Part shown: positions 1 to 64,000 of the stretch, piece after piece
How positions within the stretch are numbered: the first letter of the stretch is position 1
How the letters are laid out: the number at the start of each line of letters is the position of its first letter
Source: Betaproteobacteria bacterium TMED22
GTDB lineage: Bacteria > Pseudomonadota > Gammaproteobacteria > Burkholderiales > Eutrophovitaceae
Direction of reading: 5' to 3'
Length of the DNA: 64,000 bases
Assembly: GCA_002167745.1 (NCBI GenBank)
Contig: NHCB01000013.1
Coordinates: forward strand, 98,215 to 162,214
Made by a program: the position numbers and the translations under genes
Notes under the pieces: model-generated
What the model saw: only the letters and a program-made list of their open reading frames with translations
Database searches by the model: none
What the model was told of the DNA's origin: nothing

Positions 1-753
1 CAAAGGCCACGCATTAGGTCCATCCGAAAGTGCCTCCTCAGGGTTAGGGTGCGTCTCCATAAATATGCCACTGATGCCAACAGCTACAGCTGCTCGCGCC
101 AAAACTGGCACAAACTCCCTTTGACCACCGCTCTCATTACCTTTGGCTCCCGGCAACTGAACGGAGTGAGTGGCATCAAAAACAACTGGACAATTTGTTT
201 CCCGCATAATCGCTAGGGACCGCATATCCGAAATCAAGTTGTTGTAACCGAAGCTAACGCCTCGCTCACAAACCAAGATATTATCTTGGCCACTCGCATC
301 CTTTGCTTTTTTGACAACTTCCCTCATTTCACTGGGAGACAAAAATTGTCCTTTCTTAATATTAACGGGTAAACCAGTCGCAGCAACGGCCCTAATAAAA
401 TCAGTTTGCCTACACAAGAAAGCGGGCGTTTGCAGCATATCAACAATAGAGGCTACTTGCTCAACCTCATCAACGGAATGGACGTCCGTGAGAACTGGCA
501 TGCCAATTTGAGATTTAACCAGAGCAAGCACCTCTAAACCACGCGCTATCCCGAGTCCCCTGTAAGAGGAATTTGATGAGCGATTAGCTTTGTCATAGGA
601 AGCTTTAAAGATGATCGGAATTGACAGCTCCTCCCCAATTTCCTTAAGGCGTTGCGCTATTTTTAGGGTCATATCTTCAGACTCGATTACGCATGGTCCC
701 GCAATCACGAAAATCGGAGCATCGAGACCCACTCGGAGTTTACCTACCAGCAC
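1..753 (-). CDS. kdsA: KDO-8-phosphate synthase, 3' end cut by window edge
   Basis: 3-deoxy-D-manno-octulosonate-8-phosphate synthase condenses PEP with arabinose-5-phosphate in the cytoplasm to make the KDO precursor of the lipopolysaccharide core. The frame is absent from the ORF track because it runs off the left edge. I read 251 codons beginning [10 protein letters not shown] with [22 protein letters not shown] and TDVHS, and ending NAWPL at base 1. Family members are about 280 residues, so roughly 30 C-terminal residues are missing. The start is a GTG five bases after AGGAGA. It lies 50 bases downstream of pyrG on the same strand; pyrG-kdsA is a common beta/gamma pairing usually followed by eno. 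Confidence 0.95.
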
Positions 754-783
754 TAGTTCTCCTATTGATGTTGATTACCTGAA

Positions 784-803
784 AATCTAAACACATGTTT
801 AGA

Positions 804-805
<2 letters not shown>
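784..805. repeat. Perfect 10-bp inverted repeat at the pyrG stop
   Basis: AATCTAAACA and TGTTTAGATT are exact reverse complements separated by CA, and the repeat reaches into the pyrG stop codon. It is AT-rich with only a short T run after it on the minus strand, so it is a weak terminator at best. It might be an operator or an RNA stem between pyrG and kdsA. Confidence 0.5.
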
Positions 806-2441
<1,636 letters not shown>

Positions 2442-2542
2442 TCATCAAAAGGTACGCAATCCCAATTGTAACATCGGCCAACAACACGACGCGCCTAAAT
2501 TGTTAACTTATAAAGATTAAAATGTTACTTATCTAATAAAGT

Positions 2543-4954
2543 CTAAGCTGCTTTTTCAGCTTTTAGATGCTTACCAAGGTAGATCCAAGTATCTACAACC
2601 GTATCAGGATTTAACGATATCGCGTCAATACCCTCACCAACCAGCCATTCAGCAAAATCTGGATGATCTGAAGGACCTTGACCGCAAATACCGACGTATT
2701 TACCTTTCTTCCGACAAGAATCAATGGCTAAGTGAAGCATCCGCTTAACAGCTAAGTCCCGCTCATCAAATTGGCCGGCAACAATACCCGAATCTCTATC
2801 CAGGCCTAGGGTTAGTTGCGTCATATCGTTAGAACCTATAGAAAATCCGTCAAAGAATTCAAGGAACTCATCAGCCAGTATCGCATTAGTAGGTAATTCA
2901 CACATCATAATGATACGCAGACCATTATCACCGCGCTTTAAACCATAAGATGCGAGCAAATCAATTACCTGCTCTGCTTCACTTAGAGTCCTGACGAACG
3001 GCACCATAACTTCTATATTGGTCAATCCCATTTCGTCTCGCACTGATTTTAAAGCTCGGCACTCAAACTCGAAACAATCCCTAAAGCTATCCGAAATGTA
3101 CCGTGACGTTCCTCTGAACCCAAGCATTGGATTCTCTTCGTTAGGTTCATAGAGTCGTCCGCCAATAAGACTCGAATACTCATTCGACTTGAAATCAGAT
3201 AGCCTCACAATTACCGGTTTAGGAAAAAATGCTGCGCCTAATGTTGAAATACCTTCCTTGAGCTTCTCAACATAAAAATCAACTGGATTAGCGTAACCGG
3301 ATGACCTTGCAGAAACCAATTCCTTAACATCTTCTGGAAGCCGATCAAACTCAATAGCTGCCTTTGGATGTATTCCGATCATTCGAGCAATAATGAATTC
3401 TAATCTTGCTAACCCAATTCCCGCATTAGGTAAGCGTTGGAAATCAAATGCCAACTCTGGATTTCCAACATTCATAGATACTTTGACAGGTATTTCTGGC
3501 AGTTTGTCGAGTTGTATTTTTAAAATTTCAACGTCTAAAATTCCCTCATATACAAATCCTGAATCGCCTTCGGCGCACGAGACAGTGACATGATCTCCTT
3601 CAGACACGACTTGCGTTGCAGTCGCTGTTCCAACTACCGCTGGGATCCCTAATTCTCTAGCGATAATCGCAGCATGACATGTCCTACCGCCCCTATTGGT
3701 AACGATTGCGGATGCCTTTTTCATAACCGGCTCCCAGTCTGGGTCTGTCATATCAGTAACCAATACATCCCCTTCAAGAACACGGTGCATTTCACTCGCA
3801 TCCTTGACCAAGCGAACTACCCCCGAACCAATTTTGGATCCAATCGCGCGACCCTCCACCAAAACTTTACCCCGATTATTTAATTTAAATCGTTCTTGAG
3901 TAGTAGACTCATCCTCCTGTGCCCTCACGGTCTCAGGACGAGCCTGTAAGATATATATCTTACCGTCCTCGCCGTCCTTACCCCATTCAATATCCATAGG
4001 TCGTCCGTAGTGCTTTTCAATTTTAATAGCCTGCAAAGCCAATGCATTAACTTCTTGATCATTGATTGAGAATTCACTCGCTTCTTTAGCTGAAACTGAA
4101 GTAGTTACGGTTGATTGGCCAGCAGTCTGACTCTCAGAGAATTCCATTCGTAACGCCTTACTTCCCAAGTTCCTACGTAAAATTGCGGGAACTCCGCGTT
4201 CCACACCGGGCTTATAGACATAAAACTCGTCAGGGTTCACCTGTCCCTGAACAACCGTCTCTCCCAAACCATATGCCGACGTTATGAAAACAACCTTGTC
4301 AAAACCTGATTCAGTGTCCAGAGTAAACATCACTCCACTGGACCCAGAATCAGATCGGACCATCCGTTGCACTCCAGCCGATAGCGCTACATTTGAATGC
4401 TCGAACCCTTTATGAACTCTATAAGAAATCGCCCTATCATTGTATAAAGATGCAAATACATGTTTAATCGCTTCCAAAATATTCTCTAAACCACGAATAT
4501 TAAGATAGCTTTCTTGCTGACCAGCGAAAGACGCGTCAGGTAAGTCCTCTGCTGTCGCGGAGGAGCGCACAGCGAAAGAAACATTTTCCCCTTCGGTGCT
4601 TGTTAATTCTGCATAAGCTAACTCGATTTCAGATTTAAAGCGTGGCGTCAATGGAGCATCTACAATCCATTGCCTAATTTGCTCTCCTGCTGATGACAAG
4701 GCGCTCAAGTCCTCAATATCTAGTGCAGATAACTTCTCATTAATTTTCTGAGTTAATCCCGACTCCTCTAAAAAATCTCTAAAGGCAGTAGACGTTGTCG
4801 CAAATCCTCCGGGCACCGACACTCCAAGCGTTGATAGTTGCGAAATCATCTCACCTAAGGACGCATTTTTACCGCCAACCTCTTCGACGTCCGTATTTCG
4901 CAGTGAGTGAAAGGGAATCACATAGGGGGAATTATTGTTATCTGTTATGCTCAT
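2543..4954 (-). CDS. ppsA: Phosphoenolpyruvate synthase (pyruvate, water dikinase)
   Basis: Makes PEP from pyruvate and ATP, releasing AMP and phosphate, for gluconeogenesis. The 803 residues compare with 792 in E. coli. The order is an N-terminal ATP-grasp nucleotide-binding domain starting at [11 protein letters not shown], a central phosphohistidine domain with [21 protein letters not shown], and a C-terminal PEP-utilising barrel with [16 protein letters not shown] and [17 protein letters not shown]. The threonine just before the phospho-acceptor histidine is the residue that PpsR enzymes modify in this family. The gene is divergent from ppsR with a short shared promoter region, so the enzyme and its regulator are paired. 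Confidence 0.97.
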
Positions 4955-5027
4955 TTTTTCTCGTTAATTATTGATACACTGGATTTTTGTATTTTACCTC
5001 ATCATCGCATTATATTGCAGTACACCA
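4955..5027. promoter_or_regulatory. Shared ppsA/ppsR divergent promoter region
   Basis: A perfect TATAAT reads toward ppsA on the minus strand at 5014-5009, and TATATT reads toward ppsR at 5011-5016, so the two -10 candidates overlap. No good -35 box is visible for either: the best toward ppsA is TTTTGC, toward ppsR TTGTAT at 18-bp spacing. The arrangement suggests mutually exclusive or activator-dependent firing, but this is inferred from hexamers alone. Confidence 0.4.
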
Positions 5028-5861
5028 ATGGGCAAAATGAACACAAACACTCGATCCGCTTTTTATATATCCGACAGAACTGGCATTACCGCAGAAATGC
5101 TAGGCCACAGCCTTCTGACTCAATTTGAAGAAGTAAAGTTTAACGAGGCTACAATGCCCTTTATTGACACACCGACTAAGGCAAATGAGGCAGTCAATCA
5201 AATCAATCAGGCCTGTGAATCTAATGGTAACCGACCTCTCGTCTTCAGTACGTTGGTCAATTCTAAGCTGTCGTCCATTGTTAAAACTGCAAATGCACTT
5301 TATGTAGATTGTTTCCAAGTCTTCATTGCTCCTATGGAAGTCGAGCTACAACTAAAATCAAATCATTCAGTTGGACGCTCCCACAGCAATCGAGGATCGG
5401 GGTATTTAAAACGAATGGACGCCGTAAATTTTGCGCTTGCTTACGACGATGGACAGACGGTTAAAGATATGGAGGAAGCCGACGTCATACTAGTAGGCGT
5501 ATCCCGCTGCGGAAAAACGCCAACCTGTCTCTATTTAGGTATGCAATTCGGAATCAAAGCTGCCAACTTTCCTCTTATTCCAGAAGACTTTGAACGTCTA
5601 GCCCTACCTAGCACGCTTGATGCCTTTCGACACAAATTGTTCGGGCTGACAATCCGACCCGATCGTTTAGTGCGCATCCGAAATGAGCGTCGTCCTGACA
5701 GTAAGTACGCATCCCTAAGAAATTGCGAGAGTGAAGTGCGTTTGTCAGAGGCGTTAATGAAACAGGAGAACGTCGATTATTTAGATACCACCTCCAGATC
5801 AATCGAGGAATTAGCTGCCGTAATCATGCAAAGAGCGCAACTGAAGCGACAGGCCTTTTAA
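5028..5861 (+). CDS. ppsR: PEP synthase regulatory protein (bifunctional kinase/pyrophosphorylase)
   Basis: DUF299 family. It inactivates PEP synthase by ADP-dependent threonine phosphorylation and reactivates it by phosphate-dependent removal. The track ORF begins at 4971, but its first 19 residues are hydrophobic and outside the family. Starting at the ATG at 5028 gives 277 residues, the E. coli length; an ATG at 5037 is also possible. The N-terminal motif is YISDRTGITAEMLGHSLL, where many homologues have SDGT. The P-loop is GVSRCGKTPTCLYLGMQFG near residue 155, followed by NFPLIPEDFE and RNERRPDSKYAS. It is one of only two plus-strand genes before 46 kb and converges on rnhB with an 11-base gap. 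Confidence 0.93.
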   Translation: MGKMNTNTRSAFYISDRTGITAEMLGHSLLTQFEEVKFNEATMPFIDTPTKANEAVNQINQACESNGNRPLVFSTLVNSKLSSIVKTANALYVDCFQVFIAPMEVELQLKSNHSVGRSHSNRGSGYLKRMDAVNFALAYDDGQTVKDMEEADVILVGVSRCGKTPTCLYLGMQFGIKAANFPLIPEDFERLALPSTLDAFRHKLFGLTIRPDRLVRIRNERRPDSKYASLRNCESEVRLSEALMKQENVDYLDTTSRSIEELAAVIMQRAQLKRQAF

Positions 5862-5872
5862 AATAAAGCAAT

Positions 5873-6451
5873 TTAAGTCAGCTTCATTGACTTAATAGGC
5901 TCAAAAGTTTTTCTATGAAGGGGGGTGACTCCGAAATTTTTTATGGCTTCGATATGAGCTTTAGTTCCATAACCTTTATGGCTTCTGAAACCCCAATCTG
6001 GATAAAGTTCATCTAAAACTATAAGCCTTTCATCCCGTGCGACTTTCGCAATAATCGAGGCTGCAGAAATACTTGGCTCTTTTTGATCTCCCTTAACGAT
6101 TGTTCGTACATTAACCTTGTCTAAAATTGGAGCTTTGTTACCATCCACCAATACGATTTCGGGAAACACATTAAGAGCCTCTATCGCACGCGTCATCGCC
6201 AACATCGTTGCATTTAAAATGTTTAAATCGTCAATTTCTTCGACCGAAGCAAACGAAATCGCCCACGCCAACGCTTTCTCTTTAATCTCAACAGATAAGT
6301 CTGTTCGACGTTTTGCAGATAATTTTTTGGAGTCCCTAAGGCCATTAATAGGAGCGTTGGGATTCAAAATTACCGCTGCTGCGTATACCTCTCCCGCTAA
6401 GGGGCCTCTACCCGCCTCATCTACGCCTGCCGTATTTACGATACCAGTCAT
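5873..6451 (-). CDS. rnhB: Ribonuclease HII
   Basis: Cleaves the RNA strand of RNA-DNA hybrids and starts removal of single ribonucleotides from DNA. The 192 residues are typical. The catalytic [10 protein letters not shown] motif near residue 10 carries the Asp-Glu pair, with further acidic and basic positions in LVDGNKAP and [12 protein letters not shown]. The ATG overlaps the lpxB stop as ATGA, so it is probably translationally coupled. It is the last gene of the lpxD-fabZ-lpxA-lpxB-rnhB string, as in many beta- and gammaproteobacteria. The dnaE gene that follows in E. coli and Pseudomonas is not here. Confidence 0.96.
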
Positions 6452-7608
6452 TTATTTAATATGAACTCCTCAATGGCATCAGCGCTTCGACTTGCCGATC
6501 CAACTCTAAGGATCTTCTTGATTTGCTGAAAACGGATACGCATATACCCAAGTTCCTCCGGTCGCTCAAAAAGCGAGATCACCGCATTAGCCAAAAAATT
6601 TGACCTTGCTTTTTCTTGTATGAACTCCCCGACCAACATCTCGTTGGCAATAATATTCGGAAGCGACACGAATTTTGTTTTAGCTCGACGTCGCATCAAC
6701 CAAGCTGTCAATTTAGACACTTTATAAGTTACGACCATTGGACACTCACACAACAAAGCTTCTAAGGTCGCAGTGCCGGAGGCTATAATCGCGACATCAG
6801 CAGCCTTCAAAACCCTTTGTGTATTTCCCGGTGTAAATTGTATTTCATTAATCAAACCTTTTCCGCTCCGAGACAAATGTGCACGTGCATAGGCAATCGC
6901 ATCATCATCCAGTAAAGGAACAAGAAAACGGACATCAGAATACCTAGCTCTAATGATATTTGCAGTATCACTCATTAATTCGAGGTGTTGCTTCAACTCC
7001 GAACGTCTACTGCCGGGAAGTAGCGCTACCAGTTTTTGGTCGCGAGAAAGATCTAACTCATCTCGATATCTAATTCGATCAATGGTTACTTCGATCTGAT
7101 CTGCAAGAGGATGTCCCACATAGGAAACAGGAATTCCTTCACTCTCGTATATTTTTTCTTCGAACGGAAACAACACTAACATTCTATCCAAAGATTCACG
7201 AATTTTATGGATTCTTTCATAGCGCCATGCCCATATCGAAGGGCTAACTAAATGAATTACGGGTATGCCACCTTTTCGCACAGATCTCTCTAGTAAAAGA
7301 TTAAAGTCGGGCGAATCAATGCCGATAACCAAGTCCGGTTGATAGTTCAGAATTCTTCTTATAAGGGATAATCGTATGCGGATAAGCCTAGGAAGCTTTC
7401 TAATTACCTCTACATATCCCATTACCGAAAGCTCACTCATAGGATACCAAGACTCAAATCCTTGCTTAAGCATAAGTGGTCCACCTATTCCGACAGATTC
7501 GACCTTGGAAAATCTTTCATTCAATTCTTTTAATAACGCAGACCCAAGTATATCCCCGGACGCTTCGCCAGCAACGATTGCGACGCGTAGCTCGGATTTA
7601 TAAGACAT
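6448..7608 (-). CDS. lpxB: Lipid-A-disaccharide synthase
   Basis: Joins UDP-2,3-diacylglucosamine to lipid X to form the tetraacyl disaccharide of lipid A at the inner membrane face. GT19-type features are [12 protein letters not shown] at the N-terminus, [39 protein letters not shown] and [10 protein letters not shown]. The track ORF uses a TTG at 7614 that overlaps the lpxA stop. I prefer the ATG two codons later, giving 386 residues, although neither has a clear ribosome-binding site. The stop overlaps rnhB by four bases. Confidence 0.96.
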
Positions 7609-7610
7609 AC

Positions 7611-8384
7611 TCAACGGATAATACTTCTGCCTGAGGTCGAAGACAAAAACTCAGATAACACAATCAGCTCTGAAGATTCTCGCGCCATCCGGTCAATTTC
7701 CATCCTTGCTTCATTCAGCGATAGTGAAGAACGGTATAGAACCTTGTAAGCATCTCGAATCATTTTAATTGAAGCTCGCAAGAATCCTCTTCTTTTGAGC
7801 CCCTCAGCGTTAATGCCATGGGGCTTGGCAACATCACCACTGCATGTCACGTATGGAGGCACATCAGACAAAACAACTGACCCCACACCCGTTAGCGCAT
7901 GCGAGCCTATGCGACAAAATTGATGGACACCACTAAATCCACCGAGCATCGCATAATCACCCACTTCCACATGACCCGCTAATTGAGTGCAATTCGCCAA
8001 AATAACGTCATCCCGCACAACACAATCGTGAGCAATATGCACGTAAGCCATGATCCAGTTACGGTTACCAACAACGGTCTTGGCTTTGTCTTGCGTCGTT
8101 CCTGTGTTGAAAGAGCAAAACTCGCGGATTACGTTTTCGTCCCCAATCTCCAGAGTTGTCTCTTCACCAGCATATTTTTTATCTTGCGGCTGTTCCCCAA
8201 GCGAAACATGATGAAAAATATTGTTATTTCTACCAATCAATGTTTTACCCGTTATTACCGCGTGATTACCGATACGGGTTCCGGAACCTATTGATACATT
8301 CTTGCCAATTAAAGAATACGCCCCAATCTCTACGTCTGTAGATATCTGAGCACCGGGCTCAACAATAGCAGTCTGATGGATCAT
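7611..8384 (-). CDS. lpxA: UDP-N-acetylglucosamine acyltransferase
   Basis: First step of lipid A synthesis, transferring a hydroxyacyl chain from ACP to the 3-OH of UDP-GlcNAc. The protein is a left-handed beta-helix of hexapeptide repeats, with the catalytic histidine in YVHIAHDC and a C-terminal helical region after GLKRRGF. The track ORF begins at a GTG at 8402. The ATG at 8384 begins [14 protein letters not shown], matches the family N-terminus, overlaps the fabZ stop as ATGA and is preceded by GAGGGAGG. It gives 257 residues, against 262 in E. coli. Confidence 0.97.
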
Positions 8385-8815
8385 ACCTCCCTCATAGTGC
8401 ACATCAATACTGCTTCAGACGCGAGCTGTCCGCCCGATTCAGCCTTAACTGAAAATTTCCATATACCTTTAAGATTGCGCACTATCTCAGCAGTAATAGT
8501 CAGCTGATCACCAGGTACTACGGGTTTTTTAAATCTCGCTTTATCGATACCAACAAAATAAACCACATGGTCTTCAGGTTTAGTTGTACCCATAGATTTA
8601 AATGCCAGTAGAGCTGCTGCTTGAGCCATTGCCTCAATGATCAAGACTCCCGGCATTACGGGATGGTCTGGAAAATGCCCTTGAAAAAATGGTTCATTTA
8701 TCGTGACATTTTTTATAGCAACCAGAGTTCTATTAGGATCAAAAGTCTCAACTCGATCGATCAGTAAAAAGGGGTAACGGTGAGGTAGAACCTTCATAAT
8801 TTCGCTAATATCCAT
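8381..8815 (-). CDS. fabZ: 3-hydroxyacyl-[ACP] dehydratase FabZ
   Basis: Hot-dog-fold dehydratase of fatty acid elongation, converting 3-hydroxyacyl-ACP to trans-2-enoyl-ACP. It competes with LpxA and LpxD for hydroxyacyl-ACP, which explains its place between them. [13 protein letters not shown] precedes the catalytic [22 protein letters not shown] segment with the active His and Glu. The track ORF starts at a TTG at 8827. The ATG at 8815 has GGAA about eight bases upstream and gives 144 residues, so I use it. Confidence 0.96.
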
Positions 8816-8850
8816 AAATTTTTCCAATCTAGTCCTCAGTTCTAACTCAG

Positions 8851-9906
8851 TTACCGCTTGGTGACATTTTTCTCGGTCGTTATAGAGACAATATTTTCCA
8901 AATCTTTAACGCGTTTGACTAGTTCTGTTAGCTTTCGAACGGCAGCAGCATTCTTTTTCCATGCAGCGTGTTCACTCAGTGGGTAAACGCTGGTGTATCT
9001 GCCCGCTTCTAAAATATTCTTGGAAACAAGAGAACCTGCAGATATGTCTACATTATCGCAAACCTTAAGATGACCAGTGAACATGGCGGCACCGCCAACA
9101 CGACAATTTTGACCAATCTCTACACTTCCAGCGATACCAACACATCCCGATATAATCGTGTGATTTCCGATATTACAATTGTGTCCTATCTGAACTTGAT
9201 TATCTATTTTTACGCCACAGCCAATAATAGTATCGTCAATGGATCCCCGGTCAATTGTCGTGTTACACCCGACCTCGGTCCCATTACTAATGATGACACG
9301 CCCAACTTGTTTCACTTTAATCCACTTAGCTTCTTCTTGGACGTAACCAAAACCATCTCCTCCTATGACAGCACCGCTGTGAATCACACAATCTTCCCCA
9401 ATTTCACAGTCATCGAGTATCGAAGCCCCAGGATGTACAACAGCGTTTCTTCCGAGTTTGACCTTTTTGCCGATATAAGAACGCGCTTTCAAAATAACGC
9501 CCTCAGATATTTCTGCACCATCTTCAATGATTACATGAGGTCCGACCGTCACTTCGTCTGCAAGGGAAACGTTGGCACCCAAATAAGCAGAAGAGCTGAT
9601 ATCCGCGTTTCCCTCCTCAGAGCCAAACATCAAATCTAAGACTTGAGCGAAATACAAGTACGGTTTTTCTACAATTATTTTGGTAATCGTCCCACTAAAA
9701 TTGTCACAATCATCAGCAGAGACGACGACGACTGAGGCCTCGACCTGTGAGATATAACGTGAAAGACTTTTATCACTGTAGAACGTGATCTGCCCCTTAC
9801 CGGCGTTCCGAAGGGTACCCACGCTCATCAGAATTATAGAGGAGTCCCCGACAATCGTTCCGCCTAATTGGTCTACGATCTCCTGAACTGTTAGGTTCTT
9901 AACCAA
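8851..9906 (-). CDS. lpxD: UDP-3-O-acylglucosamine N-acyltransferase
   Basis: Third step of lipid A synthesis, adding the N-linked hydroxyacyl chain. The 351 residues include an N-terminal uridine-binding domain of about 100 residues, a hexapeptide left-handed helix from about 110 to 310, and a C-terminal helix. The catalytic histidine is in [16 protein letters not shown]. The start is a TTG with AAGGGA eight bases upstream and no in-frame ATG nearby. It lies between skp and fabZ, the standard order. Confidence 0.95.
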
Positions 9907-9933
9907 ACTCGAATCCCTTAGATTACAGCAGCC

Positions 9934-10443
9934 CTAGTCGTCTTCAAGAGCTTTTATGACCTTATCAGTTATATCGAGACGCTCGCTTCTGTAAACAGCT
10001 TCTTGCAGTATGAGGTCATACTGTTCCTCAGCAGCAATTTTATCGATTTCTTCATTCGCGATGCGTAAAATAATTTTTAACTCCTCTTGCTTTCTGAGGT
10101 TTAACTCTTCTCTAAACTCCCGTTGCAGCCGCTGAATTTCGCGAGAAAGCCGGGCCAACTCTGACTCTAAAGCCCTTTTCTCAGACTCAGCCATGGTCAG
10201 ACCGTCCTTTTCTAGCTTAGCCTTTACCTCTGTAGCTTCGGAATTAACCGCTTTAATTTCCTGATCTCTCGGCGCGAACTCGTCTTGAAGTTTCTTTTGT
10301 GATCGAATAGCAGGAGCAGCCTCTTTAAAGACACGATCAGTATTTACAAAACCAATCTTCAGCTCCTGCGCTAAGGGACTAGTCGAAAAACCGAAAAAGC
10401 TTGCAGCAACTAAGCCGAAAAAATAAATTGATATTTTGGTCAC
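9934..10443 (-). CDS. skp: Periplasmic chaperone Skp/OmpH
   Basis: Holds unfolded outer-membrane proteins in the periplasm on their way to the Bam complex. The 169 residues begin with a signal peptide (FFGLVAASFFGFSTSPLAQ) with likely cleavage after LAQ. KIGFVNTDRVFKEA then leads into the long charged coiled-coil arms (residues about 55-130) and the closing strand YDLILQEAVYRS. It starts with GTG, with GGGGAG five bases upstream. It sits directly after bamA, the protein it delivers clients to. Confidence 0.93.
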   Translation of the reverse strand: MTKISIYFFGLVAASFFGFSTSPLAQELKIGFVNTDRVFKEAAPAIRSQKKLQDEFAPRDQEIKAVNSEATEVKAKLEKDGLTMAESEKRALESELARLSREIQRLQREFREELNLRKQEELKIILRIANEEIDKIAAEEQYDLILQEAVYRSERLDITDKVIKALEDD

Positions 10444-10465
10444 AACAACTCCCCAACTTATAATG

Positions 10466-12745
10466 TTAAAAACCGGTGCCTAAAGTGAATTGAAATCCCT
10501 CTGTTTTGTCCGTCACTTCAGCATTAAGTGCTTTCGCAAAATTAAATCTCATAGGACCCACTGGAGAATACCAATTAAATCCTAGACCAGCAGAATACCT
10601 CATCTCAGATAATCCATCATCAAAATGATTAGCTACTGAGCCGCTATCCACGAACGCAGAAAATCTCATTGATTTATCCAAATTCAGACCTGGTATAGGA
10701 AATATCACTTCAGCCTGGCTTAACAAGCGGCGCTTCCCCCCCAGAGCCTGTCCCAGGGAATTTCTAGGACCGAGAGAGCTTGTTTGGTATCCACGGACAG
10801 AACTCGCTCCTCCAGCATAGAAATTTTTATAAAATGGAAGTTGCTTACCATCATAATCCTCGGCATAAGCAACAGATCCTCCTAAGCGTAAGGTAAAATC
10901 TTTAGATAACGGCCGGTACCATTCAGCTTTATACGAGAGATTATAGTATGTAAGATCTCCAGCGGGACTAGATAGCTCTGACCCAAATCGTTGCAATAGG
11001 CCGTCTGTCGGATAAATCGCACTATCCCTCTTGTCTCGGGACCAACCCACGGTAAACGGTATGATCGTGTTGTCATTCCCGTTAAGGTCAACAAACTCTT
11101 GGTATTCGGACGTTGCATTATCCCCTAATGTAATAGATGTCTGTTCCGCTCCAACTCCGTAAAAAATTCTATCGTATTCCGTCAGAGGCACCCCAAAACC
11201 GATAGATGCACTGTTAGTCGAACTGGCAAAAGCAGAAACAACTAAACTACTTACATCGGTGTCTCTCTTCCCAAATTTATAGGTTCGACTCACGCCATCA
11301 TCTGTAGCGTATGGATTAGTAAATGCGATCTCATAAGTCTCATTAATTTTACCGGTACTCACATTGAAACTTAACGAATTACCTGTTCCCATAAAGTTAT
11401 TTTGAGACAAACCGAGTTGAAGCAGCATCTTATCTGTACTGGAGAAACCAATACCCACCGAAAAGTTACCCGTCATACGCTCAACCACTTTTACTTCCAA
11501 ATCGACCTGATCGACCGTACCTGAGACCGGTGTCGTATTGATCATGACATCTGAAAAAAAACCAAGAAGGTTCAGCCGCTGCTTAGAGCGATTAATATCT
11601 TTAACGGAATACCATGCACCCTCCATTTGTCTCAACTCACGACGGATGACTTCATCCCTCGTATCAAGGTTCCCGTTAATATTAATGCGGCGAACATAAA
11701 CTCTTTGGCCCGAATTCACATACAAAGTAAACCCAATTTTCGAATCGCCAACATTCTTTTCAGGAACTGGATTTACGCTTGCGTTGGCGTAGCCATCCTC
11801 ACCTAAACGATCAGTAATTTTTTGTGTCAAGTCTGTCAGTCTCTTCCTTGAAAACACTTCTCCAGGAGCAATGTCTACAAGCTTAGCCAAATCTTCACGC
11901 TTAACTACTTCATCTCCACCAACGTAAATAGTATCAAAAGTAAATTTCTCTCCCTCGGAGAGGGATATGGTAATAAATACATTTTCACGATCAGCAGACA
12001 ATTGAACTTGAGTGCTTTCGATTCTGAAATCAGCATATCCACTGTCAAGATAAAGTGATCGGATCTCCTCTTGGTCTCCCTCTAAGCTTTGTTTAGAGTA
12101 CTCACTAGATCCCGAAAACAAATCAAATTTTCCAAGAGCCTTTAAACTCATCTGTTTTCGTAAATCTTTGTCTGTGAAAGCAAAATTTCCTACAAAATTA
12201 ATTTGATTAATGACAGCTCTAGCGCCTTCAAAAATATCAAACGTCACCGCAACACGATTTCTCTCCAGCGGAGTAGTCGTAGAGATGATTTCGACACTGT
12301 ACTTCCCCTTGGACATGTACAACTCTTTAAGCTCGCGCTCCGCCAAATCAAGGATCGCACCATCAAGAATCGCGGATTCACGCAAGCCCATCTGACTTAA
12401 CGCTTCTATAATTTGTTCCTCGCTCAAAAGCTTTGAGCCTGTGACCGACACCTTATAAACAGCTGGACGCTCCACGAGTCTAATAACGAGTACTCCACCG
12501 TCAAGCAAAACTTGGACATCATCAAAAAACCCGGTTTTAAATATCTCACTGATAATTTGATTGGTAACGTCTCGATCGACTGTCTCGCCAACCTGGACAG
12601 GAATGTTAGAAAATATTAGGCCTGGATCAGTTCTTTCAATCCCTTCTATTCTGATATCGTCAATGACAAATGGATCGAAAGCGCGCGATGCACAGCTTAG
12701 GCTCAGCAAAAGCACTAGCAAAGCAACTTTGAAGTAATTAATCAT
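10466..12745 (-). CDS. bamA: Outer membrane protein assembly factor BamA
   Basis: Central Omp85-family subunit that inserts beta-barrels into the outer membrane. The 759 residues comprise a signal peptide ending near CASRAF, five POTRA domains from about 23 to 420, and a 16-strand barrel. The barrel includes the RGY loop motif (SSVRGYQTSSLGPRN) and the VGPMRFNFAKAL strand, and ends in GTGF with the terminal Phe expected of an outer-membrane barrel. The ATG start is clear. The lipoprotein partner BamB is encoded elsewhere in this window. Confidence 0.97.
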   Translation of the reverse strand: MINYFKVALLVLLLSLSCASRAFDPFVIDDIRIEGIERTDPGLIFSNIPVQVGETVDRDVTNQIISEIFKTGFFDDVQVLLDGGVLVIRLVERPAVYKVSVTGSKLLSEEQIIEALSQMGLRESAILDGAILDLAERELKELYMSKGKYSVEIISTTTPLERNRVAVTFDIFEGARAVINQINFVGNFAFTDKDLRKQMSLKALGKFDLFSGSSEYSKQSLEGDQEEIRSLYLDSGYADFRIESTQVQLSADRENVFITISLSEGEKFTFDTIYVGGDEVVKREDLAKLVDIAPGEVFSRKRLTDLTQKITDRLGEDGYANASVNPVPEKNVGDSKIGFTLYVNSGQRVYVRRININGNLDTRDEVIRRELRQMEGAWYSVKDINRSKQRLNLLGFFSDVMINTTPVSGTVDQVDLEVKVVERMTGNFSVGIGFSSTDKMLLQLGLSQNNFMGTGNSLSFNVSTGKINETYEIAFTNPYATDDGVSRTYKFGKRDTDVSSLVVSAFASSTNSASIGFGVPLTEYDRIFYGVGAEQTSITLGDNATSEYQEFVDLNGNDNTIIPFTVGWSRDKRDSAIYPTDGLLQRFGSELSSPAGDLTYYNLSYKAEWYRPLSKDFTLRLGGSVAYAEDYDGKQLPFYKNFYAGGASSVRGYQTSSLGPRNSLGQALGGKRRLLSQAEVIFPIPGLNLDKSMRFSAFVDSGSVANHFDDGLSEMRYSAGLGFNWYSPVGPMRFNFAKALNAEVTDKTEGFQFTLGTGF

Positions 12746-12760
12746 GCGCAGCTACCTTTT

Positions 12761-14098
12761 CTAATTTCCCAAGTAACGTAAAAAATCATTAGCAATCACG
12801 AATACCATAAGTCCTACCAAACAAACCATTCCGATTTGTTGAGCCGTAACTATAACTCTTTCTGGCATTCTTTTACCTAGAATTAACTCATATAGATGAA
12901 AAACGATATGCCCCCCATCCAACATAGGTAAAGGAAATAAATTGATCACACCTAAACTGACACTAAGGATCGCCAAAAACGATAAAAATGTTACCAAGCC
13001 CATCTCTGCAGTTTTACCAGCTTGATCAGCTATTACCAGTGGTCCAGCAAGATTATCTAAACCGACATCACCAGCAATCAAACCTACAATCATTCTTGTC
13101 GTAAATCCAATCAAATCACCAGTCCTCTGCAATGACTTAGTCATTGCCTGAAGTACGCTGAGACCATCACGATCAACTAAATCTTCTTGCATGATCCCAC
13201 TGGGGTCAGGAGCGACGCCTATTTGTCCAACTGACCCGTCAACCATACCGATCGTCAGGGAGAGTTCAGATAATTGTTTGTCACGTTCGACAGTAAGATC
13301 TACAGATTCACCTGGTTGAGCCCTTATTACTTCAACAAATTGATTCCAAGTAGATATTGCTAGTTGGTCAACCGAGACAATCCGATCACCGACCAGCAAA
13401 TCAGATTCTGATGCCGTACCACTCGGATCAATCAGTCCAATTACCGGGTTTAAATCAACTTTAGGCATTTCTAGGCCTATATTGGTCCAAAACAAGGACG
13501 CAGATCTATCGCCCACATTGAAACTATGAAGCGTCATATTAATAGAGTCTCTACCTGCAACCTCGATGTTGAGCCTGTCTGAGTCAAACCGGGTCATTTC
13601 CCATCTGAGATCAGACCAACTATCTACTCTCCTATCATTAATTCGAACTAATGTCTCGCCACCCTTTAAGCCAGCGGAATAAAATAAAGAATCAGTTTGT
13701 GGCTCTCCTAAAACAGGCTTAAGTGACATATTATTCGCACCAAATACAAAAGCAAATAGAACAAATGTAAGAATGAAATTTGCTATTGGGCCAGCCAACG
13801 CAATCAATGCTTTTTGCCATGCTGGCTTATAACTAAAGGTCCCGTCTATCTCGTCGCAAGACGGGTTGTCACTCTCATCCAGCATCCTCACATAGCCACC
13901 AAGTGGTATGGCGCCGAGAGAAAATTTTGTTTTATCTACGCCATCTCCAATCGACCAAATAGAACGACCGAATCCAATCGAAAAGGTTAAGACCTTAACC
14001 CCAAAAAACCTGGCCGCAAAAAAATGACCCAGTTCATGAAATCCGACCAAAACTGTGATCGCAACTAAAAACGAGAGAATTGTGAAAAGGCTGTCCAT
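12761..14098 (-). CDS. rseP: Site-2 intramembrane metalloprotease RseP
   Basis: Inner-membrane zinc protease that cleaves anti-sigma factors after DegS and clears signal-peptide remnants. The 445 residues carry HELGH at 21-25 in the first membrane helix and the second motif NLFPLPMLDGGH near the C-terminus. Two periplasmic PDZ domains lie between (about 115-290). At least four hydrophobic segments are visible. Placement between dxr and bamA is the usual order and suits its role in outer-membrane stress signalling. Confidence 0.97.
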   Translation of the reverse strand: MDSLFTILSFLVAITVLVGFHELGHFFAARFFGVKVLTFSIGFGRSIWSIGDGVDKTKFSLGAIPLGGYVRMLDESDNPSCDEIDGTFSYKPAWQKALIALAGPIANFILTFVLFAFVFGANNMSLKPVLGEPQTDSLFYSAGLKGGETLVRINDRRVDSWSDLRWEMTRFDSDRLNIEVAGRDSINMTLHSFNVGDRSASLFWTNIGLEMPKVDLNPVIGLIDPSGTASESDLLVGDRIVSVDQLAISTWNQFVEVIRAQPGESVDLTVERDKQLSELSLTIGMVDGSVGQIGVAPDPSGIMQEDLVDRDGLSVLQAMTKSLQRTGDLIGFTTRMIVGLIAGDVGLDNLAGPLVIADQAGKTAEMGLVTFLSFLAILSVSLGVINLFPLPMLDGGHIVFHLYELILGKRMPERVIVTAQQIGMVCLVGLMVFVIANDFLRYLGN

Positions 14099-14101
14099 AA
14101 A

Positions 14102-15322
14102 TTAAGTCGCTATCCTACCCTTAGATTTTTGGTATTTAATCAAAATCTCTCTCGCGCATCTGCGAGCGGCCACGTCTACATCAAGCACATCTTCGATGGA
14201 GCTAGGGTATGGAGCTTCAAAGACGTTTAATGCTGACTCTATGAGGGGCGCAATATCCGAAAAATCGATTGTCTCATTCAGAAATTCATCCACAATGATC
14301 TCATTAATAGCATTGAGACCGATTACTGACGAACGACCGTTACTTAGCGCCTCATATGCTAACGATAAGCAAGGGAATCTATCAAAGTCAGGCTCTTGAA
14401 ACTGCAGTATGGAAATATCCTTGACGCTTATGTGTTCAACATCAAGATTATTTCTTAAAGGGTAATTCAAACAATATGCTATTGGTACACGCATATCGGG
14501 ATTAGCTAATTGTGCGAGCGTCGAACCATCAACGTACTGAACCATTGAATGGACAATGCTCTGAGGGTGTATCACTACCTCGATAGCCTCTGCTGGGATT
14601 GAAAACAAATGATGCGCCTCAATAACTTCGAGCCCCTTATTCATCATTGTTGCCGAGTCAACGGAGATTTTTCGTCCCATAGTCCACTTTGGGTGCCTAA
14701 TGGCCTGCGCTACAGTCACATTTCTCAACTGATCAAGCGGTGTTTCTAGAAACGGTCCTCCAGAAGCAGTCAGCATAATCTTTGATATGCCTTGCTCGAG
14801 ATAATACGGCGGTGATAGTGGTGATAAGCACTGAAATATCGCATTGTGTTCACTATCTAGAGGGAGTATGACACCGTTATTTTCTCTGGCGACTTGAGCT
14901 AAAAAGTCTCCAGCCATCACTAAGGGTTCTTTATTTGCAACCAACACCTTCTTACCTCTACGAAGCGCCGAATGAATGGAACTGAGTCCAGCCGCACCAA
15001 CGATACCAGACACCACGACATCAACCTCATCGTGCTGCACAACTTCATTCAGCCCTTCAGATCCTACTAAGCTTATGACATCTAGACCAGCCGTATCGAC
15101 TTTACTTTGTAACTCCCTTAACTTACTAGCGTCAGAAATTACTAAGTACCGAGGCTGAAAAAAAATACACTGTTCAATCAGGAGATCAATGTTCGAATGT
15201 GCGGTCAACGCAAAGGCATGAAATCTATCCCTACTTTGCTCAATGACAGAAAGAGTGCTTAATCCGATACTGCCAGTGGAGCCTAGGATGACAACTGATT
15301 TTGTTCCTTCATTCAAGGTCAT
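14102..15322 (-). CDS. dxr: 1-deoxy-D-xylulose 5-phosphate reductoisomerase
   Basis: Committed step of the MEP isoprenoid pathway, converting DXP to 2-C-methyl-D-erythritol 4-phosphate with NADPH. The nucleotide-binding motif is ILGSTGSIGLSTL. Metal and substrate motifs are LPLDSEHNAIFQCL and HPKWTMGRKISVDSATMMNKGLEVIEAHHLF. Length is 406 residues, against 398 in E. coli. The family segment NKEALVMSG reads NKEPLVMAG here. The ATG overlaps the cdsA stop as ATGA. The same pathway is represented by ispG, ispD and ispF elsewhere in the window. Confidence 0.97.
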   Translation of the reverse strand: MTLNEGTKSVVILGSTGSIGLSTLSVIEQSRDRFHAFALTAHSNIDLLIEQCIFFQPRYLVISDASKLRELQSKVDTAGLDVISLVGSEGLNEVVQHDEVDVVVSGIVGAAGLSSIHSALRRGKKVLVANKEPLVMAGDFLAQVARENNGVILPLDSEHNAIFQCLSPLSPPYYLEQGISKIMLTASGGPFLETPLDQLRNVTVAQAIRHPKWTMGRKISVDSATMMNKGLEVIEAHHLFSIPAEAIEVVIHPQSIVHSMVQYVDGSTLAQLANPDMRVPIAYCLNYPLRNNLDVEHISVKDISILQFQEPDFDRFPCLSLAYEALSNGRSSVIGLNAINEIIVDEFLNETIDFSDIAPLIESALNVFEAPYPSSIEDVLDVDVAARRCAREILIKYQKSKGRIAT

Positions 15323-16149
15323 TCCACAAACATCTGAATCACTAAAAAAGAAAAGGGTAACAGAGCGCTCATGCTGTCCACCCGGTCTAGCATCCCGCCA
15401 TGTCCAGGCAAGATAGATCCGCTATCCTTAACACCAACCCCGCGTTTCAAGTAAGACTCAAAAAGATCCCCAAGTACGCAAATACCTGTGAAAGCAAAGG
15501 CAATAATTACAAAAAGGCTCCATTCAATAGCAGAAAAAATATTATCGTTGATTAGACTAAGAACCAAACCGTAAACCAAGATAATAACAAAACCACCCAG
15601 CACGCCCTCACGCGTTTTCCCTGGACTTACCGACGGTAACAATTTAATTTTCCCAAATTTTTTGCCGACGAAATACCCTGCAATGTCTACAAGCCAGACT
15701 CCAAGCAGCACACCAAATAAAGGATACGGGGACGTCTGTAAACCTACCAAAGTAAACCAAGCCGGCACAATAATTAAAATCCCAATGGCGACATTACAAA
15801 GATAATTACCTGTGCGCATTCGGTATCTAATTATAAAAGGCACAAAAAACATCCAAAATAACACCGCCGTCCAGCTCATTATCATTCCAATGGGATTCAC
15901 AATATTGGCAAATTGATTGAATATCAAAAAAGGTGGAGAACAAAAACCAATAATCGCAAAAACGAAAGCTAAACGTAACTTCTTCTCCCAGCCAAATAAT
16001 TTCGAGTATTCGATAGCCGCTATGATGACAGGGCCTATAAGTATCAACCCCCAGAGCCATTGAGGTAACGCAAACATTCCCGCCAGCAAAGCTCCGATCA
16101 GGAAAATCGAGGTAAAAACTCTAACTAACAAGTCTTTATACTTGATCAT
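15319..16149 (-). CDS. cdsA: Phosphatidate cytidylyltransferase
   Basis: Makes CDP-diacylglycerol from phosphatidic acid and CTP at the inner membrane, the branch point to all phospholipids. The 276-residue protein is mostly hydrophobic with about eight membrane segments. It has the family signature near the C-terminus: SYLKRGVGVKDSGSILPGHGGMLDRVDS, containing K-D and H-G-G-x-x-D-R. It overlaps uppS and dxr by four bases each, giving a coupled uppS-cdsA-dxr unit. Confidence 0.96.
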   Translation of the reverse strand: MIKYKDLLVRVFTSIFLIGALLAGMFALPQWLWGLILIGPVIIAAIEYSKLFGWEKKLRLAFVFAIIGFCSPPFLIFNQFANIVNPIGMIMSWTAVLFWMFFVPFIIRYRMRTGNYLCNVAIGILIIVPAWFTLVGLQTSPYPLFGVLLGVWLVDIAGYFVGKKFGKIKLLPSVSPGKTREGVLGGFVIILVYGLVLSLINDNIFSAIEWSLFVIIAFAFTGICVLGDLFESYLKRGVGVKDSGSILPGHGGMLDRVDSMSALLPFSFLVIQMFVE

Positions 16150-16904
16150 GAGTCAGCTATATACTTCATTGAGACTTCTTGTTCCACCCCCGCTCTCCCG
16201 AATCGACGCTCTCGGCCAGAGTAATGGCTCAAAGCCTCATAAAAACACGATTCGTCAAAATCAGGCCACAAAATATCTGTGAAGTATAGTTCTGTATAAA
16301 CCAAATCCCAAATGACAAAATTGCTTACTCTAACCTCCCCACCAGTGCGAATAAGCAAATCAGGCTCTGGTGCGAAGTTCAATTGAAGATATTGCGATAA
16401 TATCTCCTCGCTTAGCTTTGCATGGCCATTCAGGGATGCCTGCTGCGCAGCATTTACAATATCCCAACGTCCACCATAATTTGCAGCAATCGTTAAAGTT
16501 AAACCAGTATTACCGTGCGTGATAGTTTCGGCCTCTTGAATCAGATCCTGAAGCTTTGTCGAAAATTTACTTCGATCACCAATCAGCTTAAAACGCACAT
16601 TATTATCATCCAGCTTTACAACTTCATCCTCAAGAGACTTTTGAAATAATGACAACAAGAAAGATACCTCCTCCAAAGGACGCCTCCAATTCTCACTAGA
16701 AAAAGCGAAAAGGGTCAAAAATTCAATCTTGTTTTGATGGCAAAACTCCACCGATCTGCGAACCGCCTTAAGACCACTACGATGCCCCAAAACTCTGGGT
16801 AAATATCTTTCCTTCGCCCACCTTCCGTTACCATCCATTATGATAGCAATGTGCTTAGGAACAGGAGCGCTATTAGGTATTTGTCTGGTTGTAGAAGTTT
16901 TCAC
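16146..16904 (-). CDS. uppS: Di-trans,poly-cis-undecaprenyl diphosphate synthase
   Basis: Cis-prenyltransferase that elongates farnesyl diphosphate to the C55 carrier lipid used for peptidoglycan and O-antigen. The catalytic IIMDGNGRWA motif is near residue 22; FSSENWRRP and the C-terminal LLIRTGGEVRVSNF...YTELYFTDILWPDF follow. Length is 252 residues. The only usable start is a GTG six bases after the frr stop region, without a good ribosome-binding site, so coupling to frr translation is likely. CDS spacing with frr and cdsA fits one operon. Confidence 0.96.
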   Translation of the reverse strand: MKTSTTRQIPNSAPVPKHIAIIMDGNGRWAKERYLPRVLGHRSGLKAVRRSVEFCHQNKIEFLTLFAFSSENWRRPLEEVSFLLSLFQKSLEDEVVKLDDNNVRFKLIGDRSKFSTKLQDLIQEAETITHGNTGLTLTIAANYGGRWDIVNAAQQASLNGHAKLSEEILSQYLQLNFAPEPDLLIRTGGEVRVSNFVIWDLVYTELYFTDILWPDFDESCFYEALSHYSGRERRFGRAGVEQEVSMKYIADS

Positions 16905-16909
16905 CGGAA

Positions 16910-17473
16910 CTAGACATCAAGTAAGTCTTTTTCTTTGCTAGCTAGGGCCGCATCAACCTCAACAATAAATTTGTCGGTTATTTTTTGGATCTCATCTTGA
17001 GAGCGACGCTCATCATCTTCCGATATTTCTTTGTCTTTGAGTAGACTCTTTAATGTTCCATTTGAATCTCTACGTATATTACGAATGGCAACTTTAGCTG
17101 CCTCAGCCTCTTTACGCACAACTTTAACTAAGTCCTTCCTTCGTTCCTCAGTTAAAGCTGGCATAGGAACTCGAATCTGATCTCCTACCGAGGCCGGATT
17201 CAAACCCAGGTCTGAGTCTCGAATTACTTTTTCAACAACAGCATTCATTGATTTTTCCCATGGCACCACCGATAGGGTGCGAGCGTCTAAAGCGGTAACG
17301 TTCGCCACTTGAGTCAAGGGCGTCAACGATCCATAGTAATCTACTTCAATGTGCTCTAGGATAGACGGATGTGCCCGTCCGGTGCGAATCTTTTGAAGAT
17401 CAGTCTTCAAAACATCTAGAGATTTATCCATTCTATCCGTCGCCTCAGACAAAATACTTGAAATATCAGGCAT
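16910..17473 (-). CDS. frr: Ribosome recycling factor
   Basis: Splits post-termination ribosomes together with EF-G. The 187 residues match the family length. Recognisable segments are [21 protein letters not shown] near the N-terminus, the domain II region [22 protein letters not shown], and the C-terminal helix with [18 protein letters not shown]. The ATG has AAGGA nine bases upstream. It sits between pyrH and uppS as usual in proteobacteria. Confidence 0.97.
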
Positions 17474-17491
17474 TTTATTTTCCTTATTTCA

Positions 17492-18217
17492 TCAATGGTG
17501 AACGAGAGTGCCTTCTTTTCCACCGAGAACGGCATTCTTTAACGCACCGGGTTTCAATATACTGAACACACATAGAGGCAGCTTATGGTCTCGGCATAGC
17601 GTTAAAGCGGTCGCATCCATAACTTTTAATTTTTTCTCGATCGCCTCATCAAAATGAATATCGTCATACCTCACAGCATCAGAGTTAGTTAGAGGGTCAT
17701 CTGAGTAAACACCATCAACTTTTGTGGCCTTGAAAACAATGTCGACATTCATCTCCATCCCCCTCAGAGCTGCAGCCGTATCTGTTGTAAAAAATGGATT
17801 CCCAGTTCCAGCAGCAAATATTACAATTTGCCCCTGTTCGAGATAGCGCATTGCTTTGCCGCGAATATATGGCTCCGCTACTTGTTCTATATTGAGAGCC
17901 GACACAACTCGGCTCTTAGCTTTAAACCGCCTGAACGCATCTTGCAATGCCAGAGCATTCATCACAGTTGCGAGCATCCCCATATAGTCAGCGGTTGCCC
18001 TGTCCATCCCTGAGGCTGCTGGAGCGACACCGCGGAAAATATTTCCGCCACCAATAACGACTGCCATTTGTACACCGAGTTTAGACACATCCACCAATTC
18101 AGACACAATACGGTCAATCGTAATTCGATTCACCCCATAGGAATCCTCGCCCATAAGCGACTCTCCTGAGAGCTTAACTAGAATTCTTTTTAAATTGAGA
18201 TCAACTTCGGCAGTCAT
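17492..18217 (-). CDS. pyrH: Uridylate kinase
   Basis: Phosphorylates UMP to UDP in the cytoplasm; bacterial type of the amino acid kinase fold, typically hexameric and regulated by GTP and [15 protein letters not shown] opens the protein; [11 protein letters not shown], the [16 protein letters not shown] helix and [18 protein letters not shown] follow. Length is 241 residues, as in E. coli. It lies 11 bases after tsf and 18 before frr, continuing the rpsB-tsf-pyrH-frr run. Confidence 0.97.
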
Positions 18218-18228
18218 CTTTTCTGTTC

Positions 18229-19110
18229 TTACTTATTAGCCATTTGAGCCGCCACCTCCGCCGCAAAGTCATCAACCTTTTTTTCAATACCTTCGCCCAC
18301 AACATACAACGCGAAAGAATCAACCGACGACTTAGTTTCAGCCAAGAGTTTTTCGACAGTTTTTTTGTCGTCTTTCACAAAAATCTGACCATACAGCGTC
18401 ACCTCTGATAAATATTTTCTAACGCTACCGTCGACAATTTTCTCTACTATGTTCTCGGGCTTCCCTGACTCAACCGCTCGCGCCTTTGCAATTTCTCGCT
18501 CTCTATCGAGCAAAGCCTCGTCAACCTCAGCAGCCGATACGGCGACCGGCTTGACGGCCGCTATATGCATAGCCAAATCCTTCCCTAGCTCAGCTGTTCC
18601 ATCGATAACATCAACGACTACCCCAATTCGCCCACCATGAAGGTATGAAGCGAGTAACCCTTTCGCTTCAAATTTCTTCGTCCGTCTTACTGAGATATTC
18701 TCTCCGAGCTTCATTATCAACGCCTGCCTAACCTCTTCAACCGTTTCGCCACTAGGCAACGTTTGAGCAGAGATAGCTGACACATCGGTTTCACCTGAGC
18801 TGCTTACAAGATCAGCAATATTATTTGCAAAACTTAGGAAACTTGGGTCCTTCCCAACAAAGTCTGTCTCACAGTTCACTTCTACAATTGCCCCTTGTTT
18901 GGAATCCGCACTCATCGAGACGACAATGGCTCCTTCTGCGGCGACCCGCCCCGAGACTTTACTCGCCTTGGATCCACTTTTTATACGCATCAAGTCTTCT
19001 GCTTTTGTAAGGTCACCGTCAGTCTCCGTGAGCGCTTTTTTACACTCCATCATTCCAAGACCAGTTCTCTCCCTTAATTCCTTTACCAAACTCGCAGTAA
19101 TCTGCGCCAT
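18229..19110 (-). CDS. tsf: Elongation factor Ts
   Basis: Nucleotide exchange factor for EF-Tu. The N-terminal UBA-like domain reads [27 protein letters not shown], followed by the core with [16 protein letters not shown]. The track ORF starts 12 residues earlier at 19146. The ATG at 19110 matches the family N-terminus and has GAAGGAG upstream, giving 293 residues. It is separated from rpsB by a hairpin-plus-T-run, so its expression probably depends on partial readthrough. Confidence 0.97.
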
Positions 19111-19203
19111 CGTTTTCACTCCTTCGTACGTTTTTAATGCGTCCAACTTAAGGACTATCTAAACTTAAAACCTCAGGCCACAACATCATCAACAAGCAAG
19201 ATA

Positions 19204-19226
19204 AAAATATGGGGGCTTTTGCCCCC
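19204..19226 (-). terminator. rpsB-tsf intergenic intrinsic terminator/attenuator
   Basis: On the minus strand GGGGGC-AAAA-GCCCCC forms a perfect 6-bp GC stem with a 4-base loop, followed by ATATTTTTA. It lies about 25 bases after the rpsB stop and 90 before the tsf start. In E. coli the rpsB-tsf gap also carries a leaky terminator that sets the S2:EF-Ts ratio; the same role is inferred here. The plus-strand reading has no T run. Confidence 0.85.
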
Positions 19227-19249
19227 AAAATAACCTGCCTTCAGAGAAG

Positions 19250-20008
19250 TTAGCTTTCCTGCTCTGCCTCTGTTTCCGTCTCTTCACCTTCAGCCTCTGC
19301 GCCTTGCTGCGCCGCAATTTCATTCACCGCTTGCTCTCTACCAGCTAATATCGCGTCCGCAATACCTCTGGCATAAAGACGAATCGCTTTATTAGCGTCA
19401 TCATTACCGGGAATAACGTAGTCAATTCCGGCCGGAGAATGGTTTGTGTCCACCACTCCTATGATGGGTATACCGAGCTTATTTGCCTCTTCGACTGCAA
19501 TTTTTTGATACCCAACATCAACAATAAATAGCGCGTCAGGCAGTGACGGCATATCTTTGATACCACCTAAACTTTTATCCAACTTTTCAATTTCACGCTG
19601 ATAAAACAAACTTTCTTTTTTCGACATACGCTCATCAGCCCCATCAGCCATCAGAGTCTCCATGTCCTTTAAACGCTTCGTCGACTGCTTTACTGTCTTA
19701 TAATTCGTTAACATACCACCCAACCACCTATGGTTGACGTATGGCGTCCCCGCTCGAATCGCCTCTTCTTTGATAATGTCTCTTGCCTGTCGCTTTGTTC
19801 CTACAAAGAGAATTTTTCCTTTATTCGCGGACAACTGCTGGACATAATTAGCCGCCGCGCGATACATTAATAAGGTTTTTTCAAGATTTACGATATGGAT
19901 TTTATTCCGGTGGCCAAAAATAAAAGGGGCCATCTTGGGGTTCCAAAATTTGGTTTGATGGCCAAAATGAACCCCAGCGTCCAACATTTCACGCATTGTG
20001 ACTGACAT
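19250..20008 (-). CDS. rpsB: 30S ribosomal protein S2
   Basis: Small-subunit protein that bridges the head and body and is needed for S1 binding. The N-terminus [26 protein letters not shown] is diagnostic. [12 protein letters not shown], the [15 protein letters not shown] segment and [22 protein letters not shown]-type sequence follow. The 252 residues end in an acidic tail ([15 protein letters not shown]). The ATG has AGGAGT four bases upstream. It is preceded by a structured leader and its own promoter. Confidence 0.98.
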
Positions 20009-20034
20009 TTCTACTCCTGTTTGGGTTATGCCTC

Positions 20035-20120
20035 CATCCGACGGAACCCCCTATTTAGGTGGCACCCCAACAAATCGGATGTGCGAATTTCACTAACCAC
20101 CCTACTTCCATAGTTAGTGA
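20035..20120 (-). promoter_or_regulatory. Structured rpsB leader, candidate S2 autoregulatory element
   Basis: The minus-strand transcript can form two stems before the rpsB ribosome-binding site. Hairpin I pairs TCACTAAC (20120-20113) with GTTAGTGA (20097-20090), eight bases perfect. Hairpin II pairs CATCCGA (20081-20075) with TCGGATG (20041-20035). It encloses GGGGTGCC, an apical CCACCT-AAAT-AGGGGG stem with one A.G mismatch, and GGTTCC. S2 represses its own operon through the rpsB leader in E. coli; that this is the equivalent is inference from position and structure, not from an alignment. Confidence 0.6.
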
Positions 20121-20127
20121 TAACAAA

Positions 20128-20158
20128 ATTATATATCAAAATCGTTTATAAATCACAA
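20128..20158 (-). promoter_or_regulatory. rpsB operon sigma70-type promoter
   Basis: A perfect TATAAT lies at 20133-20128 on the minus strand. TTGTGA lies upstream at 20158-20153 with a rather long 19-bp spacer. Predicted transcription start is near 20121, exactly where leader hairpin I begins, which supports the assignment. It would drive rpsB-tsf and, by readthrough, pyrH-frr and beyond. Confidence 0.6.
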
Positions 20159-20188
20159 TTCGAATGAGTCCTCTTCATCCCCATCAAA

Positions 20189-20929
20189 TCAACGTCTTGA
20201 CCGCGTTGCCTCATATAAGGATATACCCACAGATACGCCAACATTAAGACTCTGAATAACATCCTCTATGGGAATAGACACCAGATGGTCACACGTGTCT
20301 TTTGTTAGTCGCCTAGCTCCATCCCCTTCGGCACCGAAGACTAAGACAGTCCGATCTGGAAATTTAAATTCTCTAATCGACTCTTTTGACTCACCATCAG
20401 TACCTACCACCCAAAAACCCACATCTTTTAAATTACGGAGCGATCTTGCCAGATTAGTAACCGTTATTAATGGGATTATTCCGGCCGCCCCACTGGCGAC
20501 CTTTTCAACTACATCAGTAATTCCAACGGAACGATCCTTGGGCACGATGACTGCGGCAGCACCGAACGCACATGCAGAACGCATAACTGCACCTAAATTA
20601 CGTGGGTCAGTTACCCCATCAAGTACCACTAATAATTGAGCTTGAGGTGCTGCAACAATAACATCCTCCAAGCTAGAAACATTCTCATCTAATATAATCG
20701 AAGCAATCACTCCTTGATGTGATACACCTGGGACCATCTTATTTAATCGCTCCGCATCGCAGCGTATAACCTGCACATTCGACTCATTGAGCCTCTCCTC
20801 CAATTTACGAATTCTGGCATCACGTCTCTTTTTATCAAGAAAGACTTCGTTTACAGCATTTGGACTATGCCGCACCCTTGCAAATACCGCATGAAAACCA
20901 AAAACAAGTGAATTTCCCTTATCTGACAT
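20189..20929 (-). CDS. rlmB: 23S rRNA (guanosine-2251-2'-O)-methyltransferase
   Basis: SpoU-family SAM-dependent enzyme that methylates the ribose of G2251 in the peptidyl-transferase P loop. An N-terminal substrate-binding domain (about 1-75, with VFGFHAVFARVRHSPN) precedes the knotted catalytic domain. Motifs are VLDGVTDPRNLGAVMRSACAFGA, VFGAEGDGARRLT and the C-terminal VSIPIEDVIQSLNVGVSVGI. Length is 246 residues. Its start lies inside the last codons of rnr (11-base overlap), so the two RNA enzymes are co-translated. Confidence 0.95.
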   Translation of the reverse strand: MSDKGNSLVFGFHAVFARVRHSPNAVNEVFLDKKRRDARIRKLEERLNESNVQVIRCDAERLNKMVPGVSHQGVIASIILDENVSSLEDVIVAAPQAQLLVVLDGVTDPRNLGAVMRSACAFGAAAVIVPKDRSVGITDVVEKVASGAAGIIPLITVTNLARSLRNLKDVGFWVVGTDGESKESIREFKFPDRTVLVFGAEGDGARRLTKDTCDHLVSIPIEDVIQSLNVGVSVGISLYEATRSRR

Positions 20930-23147
20930 GATCCATACCTTTTCGTCGATACACGCGCTTTAAATTGACGCGTCCATTCTCAATATCAGCTTGGCTTATA
21001 TAAACCTGCACGCTATCGCCCATTTGAAAAACCTGCCCTGTGTCGCTACCGACGAATGCCACGGCCCCATCATCGAGCGAAAAGAATTCACGGCCTAACT
21101 CTGAAACATGAAGTAATCCTTCTAAACACAGCTCTTCTATAAAAACAAAACAACCAAACGAAGCCACACTCACGATCCGTCCTATGTGCTCCTCACCAAC
21201 ATGCCGACCTGCAACTGTCGCAGTCAACCAACCATGCGTCCATCTTACTGCCTCCTCTACCTTTCGCTCATTAACCGAACAAAGGTCCCCCAATCCCTCT
21301 ATATCCGTCTCCCTATCGTAACTGCAGCCTAACTGGTTTTTGATAGCCCGATGAACTACTAAATCAGGATACCTTCGTATGGGCGACGTGAAATGAGCAT
21401 ATCTCTCATACGCTAGGCCGAAATGTCCGGTTGGCGTAGCTGTATACCGCGCTTGATTCATCGTTCTTAATACGGCAGTTTGTACAGAATCTACCGCAGG
21501 ATGATCGAGGCTTTCATTCAGAATTTTTAAGAAATCAGTGGGGCTTGGCCGATTAGGAAGCTGGAGTTCCAATCCGAGGCTCTGTAACAAATCAGCTAAT
21601 TTGACGACTTTTGCCGCATCCGGCTCAGGATGTGCTCTGTACAAAAATGGTTCCTGGCGATCATTGAGAAACTCAGCCGCAGCAACATTAGCGCACAACA
21701 TCGCCTCCTCAATCATCCTATTAGCAAAATACCGATTTTGTGTTTCTATAGAGGAGACTTGTGACTGGGCATCAAACAAAAATGCTGACTCACGAGCGTT
21801 AATCTCTAAAGCACCTCGATTTTTTCGCCTCTTTAGGAGCAAATAGGTAAGAGATTTTAGGTTAGTCAAGCTTTCATAAATATCCGGTGCCAAACTAAGG
21901 TCAGACATACATTCCGATTCACCTAACAATATATCGACGTCTTTATATGTCAAGCGCTGCTTAGAGTGGATTACGCTACTAAAAAATTCGGTTTCTATCA
22001 CGGTCGCATCGCTATCAAGTTCGATTTTTGCAACAACAACTAGCCGATCTTGATTAGGCTTTAAAGAACAAATCCCGGCCGACAGCTCCTCAGGAAGCAT
22101 TGGGATAACAGACCTTGGAAAATATACGCTTGTGCTTCTCTTACGGGCATCCTCATCTATCAAACTATGTTCGTTAACATAATGACTAACATCAGCGATT
22201 GCGACGTATAAGATGTAACCGTTCTCTACTTTCTCTATATAAACGGCGTCATCGAAATCTTTGGCATCAGGCCCATCAATTGTGACAAAAGGGAGATCTC
22301 TAAAGTCTGCCCTGCCCATGACAGCAGCCTCATCAACTGCCTCCGGTATATTCTCTATCTCGACATTCAGCGAAGCATCTCTAGGACCTGAAATACCAAA
22401 TTTATGCAGCGCTATTTTTACTTCAATTCCAGCATCACTAATTTTTCCTAGTCGCTCAACTAACTCGGCCGACCAAACCGCTGAGGACAAATCAAATTGC
22501 CCCAGCTCAGCGACAACTACATCTTCTTCGGATAGTTCAGCCAATACGTCGTCTGGCATACAAACCCTATCTTTTAATTCATTAGCCAGCACACGCGACA
22601 CTAGCCCCTGCCTCCTATGCTCTATAACCAAGACAATACGACGTGCCCCCCTTTGGCCCAGCACTAACGGGACAGCAAATGGTGCTCGACCGTGATTGGA
22701 GCTCAGCACTCTGAGCGCAATCATATGGTCTCCATTCAATAGACCTTGGGTTTCAGCTGGCCTAATATACCAATCCTCTACCCCATCATGCGTAAAGAAA
22801 CCGTAACCATCTCGATGCAATTCTACAGACCCCGAAGCCGCTTGAAATCGAGACCCCTTTAGCATAGATTGCTTTCTAACCAAAAGAAATTTAAGCCGTT
22901 CTAATTCTGCTATTTTCTGTTGAATAATTTTTTTCTTGTACCCGACAGATCGGCATTGATTTTCCACATCTGACGTTGCAACAGGGTCATCTGAAGACGC
23001 CAATATACCCAGTATTTTTCGCTGTAATTGATCAGGAAAAAATTCCTCATCTCTTTCTCGCTTTCGTGAAAATCCGTGACTACCACTTTTGCGTCTGCTG
23101 GAAGCTCCGCGATTCGCGCTGACACGATTAGATCTTTTTTTACTCAC
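20919..23147 (-). CDS. rnr: Ribonuclease R
   Basis: 3'-5' exoribonuclease that degrades structured RNA. The 742 residues show an N-terminal winged-helix region, cold-shock domains, and the RNB catalytic domain with DGPDAKDFDDAVYI (metal-binding aspartates), DVSHYVNEHSLIDEDA and HFTSPIRRYPDLVVHR. One S1 domain ends nearly at the stop. E. coli RNase R (813 residues) carries a basic tail after S1; here it is absent, and a lysine/arginine-rich stretch (SKKRSNRV...RRKSGS) is at the N-terminus instead. The start is GTG with no strong ribosome-binding site. Confidence 0.95.
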   Translation of the reverse strand: MSKKRSNRVSANRGASSRRKSGSHGFSRKRERDEEFFPDQLQRKILGILASSDDPVATSDVENQCRSVGYKKKIIQQKIAELERLKFLLVRKQSMLKGSRFQAASGSVELHRDGYGFFTHDGVEDWYIRPAETQGLLNGDHMIALRVLSSNHGRAPFAVPLVLGQRGARRIVLVIEHRRQGLVSRVLANELKDRVCMPDDVLAELSEEDVVVAELGQFDLSSAVWSAELVERLGKISDAGIEVKIALHKFGISGPRDASLNVEIENIPEAVDEAAVMGRADFRDLPFVTIDGPDAKDFDDAVYIEKVENGYILYVAIADVSHYVNEHSLIDEDARKRSTSVYFPRSVIPMLPEELSAGICSLKPNQDRLVVVAKIELDSDATVIETEFFSSVIHSKQRLTYKDVDILLGESECMSDLSLAPDIYESLTNLKSLTYLLLKRRKNRGALEINARESAFLFDAQSQVSSIETQNRYFANRMIEEAMLCANVAAAEFLNDRQEPFLYRAHPEPDAAKVVKLADLLQSLGLELQLPNRPSPTDFLKILNESLDHPAVDSVQTAVLRTMNQARYTATPTGHFGLAYERYAHFTSPIRRYPDLVVHRAIKNQLGCSYDRETDIEGLGDLCSVNERKVEEAVRWTHGWLTATVAGRHVGEEHIGRIVSVASFGCFVFIEELCLEGLLHVSELGREFFSLDDGAVAFVGSDTGQVFQMGDSVQVYISQADIENGRVNLKRVYRRKGMDHVR

Positions 23148-23179
23148 TCTAAAATGTAACCTTGTAATAATTAAATAAT

Positions 23180-23208
23180 TTGACAGGAATGTAGGGGCTA
23201 GCTAGAGT
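23180..23208 (+). promoter_or_regulatory. tRNA-Leu promoter
   Basis: Perfect TTGACA at 23180-23185, a 17-bp spacer, and TAGAGT (4 of 6) at 23203-23208, placing transcription start near 23215, a few bases before the tRNA 5' end at 23220. It is the closest match to a consensus promoter that I noticed in the window. It faces away from rnr, whose own start lies 33 bases to the left on the other strand. Confidence 0.8.
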
Positions 23209-23219
23209 CACGTTCCGCA

Positions 23220-23306
23220 GCCCGGATGGCGGAATTTATAGACGCGTCAGGTTCAGATTCTGGTGGTGGCAACACTGTGGAGGTCCGAGTCCTCTTCAGG
23301 GCACCA
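23220..23306 (+). tRNA. tRNA-Leu (anticodon CAG), with atypical invariant positions
   Basis: An 87-base class II tRNA including encoded CCA. It has acceptor GCCCGGA/TCAGGGC with one G.A mismatch at pair 5, D-stem GCG/CGC, anticodon loop TTCAGAT (CAG reads CUG), a variable arm with a GCAA loop, T-stem GGAGG/CCTCT, discriminator A and CCA. T8, A14, T33, A58 and C61 are normal. The D-loop reads GAATTTATAGA where tRNA-Leu has GAATTGGTAGA, so G18G19 are lost. The T-loop TCCGAGT has C at position 55. Both elbow contacts (18-55 and 19-56) are therefore broken. It may be decaying, redundant or a specialised RNA. It lies between rnr and purA, a tRNA-Leu location also found in Pseudomonas. Confidence 0.8.
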
Positions 23307-23344
23307 ATAACCTAAAAAATGATTCAGAGACGTCAATGCTGATC

Positions 23345-24655
<1,311 letters not shown>

Positions 24656-24681
24656 TTAATTGTAGATTTGAGTTTTATGTC

Positions 24682-25857
24682 TTAATTATTTAGTGACACC
24701 ACAGACCAGCTTTGGGCATCTTTGACCAATTTGTGAGTATACCCTTGAGATCCAAGATCCATCTCCTCACCCAACAGATCTTCAACGACAATATCTCCAG
24801 ATTGACGCAATGATTTCATTTTTTCCAAAAGATCAGAATCATCATGAGTACAAGGGGCCCAAATTTTTCTTTGCGACTCTTCTAAAGCCAATTGACTCGC
24901 ACATTGAGTCAGCCTACGCAAATCAATTGTAAATCCCGTAGCTGGTCTGGACCTACCAAAAGACTCTCCGACATGATCATATCTTCCGCCACGCGCGATT
25001 GGGCTTGTCTCACCTTCCACGTAAACCGATACAACCATACCACTGTGGTACCGGAACCCCCTAAGTTCCGCCAGATCGAGAATAACGTGATCCACCTCGT
25101 CTTTAATCGATTGATAAACATTACGAAGCTCATCAATACCTTGGCCTGCCCCTGGGACACCAGTTAGTACATCCCGCGCTGTATCTAAGATAGAGACATC
25201 TCCATAAAGTCTCGGCAACGCCATAATGATCTTTTGCGCGCCTTCTTCATAATCCATAGAAAATTCTTTTAGTGCGGCCGTATCTTTTGTTTGTAATGCT
25301 TCAAAAAAACTGATTGACTGGTTTATGTCTAATTTAAGCCAATCTGATACAGACTGCGCTATTGAAACGCTCCCAAGATCAATCGTGAGTGGTCTATTAA
25401 CTACCAACCTAATACTTTGAATCATCAGTCGATTGATTTCGATATCTGCCGAGATTTTTGAACAGCCAAACAGTTCTGCTCCCAATTGAACTGCCTCGCG
25501 GCTCATGTCTCCCTCTGCCGGCCTTGTTTTGATCACACGGTCAGCGTAGCAAAGTCGTGTAACGCCAGGGTCATCTAACAAATGTGCATCTAATCTAGCG
25601 ATTTGGGGTGTCAGATCAGCTCTAATGCCTAATGTTTTACCCGACATCTGATCCACCAACTTAAAGGTCTGAAGCTCTAAATCCTGACCAGATCCAGTTA
25701 GCAGCGATTCTAGATATTCTATAAGGGGAGGCGAGACAAGCTCATAACCATGCACCGCAAATAAATCTAAGACCTTTCGTCTTATTAACTCGACTCTTTT
25801 TGCCTCTCGAGGAAGCACATCATCCACGAATTCTGGAAGCAACCAATTTGGATGCAT
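24682..25857 (-). CDS. hisZ: ATP phosphoribosyltransferase regulatory subunit HisZ
   Basis: Histidyl-tRNA-synthetase paralogue that lacks aminoacylation and forms the active ATP phosphoribosyltransferase with a short-form HisG, the first step of histidine synthesis. NWLLPEFVDDVLP opens the protein. The class II-like core includes YLESLLTGSGQDLELQTFKLVDQMSGKTLGIRADLTPQIARLDAH and the ARGGRYDHVGESFGRSRPATGF segment. Length is 391 residues. A genuine hisS is present at 32980-34266, so this is not the synthetase. It implies a short hisG elsewhere in the genome. Wording is close to Burkholderiales HisZ. Confidence 0.93.
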   Translation of the reverse strand: MHPNWLLPEFVDDVLPREAKRVELIRRKVLDLFAVHGYELVSPPLIEYLESLLTGSGQDLELQTFKLVDQMSGKTLGIRADLTPQIARLDAHLLDDPGVTRLCYADRVIKTRPAEGDMSREAVQLGAELFGCSKISADIEINRLMIQSIRLVVNRPLTIDLGSVSIAQSVSDWLKLDINQSISFFEALQTKDTAALKEFSMDYEEGAQKIIMALPRLYGDVSILDTARDVLTGVPGAGQGIDELRNVYQSIKDEVDHVILDLAELRGFRYHSGMVVSVYVEGETSPIARGGRYDHVGESFGRSRPATGFTIDLRRLTQCASQLALEESQRKIWAPCTHDDSDLLEKMKSLRQSGDIVVEDLLGEEMDLGSQGYTHKLVKDAQSWSVVSLNN

Positions 25858-25903
25858 GACAATTGCCTATTTATTTCTTAAAGTTAAATCCCAAACAGCT
25901 CAA

Positions 25904-26098
25904 TTACATAAGAATAATAAGTGCAATTGAGCCCACGACCATTGATGTGAGGCCAAAAAAACGAAGTTGGCCATCTGACATGTTTAGCAATCTTGCAAAT
26001 GTATCTCGCCACATTGAAGGCGATAAAAATGGAAGCATTCCCTCGATTATAAGCACAAGGGCTAACGCTATTGCGACATCATAAGTCGCCAAAATCAC
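25904..26098 (-). CDS. DUF2065 small inner-membrane protein (YjeT family)
   Basis: A 64-residue protein of unknown function with two hydrophobic helices (ALALVLIIEGMLPFL and FFGLTSMVVGSIALIIL) around a conserved loop SPSMWRDTFARLLNMSDGQLRF. The family sits next to hflC in many proteobacteria (yjeT in E. coli), which is its position here. The start is a GTG with AAGG four bases upstream. No function should be assumed beyond association with the HflKC region. Confidence 0.85.
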   Translation of the reverse strand: MILATYDVAIALALVLIIEGMLPFLSPSMWRDTFARLLNMSDGQLRFFGLTSMVVGSIALIILM

Positions 26099-26153
26099 CA
26101 GCCTTCATTTTGTAATTCTCGAGCAGATCATACCAAAATACTTACCACTCGAA

Positions 26154-27011
26154 TCATCGCATGTGTTTGAAGAAAGGCGCCTCTGGTTCAACGATTAAAA
26201 TATCACTCTTGTTATTAAAAGTTTCCCTGTAAGCCCCCATACTCTTGTAGAAAGAATAGAACTCAGGATCTTTTTTGAATGCGTTAGCGTAAATCGCAGC
26301 TGCAGTGGCATCACCCTCACCCTTGACACGCTGAGCGTCTCGATAAGCCTCTGCAATTATTATTTCTCTTTCCCTATCCGCATCAGCTCGAATTTTTTCA
26401 GATTCAGCAAAGCCGGTAGATCTTAGTTCATTCGCCACTCTCTTTCGCTCAGCTTCCATTCGACGATAGACTGCATCGCTAATTTCTGTCGTTAAATCGA
26501 CACGCTTCAGCCGCACATCAAGAACTTCGACACCAATCTTACGTGCATCCACATCGACTTTTTCTCTCATCAACTCCATGATCTCATCGCGCTCGCCTGA
26601 AATCACTTGATAAACAGTTCTTTTACCAAATTCCGCCCTCAAACTATCGTTGACCGTCTTATTCAGCCTATCTCTAGCACGACGTTCATCGCCCCCAACA
26701 CTAATATAGTATTGTTTTACGTCCGATATCCTCCACTTAATGAAGGAGTCAACCAACACATTTTTCTTCTCCGAGGTCAAAAAACGTTCGGGCTCGTCCG
26801 TATCAACAGTATGAGTTCTGGCATCAAAGAATCTAACATTCTCTACAAGCGGCAATTTCCAAAATAATCCAGGCTCTGTTTTGATACTCGTAATCTCTCC
26901 CAATCGAAAGATCATTGCTTTTTCGCGTTGATCAACAGTAAAAAGTGACATACTCGCAATTAGTAGCAGAACCACAATGCTAACTATTGATACAGTGAAT
27001 GAAGTTTTCAT
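26154..27011 (-). CDS. hflC: HflC, SPFH-domain modulator of FtsH
   Basis: Forms with HflK the membrane assembly that encloses FtsH and tempers its proteolysis. One N-terminal membrane helix (VSIVSIVVLLLIASMSLF) leads into the SPFH domain beginning TVDQREKAMIFRLGEI. A long charged coiled coil follows (EAERKRVANELRSTGFAESEKIRADADRERE). Length is 285 residues. The ATG overlaps the hflK stop as ATGA, consistent with stoichiometric synthesis. Confidence 0.95.
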   Translation of the reverse strand: MKTSFTVSIVSIVVLLLIASMSLFTVDQREKAMIFRLGEITSIKTEPGLFWKLPLVENVRFFDARTHTVDTDEPERFLTSEKKNVLVDSFIKWRISDVKQYYISVGGDERRARDRLNKTVNDSLRAEFGKRTVYQVISGERDEIMELMREKVDVDARKIGVEVLDVRLKRVDLTTEISDAVYRRMEAERKRVANELRSTGFAESEKIRADADREREIIIAEAYRDAQRVKGEGDATAAAIYANAFKKDPEFYSFYKSMGAYRETFNNKSDILIVEPEAPFFKHMR

Positions 27012-28186
27012 CTTGTCTCCCTGTCTCTAACGCGAAATGCATTCCTAGTCCTGCTTTCTTCACTACTGCCCCCTATCCCAGATTCGATATCGTTAACTTG
27101 ATCCATTCCGGTATCAAAACTACTGGCATTTCGTGTGATCCCAGATCCGATAAGCTTGTCTAGGGGAAGAAATAATAAATTGCTATTATCTTTTTGATCA
27201 ATGAAGACCTTCGTGGCATTGGTAAATATCGACTGCATGGTATCGAGATACATACGCTCTCGTGTTACTTTTGGCGCCCTACTGTATTCGTTTAATACGC
27301 TCTCAAATCTAGACGCTTCACCTTCTGCCGCGGCTACGACTCTACCACGATAAGCCTCCGCCTCTTGCCCAAGCCTTGCCGCCGCACCCTGGGCCTTTGG
27401 AACCACATCATTATAGTAAGCCTGACCTTCGTTTTTCTGTCTCTCTTGATCCTGCTTTGCCTTCACAGCATCATCGAATGCCGCCTGAACCTGGTCAGGC
27501 GGCTGCGCGTTTTGCATGGTCACTTGACTGACGGTAATTCCCGTTTGATAGCGATCGAGAACCGTTTGCATCAAATCTCGAGCATTCACGGCAAGCTCTT
27601 CCCGACCTTCTTGGAGCACAAAGTCCATCTTACTTTTACCAACAATCTCTCGAATCGCGGATTCCGCCATCTGTTTAACTGCTTGATCCGGATCGCGATT
27701 ATAGAAAAGATAAGCCTCTGGATTCGTCCTTACGTATTGGACTGCAAATTGAAGATCGACGATATTCTCATCATCTGTCAACATAAGCGCCTCGTTCGGC
27801 ACCTTATTTCGAGCGTTATTCCGATACCCTACTTCTATTGTTCTAACCTCAGAAACGTTAACGATTTCTTTACTTCCGACTGGCCAAGGAATATGCCAAT
27901 GTGGCCCAGGTTGAGTGGTCTCAAGATGCCGACCAAACCGAAATACCACTCCACGTTCACTAGCGTCCACTATGTAAACCCCACTCGCCGCCCATAAAAG
28001 TATCGCAATTAGAACAACAATCCCGCCGCCTACGGGAGGCAGACGGCCCGTCGATTTATTGTTACCTCCAGAGCCGTTACCCTTTTGCCCAAAAGACCCA
28101 AGACGCTTATTAAAACGCCGCCATAATTCCTCGAGGTCGGGTGGACCATCATTGTTTTGCCCCCATCTTGGGTCATTCATTGCCAT
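27008..28186 (-). CDS. hflK: HflK, SPFH-domain modulator of FtsH
   Basis: Partner of HflC. The track ORF starts at 28345, but its first 53 residues are unlike the family and would overlap hflX by 122 bases. The start at 28186 gives MAMNDPRWGQNNDGPPDLEELWRRFN, the family N-terminus, and 392 residues; the ATG at 28180 is equally possible. A glycine-rich stretch is followed by a membrane helix (GGIVVLIAILLWAASGVYIV), the SPFH domain, a coiled coil with GQEAEAYRGRVVAAAEGEASRF, and a variable C-terminal tail. It is followed directly by hflC. Confidence 0.94.
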   Translation of the reverse strand: MAMNDPRWGQNNDGPPDLEELWRRFNKRLGSFGQKGNGSGGNNKSTGRLPPVGGGIVVLIAILLWAASGVYIVDASERGVVFRFGRHLETTQPGPHWHIPWPVGSKEIVNVSEVRTIEVGYRNNARNKVPNEALMLTDDENIVDLQFAVQYVRTNPEAYLFYNRDPDQAVKQMAESAIREIVGKSKMDFVLQEGREELAVNARDLMQTVLDRYQTGITVSQVTMQNAQPPDQVQAAFDDAVKAKQDQERQKNEGQAYYNDVVPKAQGAAARLGQEAEAYRGRVVAAAEGEASRFESVLNEYSRAPKVTRERMYLDTMQSIFTNATKVFIDQKDNSNLLFLPLDKLIGSGITRNASSFDTGMDQVNDIESGIGGSSEESRTRNAFRVRDRETR

Positions 28187-28223
28187 AGTTTTACTTTCGC
28201 TAAAAGTGTATGTGTACGATATC

Positions 28224-29372
28224 TTAAGAAACTTGCTGGTCAAGAACAGAAATAGATTTTTCAGATATTTTTTTCCAATCTGTAAGGAGTAGAAGTTCCG
28301 GGAAAAGTTCTCGAAATTGCTCGACACCGTCTCCAGAAAGCGCACTCAAATTAACTTGTTTTATGGTACCACATGAGAGCCGTTGAATTCCGGGTTTTAG
28401 ATTAGTCAAGTCAATTTTGTTGAAAATATAAATTTGCGGTACGCTTTCAGCACCGATTTCCCGCAAAACAGTCTGAACTTGTTTCATTTCAAACTCAGCC
28501 GATCGACTCGACGCATCGACCACATGAAATAAAACATCCGAATCAGCAGTTTCTTCAAGAGTGGCCTTAAATGCCTCGACTAAGGCATGCGGTAAATCTC
28601 TCACAAATCCCACAGTATCAGACATAACAAACTCTGTTTGATTTACGTATGCAAGCTTCCGCGTCGTTGTATCGAGAGTAGCAAACAATTGGTTGGCTGC
28701 TAACGATTTTGCCTTGGTAAGTCGATTAAATAAACTCGACTTACCGGCATTGGTATAGCCTACCAAGGAAATTTTCAGCACACCCCTTCTATTTCGACTG
28801 CGACGACGCGTCTTCCTTTGCTTCTCGATAATAGCTAACTTTCTCTTAAGGGACTTCACACGGAAACCCAATAAGCGACGATCCGTTTCCAATTGCGTCT
28901 CGCCAGGACCCCGAAGACCGATCCCCCCTTTTTGACGTTCCAAGTGCGTCCAACCTCGAATCAATCGAGTCGCCAAATGAGTGAGTTGCGCCAATTCAAC
29001 CTGAACCTTCCCTTCATGAGTTCGAGCTCTTTGGGCGAAAATATCTAGGATTAAGCTAGTGCGATCCAAAGTTCTGCATTTGACCAAGCGCTCTACATTT
29101 CTCTGTTGTACGGGAGAAATTGCGTGGTTAAAGACTACTAAATCAGCCTTCCTATCCGAAACAAGTTTTGCTAACTCCTCGATTTTTCCCTTCCCAGCGA
29201 ACATAGCCGCGTCAGGACGATCCCTTTTTCCAAGAAGAATATCGAGAATAGTCGCTCCGGCACTCGCGACTAGGAGTTTAATTTCGTCAATGGACTCTTC
29301 AAACGAGTGATCTCTAAAGTCAATACAAACAATAATCGCTCTATACACAGTCCTACTCACCAGGTCAAACAA
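28224..29372 (-). CDS. hflX: Ribosome-associated GTPase HflX
   Basis: Ribosome-splitting GTPase of the Obg-HflX superfamily, active in heat stress. The N-terminal HflX domain includes LDRTSLILDIFAQRARTHEGKVQVELAQL and GWTHLERQKGGIGLRGPGETQLETDRR. The G domain follows with P-loop GYTNAGKSSLFNRLT, DTVGFVRDLPHALVEAFKATLEE and NKIDL. Length is 382 residues. The start is TTG; MFD at the N-terminus matches homologues, which supports it despite a weak ribosome-binding site. It lies between hfq and hflK. Confidence 0.94.
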   Translation of the reverse strand: MFDLVSRTVYRAIIVCIDFRDHSFEESIDEIKLLVASAGATILDILLGKRDRPDAAMFAGKGKIEELAKLVSDRKADLVVFNHAISPVQQRNVERLVKCRTLDRTSLILDIFAQRARTHEGKVQVELAQLTHLATRLIRGWTHLERQKGGIGLRGPGETQLETDRRLLGFRVKSLKRKLAIIEKQRKTRRRSRNRRGVLKISLVGYTNAGKSSLFNRLTKAKSLAANQLFATLDTTTRKLAYVNQTEFVMSDTVGFVRDLPHALVEAFKATLEETADSDVLFHVVDASSRSAEFEMKQVQTVLREIGAESVPQIYIFNKIDLTNLKPGIQRLSCGTIKQVNLSALSGDGVEQFRELFPELLLLTDWKKISEKSISVLDQQVS

Positions 29373-29428
29373 CCGACGTTGGCCACCAACCGAGTCTTTG
29401 CGCTCACATGGCGGCTGTGAAGCATTTT

Positions 29429-29456
29429 AAAAAAGCTGGAGTAATTAGAACTACTC
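29429..29456 (-). terminator. Weak terminator after hfq
   Basis: On the minus strand GAGTA-GTTCTAAT-TACTC is a 5-bp stem overlapping the hfq stop codon. It is followed, after CAGC, by six T residues. The stem is short and not GC-rich, so termination would be partial at best and hflX probably still receives readthrough. Confidence 0.3.
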
Positions 29457-29678
29457 ATCCACCCCTATAGTCACTGCCTTGGATGGCACGATAGTAGACA
29501 CAGCATGCTTGTAGACCATTTGAGTCACAGTGTTCTTGAGCAGAATCACGTACTGGTCGAATGAATCCACATGGCCTTGGAGTTTTATTCCATTAACTAA
29601 ATAAATTGCGACTTGGACGCGCTCTTTTCTTAGTGCATTTAAAAATGGGTCTTGTAACATTTGCCCTTTCGATGACAT
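29451..29678 (-). CDS. hfq: RNA chaperone Hfq
   Basis: Sm-like hexameric protein that pairs small RNAs with mRNAs. The Sm1 and Sm2 motifs are clear: [39 protein letters not shown] and [11 protein letters not shown]. The 75 residues stop soon after the core, so the long flexible tail of E. coli Hfq (102 residues) is missing, as in several beta groups. The ATG has AGGAG five bases upstream. It follows der, without the miaA and mutL genes found upstream in E. coli. Confidence 0.97.
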
Positions 29679-29783
29679 CTTAACTCCTGGCGTTATCAGC
29701 GGTTTTAATCAGTTCGGTTCTGACAATATAAATAAGTATTCGTTCCTATGGTCAGGGTAAAGTGTACTCTAACGCAGACCATA

Positions 29784-31151
29784 TTAAGTAGACAAATATT
29801 TGTGTCGTCTCCTATAAGGATTATCTCCTTGTTTAAAAATCACCCTTACCTGAGTTCCTTTGAGTTTAAAGGCAGAGGTGAACGAGCTTTCTAAATAGCG
29901 TCTGTAACTTTCTGGCACTCCATCCAACGAATTTCCATGAATCACAACTAAGGGAGGATTAATTCCACCTTGATGTGCGTAGCGTAACTTGGGACGACTG
30001 TATCCTTTTCGCGGAGGCGATTGCCTTTCAGTAGCTATTTTTAAAACACGTGTTAACTGTGGCGTCGGCAGGTTCATCCTAGACGACTTGAATGCGACAT
30101 TTACGGACCGAAGCAGCCCTGCAATCCCAGAGCCCTTGGCAGCCGAAATATAATGCACTTTTGCAAAATCTATGAATCGCAACTTACGTCTATAGGTTCT
30201 GTCGAGTACTTCCTTAGCCTCCTCGTCGCAAATATCCCACTTATTAATGACCACAACAATCGCCCTACCAGCCTCAACCGCGAAAGCAGCAAGATTGACA
30301 TCCTGATCCGATACGCCTTCAGTACCGTCTACGACAATAATAACTACGTTCGACTCTTCAATCGCTTGGAGCGCTTTGATAACAGAAAATTTCTCTATTG
30401 CCTCGCTAACTTTTCCTCTTTTTCGCACTCCAGCAGTATCGACAATAGTGTAGTCTTTCCCTTCTCTCTGAAACGCAATCTCGATAGCATCGCGGGTAGT
30501 CCCCGGTTTATCGAAAGTAATTACCCGCTCTTCCCCTATGATGGAATTAACTAATGTAGATTTACCGACATTTGGTCGTCCAATAATCGCCATGACCGGA
30601 TGTCTGTCCTCGTTCCTGCTCTCTGGAACTTCCTCTTCACTATCTTCCGCAAGTTGATTTTCAATCTCAGAAAGCAAATCAGAAATTCCATCACCGTGGG
30701 CAGCAGAAATAACCCTAGGGGTCCCTAATCCAAGTTCATAAAATTCAACCGTTATCAGGCTAGTCCTTGCGCCCTCCCCTTTATTCGCGATCACCCAAAT
30801 AGGTCTGCCTGACTTTCGTAATTGAGCGGCGACGAGCAAATCTTCATTAGTTAATCCAGCTCGCAAATCAACAATAAATAAGGTCAAATCGCTCTCATCA
30901 ACCGCCTGTGCGGCCTGCTTCGCCATTTCCCCAAATACGCCACGACTTAGACTTTTATCAAACTCTAATCCCCCGGTATCTACAACAATAAATTGAGATC
31001 CGTTAGTTTTAACCAGTCCATAATGCCTATCTCTAGTCAATCCAGGTTGACTGCCGACAATGGCGCTTCGGGTGCGGGTTAGGCGATTGAACAGGGTTGA
31101 CTTCCCAACATTGGGACGTCCTACCAGCGCAACGGTTTTTGACATAGCCAT
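29784..31151 (-). CDS. der: Ribosome biogenesis GTPase Der (EngA)
   Basis: Essential GTPase for 50S maturation, with two tandem G domains. Their P-loops are GRPNVGKSTLFNRL (near residue 11) and GRPNVGKSTLVNSI (near residue 190), with switch and specificity motifs DTGGL/NKGE and DTAGV/NKWD. A C-terminal KH-like domain carries the RPKLRYAHQGGINPPLVVIHGN stretch. Length is 455 residues. A second ATG two codons in could also be used. It follows bamB by 24 bases. Confidence 0.97.
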   Translation of the reverse strand: MAMSKTVALVGRPNVGKSTLFNRLTRTRSAIVGSQPGLTRDRHYGLVKTNGSQFIVVDTGGLEFDKSLSRGVFGEMAKQAAQAVDESDLTLFIVDLRAGLTNEDLLVAAQLRKSGRPIWVIANKGEGARTSLITVEFYELGLGTPRVISAAHGDGISDLLSEIENQLAEDSEEEVPESRNEDRHPVMAIIGRPNVGKSTLVNSIIGEERVITFDKPGTTRDAIEIAFQREGKDYTIVDTAGVRKRGKVSEAIEKFSVIKALQAIEESNVVIIVVDGTEGVSDQDVNLAAFAVEAGRAIVVVINKWDICDEEAKEVLDRTYRRKLRFIDFAKVHYISAAKGSGIAGLLRSVNVAFKSSRMNLPTPQLTRVLKIATERQSPPRKGYSRPKLRYAHQGGINPPLVVIHGNSLDGVPESYRRYLESSFTSAFKLKGTQVRVIFKQGDNPYRRRHKYLST

Positions 31152-31175
31152 AAAATAAACACTCAGGCTGGAAGA

Positions 31176-32309
31176 TCAAAAATTTTGATCTATCCCAAAA
31201 GTATATAAATTGCCCTCTGACGTTTGAACCAGTAATTCATTATCAGTTGCTATCGGATTGGTCAAGATCGGACTGCCATCGGTTTTTGTTCTTCCGACAT
31301 ATGATCCATCAACAACGCTAATGGCCGAAATTATCCCTTCCAAGTCTCCAACCATTAGCCAAGACCCCATAACCGTCGGACCAGTAATCTTACGATACCG
31401 GAAAGATTCATTACGCCACAATACCGCACCTGTATTTCTGTCCAAAGCCATAACATACCCCGCCTCATCAGACACGAATACTCTCTCATCGTCATAACCA
31501 AGGCTACCGACCGCTGAGACTCGGACACTCCAGTTAGGTTGACCAGTTTCTATATCGAAACAAGAAACCCGACCTTGGAAAGTAGCCATACACACGACGT
31601 CTTTTAGAACCAATGGAGTACCTACCACATCCGAAATGCGCTCAAGCTCATTATCTCCAGAAGGAATAGAGACATTCACACTCCATAGGACCTCACCCGC
31701 CGAACTATCCAGATTCATCGCAATTCCGCCATGGAACCCGGCGATAATCGAGTCAGACAATCCAACTCCCAACCCGGGATTTGATCGCAAAATCAAACTT
31801 TGACTTGGTGCTTGGAAATCCCAGTTAAATTCCCCAGTATCTCTATCTAATCCAACCAGCCTACCCTGAACATCACGCGCAATCACTGTTTGTCCTGCTG
31901 CCATAGGCGCCCCCATTACGGAGTTTCCAATGTTGGACTGCCATCTTACGACGCCATTAGAATCCATCAGACTGACCATTCCATCTTCACCACCTAAGAA
32001 AATCTCCCCATCGGCGACGCCCAATCCCCCAGATATTTTCTCATCGAATGCAACCTCATAAATTTTACGTCCTGTCTCAATATCAAAACACAAAACAGAA
32101 TATGCAGAAGCACCGCACACACGCTCAGCCGAGGCAATCGGAGAAAAGATAGCTGCGTAGGGATCACCGAGTGATTTATCCCAAATCTTATTTAACGATA
32201 TTTGCTGCTCAAATTCTGGAAGATCAACCGCCTCTCGGCGCTGAGTACCCGAGCACGCAACGGTAATCAAAGTCGACAAAACGAACGCGCAAAATACAAA
32301 AAGTCTCAC
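31176..32309 (-). CDS. bamB: Outer membrane assembly lipoprotein BamB
   Basis: Eight-bladed PQQ-type beta-propeller of the Bam complex. A short signal peptide with lipobox VAC (LSTLITVACSGT) predicts lipidation and outer-membrane anchoring. Propeller repeats recur as DRDTGEFNWDF, DSSAGEVLWSV, DIETGQPNWSV and DRNTGAVLWR. Length is 377 residues. The start is a GTG overlapping the yfgM stop as GTGA. Position between yfgM and der is standard. Confidence 0.94.
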   Translation of the reverse strand: MRLFVFCAFVLSTLITVACSGTQRREAVDLPEFEQQISLNKIWDKSLGDPYAAIFSPIASAERVCGASAYSVLCFDIETGRKIYEVAFDEKISGGLGVADGEIFLGGEDGMVSLMDSNGVVRWQSNIGNSVMGAPMAAGQTVIARDVQGRLVGLDRDTGEFNWDFQAPSQSLILRSNPGLGVGLSDSIIAGFHGGIAMNLDSSAGEVLWSVNVSIPSGDNELERISDVVGTPLVLKDVVCMATFQGRVSCFDIETGQPNWSVRVSAVGSLGYDDERVFVSDEAGYVMALDRNTGAVLWRNESFRYRKITGPTVMGSWLMVGDLEGIISAISVVDGSYVGRTKTDGSPILTNPIATDNELLVQTSEGNLYTFGIDQNF

Positions 32310-32941
32310 TGCGATCCTAAACTGTCAATCTTGATCTGAACGATGTCCACCCATGGATTACCGTCTTGCAACAAACTCAATGCCTCTTGATAAGCAGCAA
32401 GAGCTTTTTCGTTCATATTTTGAGCCGCGTAGATATCGCCCCGCAGATCAGCATATAAACCCGACATTGCAGCATCAGCATCTCCATCAAGTGCTGTCAT
32501 CGCCAAATTAAACTCCTCAGTCATTAAATAAAGGGCTCCCAAACGAAGTTTCGCTAACGCCACCAAACTGCTATCGCGTGAGTCATCAACAACACTTCGC
32601 AAAAGATTTATCGCCTCTTCATGCTTACCCTTATCGCTCTCGGTTCTCGCTAAATTCAACCGGGCTAAGTCCCCGTAGTACGTATCGCCATATTCGGCAA
32701 TGATCTCCCTTGATGTGGAGCTAACAAGATCCAAATCTTCGCTGGCCCCAGCCGACTCAAGTTTATTAAATGAAGAGGAAGCAGATTGCGCCTTTGTGTT
32801 TACTTGAAGTTCCCACCACTTTGTACCACCAAAACCAACTACAACAGCAACCGCCACTGCGATCACGATCCGTCCGTACGATCTCCAAAACTGCTGAAGA
32901 GCATCTAACTGTTCTTGTTCATCTAAATCGAAAGTTGCCAT
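32306..32941 (-). CDS. yfgM: YfgM family TPR protein, SecYEG accessory subunit
   Basis: Inner-membrane protein with a cytoplasmic N-terminus, one helix (GRIVIAVAVAVVVGFGGTKWW) and a periplasmic TPR domain. In E. coli it associates with the translocon and PpiD. The N-terminal DLDEQEQLDALQQFWRSYGR is characteristic. Length is 211 residues. It overlaps bamB by four bases and follows hisS, so the chaperone-like factor and BamB are made together. Confidence 0.9.
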   Translation of the reverse strand: MATFDLDEQEQLDALQQFWRSYGRIVIAVAVAVVVGFGGTKWWELQVNTKAQSASSSFNKLESAGASEDLDLVSSTSREIIAEYGDTYYGDLARLNLARTESDKGKHEEAINLLRSVVDDSRDSSLVALAKLRLGALYLMTEEFNLAMTALDGDADAAMSGLYADLRGDIYAAQNMNEKALAAYQEALSLLQDGNPWVDIVQIKIDSLGSQ

Positions 32942-32979
32942 ATTAATTACCTAAAGTTTTTATAATCGTAATTGTAAGT

Positions 32980-34266
32980 CTAAACACCAGCTTCACAAAT
33001 TCTTTCGACGGCATCATATACGCTAAGCTCCTGCTGTTGGGTAGCAAATTTACCATTGCTGGCGCGCAGAGACTTCAAAGAAATTGTTTTTTTAGCTACC
33101 TCGTCGTCGCCGATGATAACAGCAAATTTAGCACCGCTATTATCAGCCTTCTTCATTTGTGATTTTAGAGCACCACCACCACAATGAAGTACCACTTTCA
33201 AACCATTATCTCGCAGTATTTTTGCAATATCCCAAGCGTAGAGCTGCGCTGTTTTATCTGAAGACACCAAATAAACATCGGGATTTTCTCTCGAGATCTC
33301 TATTTCGCATGAACTTAAGACAGCAAGAACTCTTTCGAGACCTAAAGCGAATCCGCATGCAGGAATGAGTTTGCCACCAATTTGCTCTGCCAAACTGTTG
33401 TATCGCCCGCCGGCACAAATGGTACTTTGAGCTCCTAAGAAGTCGGTCTTCCATTCATAGACAACATCATTATAGTAATCTAAACCTCTGACGAGATTAG
33501 GATTGACTGTGTAAGTAATTCCTGAGCGATCGAGAAATTGTTTAAATTGCTCCATCTTATCAATGGATTCATTTGACAAGAAGTCCAGCAACTTTGGTGC
33601 TGACGAAACAATCTCCTTTGTGTGAGGGTTTTTAGTATCCAGAACTCTCAGCGGATTCGTATTGATACGCCTACGCGAATCCTCATCCAAACTCTCCTCG
33701 CGCTCCTTTAAAAAGCTAACTAAAAACTCCCTATATTTTTTTCTATCGTCTTTGCTCCCTAAAGAGTTCACCTCCAACCGAACTCCCTTGGCTGATATCC
33801 CTAATTTACTCCATAGCTCGGATACCATCATGACGTGCTCAGCATCGATATCTGGACCCTCGAAGCCAAGCGCCTCTACCCCAACTTGGTAAAACTGTCT
33901 GAACCGGCCCTTTTGTGGTCGTTCGTGCCGAAACATAGGTCCGCAGTAATACAATCGTCTCGATTTTCCATAAGTCATATTGTGCTCGATCGCTGCACGA
34001 ACTACGGAAGCTGTTCCCTCTGGCCGCAATGTCAACGAATCTCCATTCAATGCGTCAATGAAGGTGTACATTTCTTTTTCAACGATATCCGTTGTCGAGC
34101 CGATAGATCTTACAAATAAATCAGTGTTTTCTAAAATAGGAGTACGGATATTTTGATATCCAAACATTGCTAGCCAATCTCGAATAACAGACTCAATCCA
34201 TTCCCACTGATAACTCTCTTCAGGAAGAATGTCATTCATCCCTCGAATCGCTTGAATTCTACTCAT
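32980..34266 (-). CDS. hisS: Histidyl-tRNA synthetase
   Basis: Charges tRNA-His. The class II core has motif 2 RPEGTASVVRA...MFRHERPQKGRFRQFYQVGVEALG and the histidine-binding motifs RGLDYYNDVVYEW and GGRYNSLAEQIGG. Motif 3 is in CGFALGLERV, and a C-terminal anticodon-binding domain follows. Length is 428 residues, against 424 in E. coli. The ATG is well placed. It is the true synthetase; hisZ at 24682-25857 is its regulatory paralogue. Confidence 0.97.
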   Translation of the reverse strand: MSRIQAIRGMNDILPEESYQWEWIESVIRDWLAMFGYQNIRTPILENTDLFVRSIGSTTDIVEKEMYTFIDALNGDSLTLRPEGTASVVRAAIEHNMTYGKSRRLYYCGPMFRHERPQKGRFRQFYQVGVEALGFEGPDIDAEHVMMVSELWSKLGISAKGVRLEVNSLGSKDDRKKYREFLVSFLKEREESLDEDSRRRINTNPLRVLDTKNPHTKEIVSSAPKLLDFLSNESIDKMEQFKQFLDRSGITYTVNPNLVRGLDYYNDVVYEWKTDFLGAQSTICAGGRYNSLAEQIGGKLIPACGFALGLERVLAVLSSCEIEISRENPDVYLVSSDKTAQLYAWDIAKILRDNGLKVVLHCGGGALKSQMKKADNSGAKFAVIIGDDEVAKKTISLKSLRASNGKFATQQQELSVYDAVERICEAGV

Positions 34267-34325
34267 TAACTTCGTCTTTCATAAAGCTATTCAATAAGAT
34301 ATCGCACACACTTGGCATCTTTAGC

Positions 34326-35543
34326 TCAACTGCCATACGTCTCACGTACATACTCATTCACAATGTCTTCGAACTCTTGAGCAATTGCGTCGCCCTTGAG
34401 TGTTTTAACTCTTACTCCATCGACATAGACTGGTGCGACAGGGTTCTCACCCGACCCAGGCAAACTGATTCCGATATTTGCATTTTTACTTTCTCCCGGT
34501 CCATTCACCACACACCCCATCACAGCAACCTTCATATCCTCGACGCCTTTGAACTTTTTCTTCCAAATGGACATTTCTTTCCTAAGAAATGTCTGAATCT
34601 CCTGAGCAAGGATTTGAAAAAAGTCGCTCGATGTTCGGCCACATCCTGGACACGATATAACAAGGGGTGTGAAAGCTCGAATACCCATAGTTTGAAGCAA
34701 CTCCTGGGCAACATAAACTTCCTCCTCACGCTGCCCACCAGGCTGCGGGGTCAGTGAGATTCTTACTGTATCTCCAATCCCCTCTTGTAACAAAACTGCC
34801 AATGCAGCGCTCGACGAAACAATGCCTTTGCTGCCCATCCCGGCTTCGGTAAGGCCAAGATGTAGTGGATAATTTGATCGTGAACTCAATTCCCGGTAAA
34901 CGGTAATTAACTCCTGCACATCGCTCACCTTGCACGAGACTATGATTTTGTCATGAGCCAAACCAATTGTCTCCGCTATTTCCGCGCTGCTCATAGCAGA
35001 CAAAATTAGGGCTTCGCGCACGAGAGCGTTATTACTAAGAGGCTGATTCCTCAACGCATTCTCATCCATCAATCGACTGAGCTGATCTTGATCCAAGCTA
35101 CCCCAATTAGCACCAATTCTAACTGGCTTATCGTATTTACACGCGTACTCAATGATGGATGAAAATTGACTATCTTTTTTACTTCCTCTACCGACATTTC
35201 CGGGATTAATTCGATACTTATCCAAATTTTCCGCGCACTCCGGATGCTCTTTCAAGAGTCGGTGACCATTGAAATGAAAGTCCCCTACGATTGGACACTC
35301 AACATTTTTTTTTGCCAAAGCTTCTTTTATCCTTGGCACGGCAGCTGCAGCCTCTGACGTGTTCACGGTCACCCTAACAATCTCCGAACCAGCGGAATGT
35401 AATTGTGCAATTTGATTTACCGTTTTATCAATATCCGCAGTATCCGTATCAGTCATCGACTGAACAACCACTGGATGCTGACTACCCACCAGAACCGAAC
35501 CGACTGCAACCGTGTTCGTCTTTTGTCGTATCGTCATATTCAT
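34326..35543 (-). CDS. ispG: 4-hydroxy-3-methylbut-2-enyl diphosphate synthase
   Basis: [4Fe-4S] enzyme of the MEP pathway that converts MEcPP to HMBPP. The TIM-barrel part starts [26 protein letters not shown]. Cluster cysteines are in [13 protein letters not shown] and [11 protein letters not shown]. At 405 residues it is longer than E. coli IspG (372) and carries the C-terminal [24 protein letters not shown] that I associate with Burkholderiales enzymes. An ATG two codons in is an alternative start. The pilF and rodZ genes that often sit between rlmN and ispG are absent. Confidence 0.96.
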
Positions 35544-35575
35544 GCCGCATAAACTTTCATATCCATCCAGTCTTT

Positions 35576-36745
35576 TTACAGTGAGGCTGAAACAACTCGG
35601 CTCCTCCCAGAACGAGGCGTTCGACGGTCTTTAACTTGTCCCGCCAATTGGCCACAAGCCCCCGCAATATCATCACCACGCGTCCTTCTAACTGTAGTCA
35701 CCAACCCTGCGTCAATAAGTATTTTCTGAAACCGGATAACCACTTTTTCAGAGCTTCGATCAAATCCAGATTCATTGAACGGATTAAACGGAATGAGATT
35801 AAATTTGCAAGAAACACCGCGAGTGGCGGTTATAAGTTCTCGAGCATGCTCCGCCCGATCATTAATCCCGGCTAGCATGATGTATTCAAATGTTACGAAA
35901 TCCCGAGGTGAACCACGGCGTTGCCATTTTACGCCTGAAATAGCACCACCTTGCGAACAGTCTGTGTATCGCTTACATGCCTCCATTAAATCTGCTATCG
36001 GATATTTTTTATTAATTGGAACTATCTGGCTTCTCAAATCATCATTAGGAGCATGAAGAGAAACAGCCAGAGACACCGGACAATCCTCTCTTAAACGATC
36101 AATATTGGGAACAATACCAGAGGTCGAAACTGTTACCCGTCTGCGAGACAATCCATAAGCAAAGTCATCAAGCATAATTCGTACCGCATGGACTACGTTT
36201 TCGTAATTGGTCAAAGGCTCTCCCATTCCCATCAAAACGACATTCGAAACCGCTCGGGATGGATCAGATCCGTCAAGTCTGGCTCCCATGCGCTCAGCTT
36301 CTGGAAATCGATTTTGCGCCAACCACAACTGTCCAATAATTTCTGACACTTTGAGGTTACGATTAAACCCCTCTCGTCCTGTGGCACAGAATGCACATTC
36401 AAGTGCACATCCAGCCTGAGAAGAAACACATAGGGTGCCACGACTTTTCTCTGGGATAAACACCGACTCCACAGAGTTTGCATTGTCAACCGGAAATAAC
36501 CACTTAAGGGTCCCGTCATCAGACCGAGATTCACGCTCAAACGCTGGAACACGAATCGTCGCCAACTCACTCAGTTTCGCCCGTAAAGACCTAGAAAGAT
36601 CAGTCATTAGATTAAAATCAACGATCCCACGCTGATGAATCCATTTGAACAGCTGCTGCGCTCGAAATGAACTCTCACCAATTTCCTTGAGAAACTCAGC
36701 GAGTTGCAATCGGTCAAGGTCGAGTAGATTGGTTTTTACAGTCAT
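35576..36745 (-). CDS. rlmN: Dual-specificity 23S rRNA/tRNA adenine C2-methyltransferase RlmN
   Basis: Radical SAM enzyme that methylates A2503 of 23S rRNA and A37 of some tRNAs. The cluster motif CALECAFC is near residue 113. The first catalytic cysteine is in [10 protein letters not shown], and the methyl-carrying cysteine is in [10 protein letters not shown] near the C-terminus. Length is 389 residues. The ATG is three bases after the ndk stop region in the same orientation, so the two genes are almost contiguous. Confidence 0.97.
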
Positions 36746-36748
36746 AAA

Positions 36749-37174
36749 CTATCGCGGGTAAACGTTCATGCTAGGAAAAAAATAAGAGATTTCGATCGCT
36801 GCATTTTCAAAAGAATCTGAACCATGGACAGCATTAGCATCAATGCTTTCGGCAAAATCAGCACGAATACTTCCGGCATCAGCTTGCTTAGGATCCGTTG
36901 CTCCCATTAAATCTCTATTTCGCTTAATTGCATCCTCACCCTCAAGCACCTGAATACACACAGGCCCAGAAGTCATGAAGTCAACTAGGTCATTAAAAAA
37001 AGGACGGTCTTTGTGCACAGCATAAAATCCTGCAGCATCAGCTTTCGACAGAAGCGCAAATCTCATAGCCGATATCTTTAAACCTGCGTCCTCGAATCGG
37101 GTGAGTATCCTCCCAATCAAGTTCTTTTTTACCGCATCGGGTTTAATAATTGAAAGCGTTCTCTCTATTGCCAT
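36749..37174 (-). CDS. ndk: Nucleoside diphosphate kinase
   Basis: Balances NTP pools by transferring the gamma phosphate through a phosphohistidine. [18 protein letters not shown] opens the protein and the active-site histidine is in NAVHGSDS. Length is 141 residues, typical of the proteobacterial enzyme. The region before it holds a recognisable promoter and three GTTAAC palindromes within 59 bases, so it is probably regulated at its own promoter. Confidence 0.97.
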
Positions 37175-37197
37175 TGTCTCTCCATCACATTGTTTAA

Positions 37198-37263
37198 GTT
37201 AACAAAACCTCGGTATGTTAACACGCGCCGTGCGCATTAAAATGACGCTTGTTAACCTTACAA
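37198..37263 (-). promoter_or_regulatory. ndk promoter with three GTTAAC palindromes
   Basis: On the minus strand TTGTAA (37263-37258), a 16-bp spacer and TTTAAT (37241-37236, 5 of 6) form a plausible promoter. GTTAAC occurs at 37251-37256 inside the spacer, at 37217-37222 near the predicted start, and at 37198-37203 downstream. The 6-bp palindrome occurs otherwise only sporadically in the window. Operator function is inferred from clustering. Confidence 0.45.
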
Positions 37264-37270
37264 TTTTAGC

Positions 37271-38602
37271 TCAGTGATTTGGACGCCATATGATATTTAT
37301 ACCTCTTTCGTCTTTTTGAGCACAACAATGTCCCGAAACACCATGATTACCAACGAATAGCGCCTCCGTGCCAACAAAAACTACCGGAATACTCGACCGG
37401 AGCCATGGAGGAATTCCCTCTGTCTGCCATATTTTTCGCAGCTCTCTTCTTGGTCGGTTTTGCGCTAGAGAAAAACGTTTGTTTCCGGAGCCTAGCCGAA
37501 CAGTCAGAGATCCATGCGAAACATACTGTTTTGAGATACCTCGGCCCAACACCTCTGAGAACTCAAGATGTCCTAAGTCTCCCGGCAGATCGATATACGT
37601 CTCCCCACTCCAAACTCTCGACCATCCTTCATTCGTCACATCTTTTCTATCAACAAGGTACACATGCTTGCGGTATCGCTTAACACTAATGCTTTTGTTA
37701 TTGACGGAAACAGCTGCACTTATTTTCGCGTACTTACACTGCCGTAAAGCCTCTGTCATCCAAGTTCGTCCGGGAACAGACGCACCGCGACGCCGAAATA
37801 ACTCTCTAAACATATTGATAGCACGAACTTCAGACAAACTATTTAATCCCTCAAGATCAATACCGCCGCATGGACTAATTAAAAGGTCAATATCCTGCGC
37901 CGCTACTTCCTTCAACAAATCACTGGTATCCGCTAAATTTTTAATGACATTTACTATTGATTCTTCATAAGCTGGAAATCGAGTCCTTAACTGAGGCAGC
38001 ATTTCCTTCCTGAGATAATTCCTAGAATAAATACGATCACTATTTGAAGGGTCTTCCACCCAAGTGAGACCTCGTTGCTTCGCGTACTTCACAATTTCGT
38101 CACGGCTAACACCAAGCATCGGGCGAAAGATTTTTTTATGGGTACTGTAGTCGTCTCTAAGAGATGTCATACTCGAAAGACCGTCCACGCCAGAACCTCG
38201 GAGGGCTTGCAAGAAAAAAGTCTCAATTTGGTCATTCTGATGGTGGGCAAGCAAAATCATCGGTGACTTGTGGCTCAACAGGGCATCGTAGCGCGCTTGA
38301 CGCGCGGCGCCCTCGATTCCAAGCCGAGATCGCTCTGGGACTTGCACATCAAGAATGCTCAAAGGAATTGAATAAGACTCACATAATTGAGAGCAAAAAT
38401 CAGCCCATTCAGTAGATTTGTGATGCAGATGGTGATTCACGTGAGCAGCATCAATCTTGAGGTCCAACGACACAACCAACCGTGATAACACGTCAAGTAA
38501 AACAACAGAGTCCACTCCCCCGCTTAAAGCAACAACTACCGTTTGCCCCGCGAGTCGGTTTAACTCAAACTGTTCCTTAACTTTGATTTCTAAGTCAGTC
38601 AC
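37271..38602 (-). CDS. tilS: tRNA(Ile)-lysidine synthase
   Basis: Modifies C34 of tRNA-Ile(CAU) to lysidine so that it reads AUA. The N-terminal PP-loop is VVALSGGVDSVVLLDVL with DAAHVNHHLHHKS and LLAHHQNDQIETFFLQALRGSG, followed by DPSNSDRIYSRNYLRKEMLP. The TilS C-terminal domain ends the 443 residues, with PPWLRSSIPVVFVGTEALFVGN. The GTG start is the only good candidate before the PP-loop. It lies 60 bases after accA, an accA-tilS order common in beta- and gammaproteobacteria. Confidence 0.94.
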   Translation of the reverse strand: MTDLEIKVKEQFELNRLAGQTVVVALSGGVDSVVLLDVLSRLVVSLDLKIDAAHVNHHLHHKSTEWADFCSQLCESYSIPLSILDVQVPERSRLGIEGAARQARYDALLSHKSPMILLAHHQNDQIETFFLQALRGSGVDGLSSMTSLRDDYSTHKKIFRPMLGVSRDEIVKYAKQRGLTWVEDPSNSDRIYSRNYLRKEMLPQLRTRFPAYEESIVNVIKNLADTSDLLKEVAAQDIDLLISPCGGIDLEGLNSLSEVRAINMFRELFRRRGASVPGRTWMTEALRQCKYAKISAAVSVNNKSISVKRYRKHVYLVDRKDVTNEGWSRVWSGETYIDLPGDLGHLEFSEVLGRGISKQYVSHGSLTVRLGSGNKRFSLAQNRPRRELRKIWQTEGIPPWLRSSIPVVFVGTEALFVGNHGVSGHCCAQKDERGINIIWRPNH

Positions 38603-38662
38603 GATTACGCACGATAAGTAGCGATAAACCTCTCAAAAACAAATGATAAAAGTATTAAAAGT

Positions 38663-39625
38663 TTACTCAACCTCAAGGAATTTACCGTAACTCATAATTC
38701 GACCTAGCCGTTTTTCAACTAGCTTAGCAGGTGATAAATCCATGACACTGGCTAAGGAGTCTTCCAAACTTTTCTTCAAGGTCTGAAACATTGCACTCTG
38801 ATCCCGATGTGCACCGCCTAAGGGCTCTGAAACGATCTTATCAATCAAGCCAAGTGTTTTAAGGCGACTCGCAGTAATGCCTAAAGCCTCTGCGGCCACC
38901 GATGCCTTCTCCGCACTTTTCCAAAGAATCGACGCACACCCCTCTGGAGATATGACGGAATAAATGGAGTACTGCAAGCTTTGAACTATATCTCCTACGG
39001 CAATAGCCAGAGCACCGCCGGACCCACCTTCTCCTACAATGGTAGTAATTATAGGCACCCTTAAGCGCGCCATTGCATACAAATTTCTGCCTATAGCCTC
39101 CGACTGACCTCTCTCTTCTGCACCCACCCCGGGGTAGGCACCGGGTGTATCCACAAACGTGAACACAGGCATGTTAAATTTTTCCGCCAACTCCATGAGT
39201 CGGAGAGCTTTTCTATAGCCTTCTGGTTTAGGCATGCCAAAATTACGATGCAGTTTTTCCTTCGTATCGCGCCCCTTTTGGTGACCTATTACGACTACTG
39301 AGCTATCGTTGAACCTTGCAATGCCCCCAACTATAGAAGGATCATCTGCAAAAAGTCGATCCCCGTGAATCTCTTCAAAGCCTGAAAACAGTGATTCAAT
39401 ATAGTCCAGCGTGTAGGGTCTCTGAGGATGCCTCGCAACTTGAGCAATTTGCCAGGCAGTTAACTTAGCGTATATCTCCTTCGTTATCGAATCGCTTTTT
39501 TTTCGTAATCTACCGATTTCCTCAGATATATCAACCGCGGAATCATCTTGAACAAACCTCAGGTCCTCTATTTTGGACTCAAGCTCTGCGACCGGTTGCT
39601 CAAAATCAAGAAATGTTGTTTTCAT
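38663..39625 (-). CDS. accA: Acetyl-CoA carboxylase carboxyltransferase subunit alpha
   Basis: With AccD transfers the carboxyl group from biotin to acetyl-CoA to make malonyl-CoA, the first committed step of fatty acid synthesis. The N-terminal [15 protein letters not shown] is family-typical. The crotonase-fold core shows [37 protein letters not shown] and [15 protein letters not shown]. Length is 320 residues. dnaE, its usual upstream neighbour, is not in the window. Confidence 0.97.
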
Positions 39626-39693
39626 ATTGAAATTCTAAATACTTTTCCAACGATAGACACTAATGATCAAAGTATCAACTGCGTTACGCCGTA

Positions 39694-41415
39694 TTAAAAT
39701 ACTACTCCTGCTCGGCCTCTTGGATCGTTTAAAACCGAACACCTTATTTGCTTTGTATCACAATGAATAGCTTGCATGTTGCCCCATTTTCTCCGGTAAA
39801 CCTGCACATCATGCCCTTTGCTTCTCAGCTGAGAAATCCAAGCGTCGTCAAAACTGTCTGGCTCAACTTGCACTCTGTCCGGCAAATATTGATGATGATA
39901 TCGAGCTAGAGAAACAATAGCTTCAGGATCAACATTAATCGGGTCTAAATACTCAAGAATTGCCAACATAACCATACTTATGATTCTTGATCCACCAGGA
40001 GTACCGATCGCTAAATCACCTTTCTCACTTCCAACAAAAGTAGGAGACATCGAGGAAAGCGGTCGTTTGCGCGGCTCAATTCCATTAGCTCTATTCCCCA
40101 CAAGCTCGTATGCGTTACCTTTGCCAATTCCAATTGAAAAGTCATCCATATGGTTGTTCAACAATATTCCGGTATTTCCGGCAACCATGCCTGAACCAAA
40201 CGGTCCATTTATCGACAAGGTTGCAGCAACCCGATTACCCTCATCGTCGACAATTGAAAAGTGAGTAGTCTCCTCTCCATCTAATGTAAGGTCGAAGACT
40301 GTCGGAAGACTATCACTATCCGTCGCGGCATCGAACGAAATTGACCGCCCTCTCTTTCGGGCGTATTCAAGACTCATTAATTGTTTTAACGGTGCGTCAG
40401 AAAAGTCTGGATCACCCATAAACCTGGCTCGGTCATTGTATCCGCGTCTCATAGCCTCAACCATCAAATGAGGTCGAACCGTATGATCGTGACTATAGTA
40501 AGACAAATCCTCCAAAATATTGAAGACCTGAGCCATTACCAAACCACCGGAGGAAGGTAACGGCGCCGTAACTATTTTTGCGCCATTAAAGTTAATAATT
40601 ACGGGGGCTCGTTCCTTTACTTGATAATTTTTTAGGTCGTCAAGCGTCCAATTACCACCAGAGGAGACCACATGATTTACCATTTCATGTGCGATACTAC
40701 CGCGATAGAAAGAATCAATATCTTTTGCCATGGTTTCCAGCGTTTGCGCTAAATCAGGTTGCTTTAAAACCTCACCCAATTTAAATGGCTCACCTTTATT
40801 AAAAAATATGCGTTCTGAAAGTTTAAATTTCCTAATTCGCTTCTCAACCCAACCCACTGCGCGAACGTATCTAGGGTCGACCGAAAAACCATCACGAGCT
40901 AACGTAATGGCTGGCTGCAAAACGGCCTCCAACGGCAACTTCGCATAAACTGTTGATAAATGCTGGAGCGCGGCGGGGATACCTGGGATCGCGGCTGCAA
41001 GAGGGCCTTCTCGTGATCGTAGAGGCACCCCTAACCCTTCTGCGTTGAGATAAAGACCTTCGGAAGCCCGCTCAGGCGCTATTTCTCGAGCATCAACAAA
41101 GACGTCTCGACCTGAGTCAGCAACATGCAATAGATAAAAGCCACCACCACCCAAACCAGAAGAATAAGGCTCCACAACACCCAAAGCAGCAGTCACAGCA
41201 ATAGCTGCGTCAAAAGCATTCCCTCCGTCAAGCAAAACCTCACACCCGGCAGCTGTGGCTTCTGGGTGAGCAGTGGCGATAGCGCAACTATCGCTCGCTT
41301 GAGTCTGATGAGACAACGAGCAAAAGATGATTACAAAAAAATATACGGTTGATAATTTTAGTATTGATCTTGCACTAAATATCCATCGCAAGCTGTGCTC
41401 TAAAAACTGAGGCAT
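39694..41415 (-). CDS. ggt: Gamma-glutamyltranspeptidase
   Basis: Periplasmic Ntn-hydrolase that cleaves glutathione and transfers its gamma-glutamyl group. A hydrophobic signal segment (LSTVYFFVIIFCSLSHQTQA) precedes IATAHPEATAAGCEVLLDGGNAFDAAIA. The autoprocessing site and catalytic threonine are in GEETTHFSIVD, with PLPSSGGLVMAQVF upstream and PLSSMSPT and TPGGSRII downstream in the small subunit. The track ORF starts at 41457 without a ribosome-binding site. The ATG at 41415 has GGAGAG six bases upstream and gives 573 residues. No operon partner is evident. Confidence 0.93.
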   Translation of the reverse strand: MPQFLEHSLRWIFSARSILKLSTVYFFVIIFCSLSHQTQASDSCAIATAHPEATAAGCEVLLDGGNAFDAAIAVTAALGVVEPYSSGLGGGGFYLLHVADSGRDVFVDAREIAPERASEGLYLNAEGLGVPLRSREGPLAAAIPGIPAALQHLSTVYAKLPLEAVLQPAITLARDGFSVDPRYVRAVGWVEKRIRKFKLSERIFFNKGEPFKLGEVLKQPDLAQTLETMAKDIDSFYRGSIAHEMVNHVVSSGGNWTLDDLKNYQVKERAPVIINFNGAKIVTAPLPSSGGLVMAQVFNILEDLSYYSHDHTVRPHLMVEAMRRGYNDRARFMGDPDFSDAPLKQLMSLEYARKRGRSISFDAATDSDSLPTVFDLTLDGEETTHFSIVDDEGNRVAATLSINGPFGSGMVAGNTGILLNNHMDDFSIGIGKGNAYELVGNRANGIEPRKRPLSSMSPTFVGSEKGDLAIGTPGGSRIISMVMLAILEYLDPINVDPEAIVSLARYHHQYLPDRVQVEPDSFDDAWISQLRSKGHDVQVYRRKWGNMQAIHCDTKQIRCSVLNDPRGRAGVVF

Positions 41416-41540
41416 GAAAACTCTCCGACCAAATACTCCGTCTTTACGATCAGCCATTAACGTTTAATGAGCCAATGACTAGAATGTTTCGTTCCATTCA
41501 AGACACATCGCACCGATGAAGAAAAAAGAAACAGGTATAC

Positions 41541-42851
41541 CTACTGCACGAACAATTCGTTGATAGCTGCTAAATCAGCCTCTATAAGTCGTCCAGTCAC
41601 TGCTTGAAGTTGAAATTTTGCGAGAATAGAATCATAAATCGCGTTAAACATGTCCCTTCGGGCTTCGGCTAGTAAGGTTTCCGCATCCAAAACAGCTACA
41701 GCCGTTCTTACACCAACCTCTAAACCTAGCTTAGTAGATTCCAATTGAAGCTTCGTCGATAATAATGCTTGTTCCAAAGCGTCAATTCGAGCAATTCCGG
41801 TTGTATAGTCAAGATAAGCCACTCGAGCGTCTTGTGCCACCTTACGTTTCACATATTCAAGATCAAGAGCCGATTTATCATATTGAGATATAGCTTCCCT
41901 AGTTTCTGAATTAACCTTACCTCCCTCGAAGAGTGGCACTTGGAAACGTAAACCAACAACGCCAGCCGTTGTATCAGAGCCAGATCCGAAGGTACTATTT
42001 CCAGCGTAGCTATCAACAATCGATCCCACTAAATCAACAGTAGGCGCCGCCCCCAATCGATTGAATTGAACTCGAGTCTGGGCAATACTTACTTCATGTT
42101 GCGCAAGAATCATTTCAAGTGATTGCTCTTTTGCACGCTGGACCCACAAGGCAATATCATTAGGCATCGGGGCTTCTAATTTAACTGGCATCTTGAGTGG
42201 AGCCAAGTTTTCTGAAACAGGTCCACCGACGAGCTCTTGCAGCGCCTCCTTCGAAACTCTAAGGTCATTTTGAGCAGCAAGTTCTTCCGCTAAAACAAGG
42301 TCTAATCTAGCTTTAGCTTCACGTTGATCGGTTATTGTCGCTGTACCCACAGAAAAATTTCTCTTTGCCAGCTCCAACTGTTCCGAAACAGCCAACTTTT
42401 GAGCGCGTACAGTACCCAAATTGGTGCGGGCTCGCAGCACATTGGAATATGCCCACAATGTGCGCAACATTAGTTTTTGATTGGCAATCTCTAAGCGAGT
42501 GGAAGCTTTAACTATTTCGAGTTGAGCCAGATCAATCGCAACGTCATTTTGTTTTCGATAAATCGGTTGCGTGGCAGTGACCCCATACTCGTACGACTCG
42601 TAATCACGATGTCCCGTACTAAAAGTGGAATCCGCATCAACACTGTTATAGTCGTAACCTGCCTCAAGGTTAATTTTTGGCAATTGACTTGACTGAGCCT
42701 GGGGTAGACGCTCCTGCACCGCCAAGTACTCTGCCTTCGCTGCAGCATACTGGGCATCCTTACCGACCGCCTCTTTATATAGGTCAAGCAGATCAACCGC
42801 TTGGGCAGAGCCAAACAGTGACAAACTTAAAAGTCCAACTAAACGAATCAT
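41541..42851 (-). CDS. tolC: TolC-family outer membrane channel
   Basis: Trimeric outer-membrane exit duct for type I secretion and drug efflux. From the ATG at 42851 there are 436 residues. A signal peptide (MIRLVGLLSLSLFGSAQA) leads into DLLDLYKEAVGKDAQYAAAKAEY and the two internal repeats. Family segments include QPIYRKQND, NFSVGTATITDQREAKARLDL and LEVGVRTAVAVLDAETLLAEARRD. The track ORF begins at a TTG 18 codons earlier, which I reject. It is a different outer-membrane-factor subfamily from the NodT-like lipoprotein at 47518. Confidence 0.92.
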   Translation of the reverse strand: MIRLVGLLSLSLFGSAQAVDLLDLYKEAVGKDAQYAAAKAEYLAVQERLPQAQSSQLPKINLEAGYDYNSVDADSTFSTGHRDYESYEYGVTATQPIYRKQNDVAIDLAQLEIVKASTRLEIANQKLMLRTLWAYSNVLRARTNLGTVRAQKLAVSEQLELAKRNFSVGTATITDQREAKARLDLVLAEELAAQNDLRVSKEALQELVGGPVSENLAPLKMPVKLEAPMPNDIALWVQRAKEQSLEMILAQHEVSIAQTRVQFNRLGAAPTVDLVGSIVDSYAGNSTFGSGSDTTAGVVGLRFQVPLFEGGKVNSETREAISQYDKSALDLEYVKRKVAQDARVAYLDYTTGIARIDALEQALLSTKLQLESTKLGLEVGVRTAVAVLDAETLLAEARRDMFNAIYDSILAKFQLQAVTGRLIEADLAAINELFVQ

Positions 42852-42934
42852 TTGGTTAAATACCTCTACATTAAATATTGCTTTGATACAGCTCAGGACT
42901 GACAATATACCTCCAAACCCCTTTGTATGCTGGA

Positions 42935-43792
42935 CTAACGCCTAAAATTGGTTATCTCAGCTGATCGGATTGTGTTCTCGAGGAGCATTGTAATCGTCAT
43001 AGGCCCCACGCCACCAGGAACCGGTGTCACAAATCCGGCAACAGTCCGCACTGATTCATAGTCTACGTCACCCGCCAAAGAACCATTTTTTAAACGATTA
43101 ATACCAACATCAATGACCGCTGCGCCTGGCTTGATCATGCCACCTTCCAAAACATTTAGTTTACCAACGGCAGTAACCACAATATCTGCCTGCCTCGTAA
43201 ATATAGACAAATCGGGCGTTTTAGAATTACAAATCGAGACGGTAGCGCCACGCTCAAGCAACATTAAGGCCATTGGTTTGCCTACAATATTACTTCGTCC
43301 GATAACTACTGCATGCCGTCCTTCAATCCGAACGTTGTAGTAATCCAGCAACTTCATGACGCCGTGAGGCGTGCATGGATAAAACGTAGCGTTTCCCGTA
43401 ACCATGGCTCCAACATTTACCTTATGAAATCCATCAACGTCTTTTTCAGGTCTAATTGTTTCTAAAATTTTGTGTTCGTCAATATGTTTGGGGAGAGGGA
43501 GTTGAACTAAAATCCCGTTAATGCCCGGATCGTTATTCAATCGTATCAACTCGTTTAGAACAGCTTTTTCAGAACAATCTGTTGCAAGCCTCTTCACCGT
43601 AGAATTAACGCCAACAGAATCACACGCGCGGATCTTATTGCGAACATATACTTGAGATGCAGCGTCATCGCCAACCAAAATTACCGCCAAGCCAGGTTTG
43701 ATATCTTTCAGCATCAGACTACCTACTCTGTCTTTCATTCGCGCTCTCAATTCCCGAGACACCAATTTACCATCGACAACTTTTGCGCTCAT
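42935..43792 (-). CDS. folD: Methylenetetrahydrofolate dehydrogenase/cyclohydrolase
   Basis: Bifunctional enzyme that interconverts 5,10-methylene-, methenyl- and 10-formyl-tetrahydrofolate, feeding purine and formyl-Met synthesis. The catalytic tyrosine/lysine are in YVRNKIRACDSVGV. GILVQLPLPKHI, PCTPHGVMKLL, the nucleotide-binding VIGRSNIVGKPMALML and PVPGGVGPMTITMLLENT follow. Length is 285 residues. A GTTAAC site lies three bases upstream of its ATG. Confidence 0.97.
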   Translation of the reverse strand: MSAKVVDGKLVSRELRARMKDRVGSLMLKDIKPGLAVILVGDDAASQVYVRNKIRACDSVGVNSTVKRLATDCSEKAVLNELIRLNNDPGINGILVQLPLPKHIDEHKILETIRPEKDVDGFHKVNVGAMVTGNATFYPCTPHGVMKLLDYYNVRIEGRHAVVIGRSNIVGKPMALMLLERGATVSICNSKTPDLSIFTRQADIVVTAVGKLNVLEGGMIKPGAAVIDVGINRLKNGSLAGDVDYESVRTVAGFVTPVPGGVGPMTITMLLENTIRSAEITNFRR

Positions 43793-43830
43793 TTGTTAAC
43801 CACGTTAAGCATTTACAGTTTTATTTGGGC

Positions 43831-43852
43831 GCAGCGTTTTTAAAAATGCTGC
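43831..43852. repeat. 22-base self-complementary inverted repeat
   Basis: GCAGCGTTTTTAAAAATGCTGC is complementary to itself except for one G.T pair, with no spare loop. It lies between the stop of the molybdopterin oxidoreductase and the start of folD. No T run follows on either strand beyond the internal one, so an intrinsic terminator is doubtful; it may be a dimeric-protein site. Confidence 0.4.
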
Positions 43853-43859
43853 TAGCTAA

Positions 43860-45974
43860 TCATAAACCATGACTAGCATCTGCTTTCTGGATCTCTGCGA
43901 GAGTGGAGTAGTATACAGGACCGCGCCCCATATCAGCCTCTTTTTGACTTGTAAGTGCATTAAGATTCATTCCATTTTTCATCTTCGACCCTTGCAACTG
44001 TTTAGGAGCGCCCAAAACTCCGGGCCTCAGTCCCTCAACAATATGCGCATGGCCAAAAACCTCTCCACGATCGTTAAATAATCGGCAAAAATCACCCTCA
44101 GAGATTGACCGCTTATCCGCGTCATCAGGACTCAACTCAAAAGTGGGGCGAGATAACATGTTTTGTAAATGCTCTACATGTTGAAATGTCGATCCGATAA
44201 AGTAATGCGTCGCCGCACTAAAAACCTGCAGTGGGTAAGGACTTAACTCGTCCACTCCGGATAAACCCTCTACCTCTGGAACATGCGCGGGCATCGGATC
44301 CAGCCCGAGCTCAGCCATTTGCTTGGAATAAATTTCAATTTTTCCAGAAGGTGTCGGCCAAATACCAGAGTTAACACCTTTCCTTCGCGGAGAGTCGACC
44401 GCACCTTTTGCCCAACCTTGCTTTTTGAGCAAATCTAGACTTACGCCTTCAAAAAGGGGATTGAATTCAGGATCGATAATTTCTTCGATCATTTCCTCAT
44501 CAGTCTGAGAAAAGCAAGACTCTGTGTACCCCATTTTCTCCGCAAGTCTTCGAAACATCTCACTATTATCTAAACTTTCTCCCAATTTATCGATCGCGGG
44601 CATTGACAAACCATAGTAATAAGCTCCGTAACCCGCCAAAATATCCATGCGCTCAAGCGCGGTGTCTGCTGGTAGTAAAATATCCGCATAAAGAGCTGAA
44701 TCGGTATAGAACGTATCATGCACAACCGTGAATAAATCAGTTCTGGATAGTCCCTGTCGGGCAGCCTGCGTATCTGGCACACAGTTCGCGGGATCAGCGT
44801 TCCATACAAAGAGCGCTTTGATTGGCGGATTCGCTTTATTGAGAGCATCACCCAATTGAATCATATTAAAATTTCTAGGATTCCTACCTTCCAACAAATC
44901 GGATCTAAAGAATCGATCCTCATCAAAGACCCTCAGCTCTCCCCCGGTTGAAACACACACCCCTCCATCACCTCGGGCAGCGCCTGTCACAGTGGGAAGC
45001 AATTTTATTGCGCGCATCATAGATCCGCCATTTTCATGTCTTTGTATGCCCCAAGTACAACGGATAAAAGAGCTTTTTGTAGATGCGTACAAATCAGTTA
45101 ACCGCAATATGTCAGATGCCTCTAAACCTGTTATCGCAGCAACTTTTTCCAAGCTATATTCTGCTAAACGTTCATTGACAAACCGATCCCACCCAACAGT
45201 ATGTTCTGTTATAAATGCCTCATCATGTAGGTTATTGTCAACAATCAACTTCATCATGCCTAGAGCAAGCGCAGCATCAGTCCCAGGCTTAGGTGAAAGA
45301 TGCCAGTCTGAAAAATCCGTTGTTCGGGTAACTCTGGGATCAATAGCAATAATTTGAGCTCCATTTTTTCTTGCTTTCTCAAGAAAAGGCATCGCATGCA
45401 CTCCCGTGCTAACAATGTTAGTACCCCACAGAAGTATGACATCCATATCCGGCAAATTCTCAATGTTGGCGTCACCAACTCGCCCAAACGTATAAGCCTC
45501 TGCAGCAGCGCCAGCTGCGGTGCATATTGTGCGCTCTAAACGACAAGCACCCATTCGATTAAAAAAACGTTGCCCCATGCCCAAAAATCCAGTCATACCC
45601 ATTGTTCCGGAGTAAGAAAACGGCAAGACCGACTCCGCGCCATCAGTATCTATAATGTTTTTAAACCGACTGGAAATCTCATTTAAGGCATCTTCCCAGG
45701 AAATCCGCTCCCACTTTGCACCTGGACCTTTTGATCCAACTCGTCTTTGCGGATACAAAACACGCTGATCGCTGTACACATATCCGAGGTAACTATTAAC
45801 CTTTCCGCATAAAAAACCTTGAGTCACAGGATGGGACTTATCTCCCTCTACTCGAATCGCTCTGCCGCTCTTTTGATCCACTGTGACGGACATGGAACAA
45901 GCGTCTGGACAGTCGTGCGGACAAGCTACATGTACTCGTTTAGTATCTTTGCTGTTAGTCGTGGCATTTTCCAT
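43860..45974 (-). CDS. Molybdopterin-dependent oxidoreductase, substrate unknown
   Basis: A 704-residue member of the DMSO-reductase superfamily (COG0243). The N-terminal [4Fe-4S] site is CPHDCPDAC plus GFLCGKV. The core reads WERISWEDALNEI, ERTICTAAGAAAEAYTFG (a possible Mo-ligand cysteine by position), ILLWGTNI and IAIDPRVTRTTDFSDWHL. A C-terminal dinucleotide-binding domain contains ELSPDDADKRSISEGDFCRLFNDRGE. No twin-arginine signal is present, so it is probably cytoplasmic. No electron-transfer or membrane subunit is adjacent. The ATG has GGGAA six bases upstream. It is divergent from the exporter/acyl-CoA operon and may share its regulation. Substrate cannot be assigned. Confidence 0.88.
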   Translation of the reverse strand: MENATTNSKDTKRVHVACPHDCPDACSMSVTVDQKSGRAIRVEGDKSHPVTQGFLCGKVNSYLGYVYSDQRVLYPQRRVGSKGPGAKWERISWEDALNEISSRFKNIIDTDGAESVLPFSYSGTMGMTGFLGMGQRFFNRMGACRLERTICTAAGAAAEAYTFGRVGDANIENLPDMDVILLWGTNIVSTGVHAMPFLEKARKNGAQIIAIDPRVTRTTDFSDWHLSPKPGTDAALALGMMKLIVDNNLHDEAFITEHTVGWDRFVNERLAEYSLEKVAAITGLEASDILRLTDLYASTKSSFIRCTWGIQRHENGGSMMRAIKLLPTVTGAARGDGGVCVSTGGELRVFDEDRFFRSDLLEGRNPRNFNMIQLGDALNKANPPIKALFVWNADPANCVPDTQAARQGLSRTDLFTVVHDTFYTDSALYADILLPADTALERMDILAGYGAYYYGLSMPAIDKLGESLDNSEMFRRLAEKMGYTESCFSQTDEEMIEEIIDPEFNPLFEGVSLDLLKKQGWAKGAVDSPRRKGVNSGIWPTPSGKIEIYSKQMAELGLDPMPAHVPEVEGLSGVDELSPYPLQVFSAATHYFIGSTFQHVEHLQNMLSRPTFELSPDDADKRSISEGDFCRLFNDRGEVFGHAHIVEGLRPGVLGAPKQLQGSKMKNGMNLNALTSQKEADMGRGPVYYSTLAEIQKADASHGL

Positions 45975-46183
45975 AATTTATTCCCATTAGATTGATCCAG
46001 CACCTTAAATGAACGAACCAAAGCCATCAGCGGTCGTAGGTTAAGTTAGGTAACGCCAAATCTTATCAAATTAATATTATGAAGAACCATCCATTTTTGC
46101 CTACAATCTCATTGTTGACTGATTGGACCATTATGTCACGGCACACCCAATAAATTCAAAAATCGACTCATTAAAGATACACA
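45975..46183. promoter_or_regulatory. Divergent intergenic region
   Basis: A 209-base gap between the molybdopterin oxidoreductase and the nine-gene plus-strand run, and the only place from which both can be transcribed outward. I see AT-rich stretches and isolated hexamers (TATTAT at 46075, TTGACT at 46115) but no pair with proper spacing, and no clear operator repeat. A 24-codon ATG frame at 46079-46153 lacks a ribosome-binding site and is not called. Confidence 0.4.
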
Positions 46184-46666
46184 ATGTCTATAAAAAAATT
46201 ACATCATTTAGCTATGCGTTGTCGAGACTCTGAAGAAACCAGGGAGTTTTACGAAGATTTTCTTGGATTACCCTTAGTTCATGCCACCAAGATTGTCGAG
46301 ACAAAAACAGGAAACGCTACCAACACTTTGCATATTTTTTTTCGGATGCATGACGGATCTTACTTAGCCTTCTTTGAGAGCCCGAAAAAATCATTTGCCT
46401 TTAAGGAACAACATGACTTCGATCTTCATACCGCGCTGGAAGTAGACGAAACGTTTATGAATGAAATGATTTTAAAGGCAAAAACATTGAATATCGAGAC
46501 TCGGGGCATCAGTGATCACGACTTTTTCCGCTCGGTTTACTTCCGCGACCCAAATGGTTACGTATTAGAGCTCACAGCAAAACAACCACACCATGATGAC
46601 AGCCTTGACCCAATCAAAAATAATGCCCGCCAAATCCTTCATGATTGGCAGACAGATAAAATTTAA
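46184..46666 (+). CDS. VOC-superfamily (glyoxalase/dioxygenase fold) protein
   Basis: A 160-residue single-domain vicinal-oxygen-chelate protein. LHHLAMRCRDSEETREFYEDFLGLPLV is the first beta-alpha module, and FRDPNGYVLELT closes the second. Likely metal ligands are His8, His82 (FDLHTALEV) and Glu129. The family covers lyases, isomerases, epoxide-opening resistance enzymes and dioxygenases, so the reaction is not predictable. It is the first gene of the plus-strand run, 31 bases before the PaaG-like gene, which suggests a role on the same substrate. Confidence 0.85.
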   Translation: MSIKKLHHLAMRCRDSEETREFYEDFLGLPLVHATKIVETKTGNATNTLHIFFRMHDGSYLAFFESPKKSFAFKEQHDFDLHTALEVDETFMNEMILKAKTLNIETRGISDHDFFRSVYFRDPNGYVLELTAKQPHHDDSLDPIKNNARQILHDWQTDKI

Positions 46667-46697
46667 TTACTAAGAGTAAATTTAGGAGAAAAGTCAC

Positions 46698-47489
46698 ATG
46701 TCTTTCGAGCAATTATCTTTTCAGGTAACAAACGGTATTTCTACCATCACTTTAAACCAGCCAGAAAGCTTAAATAGTTTCACGACTCAAATGCTCTCTG
46801 AACTCACAGAGGCTCTTTCAAAAGCGGAAAATGATCCTCAAGTTCGAGTCATTGTGTTAACAGGCTCAGGAAGGGCTTTTTGTGCAGGACAAAACTTGAA
46901 TGAACGCAAGCGATCTTCAGATCAACCAAAATATGATATTGGTCAATCTCTCAGAGAACGATATGTTCCTATCGTTACAGCTATTCGCTCGTCCAAAAAA
47001 CCAGTAATCGGGGCTATAAATGGCATAGCCGCCGGAGCAGGTGCTAACGTAGCACTGGCATGCGACCTCGTTATCGCCAAAGAGTCAGCAAGCTTCCTAC
47101 AGGCATTTACTCGAATCGGTTTAATGCCTGATGCAGGCGGTACATTTTTCTTAACCAGGGCAGCTGGTCGCCAAAAAGCTATGGGAATGGCACTACTTGC
47201 ACAACCAGTGACTGCAGAGGATGCAGAATCATGGGGATTGATATGGAAAGCGGTGCCAGACCAAGAATTCAACGCGGAAATAAACCGGATCAGTGAGCAG
47301 TTAGCCAAGGGTCCGGCACTTGCCTACGCGAGAACCAAACAAGCAATACTCGCAGCGGAAAAAAACGATTTTACAGCGGCAATAGAACTTGAATGCGACC
47401 TTCAAGCTGAGCTCGGTTATAGCGATGATTATGAGGAAGGTGTAAATGCATTCAAAGAAAAAAGACCCGCCATCTTCCGAGGCAAATAA
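46698..47489 (+). CDS. paaG: PaaG-like enoyl-CoA hydratase/isomerase
   Basis: A 263-residue crotonase-fold protein. It matches PaaG (1,2-epoxyphenylacetyl-CoA isomerase) along its length: LNQPESLNSFTTQML, RAFCAGQNLNERK, the oxyanion hole INGIAAGAGANVALACD, the catalytic aspartate in GLMPDAGGTFFLTR (Asp145), MALLAQPVTAEDAESWGLIWKAV and the terminal EGVNAFKEKRPAIF. AGGAG lies nine bases before the ATG. The other genes of phenylacetate breakdown (epoxidase, ring-opening, ligase, thiolase) are not nearby, so the actual substrate may be another acyl-CoA. Confidence 0.8.
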   Translation: MSFEQLSFQVTNGISTITLNQPESLNSFTTQMLSELTEALSKAENDPQVRVIVLTGSGRAFCAGQNLNERKRSSDQPKYDIGQSLRERYVPIVTAIRSSKKPVIGAINGIAAGAGANVALACDLVIAKESASFLQAFTRIGLMPDAGGTFFLTRAAGRQKAMGMALLAQPVTAEDAESWGLIWKAVPDQEFNAEINRISEQLAKGPALAYARTKQAILAAEKNDFTAAIELECDLQAELGYSDDYEEGVNAFKEKRPAIFRGK

Positions 47490-47517
47490 CCTTACCAGTA
47501 ACGATAAATTTTAAGAA

Positions 47518-48978
47518 ATGAATCAAAATCTTCCCTTATTCAAAAGCCCATTTGTTTTGCTGTTGATGTTAGGTGTTAGTTTTATGACGCTAAGCTGCGC
47601 ATCCAATAACTCAGAGTATAGAACGACTAACGATCACGCACCCACGGAATGGGCTTACTTAGGCGAGGACAAGAACTACCAGGTAAGTACAACTGATATC
47701 ACCAAGCTTGAATGGTGGAGGTCCTTTGAAGACCCACTCCTCGTCAAATTAATAGAAGAGGGACTTGAATCAAATTACGATATTGCCCGAGCGACGAACA
47801 GAATACGTCAAGCACAAGAGGCACTTAATTCAGTCCGAGTCGATAAGAACCCAACATTAGACACAAATATCAAAACTCGCAAATCAACGAGCAGTGAAGA
47901 AAGCGGGTTAGGACGGACAAGCTCGGTTATAACGACACAATTTCAAACCAGCTGGGAGCTCGACCTTTTTGGCAAATTCAAAAGAAATACTGAAGCGGCC
48001 GAGGCAAATGTTCAGCTAGAGATTGCGGCTATGAACGGGGTCAAGATAACACTGATCTCAACAATAGCGGAATCCTATATTGCATTTCGGGCAACGAAAG
48101 ACGACATAAATTTAAATCAAGAAGCAGCTGAATATCTTAGAAGTTATGTCGAACTTGCGGAGCTTGAGACACAAGTTGGCCTGGAAAGTATAGACCAAGT
48201 CCAAAAAGCAAAGATCCAATTGGCAAACTTAGAAACAAATATTATTGAGAAAAAAACAAGGCTCAAAGAAACGCTGTTAGCGATTGATTTACTCCTTGGA
48301 GCGAAGCCGGGAGAAACGTTGAATTCATTAGATCATTCGACAAGTTCTTTGAAATTACCCTCAACAATTGCGATATCAATCCCAGCGGACACAATCTTAC
48401 AAAGACCCGATATTCAAGAAGCTTTACGAAGGTTGCAAGTAGAGGCTGCGAAGGTAGGGGTGGCCGAAGCGCAACGATACCCGACTTTTTCTTTTACAGG
48501 CTCAATCGGGCTTGAGGCCTTAGCAATAAATTCAATCGGGAACTCAGGCGCCAACTTTTCCACAATTCAAGCCAGTTTATTAGCACCGATATTCAATTCA
48601 GGAGCACTTAAAGCAAACGTAAACGCCCAGGTTGCAACTCGAGAAGCGGCCTTAGAGATCTATCGAAAAAGTGTCGCGAATGGCCTAAACGAAACTGAAC
48701 AAGCACTCCTAAATCTGAATTCAATCAAAGAGCGAGTAAAGACCATAGCTCCAGCGCTTCAATTAAGTAGGAACAACGTCGACTTAACAAACAGTAGGTA
48801 TGAAATTGGGCTCGTGAGTTTTAGGGAAGTCTTAAAATCACGAGAGGAATTGAATTCTTTAAAACAAAAACAATCATCACTTACATTCGATGAACTTCAG
48901 GGTGTAACTCAGCTATACAAAGTCCTTGGTGGTGGATGGGCCTACGAAAGTGAACCAGCGAACATACAAACTAACTAA
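47518..48978 (+). CDS. NodT-type outer membrane efflux lipoprotein
   Basis: Outer-membrane factor of an efflux system, 486 residues. The signal peptide ends in lipobox LSC (FMTLSCASNNS), predicting lipid anchoring as in OprM-type channels. WWRSFEDPLLVKLIEEGLESNYDIARATNRIRQAQ begins the first repeat. ADTILQRPDIQEALRRLQVEAAKVGVAEAQRYPTFSFTGSIG is the classic NodT segment, and ISRYEIGLVSFREVLKSREELNSL-type sequence ends the second repeat. It lies directly upstream of the adaptor and ABC genes, so it is their exit channel. Confidence 0.92.
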   Translation: MNQNLPLFKSPFVLLLMLGVSFMTLSCASNNSEYRTTNDHAPTEWAYLGEDKNYQVSTTDITKLEWWRSFEDPLLVKLIEEGLESNYDIARATNRIRQAQEALNSVRVDKNPTLDTNIKTRKSTSSEESGLGRTSSVITTQFQTSWELDLFGKFKRNTEAAEANVQLEIAAMNGVKITLISTIAESYIAFRATKDDINLNQEAAEYLRSYVELAELETQVGLESIDQVQKAKIQLANLETNIIEKKTRLKETLLAIDLLLGAKPGETLNSLDHSTSSLKLPSTIAISIPADTILQRPDIQEALRRLQVEAAKVGVAEAQRYPTFSFTGSIGLEALAINSIGNSGANFSTIQASLLAPIFNSGALKANVNAQVATREAALEIYRKSVANGLNETEQALLNLNSIKERVKTIAPALQLSRNNVDLTNSRYEIGLVSFREVLKSREELNSLKQKQSSLTFDELQGVTQLYKVLGGGWAYESEPANIQTN

Positions 48979-48999
48979 CCATAGGCTTCAAAACTACAA

Positions 49000-50271
49000 A
49001 TGGCATCAACCCAAAAGTCGCTAAAAGAAATCCTCGATGACCAGTCGAACGCAAAAGCTAGTCCAAAAAAGATGGTCGGCTATATATTCCTTGTTTTCAT
49101 CATAATCTTCGCAGCCTTCTACCTTTGGCCAGGCGAAGAAAGCGACGAATACACTTACACCACTGAAACCGTCAAGTTAGGCGCGCTTACTGTTACGGTA
49201 TCAGCCACAGGAAAACTTAGGCCCACCAATCAGGTGGAAATCGGTAGTGAACTATCAGGCATTATGGAGTCTGTATTTGTAGAAGAAAATGACAGGGTCA
49301 AGGTTGGTCAGGTTTTAGCTAGGCTAGATACTGCCAAATTAAGCGATAAAGTCGAAAAATCAAAAGCAGCTTTAATTGGACGTGAAGCCGCGGTGATTCA
49401 GTCACGCGCTACGCTTTCAGAGGTCAGCACCAAGCTTTATCGATTAAGACAACTGCAAAAAATATCAAATGGAAAAATTCCAGCACAAAGTGAGATCGAT
49501 TCAGCCGTCGCGAACGTCCGTCGGGCACAGGCGGATGAGAAGAGCAATCTAGCGGCGGTGGAACAAGCAAAAGCGGAATTAAGATCAGACGAAACTAACA
49601 TAACTAAAGCTACTTTAATTTCGCCTATTAATGGCGTTGTGCTAAAGCGTTCAATCGAGCCTGGACAAACAGTTGCGGCGTCGTTCCAAGCGCCCGTGCT
49701 ATTTACAATAGCTGAAGATTTGGCGCAGATGGAATTACTTATCGATGTTGACGAAGCTGATGTCGGAAACATTAAGAGCGGACAAAAATCATATTTCACA
49801 GTAGATGCATGGCCAGACCGTGAATACTCTGCCAAGATTCATCGAATTAGCTTTGCAGCTGAAATAACGGATGATGTAGTGACATACCCTACCATCTTAA
49901 ATGTTGACAATACCGATTTGTCGCTCCGACCTGGAATGACTGGAACAGCAACAATAACTACGCTGAGCCTAGAGAATCGACTTTTGATTCCAAACGCTGC
50001 ATTCCGTGTAAATTTTGACTCAGATTTAAAAACCAAGAAAACCAAGAAAAGTGTTTTTGGATTGTTATTTCCCAGATCAAAAAAACCAAAGAAAAAAATA
50101 AATATCGAACAAAAGACTGGCTTTTCTAAGCTATGGGCGCTCACGGAAAAAGGACCAATCGAAATGGCCGTAGAAATTCTCGCCGTCAACCAAAGATACA
50201 GCGCTGTGGCTTCAGGTGCCATCCAGCCAGATACAAAAATTATCGTTGAAGCCTCGAAAGAACGTCCTTAA
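49000..50271 (+). CDS. MacA-type periplasmic adaptor (HlyD/RND family)
   Basis: Links the ABC permease to the outer-membrane channel. The 423 residues comprise a short cytoplasmic N-terminus, one membrane anchor (MVGYIFLVFIIIFAAFYLWPG), the lipoyl half (ATGKLRPTNQVEIGSELSGIMESVFVEENDRVKVGQVLARLD), a coiled-coil hairpin (about 115-200), the second lipoyl half with LISPINGVVLKRSIEPGQTV, and a beta-barrel. Near residue 345 a strongly basic loop (KTKKTKKS...RSKKPKKK) interrupts the membrane-proximal region. It is 21 bases from both neighbours. Confidence 0.92.
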   Translation: MASTQKSLKEILDDQSNAKASPKKMVGYIFLVFIIIFAAFYLWPGEESDEYTYTTETVKLGALTVTVSATGKLRPTNQVEIGSELSGIMESVFVEENDRVKVGQVLARLDTAKLSDKVEKSKAALIGREAAVIQSRATLSEVSTKLYRLRQLQKISNGKIPAQSEIDSAVANVRRAQADEKSNLAAVEQAKAELRSDETNITKATLISPINGVVLKRSIEPGQTVAASFQAPVLFTIAEDLAQMELLIDVDEADVGNIKSGQKSYFTVDAWPDREYSAKIHRISFAAEITDDVVTYPTILNVDNTDLSLRPGMTGTATITTLSLENRLLIPNAAFRVNFDSDLKTKKTKKSVFGLLFPRSKKPKKKINIEQKTGFSKLWALTEKGPIEMAVEILAVNQRYSAVASGAIQPDTKIIVEASKERP

Positions 50272-50292
50272 AGGCGCCGTAAAAAAACAATA

Positions 50293-50964
50293 ATGGCACT
50301 TATTCAATTCAAAAACGTCACAAAAACTTACGGAACAGGTGAGAACCCTTTTCCAGCGCTTAAAGGACTAAACTTAACGATCGATGAAGGCGAGTTTTTG
50401 GCGCTAATGGGGCCAAGCGGCTCAGGAAAATCGACAACAATGAATATCGCCGCATGTCTAGATACCGCGACAAGTGGAAACTATCTGTTTCAAAACATAT
50501 CGGTTGAAAATCTCGATACACACCAACGCACACTACTTAGGAGAAACTTCCTAGGGTTTATTTTCCAAGGGTTTAATCTGCTGCCTAGAAGCTCAGCTAT
50601 TGAAAATGTAGAGCTTCCCTTAATTTACCGTGGCGACAAGAAACAAGACAGACGGTCAGCTGCGTATGAAGCCCTTGAGAAAGTTGGTTTATCAGATTGG
50701 CAAGACCATAATCCTAATGAGCTATCGGGTGGACAACAACAACGAGTAGCTATTGCTCGAGCTATCGTAACGAATCCAAAAATCCTCTTGGCTGATGAAC
50801 CAACAGGGAATTTAGACTCACAAACCAGCGCAGAAATCATGTCTCTGCTCACTTCGTTAAATCAAGATTCAGGTGTCACCATAATCATGGTTACTCACGA
50901 GCAAGAAATGGCAGATTATTCGTCGCGAGTCGTACACTTTTTAGACGGTCAAATTCGTACTTAG
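50293..50964 (+). CDS. MacB/LolD-type ABC transporter ATPase
   Basis: A 223-residue ATP-binding subunit. The Walker A motif is GPSGSGKST, the Q-loop FIFQGFNLLPRSSAIENVELPL, the signature LSGGQQQR, Walker B ILLADEPTGNLD and the switch MVTHEQEM. All catalytic residues are intact. In E. coli MacB the ATPase and permease are one chain; here they are separate, as in LolD/LolC and YknY/YknZ systems. It is flanked by the adaptor (21 bases) and the permease (14 bases). Confidence 0.94.
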   Translation: MALIQFKNVTKTYGTGENPFPALKGLNLTIDEGEFLALMGPSGSGKSTTMNIAACLDTATSGNYLFQNISVENLDTHQRTLLRRNFLGFIFQGFNLLPRSSAIENVELPLIYRGDKKQDRRSAAYEALEKVGLSDWQDHNPNELSGGQQQRVAIARAIVTNPKILLADEPTGNLDSQTSAEIMSLLTSLNQDSGVTIIMVTHEQEMADYSSRVVHFLDGQIRT

Positions 50965-50978
50965 GTATTTTTTATTTT

Positions 50979-52178
50979 ATGTTCTGGAATTCCTTAATCC
51001 TGGCTCTCAACGCGATACGCAGAAACCTGCTGAGGAGCTTCCTCACTGTTCTTGGCATCATTATAGGAGTGGCCGCGGTGATTACAATGGTCACCATAGG
51101 CCGAGGTGCAACACAATCCGTTAGCGATCAAATTACGGCGATGGGTACCAATCAGCTTATTATTCGGCCAGGACAAAGACGAGGGACTGGCTCTAATACG
51201 CCGGAATTCAGACAAAAAGATGTGGATATCATTAAAAACCAAGTCACAGGGATTGCTGGAGTTGCCCCGTACTCCACCATCTCTTCAAATGTGATCGCCC
51301 AAGCAAAAAACTACACCACCTTAATTACGGGCACGACTAACGATTTCTTTACGGTTGGTAATTGGGAGCTAGGATCTGGAAGAAAATTTCAACAGGCAGA
51401 ACTTAAGTCCGGCAAAGCCTCTTGTATTCTTGGTACGACAGTAAAAAACAATTTATTTGGCAATGAAAACCCAGAGGGTAAGCGGATCCGGATAAAAAAA
51501 TTCACATGCGAAGTGATCGGTGTTCTCAAGTCTAAAGGTCAATCCACATGGGGAACAGACCAAGATGATACAGTCGTGATGCCACTTAAAACCGTACATA
51601 GACGGTTGCTTGGCAGTTTGGACATCTCGCGAATAGCTGTGAAAGTTGAAGACAGCAATAAAATTACAAGCGCACAGAGAAAGATAACAGAGCTACTTAG
51701 AGAGTCTAGAAGGCTTCCTGACAATATGGAAAATGATTTTCGGGTTCTAGATATGCGACAGATCATTAAAACATTAACGGGAACAACAAGAGTCCTGACG
51801 ATGTTATTAGGCGCAGTTGCCGCTGTAAGTCTCCTAGTCGGCGGTATAGGAATCATGAATATCATGCTCGTCTCCGTAACCGAGCGTACCAAAGAAATCG
51901 GCATTCGGCTTGCGATCGGGGCACTTGAGAAACACGTCTTGATGCAATTTTTAATCGAAGCGGTAGTTCTATCGAGTATTGGCGGTGTGCTAGGTCTAAT
52001 TTTAGCCACGGGATTATCAGTTGCTGGAGCTAATCTCATGGGCGTTCCATTTCTTTTTGATCTGCGTATAAATATACTGGCCTTTTTATTTTCAGCTTCA
52101 ATCGGCATATTATTTGGATTCGTACCAGCAAGACGTGCAGCTCGGCTAAACCCTATCGACGCTCTCAGGCATGAATAA
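50979..52178 (+). CDS. MacB/FtsX-type ABC transporter permease
   Basis: A 399-residue mechanotransmission-type permease with four helices. The first follows the N-terminal ALNAIRRNLLRSFLTVLGIIIGVAAVITMVTIGRGA. A large periplasmic domain follows (about 45-270), then helices near LLGAVAAVSLLVGGIGIMNIML, LIEAVVLSSIGGVLGLILA and ILAFLFSASIGILFGFVPARRAARLNPIDALRHE. VTERTKEIGIRLAIGA is the family coupling segment. It acts with the preceding ATPase, adaptor and channel to expel a substrate from the periplasm or inner membrane. Confidence 0.93.
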   Translation: MFWNSLILALNAIRRNLLRSFLTVLGIIIGVAAVITMVTIGRGATQSVSDQITAMGTNQLIIRPGQRRGTGSNTPEFRQKDVDIIKNQVTGIAGVAPYSTISSNVIAQAKNYTTLITGTTNDFFTVGNWELGSGRKFQQAELKSGKASCILGTTVKNNLFGNENPEGKRIRIKKFTCEVIGVLKSKGQSTWGTDQDDTVVMPLKTVHRRLLGSLDISRIAVKVEDSNKITSAQRKITELLRESRRLPDNMENDFRVLDMRQIIKTLTGTTRVLTMLLGAVAAVSLLVGGIGIMNIMLVSVTERTKEIGIRLAIGALEKHVLMQFLIEAVVLSSIGGVLGLILATGLSVAGANLMGVPFLFDLRINILAFLFSASIGILFGFVPARRAARLNPIDALRHE

Positions 52179-52226
52179 ACGTATGATTACCGCAATTATG
52201 AAAAAATTACACGCGAAATTATTACT

Positions 52227-53720
52227 ATGCTGATTGTTGGAATCGTTGGTGCTGGAACAATGGGTAGTGGCATTGCTCAGGTGGCGATCGCTGCTGGAGA
52301 AACAGTGAAATTCTTCGATCCTATACCGGAAGCTATTAAACGCGGCCAAGGTATGATCAAAAAGAATCTTGATTTCTTAGTTAGCAAACAGAAACTAACC
52401 AGTGATGAATCATTTGATATCTTGTCAAGACTCGACATCGTAGATTCATTAAACAAACTTTCATCATGCGATATCGTTATTGAGGCAATAATAGAAAACG
52501 AATCAGTCAAAAAAGAACTTTTTCAAAATCTAGAATCAATCGTCTCTCAAAAAGCAATTTTAGCGACAAATACCTCTTCAATATCAATAACGGCTCTATC
52601 TAACGAACTGCAATTTCCAGAACGGTTGGTCGGCATGCACTTCTTCAACCCGGCCCCTCGAATGAAACTCATCGAAGTCATCAAAGGACTTAGAACCTCA
52701 GATACTCACGTCGACTACATTACCAATTTGGTAAAGCGATGGGGTAAGGCTCCTGTGATTACGAAATCGACCCCTGGTTTCATCGTAAACCGCGTTGCCA
52801 GGCCTTTTTATGGCGAGGCACTTAGAGTGCTAACAGAATTAGGGGCCGATCACATTAGCTTAGATACAGTAATGCGGGATTGTGGTGGCTTTCCACTGGG
52901 ACCCTGCCAACTAATGGATCTTATTGGATTAGATGTAAATTTGTCAGTGACTCAATCCGTTTATGAGGCAACTGCGTTTGATCCACGATATGCCCCCTCT
53001 CTATTGCAACAAGAACTAGTTAGGGCAGGAAAGCTCGGTCGCAAATCCGGAGAAGGTTTTTATATCTATCCCGTCGGAGACAAGGATCTGGAGAGCTCGA
53101 ATATAAATAAAAAACATGAACTAGGCAGCTTCACGCTTGGATACATCAAAAGCTCTGGCATCCAAAGCCTTATAGATCGCTTAAGCGACACAGGAGCAGA
53201 CCTAATCGAGACTGCAGCAGGCAGCACTATCGCCACTATTGCATTGACTGATGGAAGAACTGCAACGCAACGTGCTTCTGACGAATCGATCTCTAACTTA
53301 GTGCTAATAGATCTTTGTATTAACTTTCAAACAACTAAACGAGTCGCGCTCAGCCACGCGGAACAATGCGATTCAATAGCCATTGATCAAATCGTCAATG
53401 CGCTAACCAACATGGGCTGTAAAGTAACGATCATTCAGGATGTTGCAGGTATGATCGTCTCGCGAACGGTGGCCATGCTGGCCAATGAAGCTGCAGATTT
53501 GGTGCACCAACGTATCACCACTCCTAAGGAGGTTGACATGGCTATGACTCTGGGTACAGGCTATCCAATCGGGCCTCTTTTATGGGCTGATCGCATCGGA
53601 GTGCAGAATATATCCAACATACTAAAACACTTATGTGAGCATTACGGATCATCCAGATATCGAATTTCCCCTCTCGTTCAGAGAAAATCCATCACTAATC
53701 AACTATTTCATGGGACTTAA
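52227..53720 (+). CDS. paaH: PaaH-like 3-hydroxyacyl-CoA dehydrogenase
   Basis: NAD-dependent dehydrogenase of 497 residues. The Rossmann motif is GIVGAGTMGSGIAQVA, with TNTSSISITAL, the catalytic histidine in GMHFFNPAPRMKLIEVI, and TPGFIVNRVARPFYGEA. The first C-terminal domain has GGFPLGPCQLMDLIGLDVN. A second copy follows near the end (DVAGMIVSRTVAMLANEAADLVHQ...GTGYPIGPLLWADRIG). This two-tail layout is that of PaaH of phenylacetate degradation. Its PaaG-like partner lies 4.7 kb upstream with the exporter genes between them. Confidence 0.82.
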   Translation: MLIVGIVGAGTMGSGIAQVAIAAGETVKFFDPIPEAIKRGQGMIKKNLDFLVSKQKLTSDESFDILSRLDIVDSLNKLSSCDIVIEAIIENESVKKELFQNLESIVSQKAILATNTSSISITALSNELQFPERLVGMHFFNPAPRMKLIEVIKGLRTSDTHVDYITNLVKRWGKAPVITKSTPGFIVNRVARPFYGEALRVLTELGADHISLDTVMRDCGGFPLGPCQLMDLIGLDVNLSVTQSVYEATAFDPRYAPSLLQQELVRAGKLGRKSGEGFYIYPVGDKDLESSNINKKHELGSFTLGYIKSSGIQSLIDRLSDTGADLIETAAGSTIATIALTDGRTATQRASDESISNLVLIDLCINFQTTKRVALSHAEQCDSIAIDQIVNALTNMGCKVTIIQDVAGMIVSRTVAMLANEAADLVHQRITTPKEVDMAMTLGTGYPIGPLLWADRIGVQNISNILKHLCEHYGSSRYRISPLVQRKSITNQLFHGT

Positions 53721-53722
53721 TC

Positions 53723-55807
53723 ATGATGAAAAGAAGTTACCTTTTAGCGGTCTTATTAGTTATGGTCTCAATCAATTCATTAAATGCTCGGGTTACTCAA
53801 ATTGAGATCACAGAGACTATACCCGTCGCAAACGGGACGCCGTTCGGCAATGTTGGTGCATACGAGAAGGTATCAGGAATTGCATATTTTGAAATAGCGC
53901 CCGACCACAAGCGAAATAAAACTATTGCCGATATTGGTAGAGTCCCTGTTAATGAGAATGGCAATGTAGAGTTCAGTGCCGAATTTGAAATACTACGTCC
54001 AACTGATCCAAAAAAGGCGAGCGGTCTCCTGTTCGTTGAAACGCCCTCTCAAGGACAAAAATTAAGCTTGGGTCTCCTGCACGATATTGATGCGCAAGAA
54101 GATCTTAATTTAATAAACGAAAATACTAATTTGGGTAATGGATTTTTGTTTAATCGCGGTCACACATTGGCATGGATCGCATGGCAAGGAAAGGTTAGAG
54201 AGATAGAAAACCGGCTCATCGTAGACTTCCCATCAGCACTTGAGAAAGAAAACCCTGTTCGTGGCTTTATTCTTACGGAATTTAACGGCCGTAGTTTCCA
54301 AGAACAAAACCCCTACACTCTGCCGCTCTCTGGCAGACGACACGTGCAGTCCTACCCGTCAATATCAACCGACAAAGAAATTGCGCAAGCATCACTATTC
54401 GTGATGCAAAGTGGGTCAACTAGCGCCAGCAGTTCAGATGTTGGCAAAGGAGAAATGGTGCCGTCTGATCAATGGGCGTTCGCGCACTGCCCCGAGGGTT
54501 GGCCAGGAGAACCCTCCTCAGAGTATATCTGCGTTAAGAACAGCTTCCTAAAAAATAGAAATTACCACCTGATCTATCAAGCTACAGGTGCTCCCTTAAT
54601 GGGACTAGGACTAGCGACAACTCGAGATTTTATTTCGCACCTAAAGCATGAGGATGCCGACACGTTAGGCACTCCCAATCCAACAACAAAAATTAAACAC
54701 GTAATTTGCCAAGGAATAGGTCAAGGAGGCAGATACTTAAGAGACTTCCTGTATCAAGGTTTCAACGTTGACGTTAACGGAGAAAAAGTCTGTGATGGCA
54801 TGAATATTCACGGTGCTGGGGTCGAAAAAAGTTATCTTAACTACCGTTTTTCACAGCCTTATAGAGTATCTACGCAACACTCAGAAAGGTTCATTCCAGA
54901 TGTGAATTTTCCTCGGCAATACTCTGTTCGTGTTAATCCGTTTCTTAAGTTTCCTGATGGGATACTAAAAAGACCTGCTTTTGATCCTAAGATTTTTCAT
55001 ACAGATACCTCCACTGAGTTTTGGCAGTCCAGGGCCTCCCTTGTCGGCGCCAGTGAAGGGGCAACAATGGACTTCTCAGAATCCTCTCGGGTTCGGAGAT
55101 TCCTGATTTCCAGCGCTGAGAGCTACAACCGTTTCAACGGAGTCGGTCACAATGGTTATGGCGAAAGACAGTGTTTTTACGGATCAAATACCCTCCATAT
55201 TGGGTCGTTGATGCGAGCCTTAATAAACAACTTAGAGCGTTGGGTCGTAGAAGGAAAAGAACCATTAGAATCAATTTATCCGAAAATATCTGAGGAAACG
55301 CTCGTAGACTTAACGTCGTTACGCTTACCTAGTGTCCTAGGAAAGAGTTTTCGTGGCGCATTAAATGGATCGGGAGACATGGAATTTGGCCCTAGAGTGA
55401 AATTTAATCGTGGCATGGTAGACATGTTGATACCGCAAGTCATCGCGAGGCATAAAGTATTAGTGCCTGCTGTCGATGAGATGGGACATGAAATCGCTGG
55501 AATTAGACATCCACATATCGAAGTACCAATGGGGACATATTTAGGTTGGAATATTAGGACCACGGAATTTGGTGGTGGCGACTTGTGTGATGAACATGGT
55601 TCATTTATCCCTCTATCCATGAGTAATGAAGATGCAGATCAAGGAGATGATTCTCGTCCATCGTTGCTCTCACTTTACCCAGACTACATGACCTACGTTA
55701 ACAAACTCCGTGAGGCGACAAAAGCCCTCGTTTCTAGAGACTTATTACTTCAAGAAGACGCTGAAGAGATACTTCAAAGAGTGGAACAAAGTATTCCCAT
55801 GCACTAA
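53723..55807 (+). CDS. Secreted Abhydrolase_10-type protein, nucleophile missing
   Basis: A 694-residue protein with a signal peptide (LLAVLLVMVSINSLNA), so probably periplasmic. VTQIEITETIPVANGTPFGNVGAYEKVSGIAYFEI is the typical opening of the Abhydrolase_10 family, whose function is poorly known. Homologues, from memory, have G-x-S-Q-[ST]-G-R-[FY]-L-R-[DT]-F-L at the nucleophile elbow. Here it reads GIGQGGRYLRDFL, with GGT where a serine codon is expected. The later HFAGTQH-like histidine segment reads ISSAESYN. It may be inactive, or use another mechanism. Its ATG comes two bases after the paaH stop. Confidence 0.75.
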   Translation: MMKRSYLLAVLLVMVSINSLNARVTQIEITETIPVANGTPFGNVGAYEKVSGIAYFEIAPDHKRNKTIADIGRVPVNENGNVEFSAEFEILRPTDPKKASGLLFVETPSQGQKLSLGLLHDIDAQEDLNLINENTNLGNGFLFNRGHTLAWIAWQGKVREIENRLIVDFPSALEKENPVRGFILTEFNGRSFQEQNPYTLPLSGRRHVQSYPSISTDKEIAQASLFVMQSGSTSASSSDVGKGEMVPSDQWAFAHCPEGWPGEPSSEYICVKNSFLKNRNYHLIYQATGAPLMGLGLATTRDFISHLKHEDADTLGTPNPTTKIKHVICQGIGQGGRYLRDFLYQGFNVDVNGEKVCDGMNIHGAGVEKSYLNYRFSQPYRVSTQHSERFIPDVNFPRQYSVRVNPFLKFPDGILKRPAFDPKIFHTDTSTEFWQSRASLVGASEGATMDFSESSRVRRFLISSAESYNRFNGVGHNGYGERQCFYGSNTLHIGSLMRALINNLERWVVEGKEPLESIYPKISEETLVDLTSLRLPSVLGKSFRGALNGSGDMEFGPRVKFNRGMVDMLIPQVIARHKVLVPAVDEMGHEIAGIRHPHIEVPMGTYLGWNIRTTEFGGGDLCDEHGSFIPLSMSNEDADQGDDSRPSLLSLYPDYMTYVNKLREATKALVSRDLLLQEDAEEILQRVEQSIPMH

Positions 55808-55835
55808 AGTCATATTTTTACAAAGGTTCGAGGAT

Positions 55836-56474
55836 ATGAAGCAAATACTTGTTTATTCCGATTCGCTCAGCTGGGGAATAATCCCGGGCACACGCAAACG
55901 ACTAGACTTCGAGGATCGATGGCCGGGGTTTATGGAAAATGTACTAAATGAAGTCGACGACAGAGTTCGTGTTATCGAAAATTGTCTTAACGGTAGGCGT
56001 ACCGCTTGGGAGGATCCTTTTCTGCTAGGACGGAGAGGAATCAATGGAATTCAGCAAGTCATAGAAATGCATTCACCGCTGGATTTGGTTATTGTGGCAC
56101 TAGGGACCAATGATTTTCAATCGATGCATCAACTTAACGCTTGGCACTCGGCGCAAGGGATGCGCGCCATCGTAAATCACATTAAAACTTCACCTATAGA
56201 ACCGGGCATGCCAATACCGTCTATATTGATAGTAGTACCACCGGTAATCGAGAGTCCCAAAGGTCCAATCGCGCCGAAATTTGAAGGCGGAGAAACTAAG
56301 ATAGCTGGATTAGCAGAAGAATACAAAAAGGTATCAGACGAATTAGCCTGTCACTATTTTGATTGCTCATCGGTAACAACAACCAGCGTGGTGGATGGAA
56401 TCCACTTAGATAAAAATCAACACCATATTGTCGGTGCCGCACTTTCTAAGATAGCGCGCAGATTGCTCGATTAA
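55836..56474 (+). CDS. SGNH/GDSL hydrolase (aryl esterase-like)
   Basis: A 212-residue esterase/acyltransferase-like enzyme with no signal peptide. Block I is YSDSLSWG (serine nucleophile, with S for the first G of GDSL), block II ENCLNGRRT, block III ALGTNDF, and block V DGIHLD with the Asp-His pair. The layout resembles the mycobacterial acyltransferase MsAcT group, including FEGGETK and LVIVALGTND. The track ORF starts at 55710 inside the previous gene. The ATG at 55836 has CGAGGAT just before it and starts at the conserved MKQILVYSDS. It is the last gene of the run and converges on ispF. Confidence 0.87.
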   Translation: MKQILVYSDSLSWGIIPGTRKRLDFEDRWPGFMENVLNEVDDRVRVIENCLNGRRTAWEDPFLLGRRGINGIQQVIEMHSPLDLVIVALGTNDFQSMHQLNAWHSAQGMRAIVNHIKTSPIEPGMPIPSILIVVPPVIESPKGPIAPKFEGGETKIAGLAEEYKKVSDELACHYFDCSSVTTTSVVDGIHLDKNQHHIVGAALSKIARRLLD

Positions 56475-56491
56475 TTAAGAACACAAGAGAC

Positions 56492-56968
56492 TTATGTCCC
56501 AGTCGACAATAAAACCGTAACAGTCGCCACAACACACTCCTCACGACCAACCGCACCTAACCGCTCTGAGGTCTTTGCTTTAATATTTATTTGGTCAACC
56601 TCTGCCCCGACTAACGCAGCCAGAATCCGACGCATTTCCGGTATGTGTGGTGATAACTTTGGCTGCTCAGCAATTATTGTAGAGTCAATATTGACTACTT
56701 CGTATCCGGCACGACATATCATTTCATAAACTTTATTTAGCAGCAACTTGCTGTCGACGTCGTGCCACTTAGGGTCCGTATCCGGAAAATGCTGACCTAT
56801 ATCCCCCAAACCACATGCACCAAGTAATGCGTCAATAAGTGCGTGAATCAATACGTCAGCATCAGAATGTCCCAACAATCCTTTATCGTGTGGAATATTT
56901 ACACCACCTATAACAAGAGGCCTGTCAGGAACTAAAGCGTGGAGATCAAAACCTTCTCCGATTCTCAT
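56492..56968 (-). CDS. ispF: 2-C-methyl-D-erythritol 2,4-cyclodiphosphate synthase
   Basis: Fifth MEP-pathway step, forming the cyclic diphosphate. The zinc site is in GFDLHAL, and GHSDADVLIHALIDALLGACGLGDIGQHFPDTD is the family signature. The tail has AKTSERLGAVGREECVVATVTV. Length is 158 residues, as expected. The ATG overlaps the ispD stop as ATGA. Confidence 0.97.
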   Translation of the reverse strand: MRIGEGFDLHALVPDRPLVIGGVNIPHDKGLLGHSDADVLIHALIDALLGACGLGDIGQHFPDTDPKWHDVDSKLLLNKVYEMICRAGYEVVNIDSTIIAEQPKLSPHIPEMRRILAALVGAEVDQINIKAKTSERLGAVGREECVVATVTVLLSTGT

Positions 56969-57693
56969 ATTTCCGCTCCCTTTTTTTTAGCGCGTTTTGT
57001 CAGGACTAGTTTTGCTCGATCTAAATCGTGAGCATATGTGATTTTAAAATTCGTGGAATCAGATTCTACCAATAAAGGGTTAATACCTAGCGCCTCAATG
57101 GCAGATGATTCATCCGTGATATCGTTCCGGTTAATCGTCGTACTTAACGCTTGTTCGAGGTTAGCTCTCCTAAACATTTGCGGGGTTTGAGCCGCCCAAA
57201 GTTGCTTGCGGTCAGCTGTAGAAACCACTCTATTACGCTCATTACTGTTCTTAATCGTATCCACTAATCGACACGCAAGTAATCCACCCTCCGAATCAAT
57301 CGTTAGCTCATTAATGAGTCGATCAATCAATTCTTGAGTGATCAACGGTCGCGCTGCGTCATGAACTAAGACCCAATCCTCTGGGCCGGCAAACGCATCT
57401 AAAGCCCTAATTCCGTTCAAGACGCTCTCAGCCCTCGTTCTACCCCCCACTCGCTGAAAGCTTAGCTTTTGATGCTCAATGTCGGACTCAACCTGTTGCA
57501 GACCTGAATCATCAGGAGATAGAACAACGACCACATTTTTTATTTTTTGATGCGAGATAAAAGGCTCTATTGAGCGTTGCAATATTGACTTACCAAGAAG
57601 ATCGGCATGCTGCTTTACTACATCTCCAGATGGCGAGAATCTAGCACCCTTGCCAGCCGCCGGTATGACAACAAAATAAGATGGATCAGTCAT
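56965..57693 (-). CDS. ispD: 2-C-methyl-D-erythritol 4-phosphate cytidylyltransferase
   Basis: Third MEP-pathway step, coupling MEP to CTP. The nucleotide loop PAAGKGARFSPSGDVVKQHADL, VLSPDD, VHDAARPLITQELIDRLI and QTPQMFRRANLEQAL are diagnostic. The track ORF begins at a GTG at 57702. The ATG three codons later gives 242 residues and is preferred. It is paired with ispF and divergent from mfd. Confidence 0.96.
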   Translation of the reverse strand: MTDPSYFVVIPAAGKGARFSPSGDVVKQHADLLGKSILQRSIEPFISHQKIKNVVVVLSPDDSGLQQVESDIEHQKLSFQRVGGRTRAESVLNGIRALDAFAGPEDWVLVHDAARPLITQELIDRLINELTIDSEGGLLACRLVDTIKNSNERNRVVSTADRKQLWAAQTPQMFRRANLEQALSTTINRNDITDESSAIEALGINPLLVESDSTNFKITYAHDLDRAKLVLTKRAKKKGAEI

Positions 57694-57787
57694 AGATAAC
57701 ACTGCTCACTATTGAATAAGTTGTAACGAGTAATATAGTTTCATTTTAATATTACGGACATTCGTACGCGCATGTGCATTATAATCG
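57694..57787. promoter_or_regulatory. ispD/mfd divergent region
   Basis: ATTATAAT at 57778-57785 reads as TATAAT on both strands (57780-57785 plus, 57783-57778 minus). It ends two bases before the annotated mfd ATG, so a transcript from it would start inside the reading frame. No good -35 is visible on either strand. AT-rich sequence fills the rest of the gap. Confidence 0.3.
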
Positions 57788-60700
57788 ATGCTTTTTCAGC
57801 GCATGAGCACCAGCCTCCAGTTACCAACTAGCAAACTACGGACAGCGATAACGCTGAACTCAAAAAGCGGTCTTAGTCTACTTATTGCTAACTCTGCTGG
57901 GAACTCAAACTCTCCTCTCGCGGTAATCTGCCAAAAAGCGTCTGACGCTAATCGACTAAAAGAAGAAATTAAATTTTTTAATCAAGAACTGCGAGTTCAC
58001 TTACTCCCTGACTGGGAAACACTCCCATTTGATACTTTCTCGCCGCATCAAGACTTGATTTCGCAGCGCCTAGAGACGATCTATCAAATTGATACTAAGA
58101 ATATAGACGTACTGATAGTTCCAGTCATAACTGCTCTTTACTACCTACCACCCAAAGAATTTATAAACAGTTATGTATTTTTTTTAAAAACCAAAGAATC
58201 ACTAAACTTAGATGAATTTAGGGAAAAACTCCAAAAAGCTAGTTACTCCGCTGTCTCACAAGTCGTAGCTCCGGGAGAATACGCAATAAAAGGTGGGATC
58301 ATTGACGTATTTCCAATGGGCAGCGTACTCCCCTATAGAATCGATCTCTTTGACACTGAGATTGACAGCATAAGAACCTTTGATGTCGATACCCAAAGGA
58401 GTATCTACAAAGTAAATGAAATAAGATTGTTACCAGCAAGAGAATTTCCTACCGATGATGAAGCAAGAGCTAAATTCAGAACCCAATATAGGGAAATCAT
58501 AGAGGGTGATCCATCTAAAAGTCTGATTTACAAAGAGGTATCTAAAGGGTCTAATCCGCCGGGGATAGAATACTATTTACCGTTATTTTTCGACCATGTT
58601 TCTCCTTTATTAAGCTACTTAGATAATGATTGGTCTATGATTTTAGAGGGCGACCTCGCATCAGAAATCAAGGATTTTTGGACAGACACGCAATCAAGAT
58701 ACCGATTACTAAGGGGGGACCCTGAGCGACCACTCCTTGACCCCTCGAGGTTATTTGTAAGCGAAGAACTGTTTTTCTCTCAAATTAAGAAATTAAAACG
58801 CCTATCGGTTCAGAGAGTTGGTAAGGATGATAGCTATTTTTCTCGACTACCGGATCTTTCTATTAACCGTAAGCAACAGGACCCCGTAGGTAATTTAAGA
58901 TCATTCCTATCTAATTTTTCAGGAAACGTAGTCTTAATTGCAGACAGTCCGGGCAGGAGAGAAACTATTAAAACCTTATTCCACGAGCGCTCGATACAAA
59001 CAGTGGAGGTCGAGGGATGGAAACACTTACCTAGCGTGACTGAAAAGCTTCCCATCGCTGTAGGGCTTATAGATCATGGTTTTTCCTGTCTCGATGGATC
59101 GCTCGCTGTTATTACAGAATCTGAACTTTATCCACAACAAACCAGAACACTAAACAAGCGCGAACAAAAAATTTCTACGGAAAATCTTGTTAGGGATCTT
59201 TCGGAAATCCGAAAAGATGATCCAATCGTCCACCTGCAACATGGAATTGGCCGTTATAAAGAATTAGTCATATTGGATATGGGAGAAGGAGATACAGAAT
59301 TCCTCACTATCGAATACGCTGATGGAGACCTACTTTACGTACCAGTTTCACAACTCGAACTGATCAGTAGATATTCAGGTGGGCCACCAGAAACAGCTCC
59401 AGTCCATCGTCTAGGCAGCGAAAAGTGGGATAAAGCCAAGAAAAAGGCAGCCAAAAAAATTAGAGATACTGCTGCAGAATTATTAAATATATACGCACAG
59501 CGCGCCTCCAAGAAAGGAGTGTCGCGACATATAGACAAGGATGGATATGCAACTTTCTGCGAGGATTTTCCCTTCACGGTAACAAGAGATCAACACCAAG
59601 CTATCGAAGAGACCATCAGTGATTTGAAGTCCGATAAGCCTATGGATCGACTCATTTGTGGTGACGTAGGCTTCGGCAAAACGGAAGTCGCTCTTCGCGC
59701 TGCATACGTGGCTATCGCTGATAATGCCCAAGTAGCTGTTCTTGTTCCAACAACCCTACTAGCTGAGCAACACTTTCAGACCTTCTCTGACCGATTCGCA
59801 AGTCTTCCAGTACAAGTGCGCGAATTATCTCGTTTTAGAAGTAAAAAGGAGGCCTCAGAAACCATAGATGGATTAAAGGCGGGAAAAGTAGATATTGTTA
59901 TCGGAACACACAAACTACTCTCAAAGGATGTTCGATTTCATAACCTTGGTTTAATTATTGTTGACGAAGAACATCGCTTTGGTGTGCGTCATAAAGAAGC
60001 ATTGAAAGCCATACGGGCCGAAACCGATATTTTAACCCTCACCGCAACTCCTATACCGAGGACTCTCGCAATGAGTATGGAAGGTCTAAGAGACTTTTCC
60101 GTAATCACAACTCCACCGGAAAAAAGACTCTCTATCAAAACCTTTGTTATGTCATACAGCCGTGGGATTATTAGGGAAGCAGTATTAAGAGAGTTAAAAC
60201 GTGGAGGACAAATATACTACTTACACAATGAGGTGGATTCGATACAAAGAGAATTAGAAAAATTAATCGAAATAGTTCCAGAAGCATCTATAAGGATCGC
60301 CCACGGCCAAATGCATGAACGAGATCTCGAATATGTTATGCGAGATTTTTATCAAGGACGCTTCAACATTCTGTTGTGTACCACTATCATTGAGACAGGG
60401 ATAGACATTCCTACCGCAAACACCATCATCATTAATCGAGCCGAGAAATTTGGACTTGCACAACTGCACCAGCTTCGTGGAAGAGTCGGCAGATCTCACC
60501 ATCAAGCATATGCATACTTAATGACGACTGACGACGTTAAATTAAAAGGTCCCGCAAAAAAAAGGCTCGACGCAATTCAACTTATGGAAGACTTGGGGTC
60601 TGGCTTCTTCCTTGCCATGCATGACCTCGAAATACGTGGCGCCGGAGAAGTGCTCGGGGATTCCCAAAGCGGCGATTTACAAGAAATTGGATTTCAGCTA

Positions 60701-61228
60701 TATGTTGATATGTTAGATAGAGCTGTTCAATCATTAAAATTAGGAAAAGAACCAAATATAGACATCCAAATTCCACAGGGAACCGAAATCGTTTTACACA
60801 CACCAAGCCTTCTTCCAGATGAATACTGTCCTGACGTTCATGAGCGTCTTATTATTTACAAACGACTAGCGAACACCTCAGAAACAGTACAACTAGAGAA
60901 AATTGAAGAGGAGCTAATCGATCGATTCGGATTGCTCCCATCGGAATCTAAAGCCTTATTAGCATCTCATCAGCTAAGAATCATTGGGAAAAAATTAGGT
61001 ATTTCAAAAATTGACTCAGCGCCACATAAAACCACAATAGCATTTCACGCTGAGCCTCTGTGCGACCCTATGGAAATCATTGAGCTAGTACAAAAAAGAA
61101 ATGACATTCGATTCTCGGGTCCGAGCAAAATTATTTGTGAACATGAAAACCTCGAACTAACGGGGGAGCGAGTTAAATTTTTATTGGAAACTTTGAGCGG
61201 CCTATCGTTCACCAAGAAAGTTCAGTAG
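57788..61228 (+). CDS. mfd: Transcription-repair coupling factor Mfd
   Basis: Displaces RNA polymerase stalled at lesions and recruits UvrA. The 1146 residues hold an N-terminal UvrB-like module (DWETLPFDTFSPHQDLISQRLETIYQ), the polymerase-interacting domain (DPIVHLQHGIGRYKEL...LLYVPVSQLELISRY), and the translocase with Walker A CGDVGFGKTE, DEEH box IIVDEEHRFGVRHKE, LTATPIPRTLAMSMEGLRD and QLRGRVGRSHHQAYAYL. The TRCF C-terminal domain follows. An ATG at codon 6 (57803) is a possible start if the TATAAT just upstream is used. Confidence 0.97.
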   Translation: MLFQRMSTSLQLPTSKLRTAITLNSKSGLSLLIANSAGNSNSPLAVICQKASDANRLKEEIKFFNQELRVHLLPDWETLPFDTFSPHQDLISQRLETIYQIDTKNIDVLIVPVITALYYLPPKEFINSYVFFLKTKESLNLDEFREKLQKASYSAVSQVVAPGEYAIKGGIIDVFPMGSVLPYRIDLFDTEIDSIRTFDVDTQRSIYKVNEIRLLPAREFPTDDEARAKFRTQYREIIEGDPSKSLIYKEVSKGSNPPGIEYYLPLFFDHVSPLLSYLDNDWSMILEGDLASEIKDFWTDTQSRYRLLRGDPERPLLDPSRLFVSEELFFSQIKKLKRLSVQRVGKDDSYFSRLPDLSINRKQQDPVGNLRSFLSNFSGNVVLIADSPGRRETIKTLFHERSIQTVEVEGWKHLPSVTEKLPIAVGLIDHGFSCLDGSLAVITESELYPQQTRTLNKREQKISTENLVRDLSEIRKDDPIVHLQHGIGRYKELVILDMGEGDTEFLTIEYADGDLLYVPVSQLELISRYSGGPPETAPVHRLGSEKWDKAKKKAAKKIRDTAAELLNIYAQRASKKGVSRHIDKDGYATFCEDFPFTVTRDQHQAIEETISDLKSDKPMDRLICGDVGFGKTEVALRAAYVAIADNAQVAVLVPTTLLAEQHFQTFSDRFASLPVQVRELSRFRSKKEASETIDGLKAGKVDIVIGTHKLLSKDVRFHNLGLIIVDEEHRFGVRHKEALKAIRAETDILTLTATPIPRTLAMSMEGLRDFSVITTPPEKRLSIKTFVMSYSRGIIREAVLRELKRGGQIYYLHNEVDSIQRELEKLIEIVPEASIRIAHGQMHERDLEYVMRDFYQGRFNILLCTTIIETGIDIPTANTIIINRAEKFGLAQLHQLRGRVGRSHHQAYAYLMTTDDVKLKGPAKKRLDAIQLMEDLGSGFFLAMHDLEIRGAGEVLGDSQSGDLQEIGFQLYVDMLDRAVQSLKLGKEPNIDIQIPQGTEIVLHTPSLLPDEYCPDVHERLIIYKRLANTSETVQLEKIEEELIDRFGLLPSESKALLASHQLRIIGKKLGISKIDSAPHKTTIAFHAEPLCDPMEIIELVQKRNDIRFSGPSKIICEHENLELTGERVKFLLETLSGLSFTKKVQ

Positions 61229-61240
61229 ACCTTAGAAAAG

Positions 61241-61561
61241 CTAATCCCACCTTAAATCCCGCACCCAAATTTCGTCGTTTTCTATCTTTATCGGAAATGT
61301 TGCTGTCGCCTCCCAAGCTGGCGCACTTAAGGCCTCACCGGTTTTAACTGAAAATCTTGCGCCATGTCGAGGACAAACGACCTCATCACCCTCTAAGGGG
61401 CATCCACTCAAAATGGCCCCATCGTGCGTACAAACATCCTCAATCGCAAAGAATTCTCCATCTACGTTGTATATAACGACAGTAGTTCCGTCCATATCTG
61501 ATTGATGCCACTCACCGAGGGGGATGTCCCCAGTTGCGCATACTTTCTGCCACTCACTCAT
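61241..61561 (-). CDS. Rieske-type [2Fe-2S] ferredoxin
   Basis: A 106-residue small Rieske protein of the dioxygenase-ferredoxin type. Cluster ligands are Cys-His in CTHDGAILSG and CPRHGARF. It has no membrane anchor, so it is a soluble cytoplasmic electron carrier. Similar genes are often found in suf clusters, and here it follows nfu, sufU and sufS on the same strand, which favours a role in Fe-S assembly rather than ring hydroxylation. No oxygenase gene is nearby. It converges on mfd with a 12-base gap. Confidence 0.9.
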   Translation of the reverse strand: MSEWQKVCATGDIPLGEWHQSDMDGTTVVIYNVDGEFFAIEDVCTHDGAILSGCPLEGDEVVCPRHGARFSVKTGEALSAPAWEATATFPIKIENDEIWVRDLRWD

Positions 61562-61606
61562 ATTTCGTGTAGACCTCTCGAAATTAAGTTCCGAAAACAG
61601 CGGAAC

Positions 61607-62176
61607 CTAAACAGCAATTACATCGATATTTGGATCAATCTCACGGACCAACCCAGTAATGCCAGCAAGTGTTCCAGATAGTGAACTCGGGCAGCTGCCA
61701 CACGCACCTTGATAATGAACACTCAAGACATTGTCCTCTAGGCCAACAACATAAAGATCGCCCCCATCACTTTGTAGATAAGGTCTTACACGATCATCAA
61801 GTAATTCATTAATTTGCAGCAGTTTAGCCCGATCTGTCTCTGACAAAGTGGAGTCGTCGGTTTGCAGCCAACTGGCGGTTTGTGATGCCTCCTCTGAAAC
61901 CTGAGTAGCAGCAGGAGCGGATCGAATTGGCTCAGCTAAGGTCCGCATCAAATCCTTCCAATCCGCACTCCCGTCTTGAGTCACTGTTATCCAATTATCT
62001 ACGTAAAAGATAGATACAACACTATCGACCTCAAATAATTGAGTAGCAAGATCGTCCCCAGCGGCTTCTTCAACCGACTCATACGACTTAGCGACACCAT
62101 AAGTTATAGGCTCCTTGAGCACGAATTTTCGTGCGTTAGGATTAGGAGTAACTTCTAGATCAGCAATTTTGGGCAT
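61607..62176 (-). CDS. Nfu-type Fe-S carrier
   Basis: A 189-residue protein with an N-terminal Nfu_N domain (LEVTPNPNARKFVLKEP) and a C-terminal NifU-like domain (YLQSDGGDLYVVGLEDN) with the cluster-binding pair in GACGSCPSSLSGTLAGI. A linker rich in Ser, Ala and Thr separates them. This is the Nfu1/alpha-beta type rather than E. coli NfuA, whose N-terminal domain is A-type. It lies between sufU and the Rieske gene, fitting transfer of clusters from the Suf scaffold to clients. Confidence 0.92.
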   Translation of the reverse strand: MPKIADLEVTPNPNARKFVLKEPITYGVAKSYESVEEAAGDDLATQLFEVDSVVSIFYVDNWITVTQDGSADWKDLMRTLAEPIRSAPAATQVSEEASQTASWLQTDDSTLSETDRAKLLQINELLDDRVRPYLQSDGGDLYVVGLEDNVLSVHYQGACGSCPSSLSGTLAGITGLVREIDPNIDVIAV

Positions 62177-62187
62177 ATGTTAATTAT

Positions 62188-62670
62188 TTATTTTTGGGTA
62201 CCTGAGCCAGGAACTGGGTCTTTATCCCCTTCCGTCGAAATTTCACTCTGTGAGTTAATCGCCGCGATTAGTGTGTGCCATGGTAGCAGTGCACACTTAA
62301 CTCTTGAGGGAAGGTCGCGGATCCCAGAAAAAACGGCAAGACTACCAAATCCAGCTGGTTCCTCCTTATTTTCTGCCTCAGTGGTTAGCACACGAAACTG
62401 CTCAGTCAAATCAATCGCCTCAGTACAAGCTTTACCTTTCACTTTTGCGGTCATCATTGAACCAGAAGCCATGCAAATAGCACAACTCTCTCCCTCGTAT
62501 TGAATATCCTCGATCTTTTCATCAACAACATTCATGCTGACGCAGATGCGATCGCCACACAACGGGTTTATACCCTCAGCTTTGTGTGTGGCATTCTGCA
62601 CCTGACCCCAATTACGAGGTTTTTTACAATGATCTAAGATCACTTCTTGATACATTTGCTTAGAGCTCAT
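62188..62670 (-). CDS. sufU: SufU-type zinc-dependent sulfurtransferase
   Basis: A 160-residue IscU-fold protein. MYQEVILDHCKKPRNWG opens it; the conserved ligands are in NPLCGDRI, ESCAICMASGSMM and RVKCALLPWHTL. In the SufU group the cysteines hold zinc and accept sulfur from SufS for SufBCD, rather than acting as a scaffold. The insertion between the second and third cysteine motifs, present here, is typical of SufU. A 20-residue acidic tail follows. It is 12 bases after sufS. Confidence 0.93.
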   Translation of the reverse strand: MSSKQMYQEVILDHCKKPRNWGQVQNATHKAEGINPLCGDRICVSMNVVDEKIEDIQYEGESCAICMASGSMMTAKVKGKACTEAIDLTEQFRVLTTEAENKEEPAGFGSLAVFSGIRDLPSRVKCALLPWHTLIAAINSQSEISTEGDKDPVPGSGTQK

Positions 62671-62682
62671 ATTTAAAAAGTT

Positions 62683-63933
62683 CTAACTAAATATTTTCTT
62701 TGCACTTCGCACGGAGTCAACTAGTTTATCTATGTCGTCAAGCGTGTTGTACAAATAAAATGAGGCACGGGTTGTTGCAGGCACTTTATACCTTTGCATA
62801 ACAGGTTGCGCACAATGATGACCGGCTCTAACAGCAACGCCATCATCGCTGAGTAACGTAGCCATATCATGAGGATGCACACCTTGAACACCAAAAGAAA
62901 TGACACCCGCTTTTTGCGGAGCAGTTCCGTAAACTGTGAGCCCGCTGATATCTGATAATGCCTCTGTTGCGTATTGGGTTAGGACCTTTTCATGGTTTTC
63001 AATATTTTCAAGACCAATTGACTCGAGATATTTTATTGCTTCACCTAGACCAATCGCAGAAGCAATGGGAGGAGTACCTGCCTCGAACTTTGAGGGTATC
63101 TCAGCATAGGTGGTTTTTTCGAAAGTTACGGAGAGAATCATATCTCCCCCACCTTCATAAGGGTTCATTCGCTCCAACCAGTCGCGCTTCCCGTAGAGAA
63201 TACCAATACCCGTCGGCCCGCACACCTTATGCCCAGAGAAAATATAGAAATCACAATCTAAGTCTTGAAGATCAACTTTCATGTGAGGCGCCCCTTGAGC
63301 GCCATCAACCAATACTGGAATATCCTTAGCATGAGCTAATGCCACCATCTCCTTAATTGGATTTATAGTTCCAAGGACATTAGAGACATGGGTAACAGCT
63401 ATGATTTTAGTTCTATCTGACAATAGACGACGGTATTCCTCTAAATCTAATTCACCGACATCACTGATGGGAATGATTTTCAAAGTCGCGCCAACCTCCT
63501 CGCATAACTGCTGCCATGGAACAATATTCGAATGATGTTCCATGTGAGAGATGACTATCTCATCCCCAGCACGAATAAAGGTGCGGCCAAACGCGTGTGC
63601 AACTAAATTTATTGCATGCGTTGTGCCCTTGGTAAAGATCACTTCCGCTGTATCCGTGACGTTTAAAAAACGTGCCACCGTCGACCTCACTGATTCATAT
63701 GAGATCGTAGCTTGCTCAGATAGCTCATAAACTCCACGATGAATATTCGCATGTTCATACTGATGATAATGGTTGATTCGATCTATGACCGATTGAGGCA
63801 TTTGCGCGCTTGCACCACTGTCTAAATAAACCAATGGTGCGTTATTCGCAGAATTAGATAAAACAGGAAAGTCTTTTTTAATAAGCTCTGCATCTAACTT
63901 GCCGGATAGAACTTCCATATCTAGTTTATCCAT
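62683..63933 (-). CDS. sufS: Cysteine desulfurase SufS
   Basis: PLP enzyme that releases sulfur from cysteine for Fe-S assembly. VYLDSGASAQMPQSVIDRI, NIHRGVYELSEQAT, and the PLP lysine in FSGHKVCGPTGIGILYG are present. The active cysteine sits in VAVRAGHHCAQPVM, the short group II loop. Length is 416 residues. The ATG has AGGA six bases upstream. It pairs with sufU, its usual sulfur acceptor, and the operon continues past the right edge. Confidence 0.96.
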   Translation of the reverse strand: MDKLDMEVLSGKLDAELIKKDFPVLSNSANNAPLVYLDSGASAQMPQSVIDRINHYHQYEHANIHRGVYELSEQATISYESVRSTVARFLNVTDTAEVIFTKGTTHAINLVAHAFGRTFIRAGDEIVISHMEHHSNIVPWQQLCEEVGATLKIIPISDVGELDLEEYRRLLSDRTKIIAVTHVSNVLGTINPIKEMVALAHAKDIPVLVDGAQGAPHMKVDLQDLDCDFYIFSGHKVCGPTGIGILYGKRDWLERMNPYEGGGDMILSVTFEKTTYAEIPSKFEAGTPPIASAIGLGEAIKYLESIGLENIENHEKVLTQYATEALSDISGLTVYGTAPQKAGVISFGVQGVHPHDMATLLSDDGVAVRAGHHCAQPVMQRYKVPATTRASFYLYNTLDDIDKLVDSVRSAKKIFS

Positions 63934-63950
63934 CTATATCCTACCTATAT

Positions 63951-64000
63951 TCATGTTTTAGTTTGCTCCTTGATATAACTTTCGATGACACCACCCAAGG
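63951..64000 (-). CDS. C-terminal end of a gene upstream of sufS, cut by window edge
   Basis: One frame reads LGGVIESYIKEQTKT then TGA at 63953-63951, 17 bases before the sufS start and in the same direction. By position this could be the end of sufD, but 15 residues are too few to recognise. Two other frames also stop here and cannot be fully excluded. Confidence 0.35.
   Translation of the reverse strand, partial: LGGVIESYIKEQTKT

Follow-up and report, generated by a model that had tools for sequence, protein, structure and literature searches.

A tRNA-Leu(CAG) gene with a broken elbow, probably inactivated, between rnr and purA in a betaproteobacterial draft genome

The purA–rnr locus and its tRNA gene

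The window analyzed here, a 64,000-nucleotide stretch of one contig from Betaproteobacteria bacterium TMED22, belongs to a 1.88 Mb draft genome of 17 contigs that is 95.3% complete. ARAGORN calls a single tRNA in the window, a tRNA-Leu(CAG) gene with an encoded CCA end at positions 23220–23306 of the + strand. The gene sits between the divergent neighbor rnr, encoding RNase R (20919–23147, − strand; Pfam RNB, 356 bits), and the convergent neighbor purA, encoding adenylosuccinate synthetase (23345–24640, − strand; Pfam Adenylsucc_synt, 599 bits), with rlmB, a HisRS-like gene, hflC, and hflK in line around them. Orthologs in six genomes of the same genus occupy the same purA–rnr slot, which is, as judged from synteny, the ancestral slot of tRNA-Leu(CAG) in the genus. 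An attachment site or mobile element at the tRNA was rejected, the neighbors being housekeeping genes in the gene order of the relatives.

The gene retains cloverleaf pairing, the long variable arm, a Leu anticodon, A73, and CCA, with one mismatch in the acceptor stem (ARAGORN, RF00005). The original prediction of an intact cloverleaf, variable arm, anticodon, and CCA therefore stands insofar as all of these elements are present or pairable, but the cloverleaf is not the predicted minimum-energy fold. Scoring against the Rfam tRNA family (RF00005), a check that the prediction had proposed, gives 35 bits, which is above the family gathering score of 29 yet the lowest value among the 35 tRNAs in the genome; the second-lowest scores 48.8 bits, and the orthologs of tRNA-Leu(CAG) score 49–51 bits.

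Upstream of the gene lies the promoter-like sequence TTGACA-17-TAGAGT (23180–23208, + strand), earlier described as a strong promoter. A scan for promoter hexamers returns three matches where 2.3 are expected by chance, so the scan alone lends no support, and we accept the site purely on conservation. It is kept in six of six congeners, five of which differ at 18–23 of ≈70 flanking positions, and because it has persisted despite these diverged flanks, TTGACA-17-TAGAGT is likely a real promoter.

The tRNA also lies at the edge of a tract with an unusual relationship to the nearest relative, G007. This tract (20447–23311) is ≈95% identical to G007, whereas the DNA outside it is ≈77–85% identical; positions 20720–21669 fall in a gap in the G007 assembly. 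The tract contains the end of rlmB, rnr, the promoter, and the tRNA, and it ends at the 3′ end of the tRNA, with identity dropping to ≈77–81% from 23312 on. By this alignment, the tRNA 3′ end coincides with a recombination boundary. The divergence of the tRNA from G007 (6 of 87 positions, 6.9%) is close to that of the surrounding tract (80 of 1427, 5.6%; p 0.6) and unlike that of the purA side (19%, p 0.003). Because it matches the tract and not the purA side, tRNA-Leu(CAG) was probably part of a segment exchanged between the window and G007 lineages that then drifted on the window branch, and the conserved tRNA sequence would be a natural crossover site for such an exchange. A second patch is found at ≈18647–19246, within part of tsf. 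These patches, 90–98% identical to G007 within DNA of ≈80% identity, resemble products of recent homologous exchange among congeneric species.

Private changes, constraint, and the elbow

Six sites in the gene differ from G007 (23237, 23238, 23259, 23285, 23297, and 23298), and at all six, in the alignment with six congeners, only the window genome deviates. The changes are GG18-19 to TA in the D-loop (23237–23238), C39T in the anticodon stem, which converts a G-C pair to G-U (23259), T55C in the T-loop (23285), and TC67-68 to CA (23297–23298), all on the + strand; the last makes pair 5-68 a G·A mismatch and turns pair 6-67 from G-U into G-C, which strengthens that pair. The D-loop thus reads AATT-TA-TAGAC versus AATT-GG-TAGAC in the relatives, and the T-loop reads TCCGAGT versus TTCGAGT. 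The replacement of G18G19 by TA, the C at position 55, and the G·A at pair 5-68 had been pointed out from the sequence, and the ortholog alignment confirms all three; C39T and T67C are additional private changes. The anticodon, variable arm, CCA, and promoter are free of them.

The orthologs in the purA–rnr slot of the six congeners (L039–L044) resemble the window gene in place, anticodon, promoter, length, and ≈90–93% of their bases, but they have GG18-19, T55, and C68, all four of which the window gene has lost; they are canonical at every changed site. Relatives carrying the same changed bases had been named beforehand as evidence against a broken tRNA, and we found none among the 29 aligned: GG18-19 and TTC54-56 are present in 29 of 29 (six of the same genus and 23 further). 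A genus-wide variant is accordingly rejected.

Relative to G007, tRNA-Leu(CAG) carries its 6 differences in 87 positions while four other tRNAs carry 0 in 336 (p 7e-5); relative to G003, it carries 9 in 87 compared with 22 in 2148 for 27 other tRNAs (p 1e-6). General decay of the tRNA set of the genome is rejected, as the other tRNAs are near-identical to those of the congeners. A tRNA divergence equal to that of the recombined tract is what would be expected without constraint. The gene thus bears the marks of a pseudogene in evolving as if unconstrained while its orthologs are conserved, and in scoring well under the other tRNAs of the genome, yet above the gathering score. The tRNA-Leu(UAG) of the window genome (L029:1501–1585) has a U·U at acceptor pair 6-67; because the same pair is shared unchanged with G007 and G003, it is by comparison a genus feature and not decay.

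With U/C at 18-55 and A/C at 19-56, the contacts of G18G19 with T55C56 are lost, as had been anticipated, and neither pair is compensated; we rejected a compensated elbow, since U18/C55 and A19/C56 are not substitute pairs. The importance of these bases to leucyl-tRNA synthetase (LeuRS) in E. coli, also part of the original prediction, agrees with a review reporting that G18G19 are essential for leucylation and that the G18:U55 and G19-C56 contacts matter (PMC9976931). In fold calculations, the cloverleaf of the window gene lies 3.8 kcal/mol above the predicted minimum, with a mean pair probability of 0.26, whereas seven intact orthologs have a cloverleaf whose energy equals or approaches the predicted minimum (mean pair probability 0.65–0.89). 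Altered stability, one of the readings proposed for this gene, is therefore upheld as a predicted consequence but not as a function.

We scanned a set of 84,980 species genomes, which excludes the window's own genome and maybe its species, for D-loops of this shape in which position 18 is any base but G. The scan returned 105 stretches, six of which lie in ARAGORN-called tRNAs (five Leu and one called Lys), all retaining G19; the remaining stretches are mostly coding DNA. No ARAGORN-callable tRNA-Leu with this D-loop shape lacked both G18 and G19 in these 84,980 genomes, and a D-loop variant known from elsewhere was rejected on the basis that all callable tRNAs kept G19. Viral contigs carry tRNA-Leu(UAG) genes with AC at 18-19 and the T-loop TGGGAGT (L186:4693–4710, L192:1960–1977, and L198:7206–7223, all − strand). 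Like the window gene, they are tRNA-Leu-shaped with both Gs replaced, but their T-loop can, by the pairing we infer, restore 19-56 as C-G, a compensation that the window gene lacks. This apparent exchange of G-C for C-G at 19-56 would be a natural compensated elbow. In a Clostridiales MAG, a tRNA-Leu(UAA)-like stretch with TT at 18-19 and no ARAGORN call (L094:2851–2868, + strand) is possibly another broken or interrupted tRNA-Leu gene.

Leucine isoacceptors and CUG decoding

A search for further Leu(CAG) or Leu(UAG) genes, suggested with the original prediction, found no second Leu(CAG) copy in the assembly, in which a further copy may be missing given its 95.3% completeness. Genes for Leu UAA, UAG, GAG, and CAA are all present with canonical D- and T-loops, and the intact Leu(UAG) is identical to that of G007.

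Across the order, a standard Leu(CAG) gene occurs in 276 of 299 genomes. Two complete, single-contig genomes (G314 and G251) encode Leu UAA, UAG, GAG, and CAA but no CAG, and G261 has the same CAG-less Leu set by pattern matches and its tRNA list; cmoB above the cut-off is absent in all three. Like the window genome, G314 and G251 have Leu(UAG) and lack cmoB, and would need to decode CUG in the absence of a functional CAG isoacceptor; the Leu(CAG) gene is gone from these genomes, whereas in the window genome it is present and damaged. A standard Leu(CAG) match is lacking in G314, G251, and other genomes of the order that are small or complete (genera g89, g123, g97, g54, and g44), which points to repeated loss of Leu(CAG); for G314 and G251 only, the absence is confirmed by type II tRNA listing.

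Synthesis of cmo5U34 is the role of cmoA and cmoB. In a search with E. coli as a positive control, both genes were absent from the window genome (G000) and all eight congeners, which gave only weak methyltransferase-like matches far under the cut-off. Given this genus-wide absence, we dropped cmo5U34 as the means by which tRNA-Leu(UAG) might read CUG. The genome also yielded no Pro(CGG) gene, although CCG is used. With neither that gene nor cmoA or cmoB to account for the use of CCG, decoding of G-ending codons by U34 tRNAs probably already takes place in this organism. This, together with the CAG-less relatives that lack cmoB, makes it plausible that tRNA-Leu(UAG) reads CUG. Among the three options originally offered, redundancy because a UAG tRNA can read CUG is the best supported, given the intact Leu(UAG), the CAG-less complete relatives, and private changes accumulating as fast as those in the DNA around the gene. 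Of the Leu codons in the window genome, 10.9% are CUG, compared with 9.3–10.9% in the congeners, an unshifted usage that would fit a recent loss and would fit a working or a misread gene equally well.

Interpretation of the altered gene

We favor as the probable explanation that an ancestral single-copy tRNA-Leu(CAG) gene, encoding a dispensable isoacceptor, was recently inactivated in the window lineage and is now drifting. The damaged tRNA is probably still transcribed from the conserved promoter. Its RNA would be unable to form the 18-55 and 19-56 elbow contacts, would carry the acceptor mismatch, and is predicted to adopt a non-cloverleaf fold, and for these reasons little or no charging by LeuRS is to be expected. 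Such an RNA should be degraded, which would leave CUG to be decoded by the intact tRNA-Leu(UAG) through U34·G wobble. Unchanged CUG usage implies that any loss is recent, but it also gives no sign of the loss being felt, and it speaks against inactivation together with the untouched anticodon, variable arm, CCA, and promoter and with the strengthening of a pair by T67C.

The main rival to inactivation, which we consider unlikely, is that the real gene is canonical and the draft misreports bases within the tRNA, for example because reads of different strains were mixed where a conserved tRNA lies on a strain-mosaic edge. The changes do fall in a conserved gene precisely where the identity of the window genome to G007 switches, the kind of place at which strains can become mixed in a metagenome assembly; two of the changes are adjacent doublets, and the genome is a 17-contig draft. 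Mixing of strains or species would, however, import functional alleles, and TA18-19 occurs in no callable tRNA-Leu among the 84,980 species, with all 29 relatives having GG. In addition, rnr and purA are open and show a normal purifying pattern by codon position, which leaves local error-prone sequence unsupported; relatives share the gene order across the site, and nothing looks amiss in the other tRNAs of the genome.

The retained anticodon, variable arm, discriminator A73, CCA, and promoter, as well as the CUG usage, would also suit a working but odd tRNA-Leu that decodes CUG, its broken elbow tolerated via modification, LeuRS co-adaptation, or another tertiary contact. tRNAs without GG or TΨC do exist (tRNA-Pyl and mitochondrial tRNAs; PMC7609411), as do the viral tRNA-Leu genes with AC at 18-19. 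We nonetheless regard this as improbable, because the viral case can restore the 19-56 pair and the window gene cannot, E. coli LeuRS needs G18G19 (PMC9976931), and the G·A mismatch and loss of the predicted cloverleaf add damage. Least likely of all is a leucyl-tRNA repurposed off the ribosome, for instance to feed leucyl/phenylalanyl-tRNA-protein transferase (Aat), by analogy with the cell-wall tRNA-Gly of S. aureus. In those nonproteinogenic tRNAs, GG18-19 is replaced by UU or CU and the elbow is weakened (PMC4052509), as in the window gene with its TA; aat is intact in the window genome, and three of the six changes sit within six elbow sites (p 0.003 post hoc; 0.02 counting doublets as single events). 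The S. aureus genes, however, stand beside proteinogenic copies, have T-stem pairs that weaken EF-Tu binding, and have a known consumer in the Fem enzymes, whereas the window gene, as the single Leu(CAG) gene found, has no canonical partner of the same anticodon. Moreover, aat also occurs in congeners with a normal Leu(CAG), Aat recognizes the aminoacyl end and not the tRNA body (PMC4052509), and charging by LeuRS would still be required. A non-translational RNA, as suggested earlier, is improbable and found no positive support. We would similarly give very little credence to an elbow broken under selection, in which tRNA-Leu(CAG) would still receive leucine yet be withheld from the ribosome or otherwise repurposed, with all CUG codons now decoded by a tRNA-Leu(UAG) that lacks cmo5U34.

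If the bases are real, inactivation of this gene would mean that the last copy of a tRNA isoacceptor has been caught in the act of loss, with intact orthologs in sister species as controls, complete relatives already without the gene, and unmoved codon usage. The organism would then offer a natural test of two questions: whether a tRNA-Leu(UAG) lacking cmo5U34 can decode every CUG codon by itself, and how fast codon usage responds to the loss of a tRNA.
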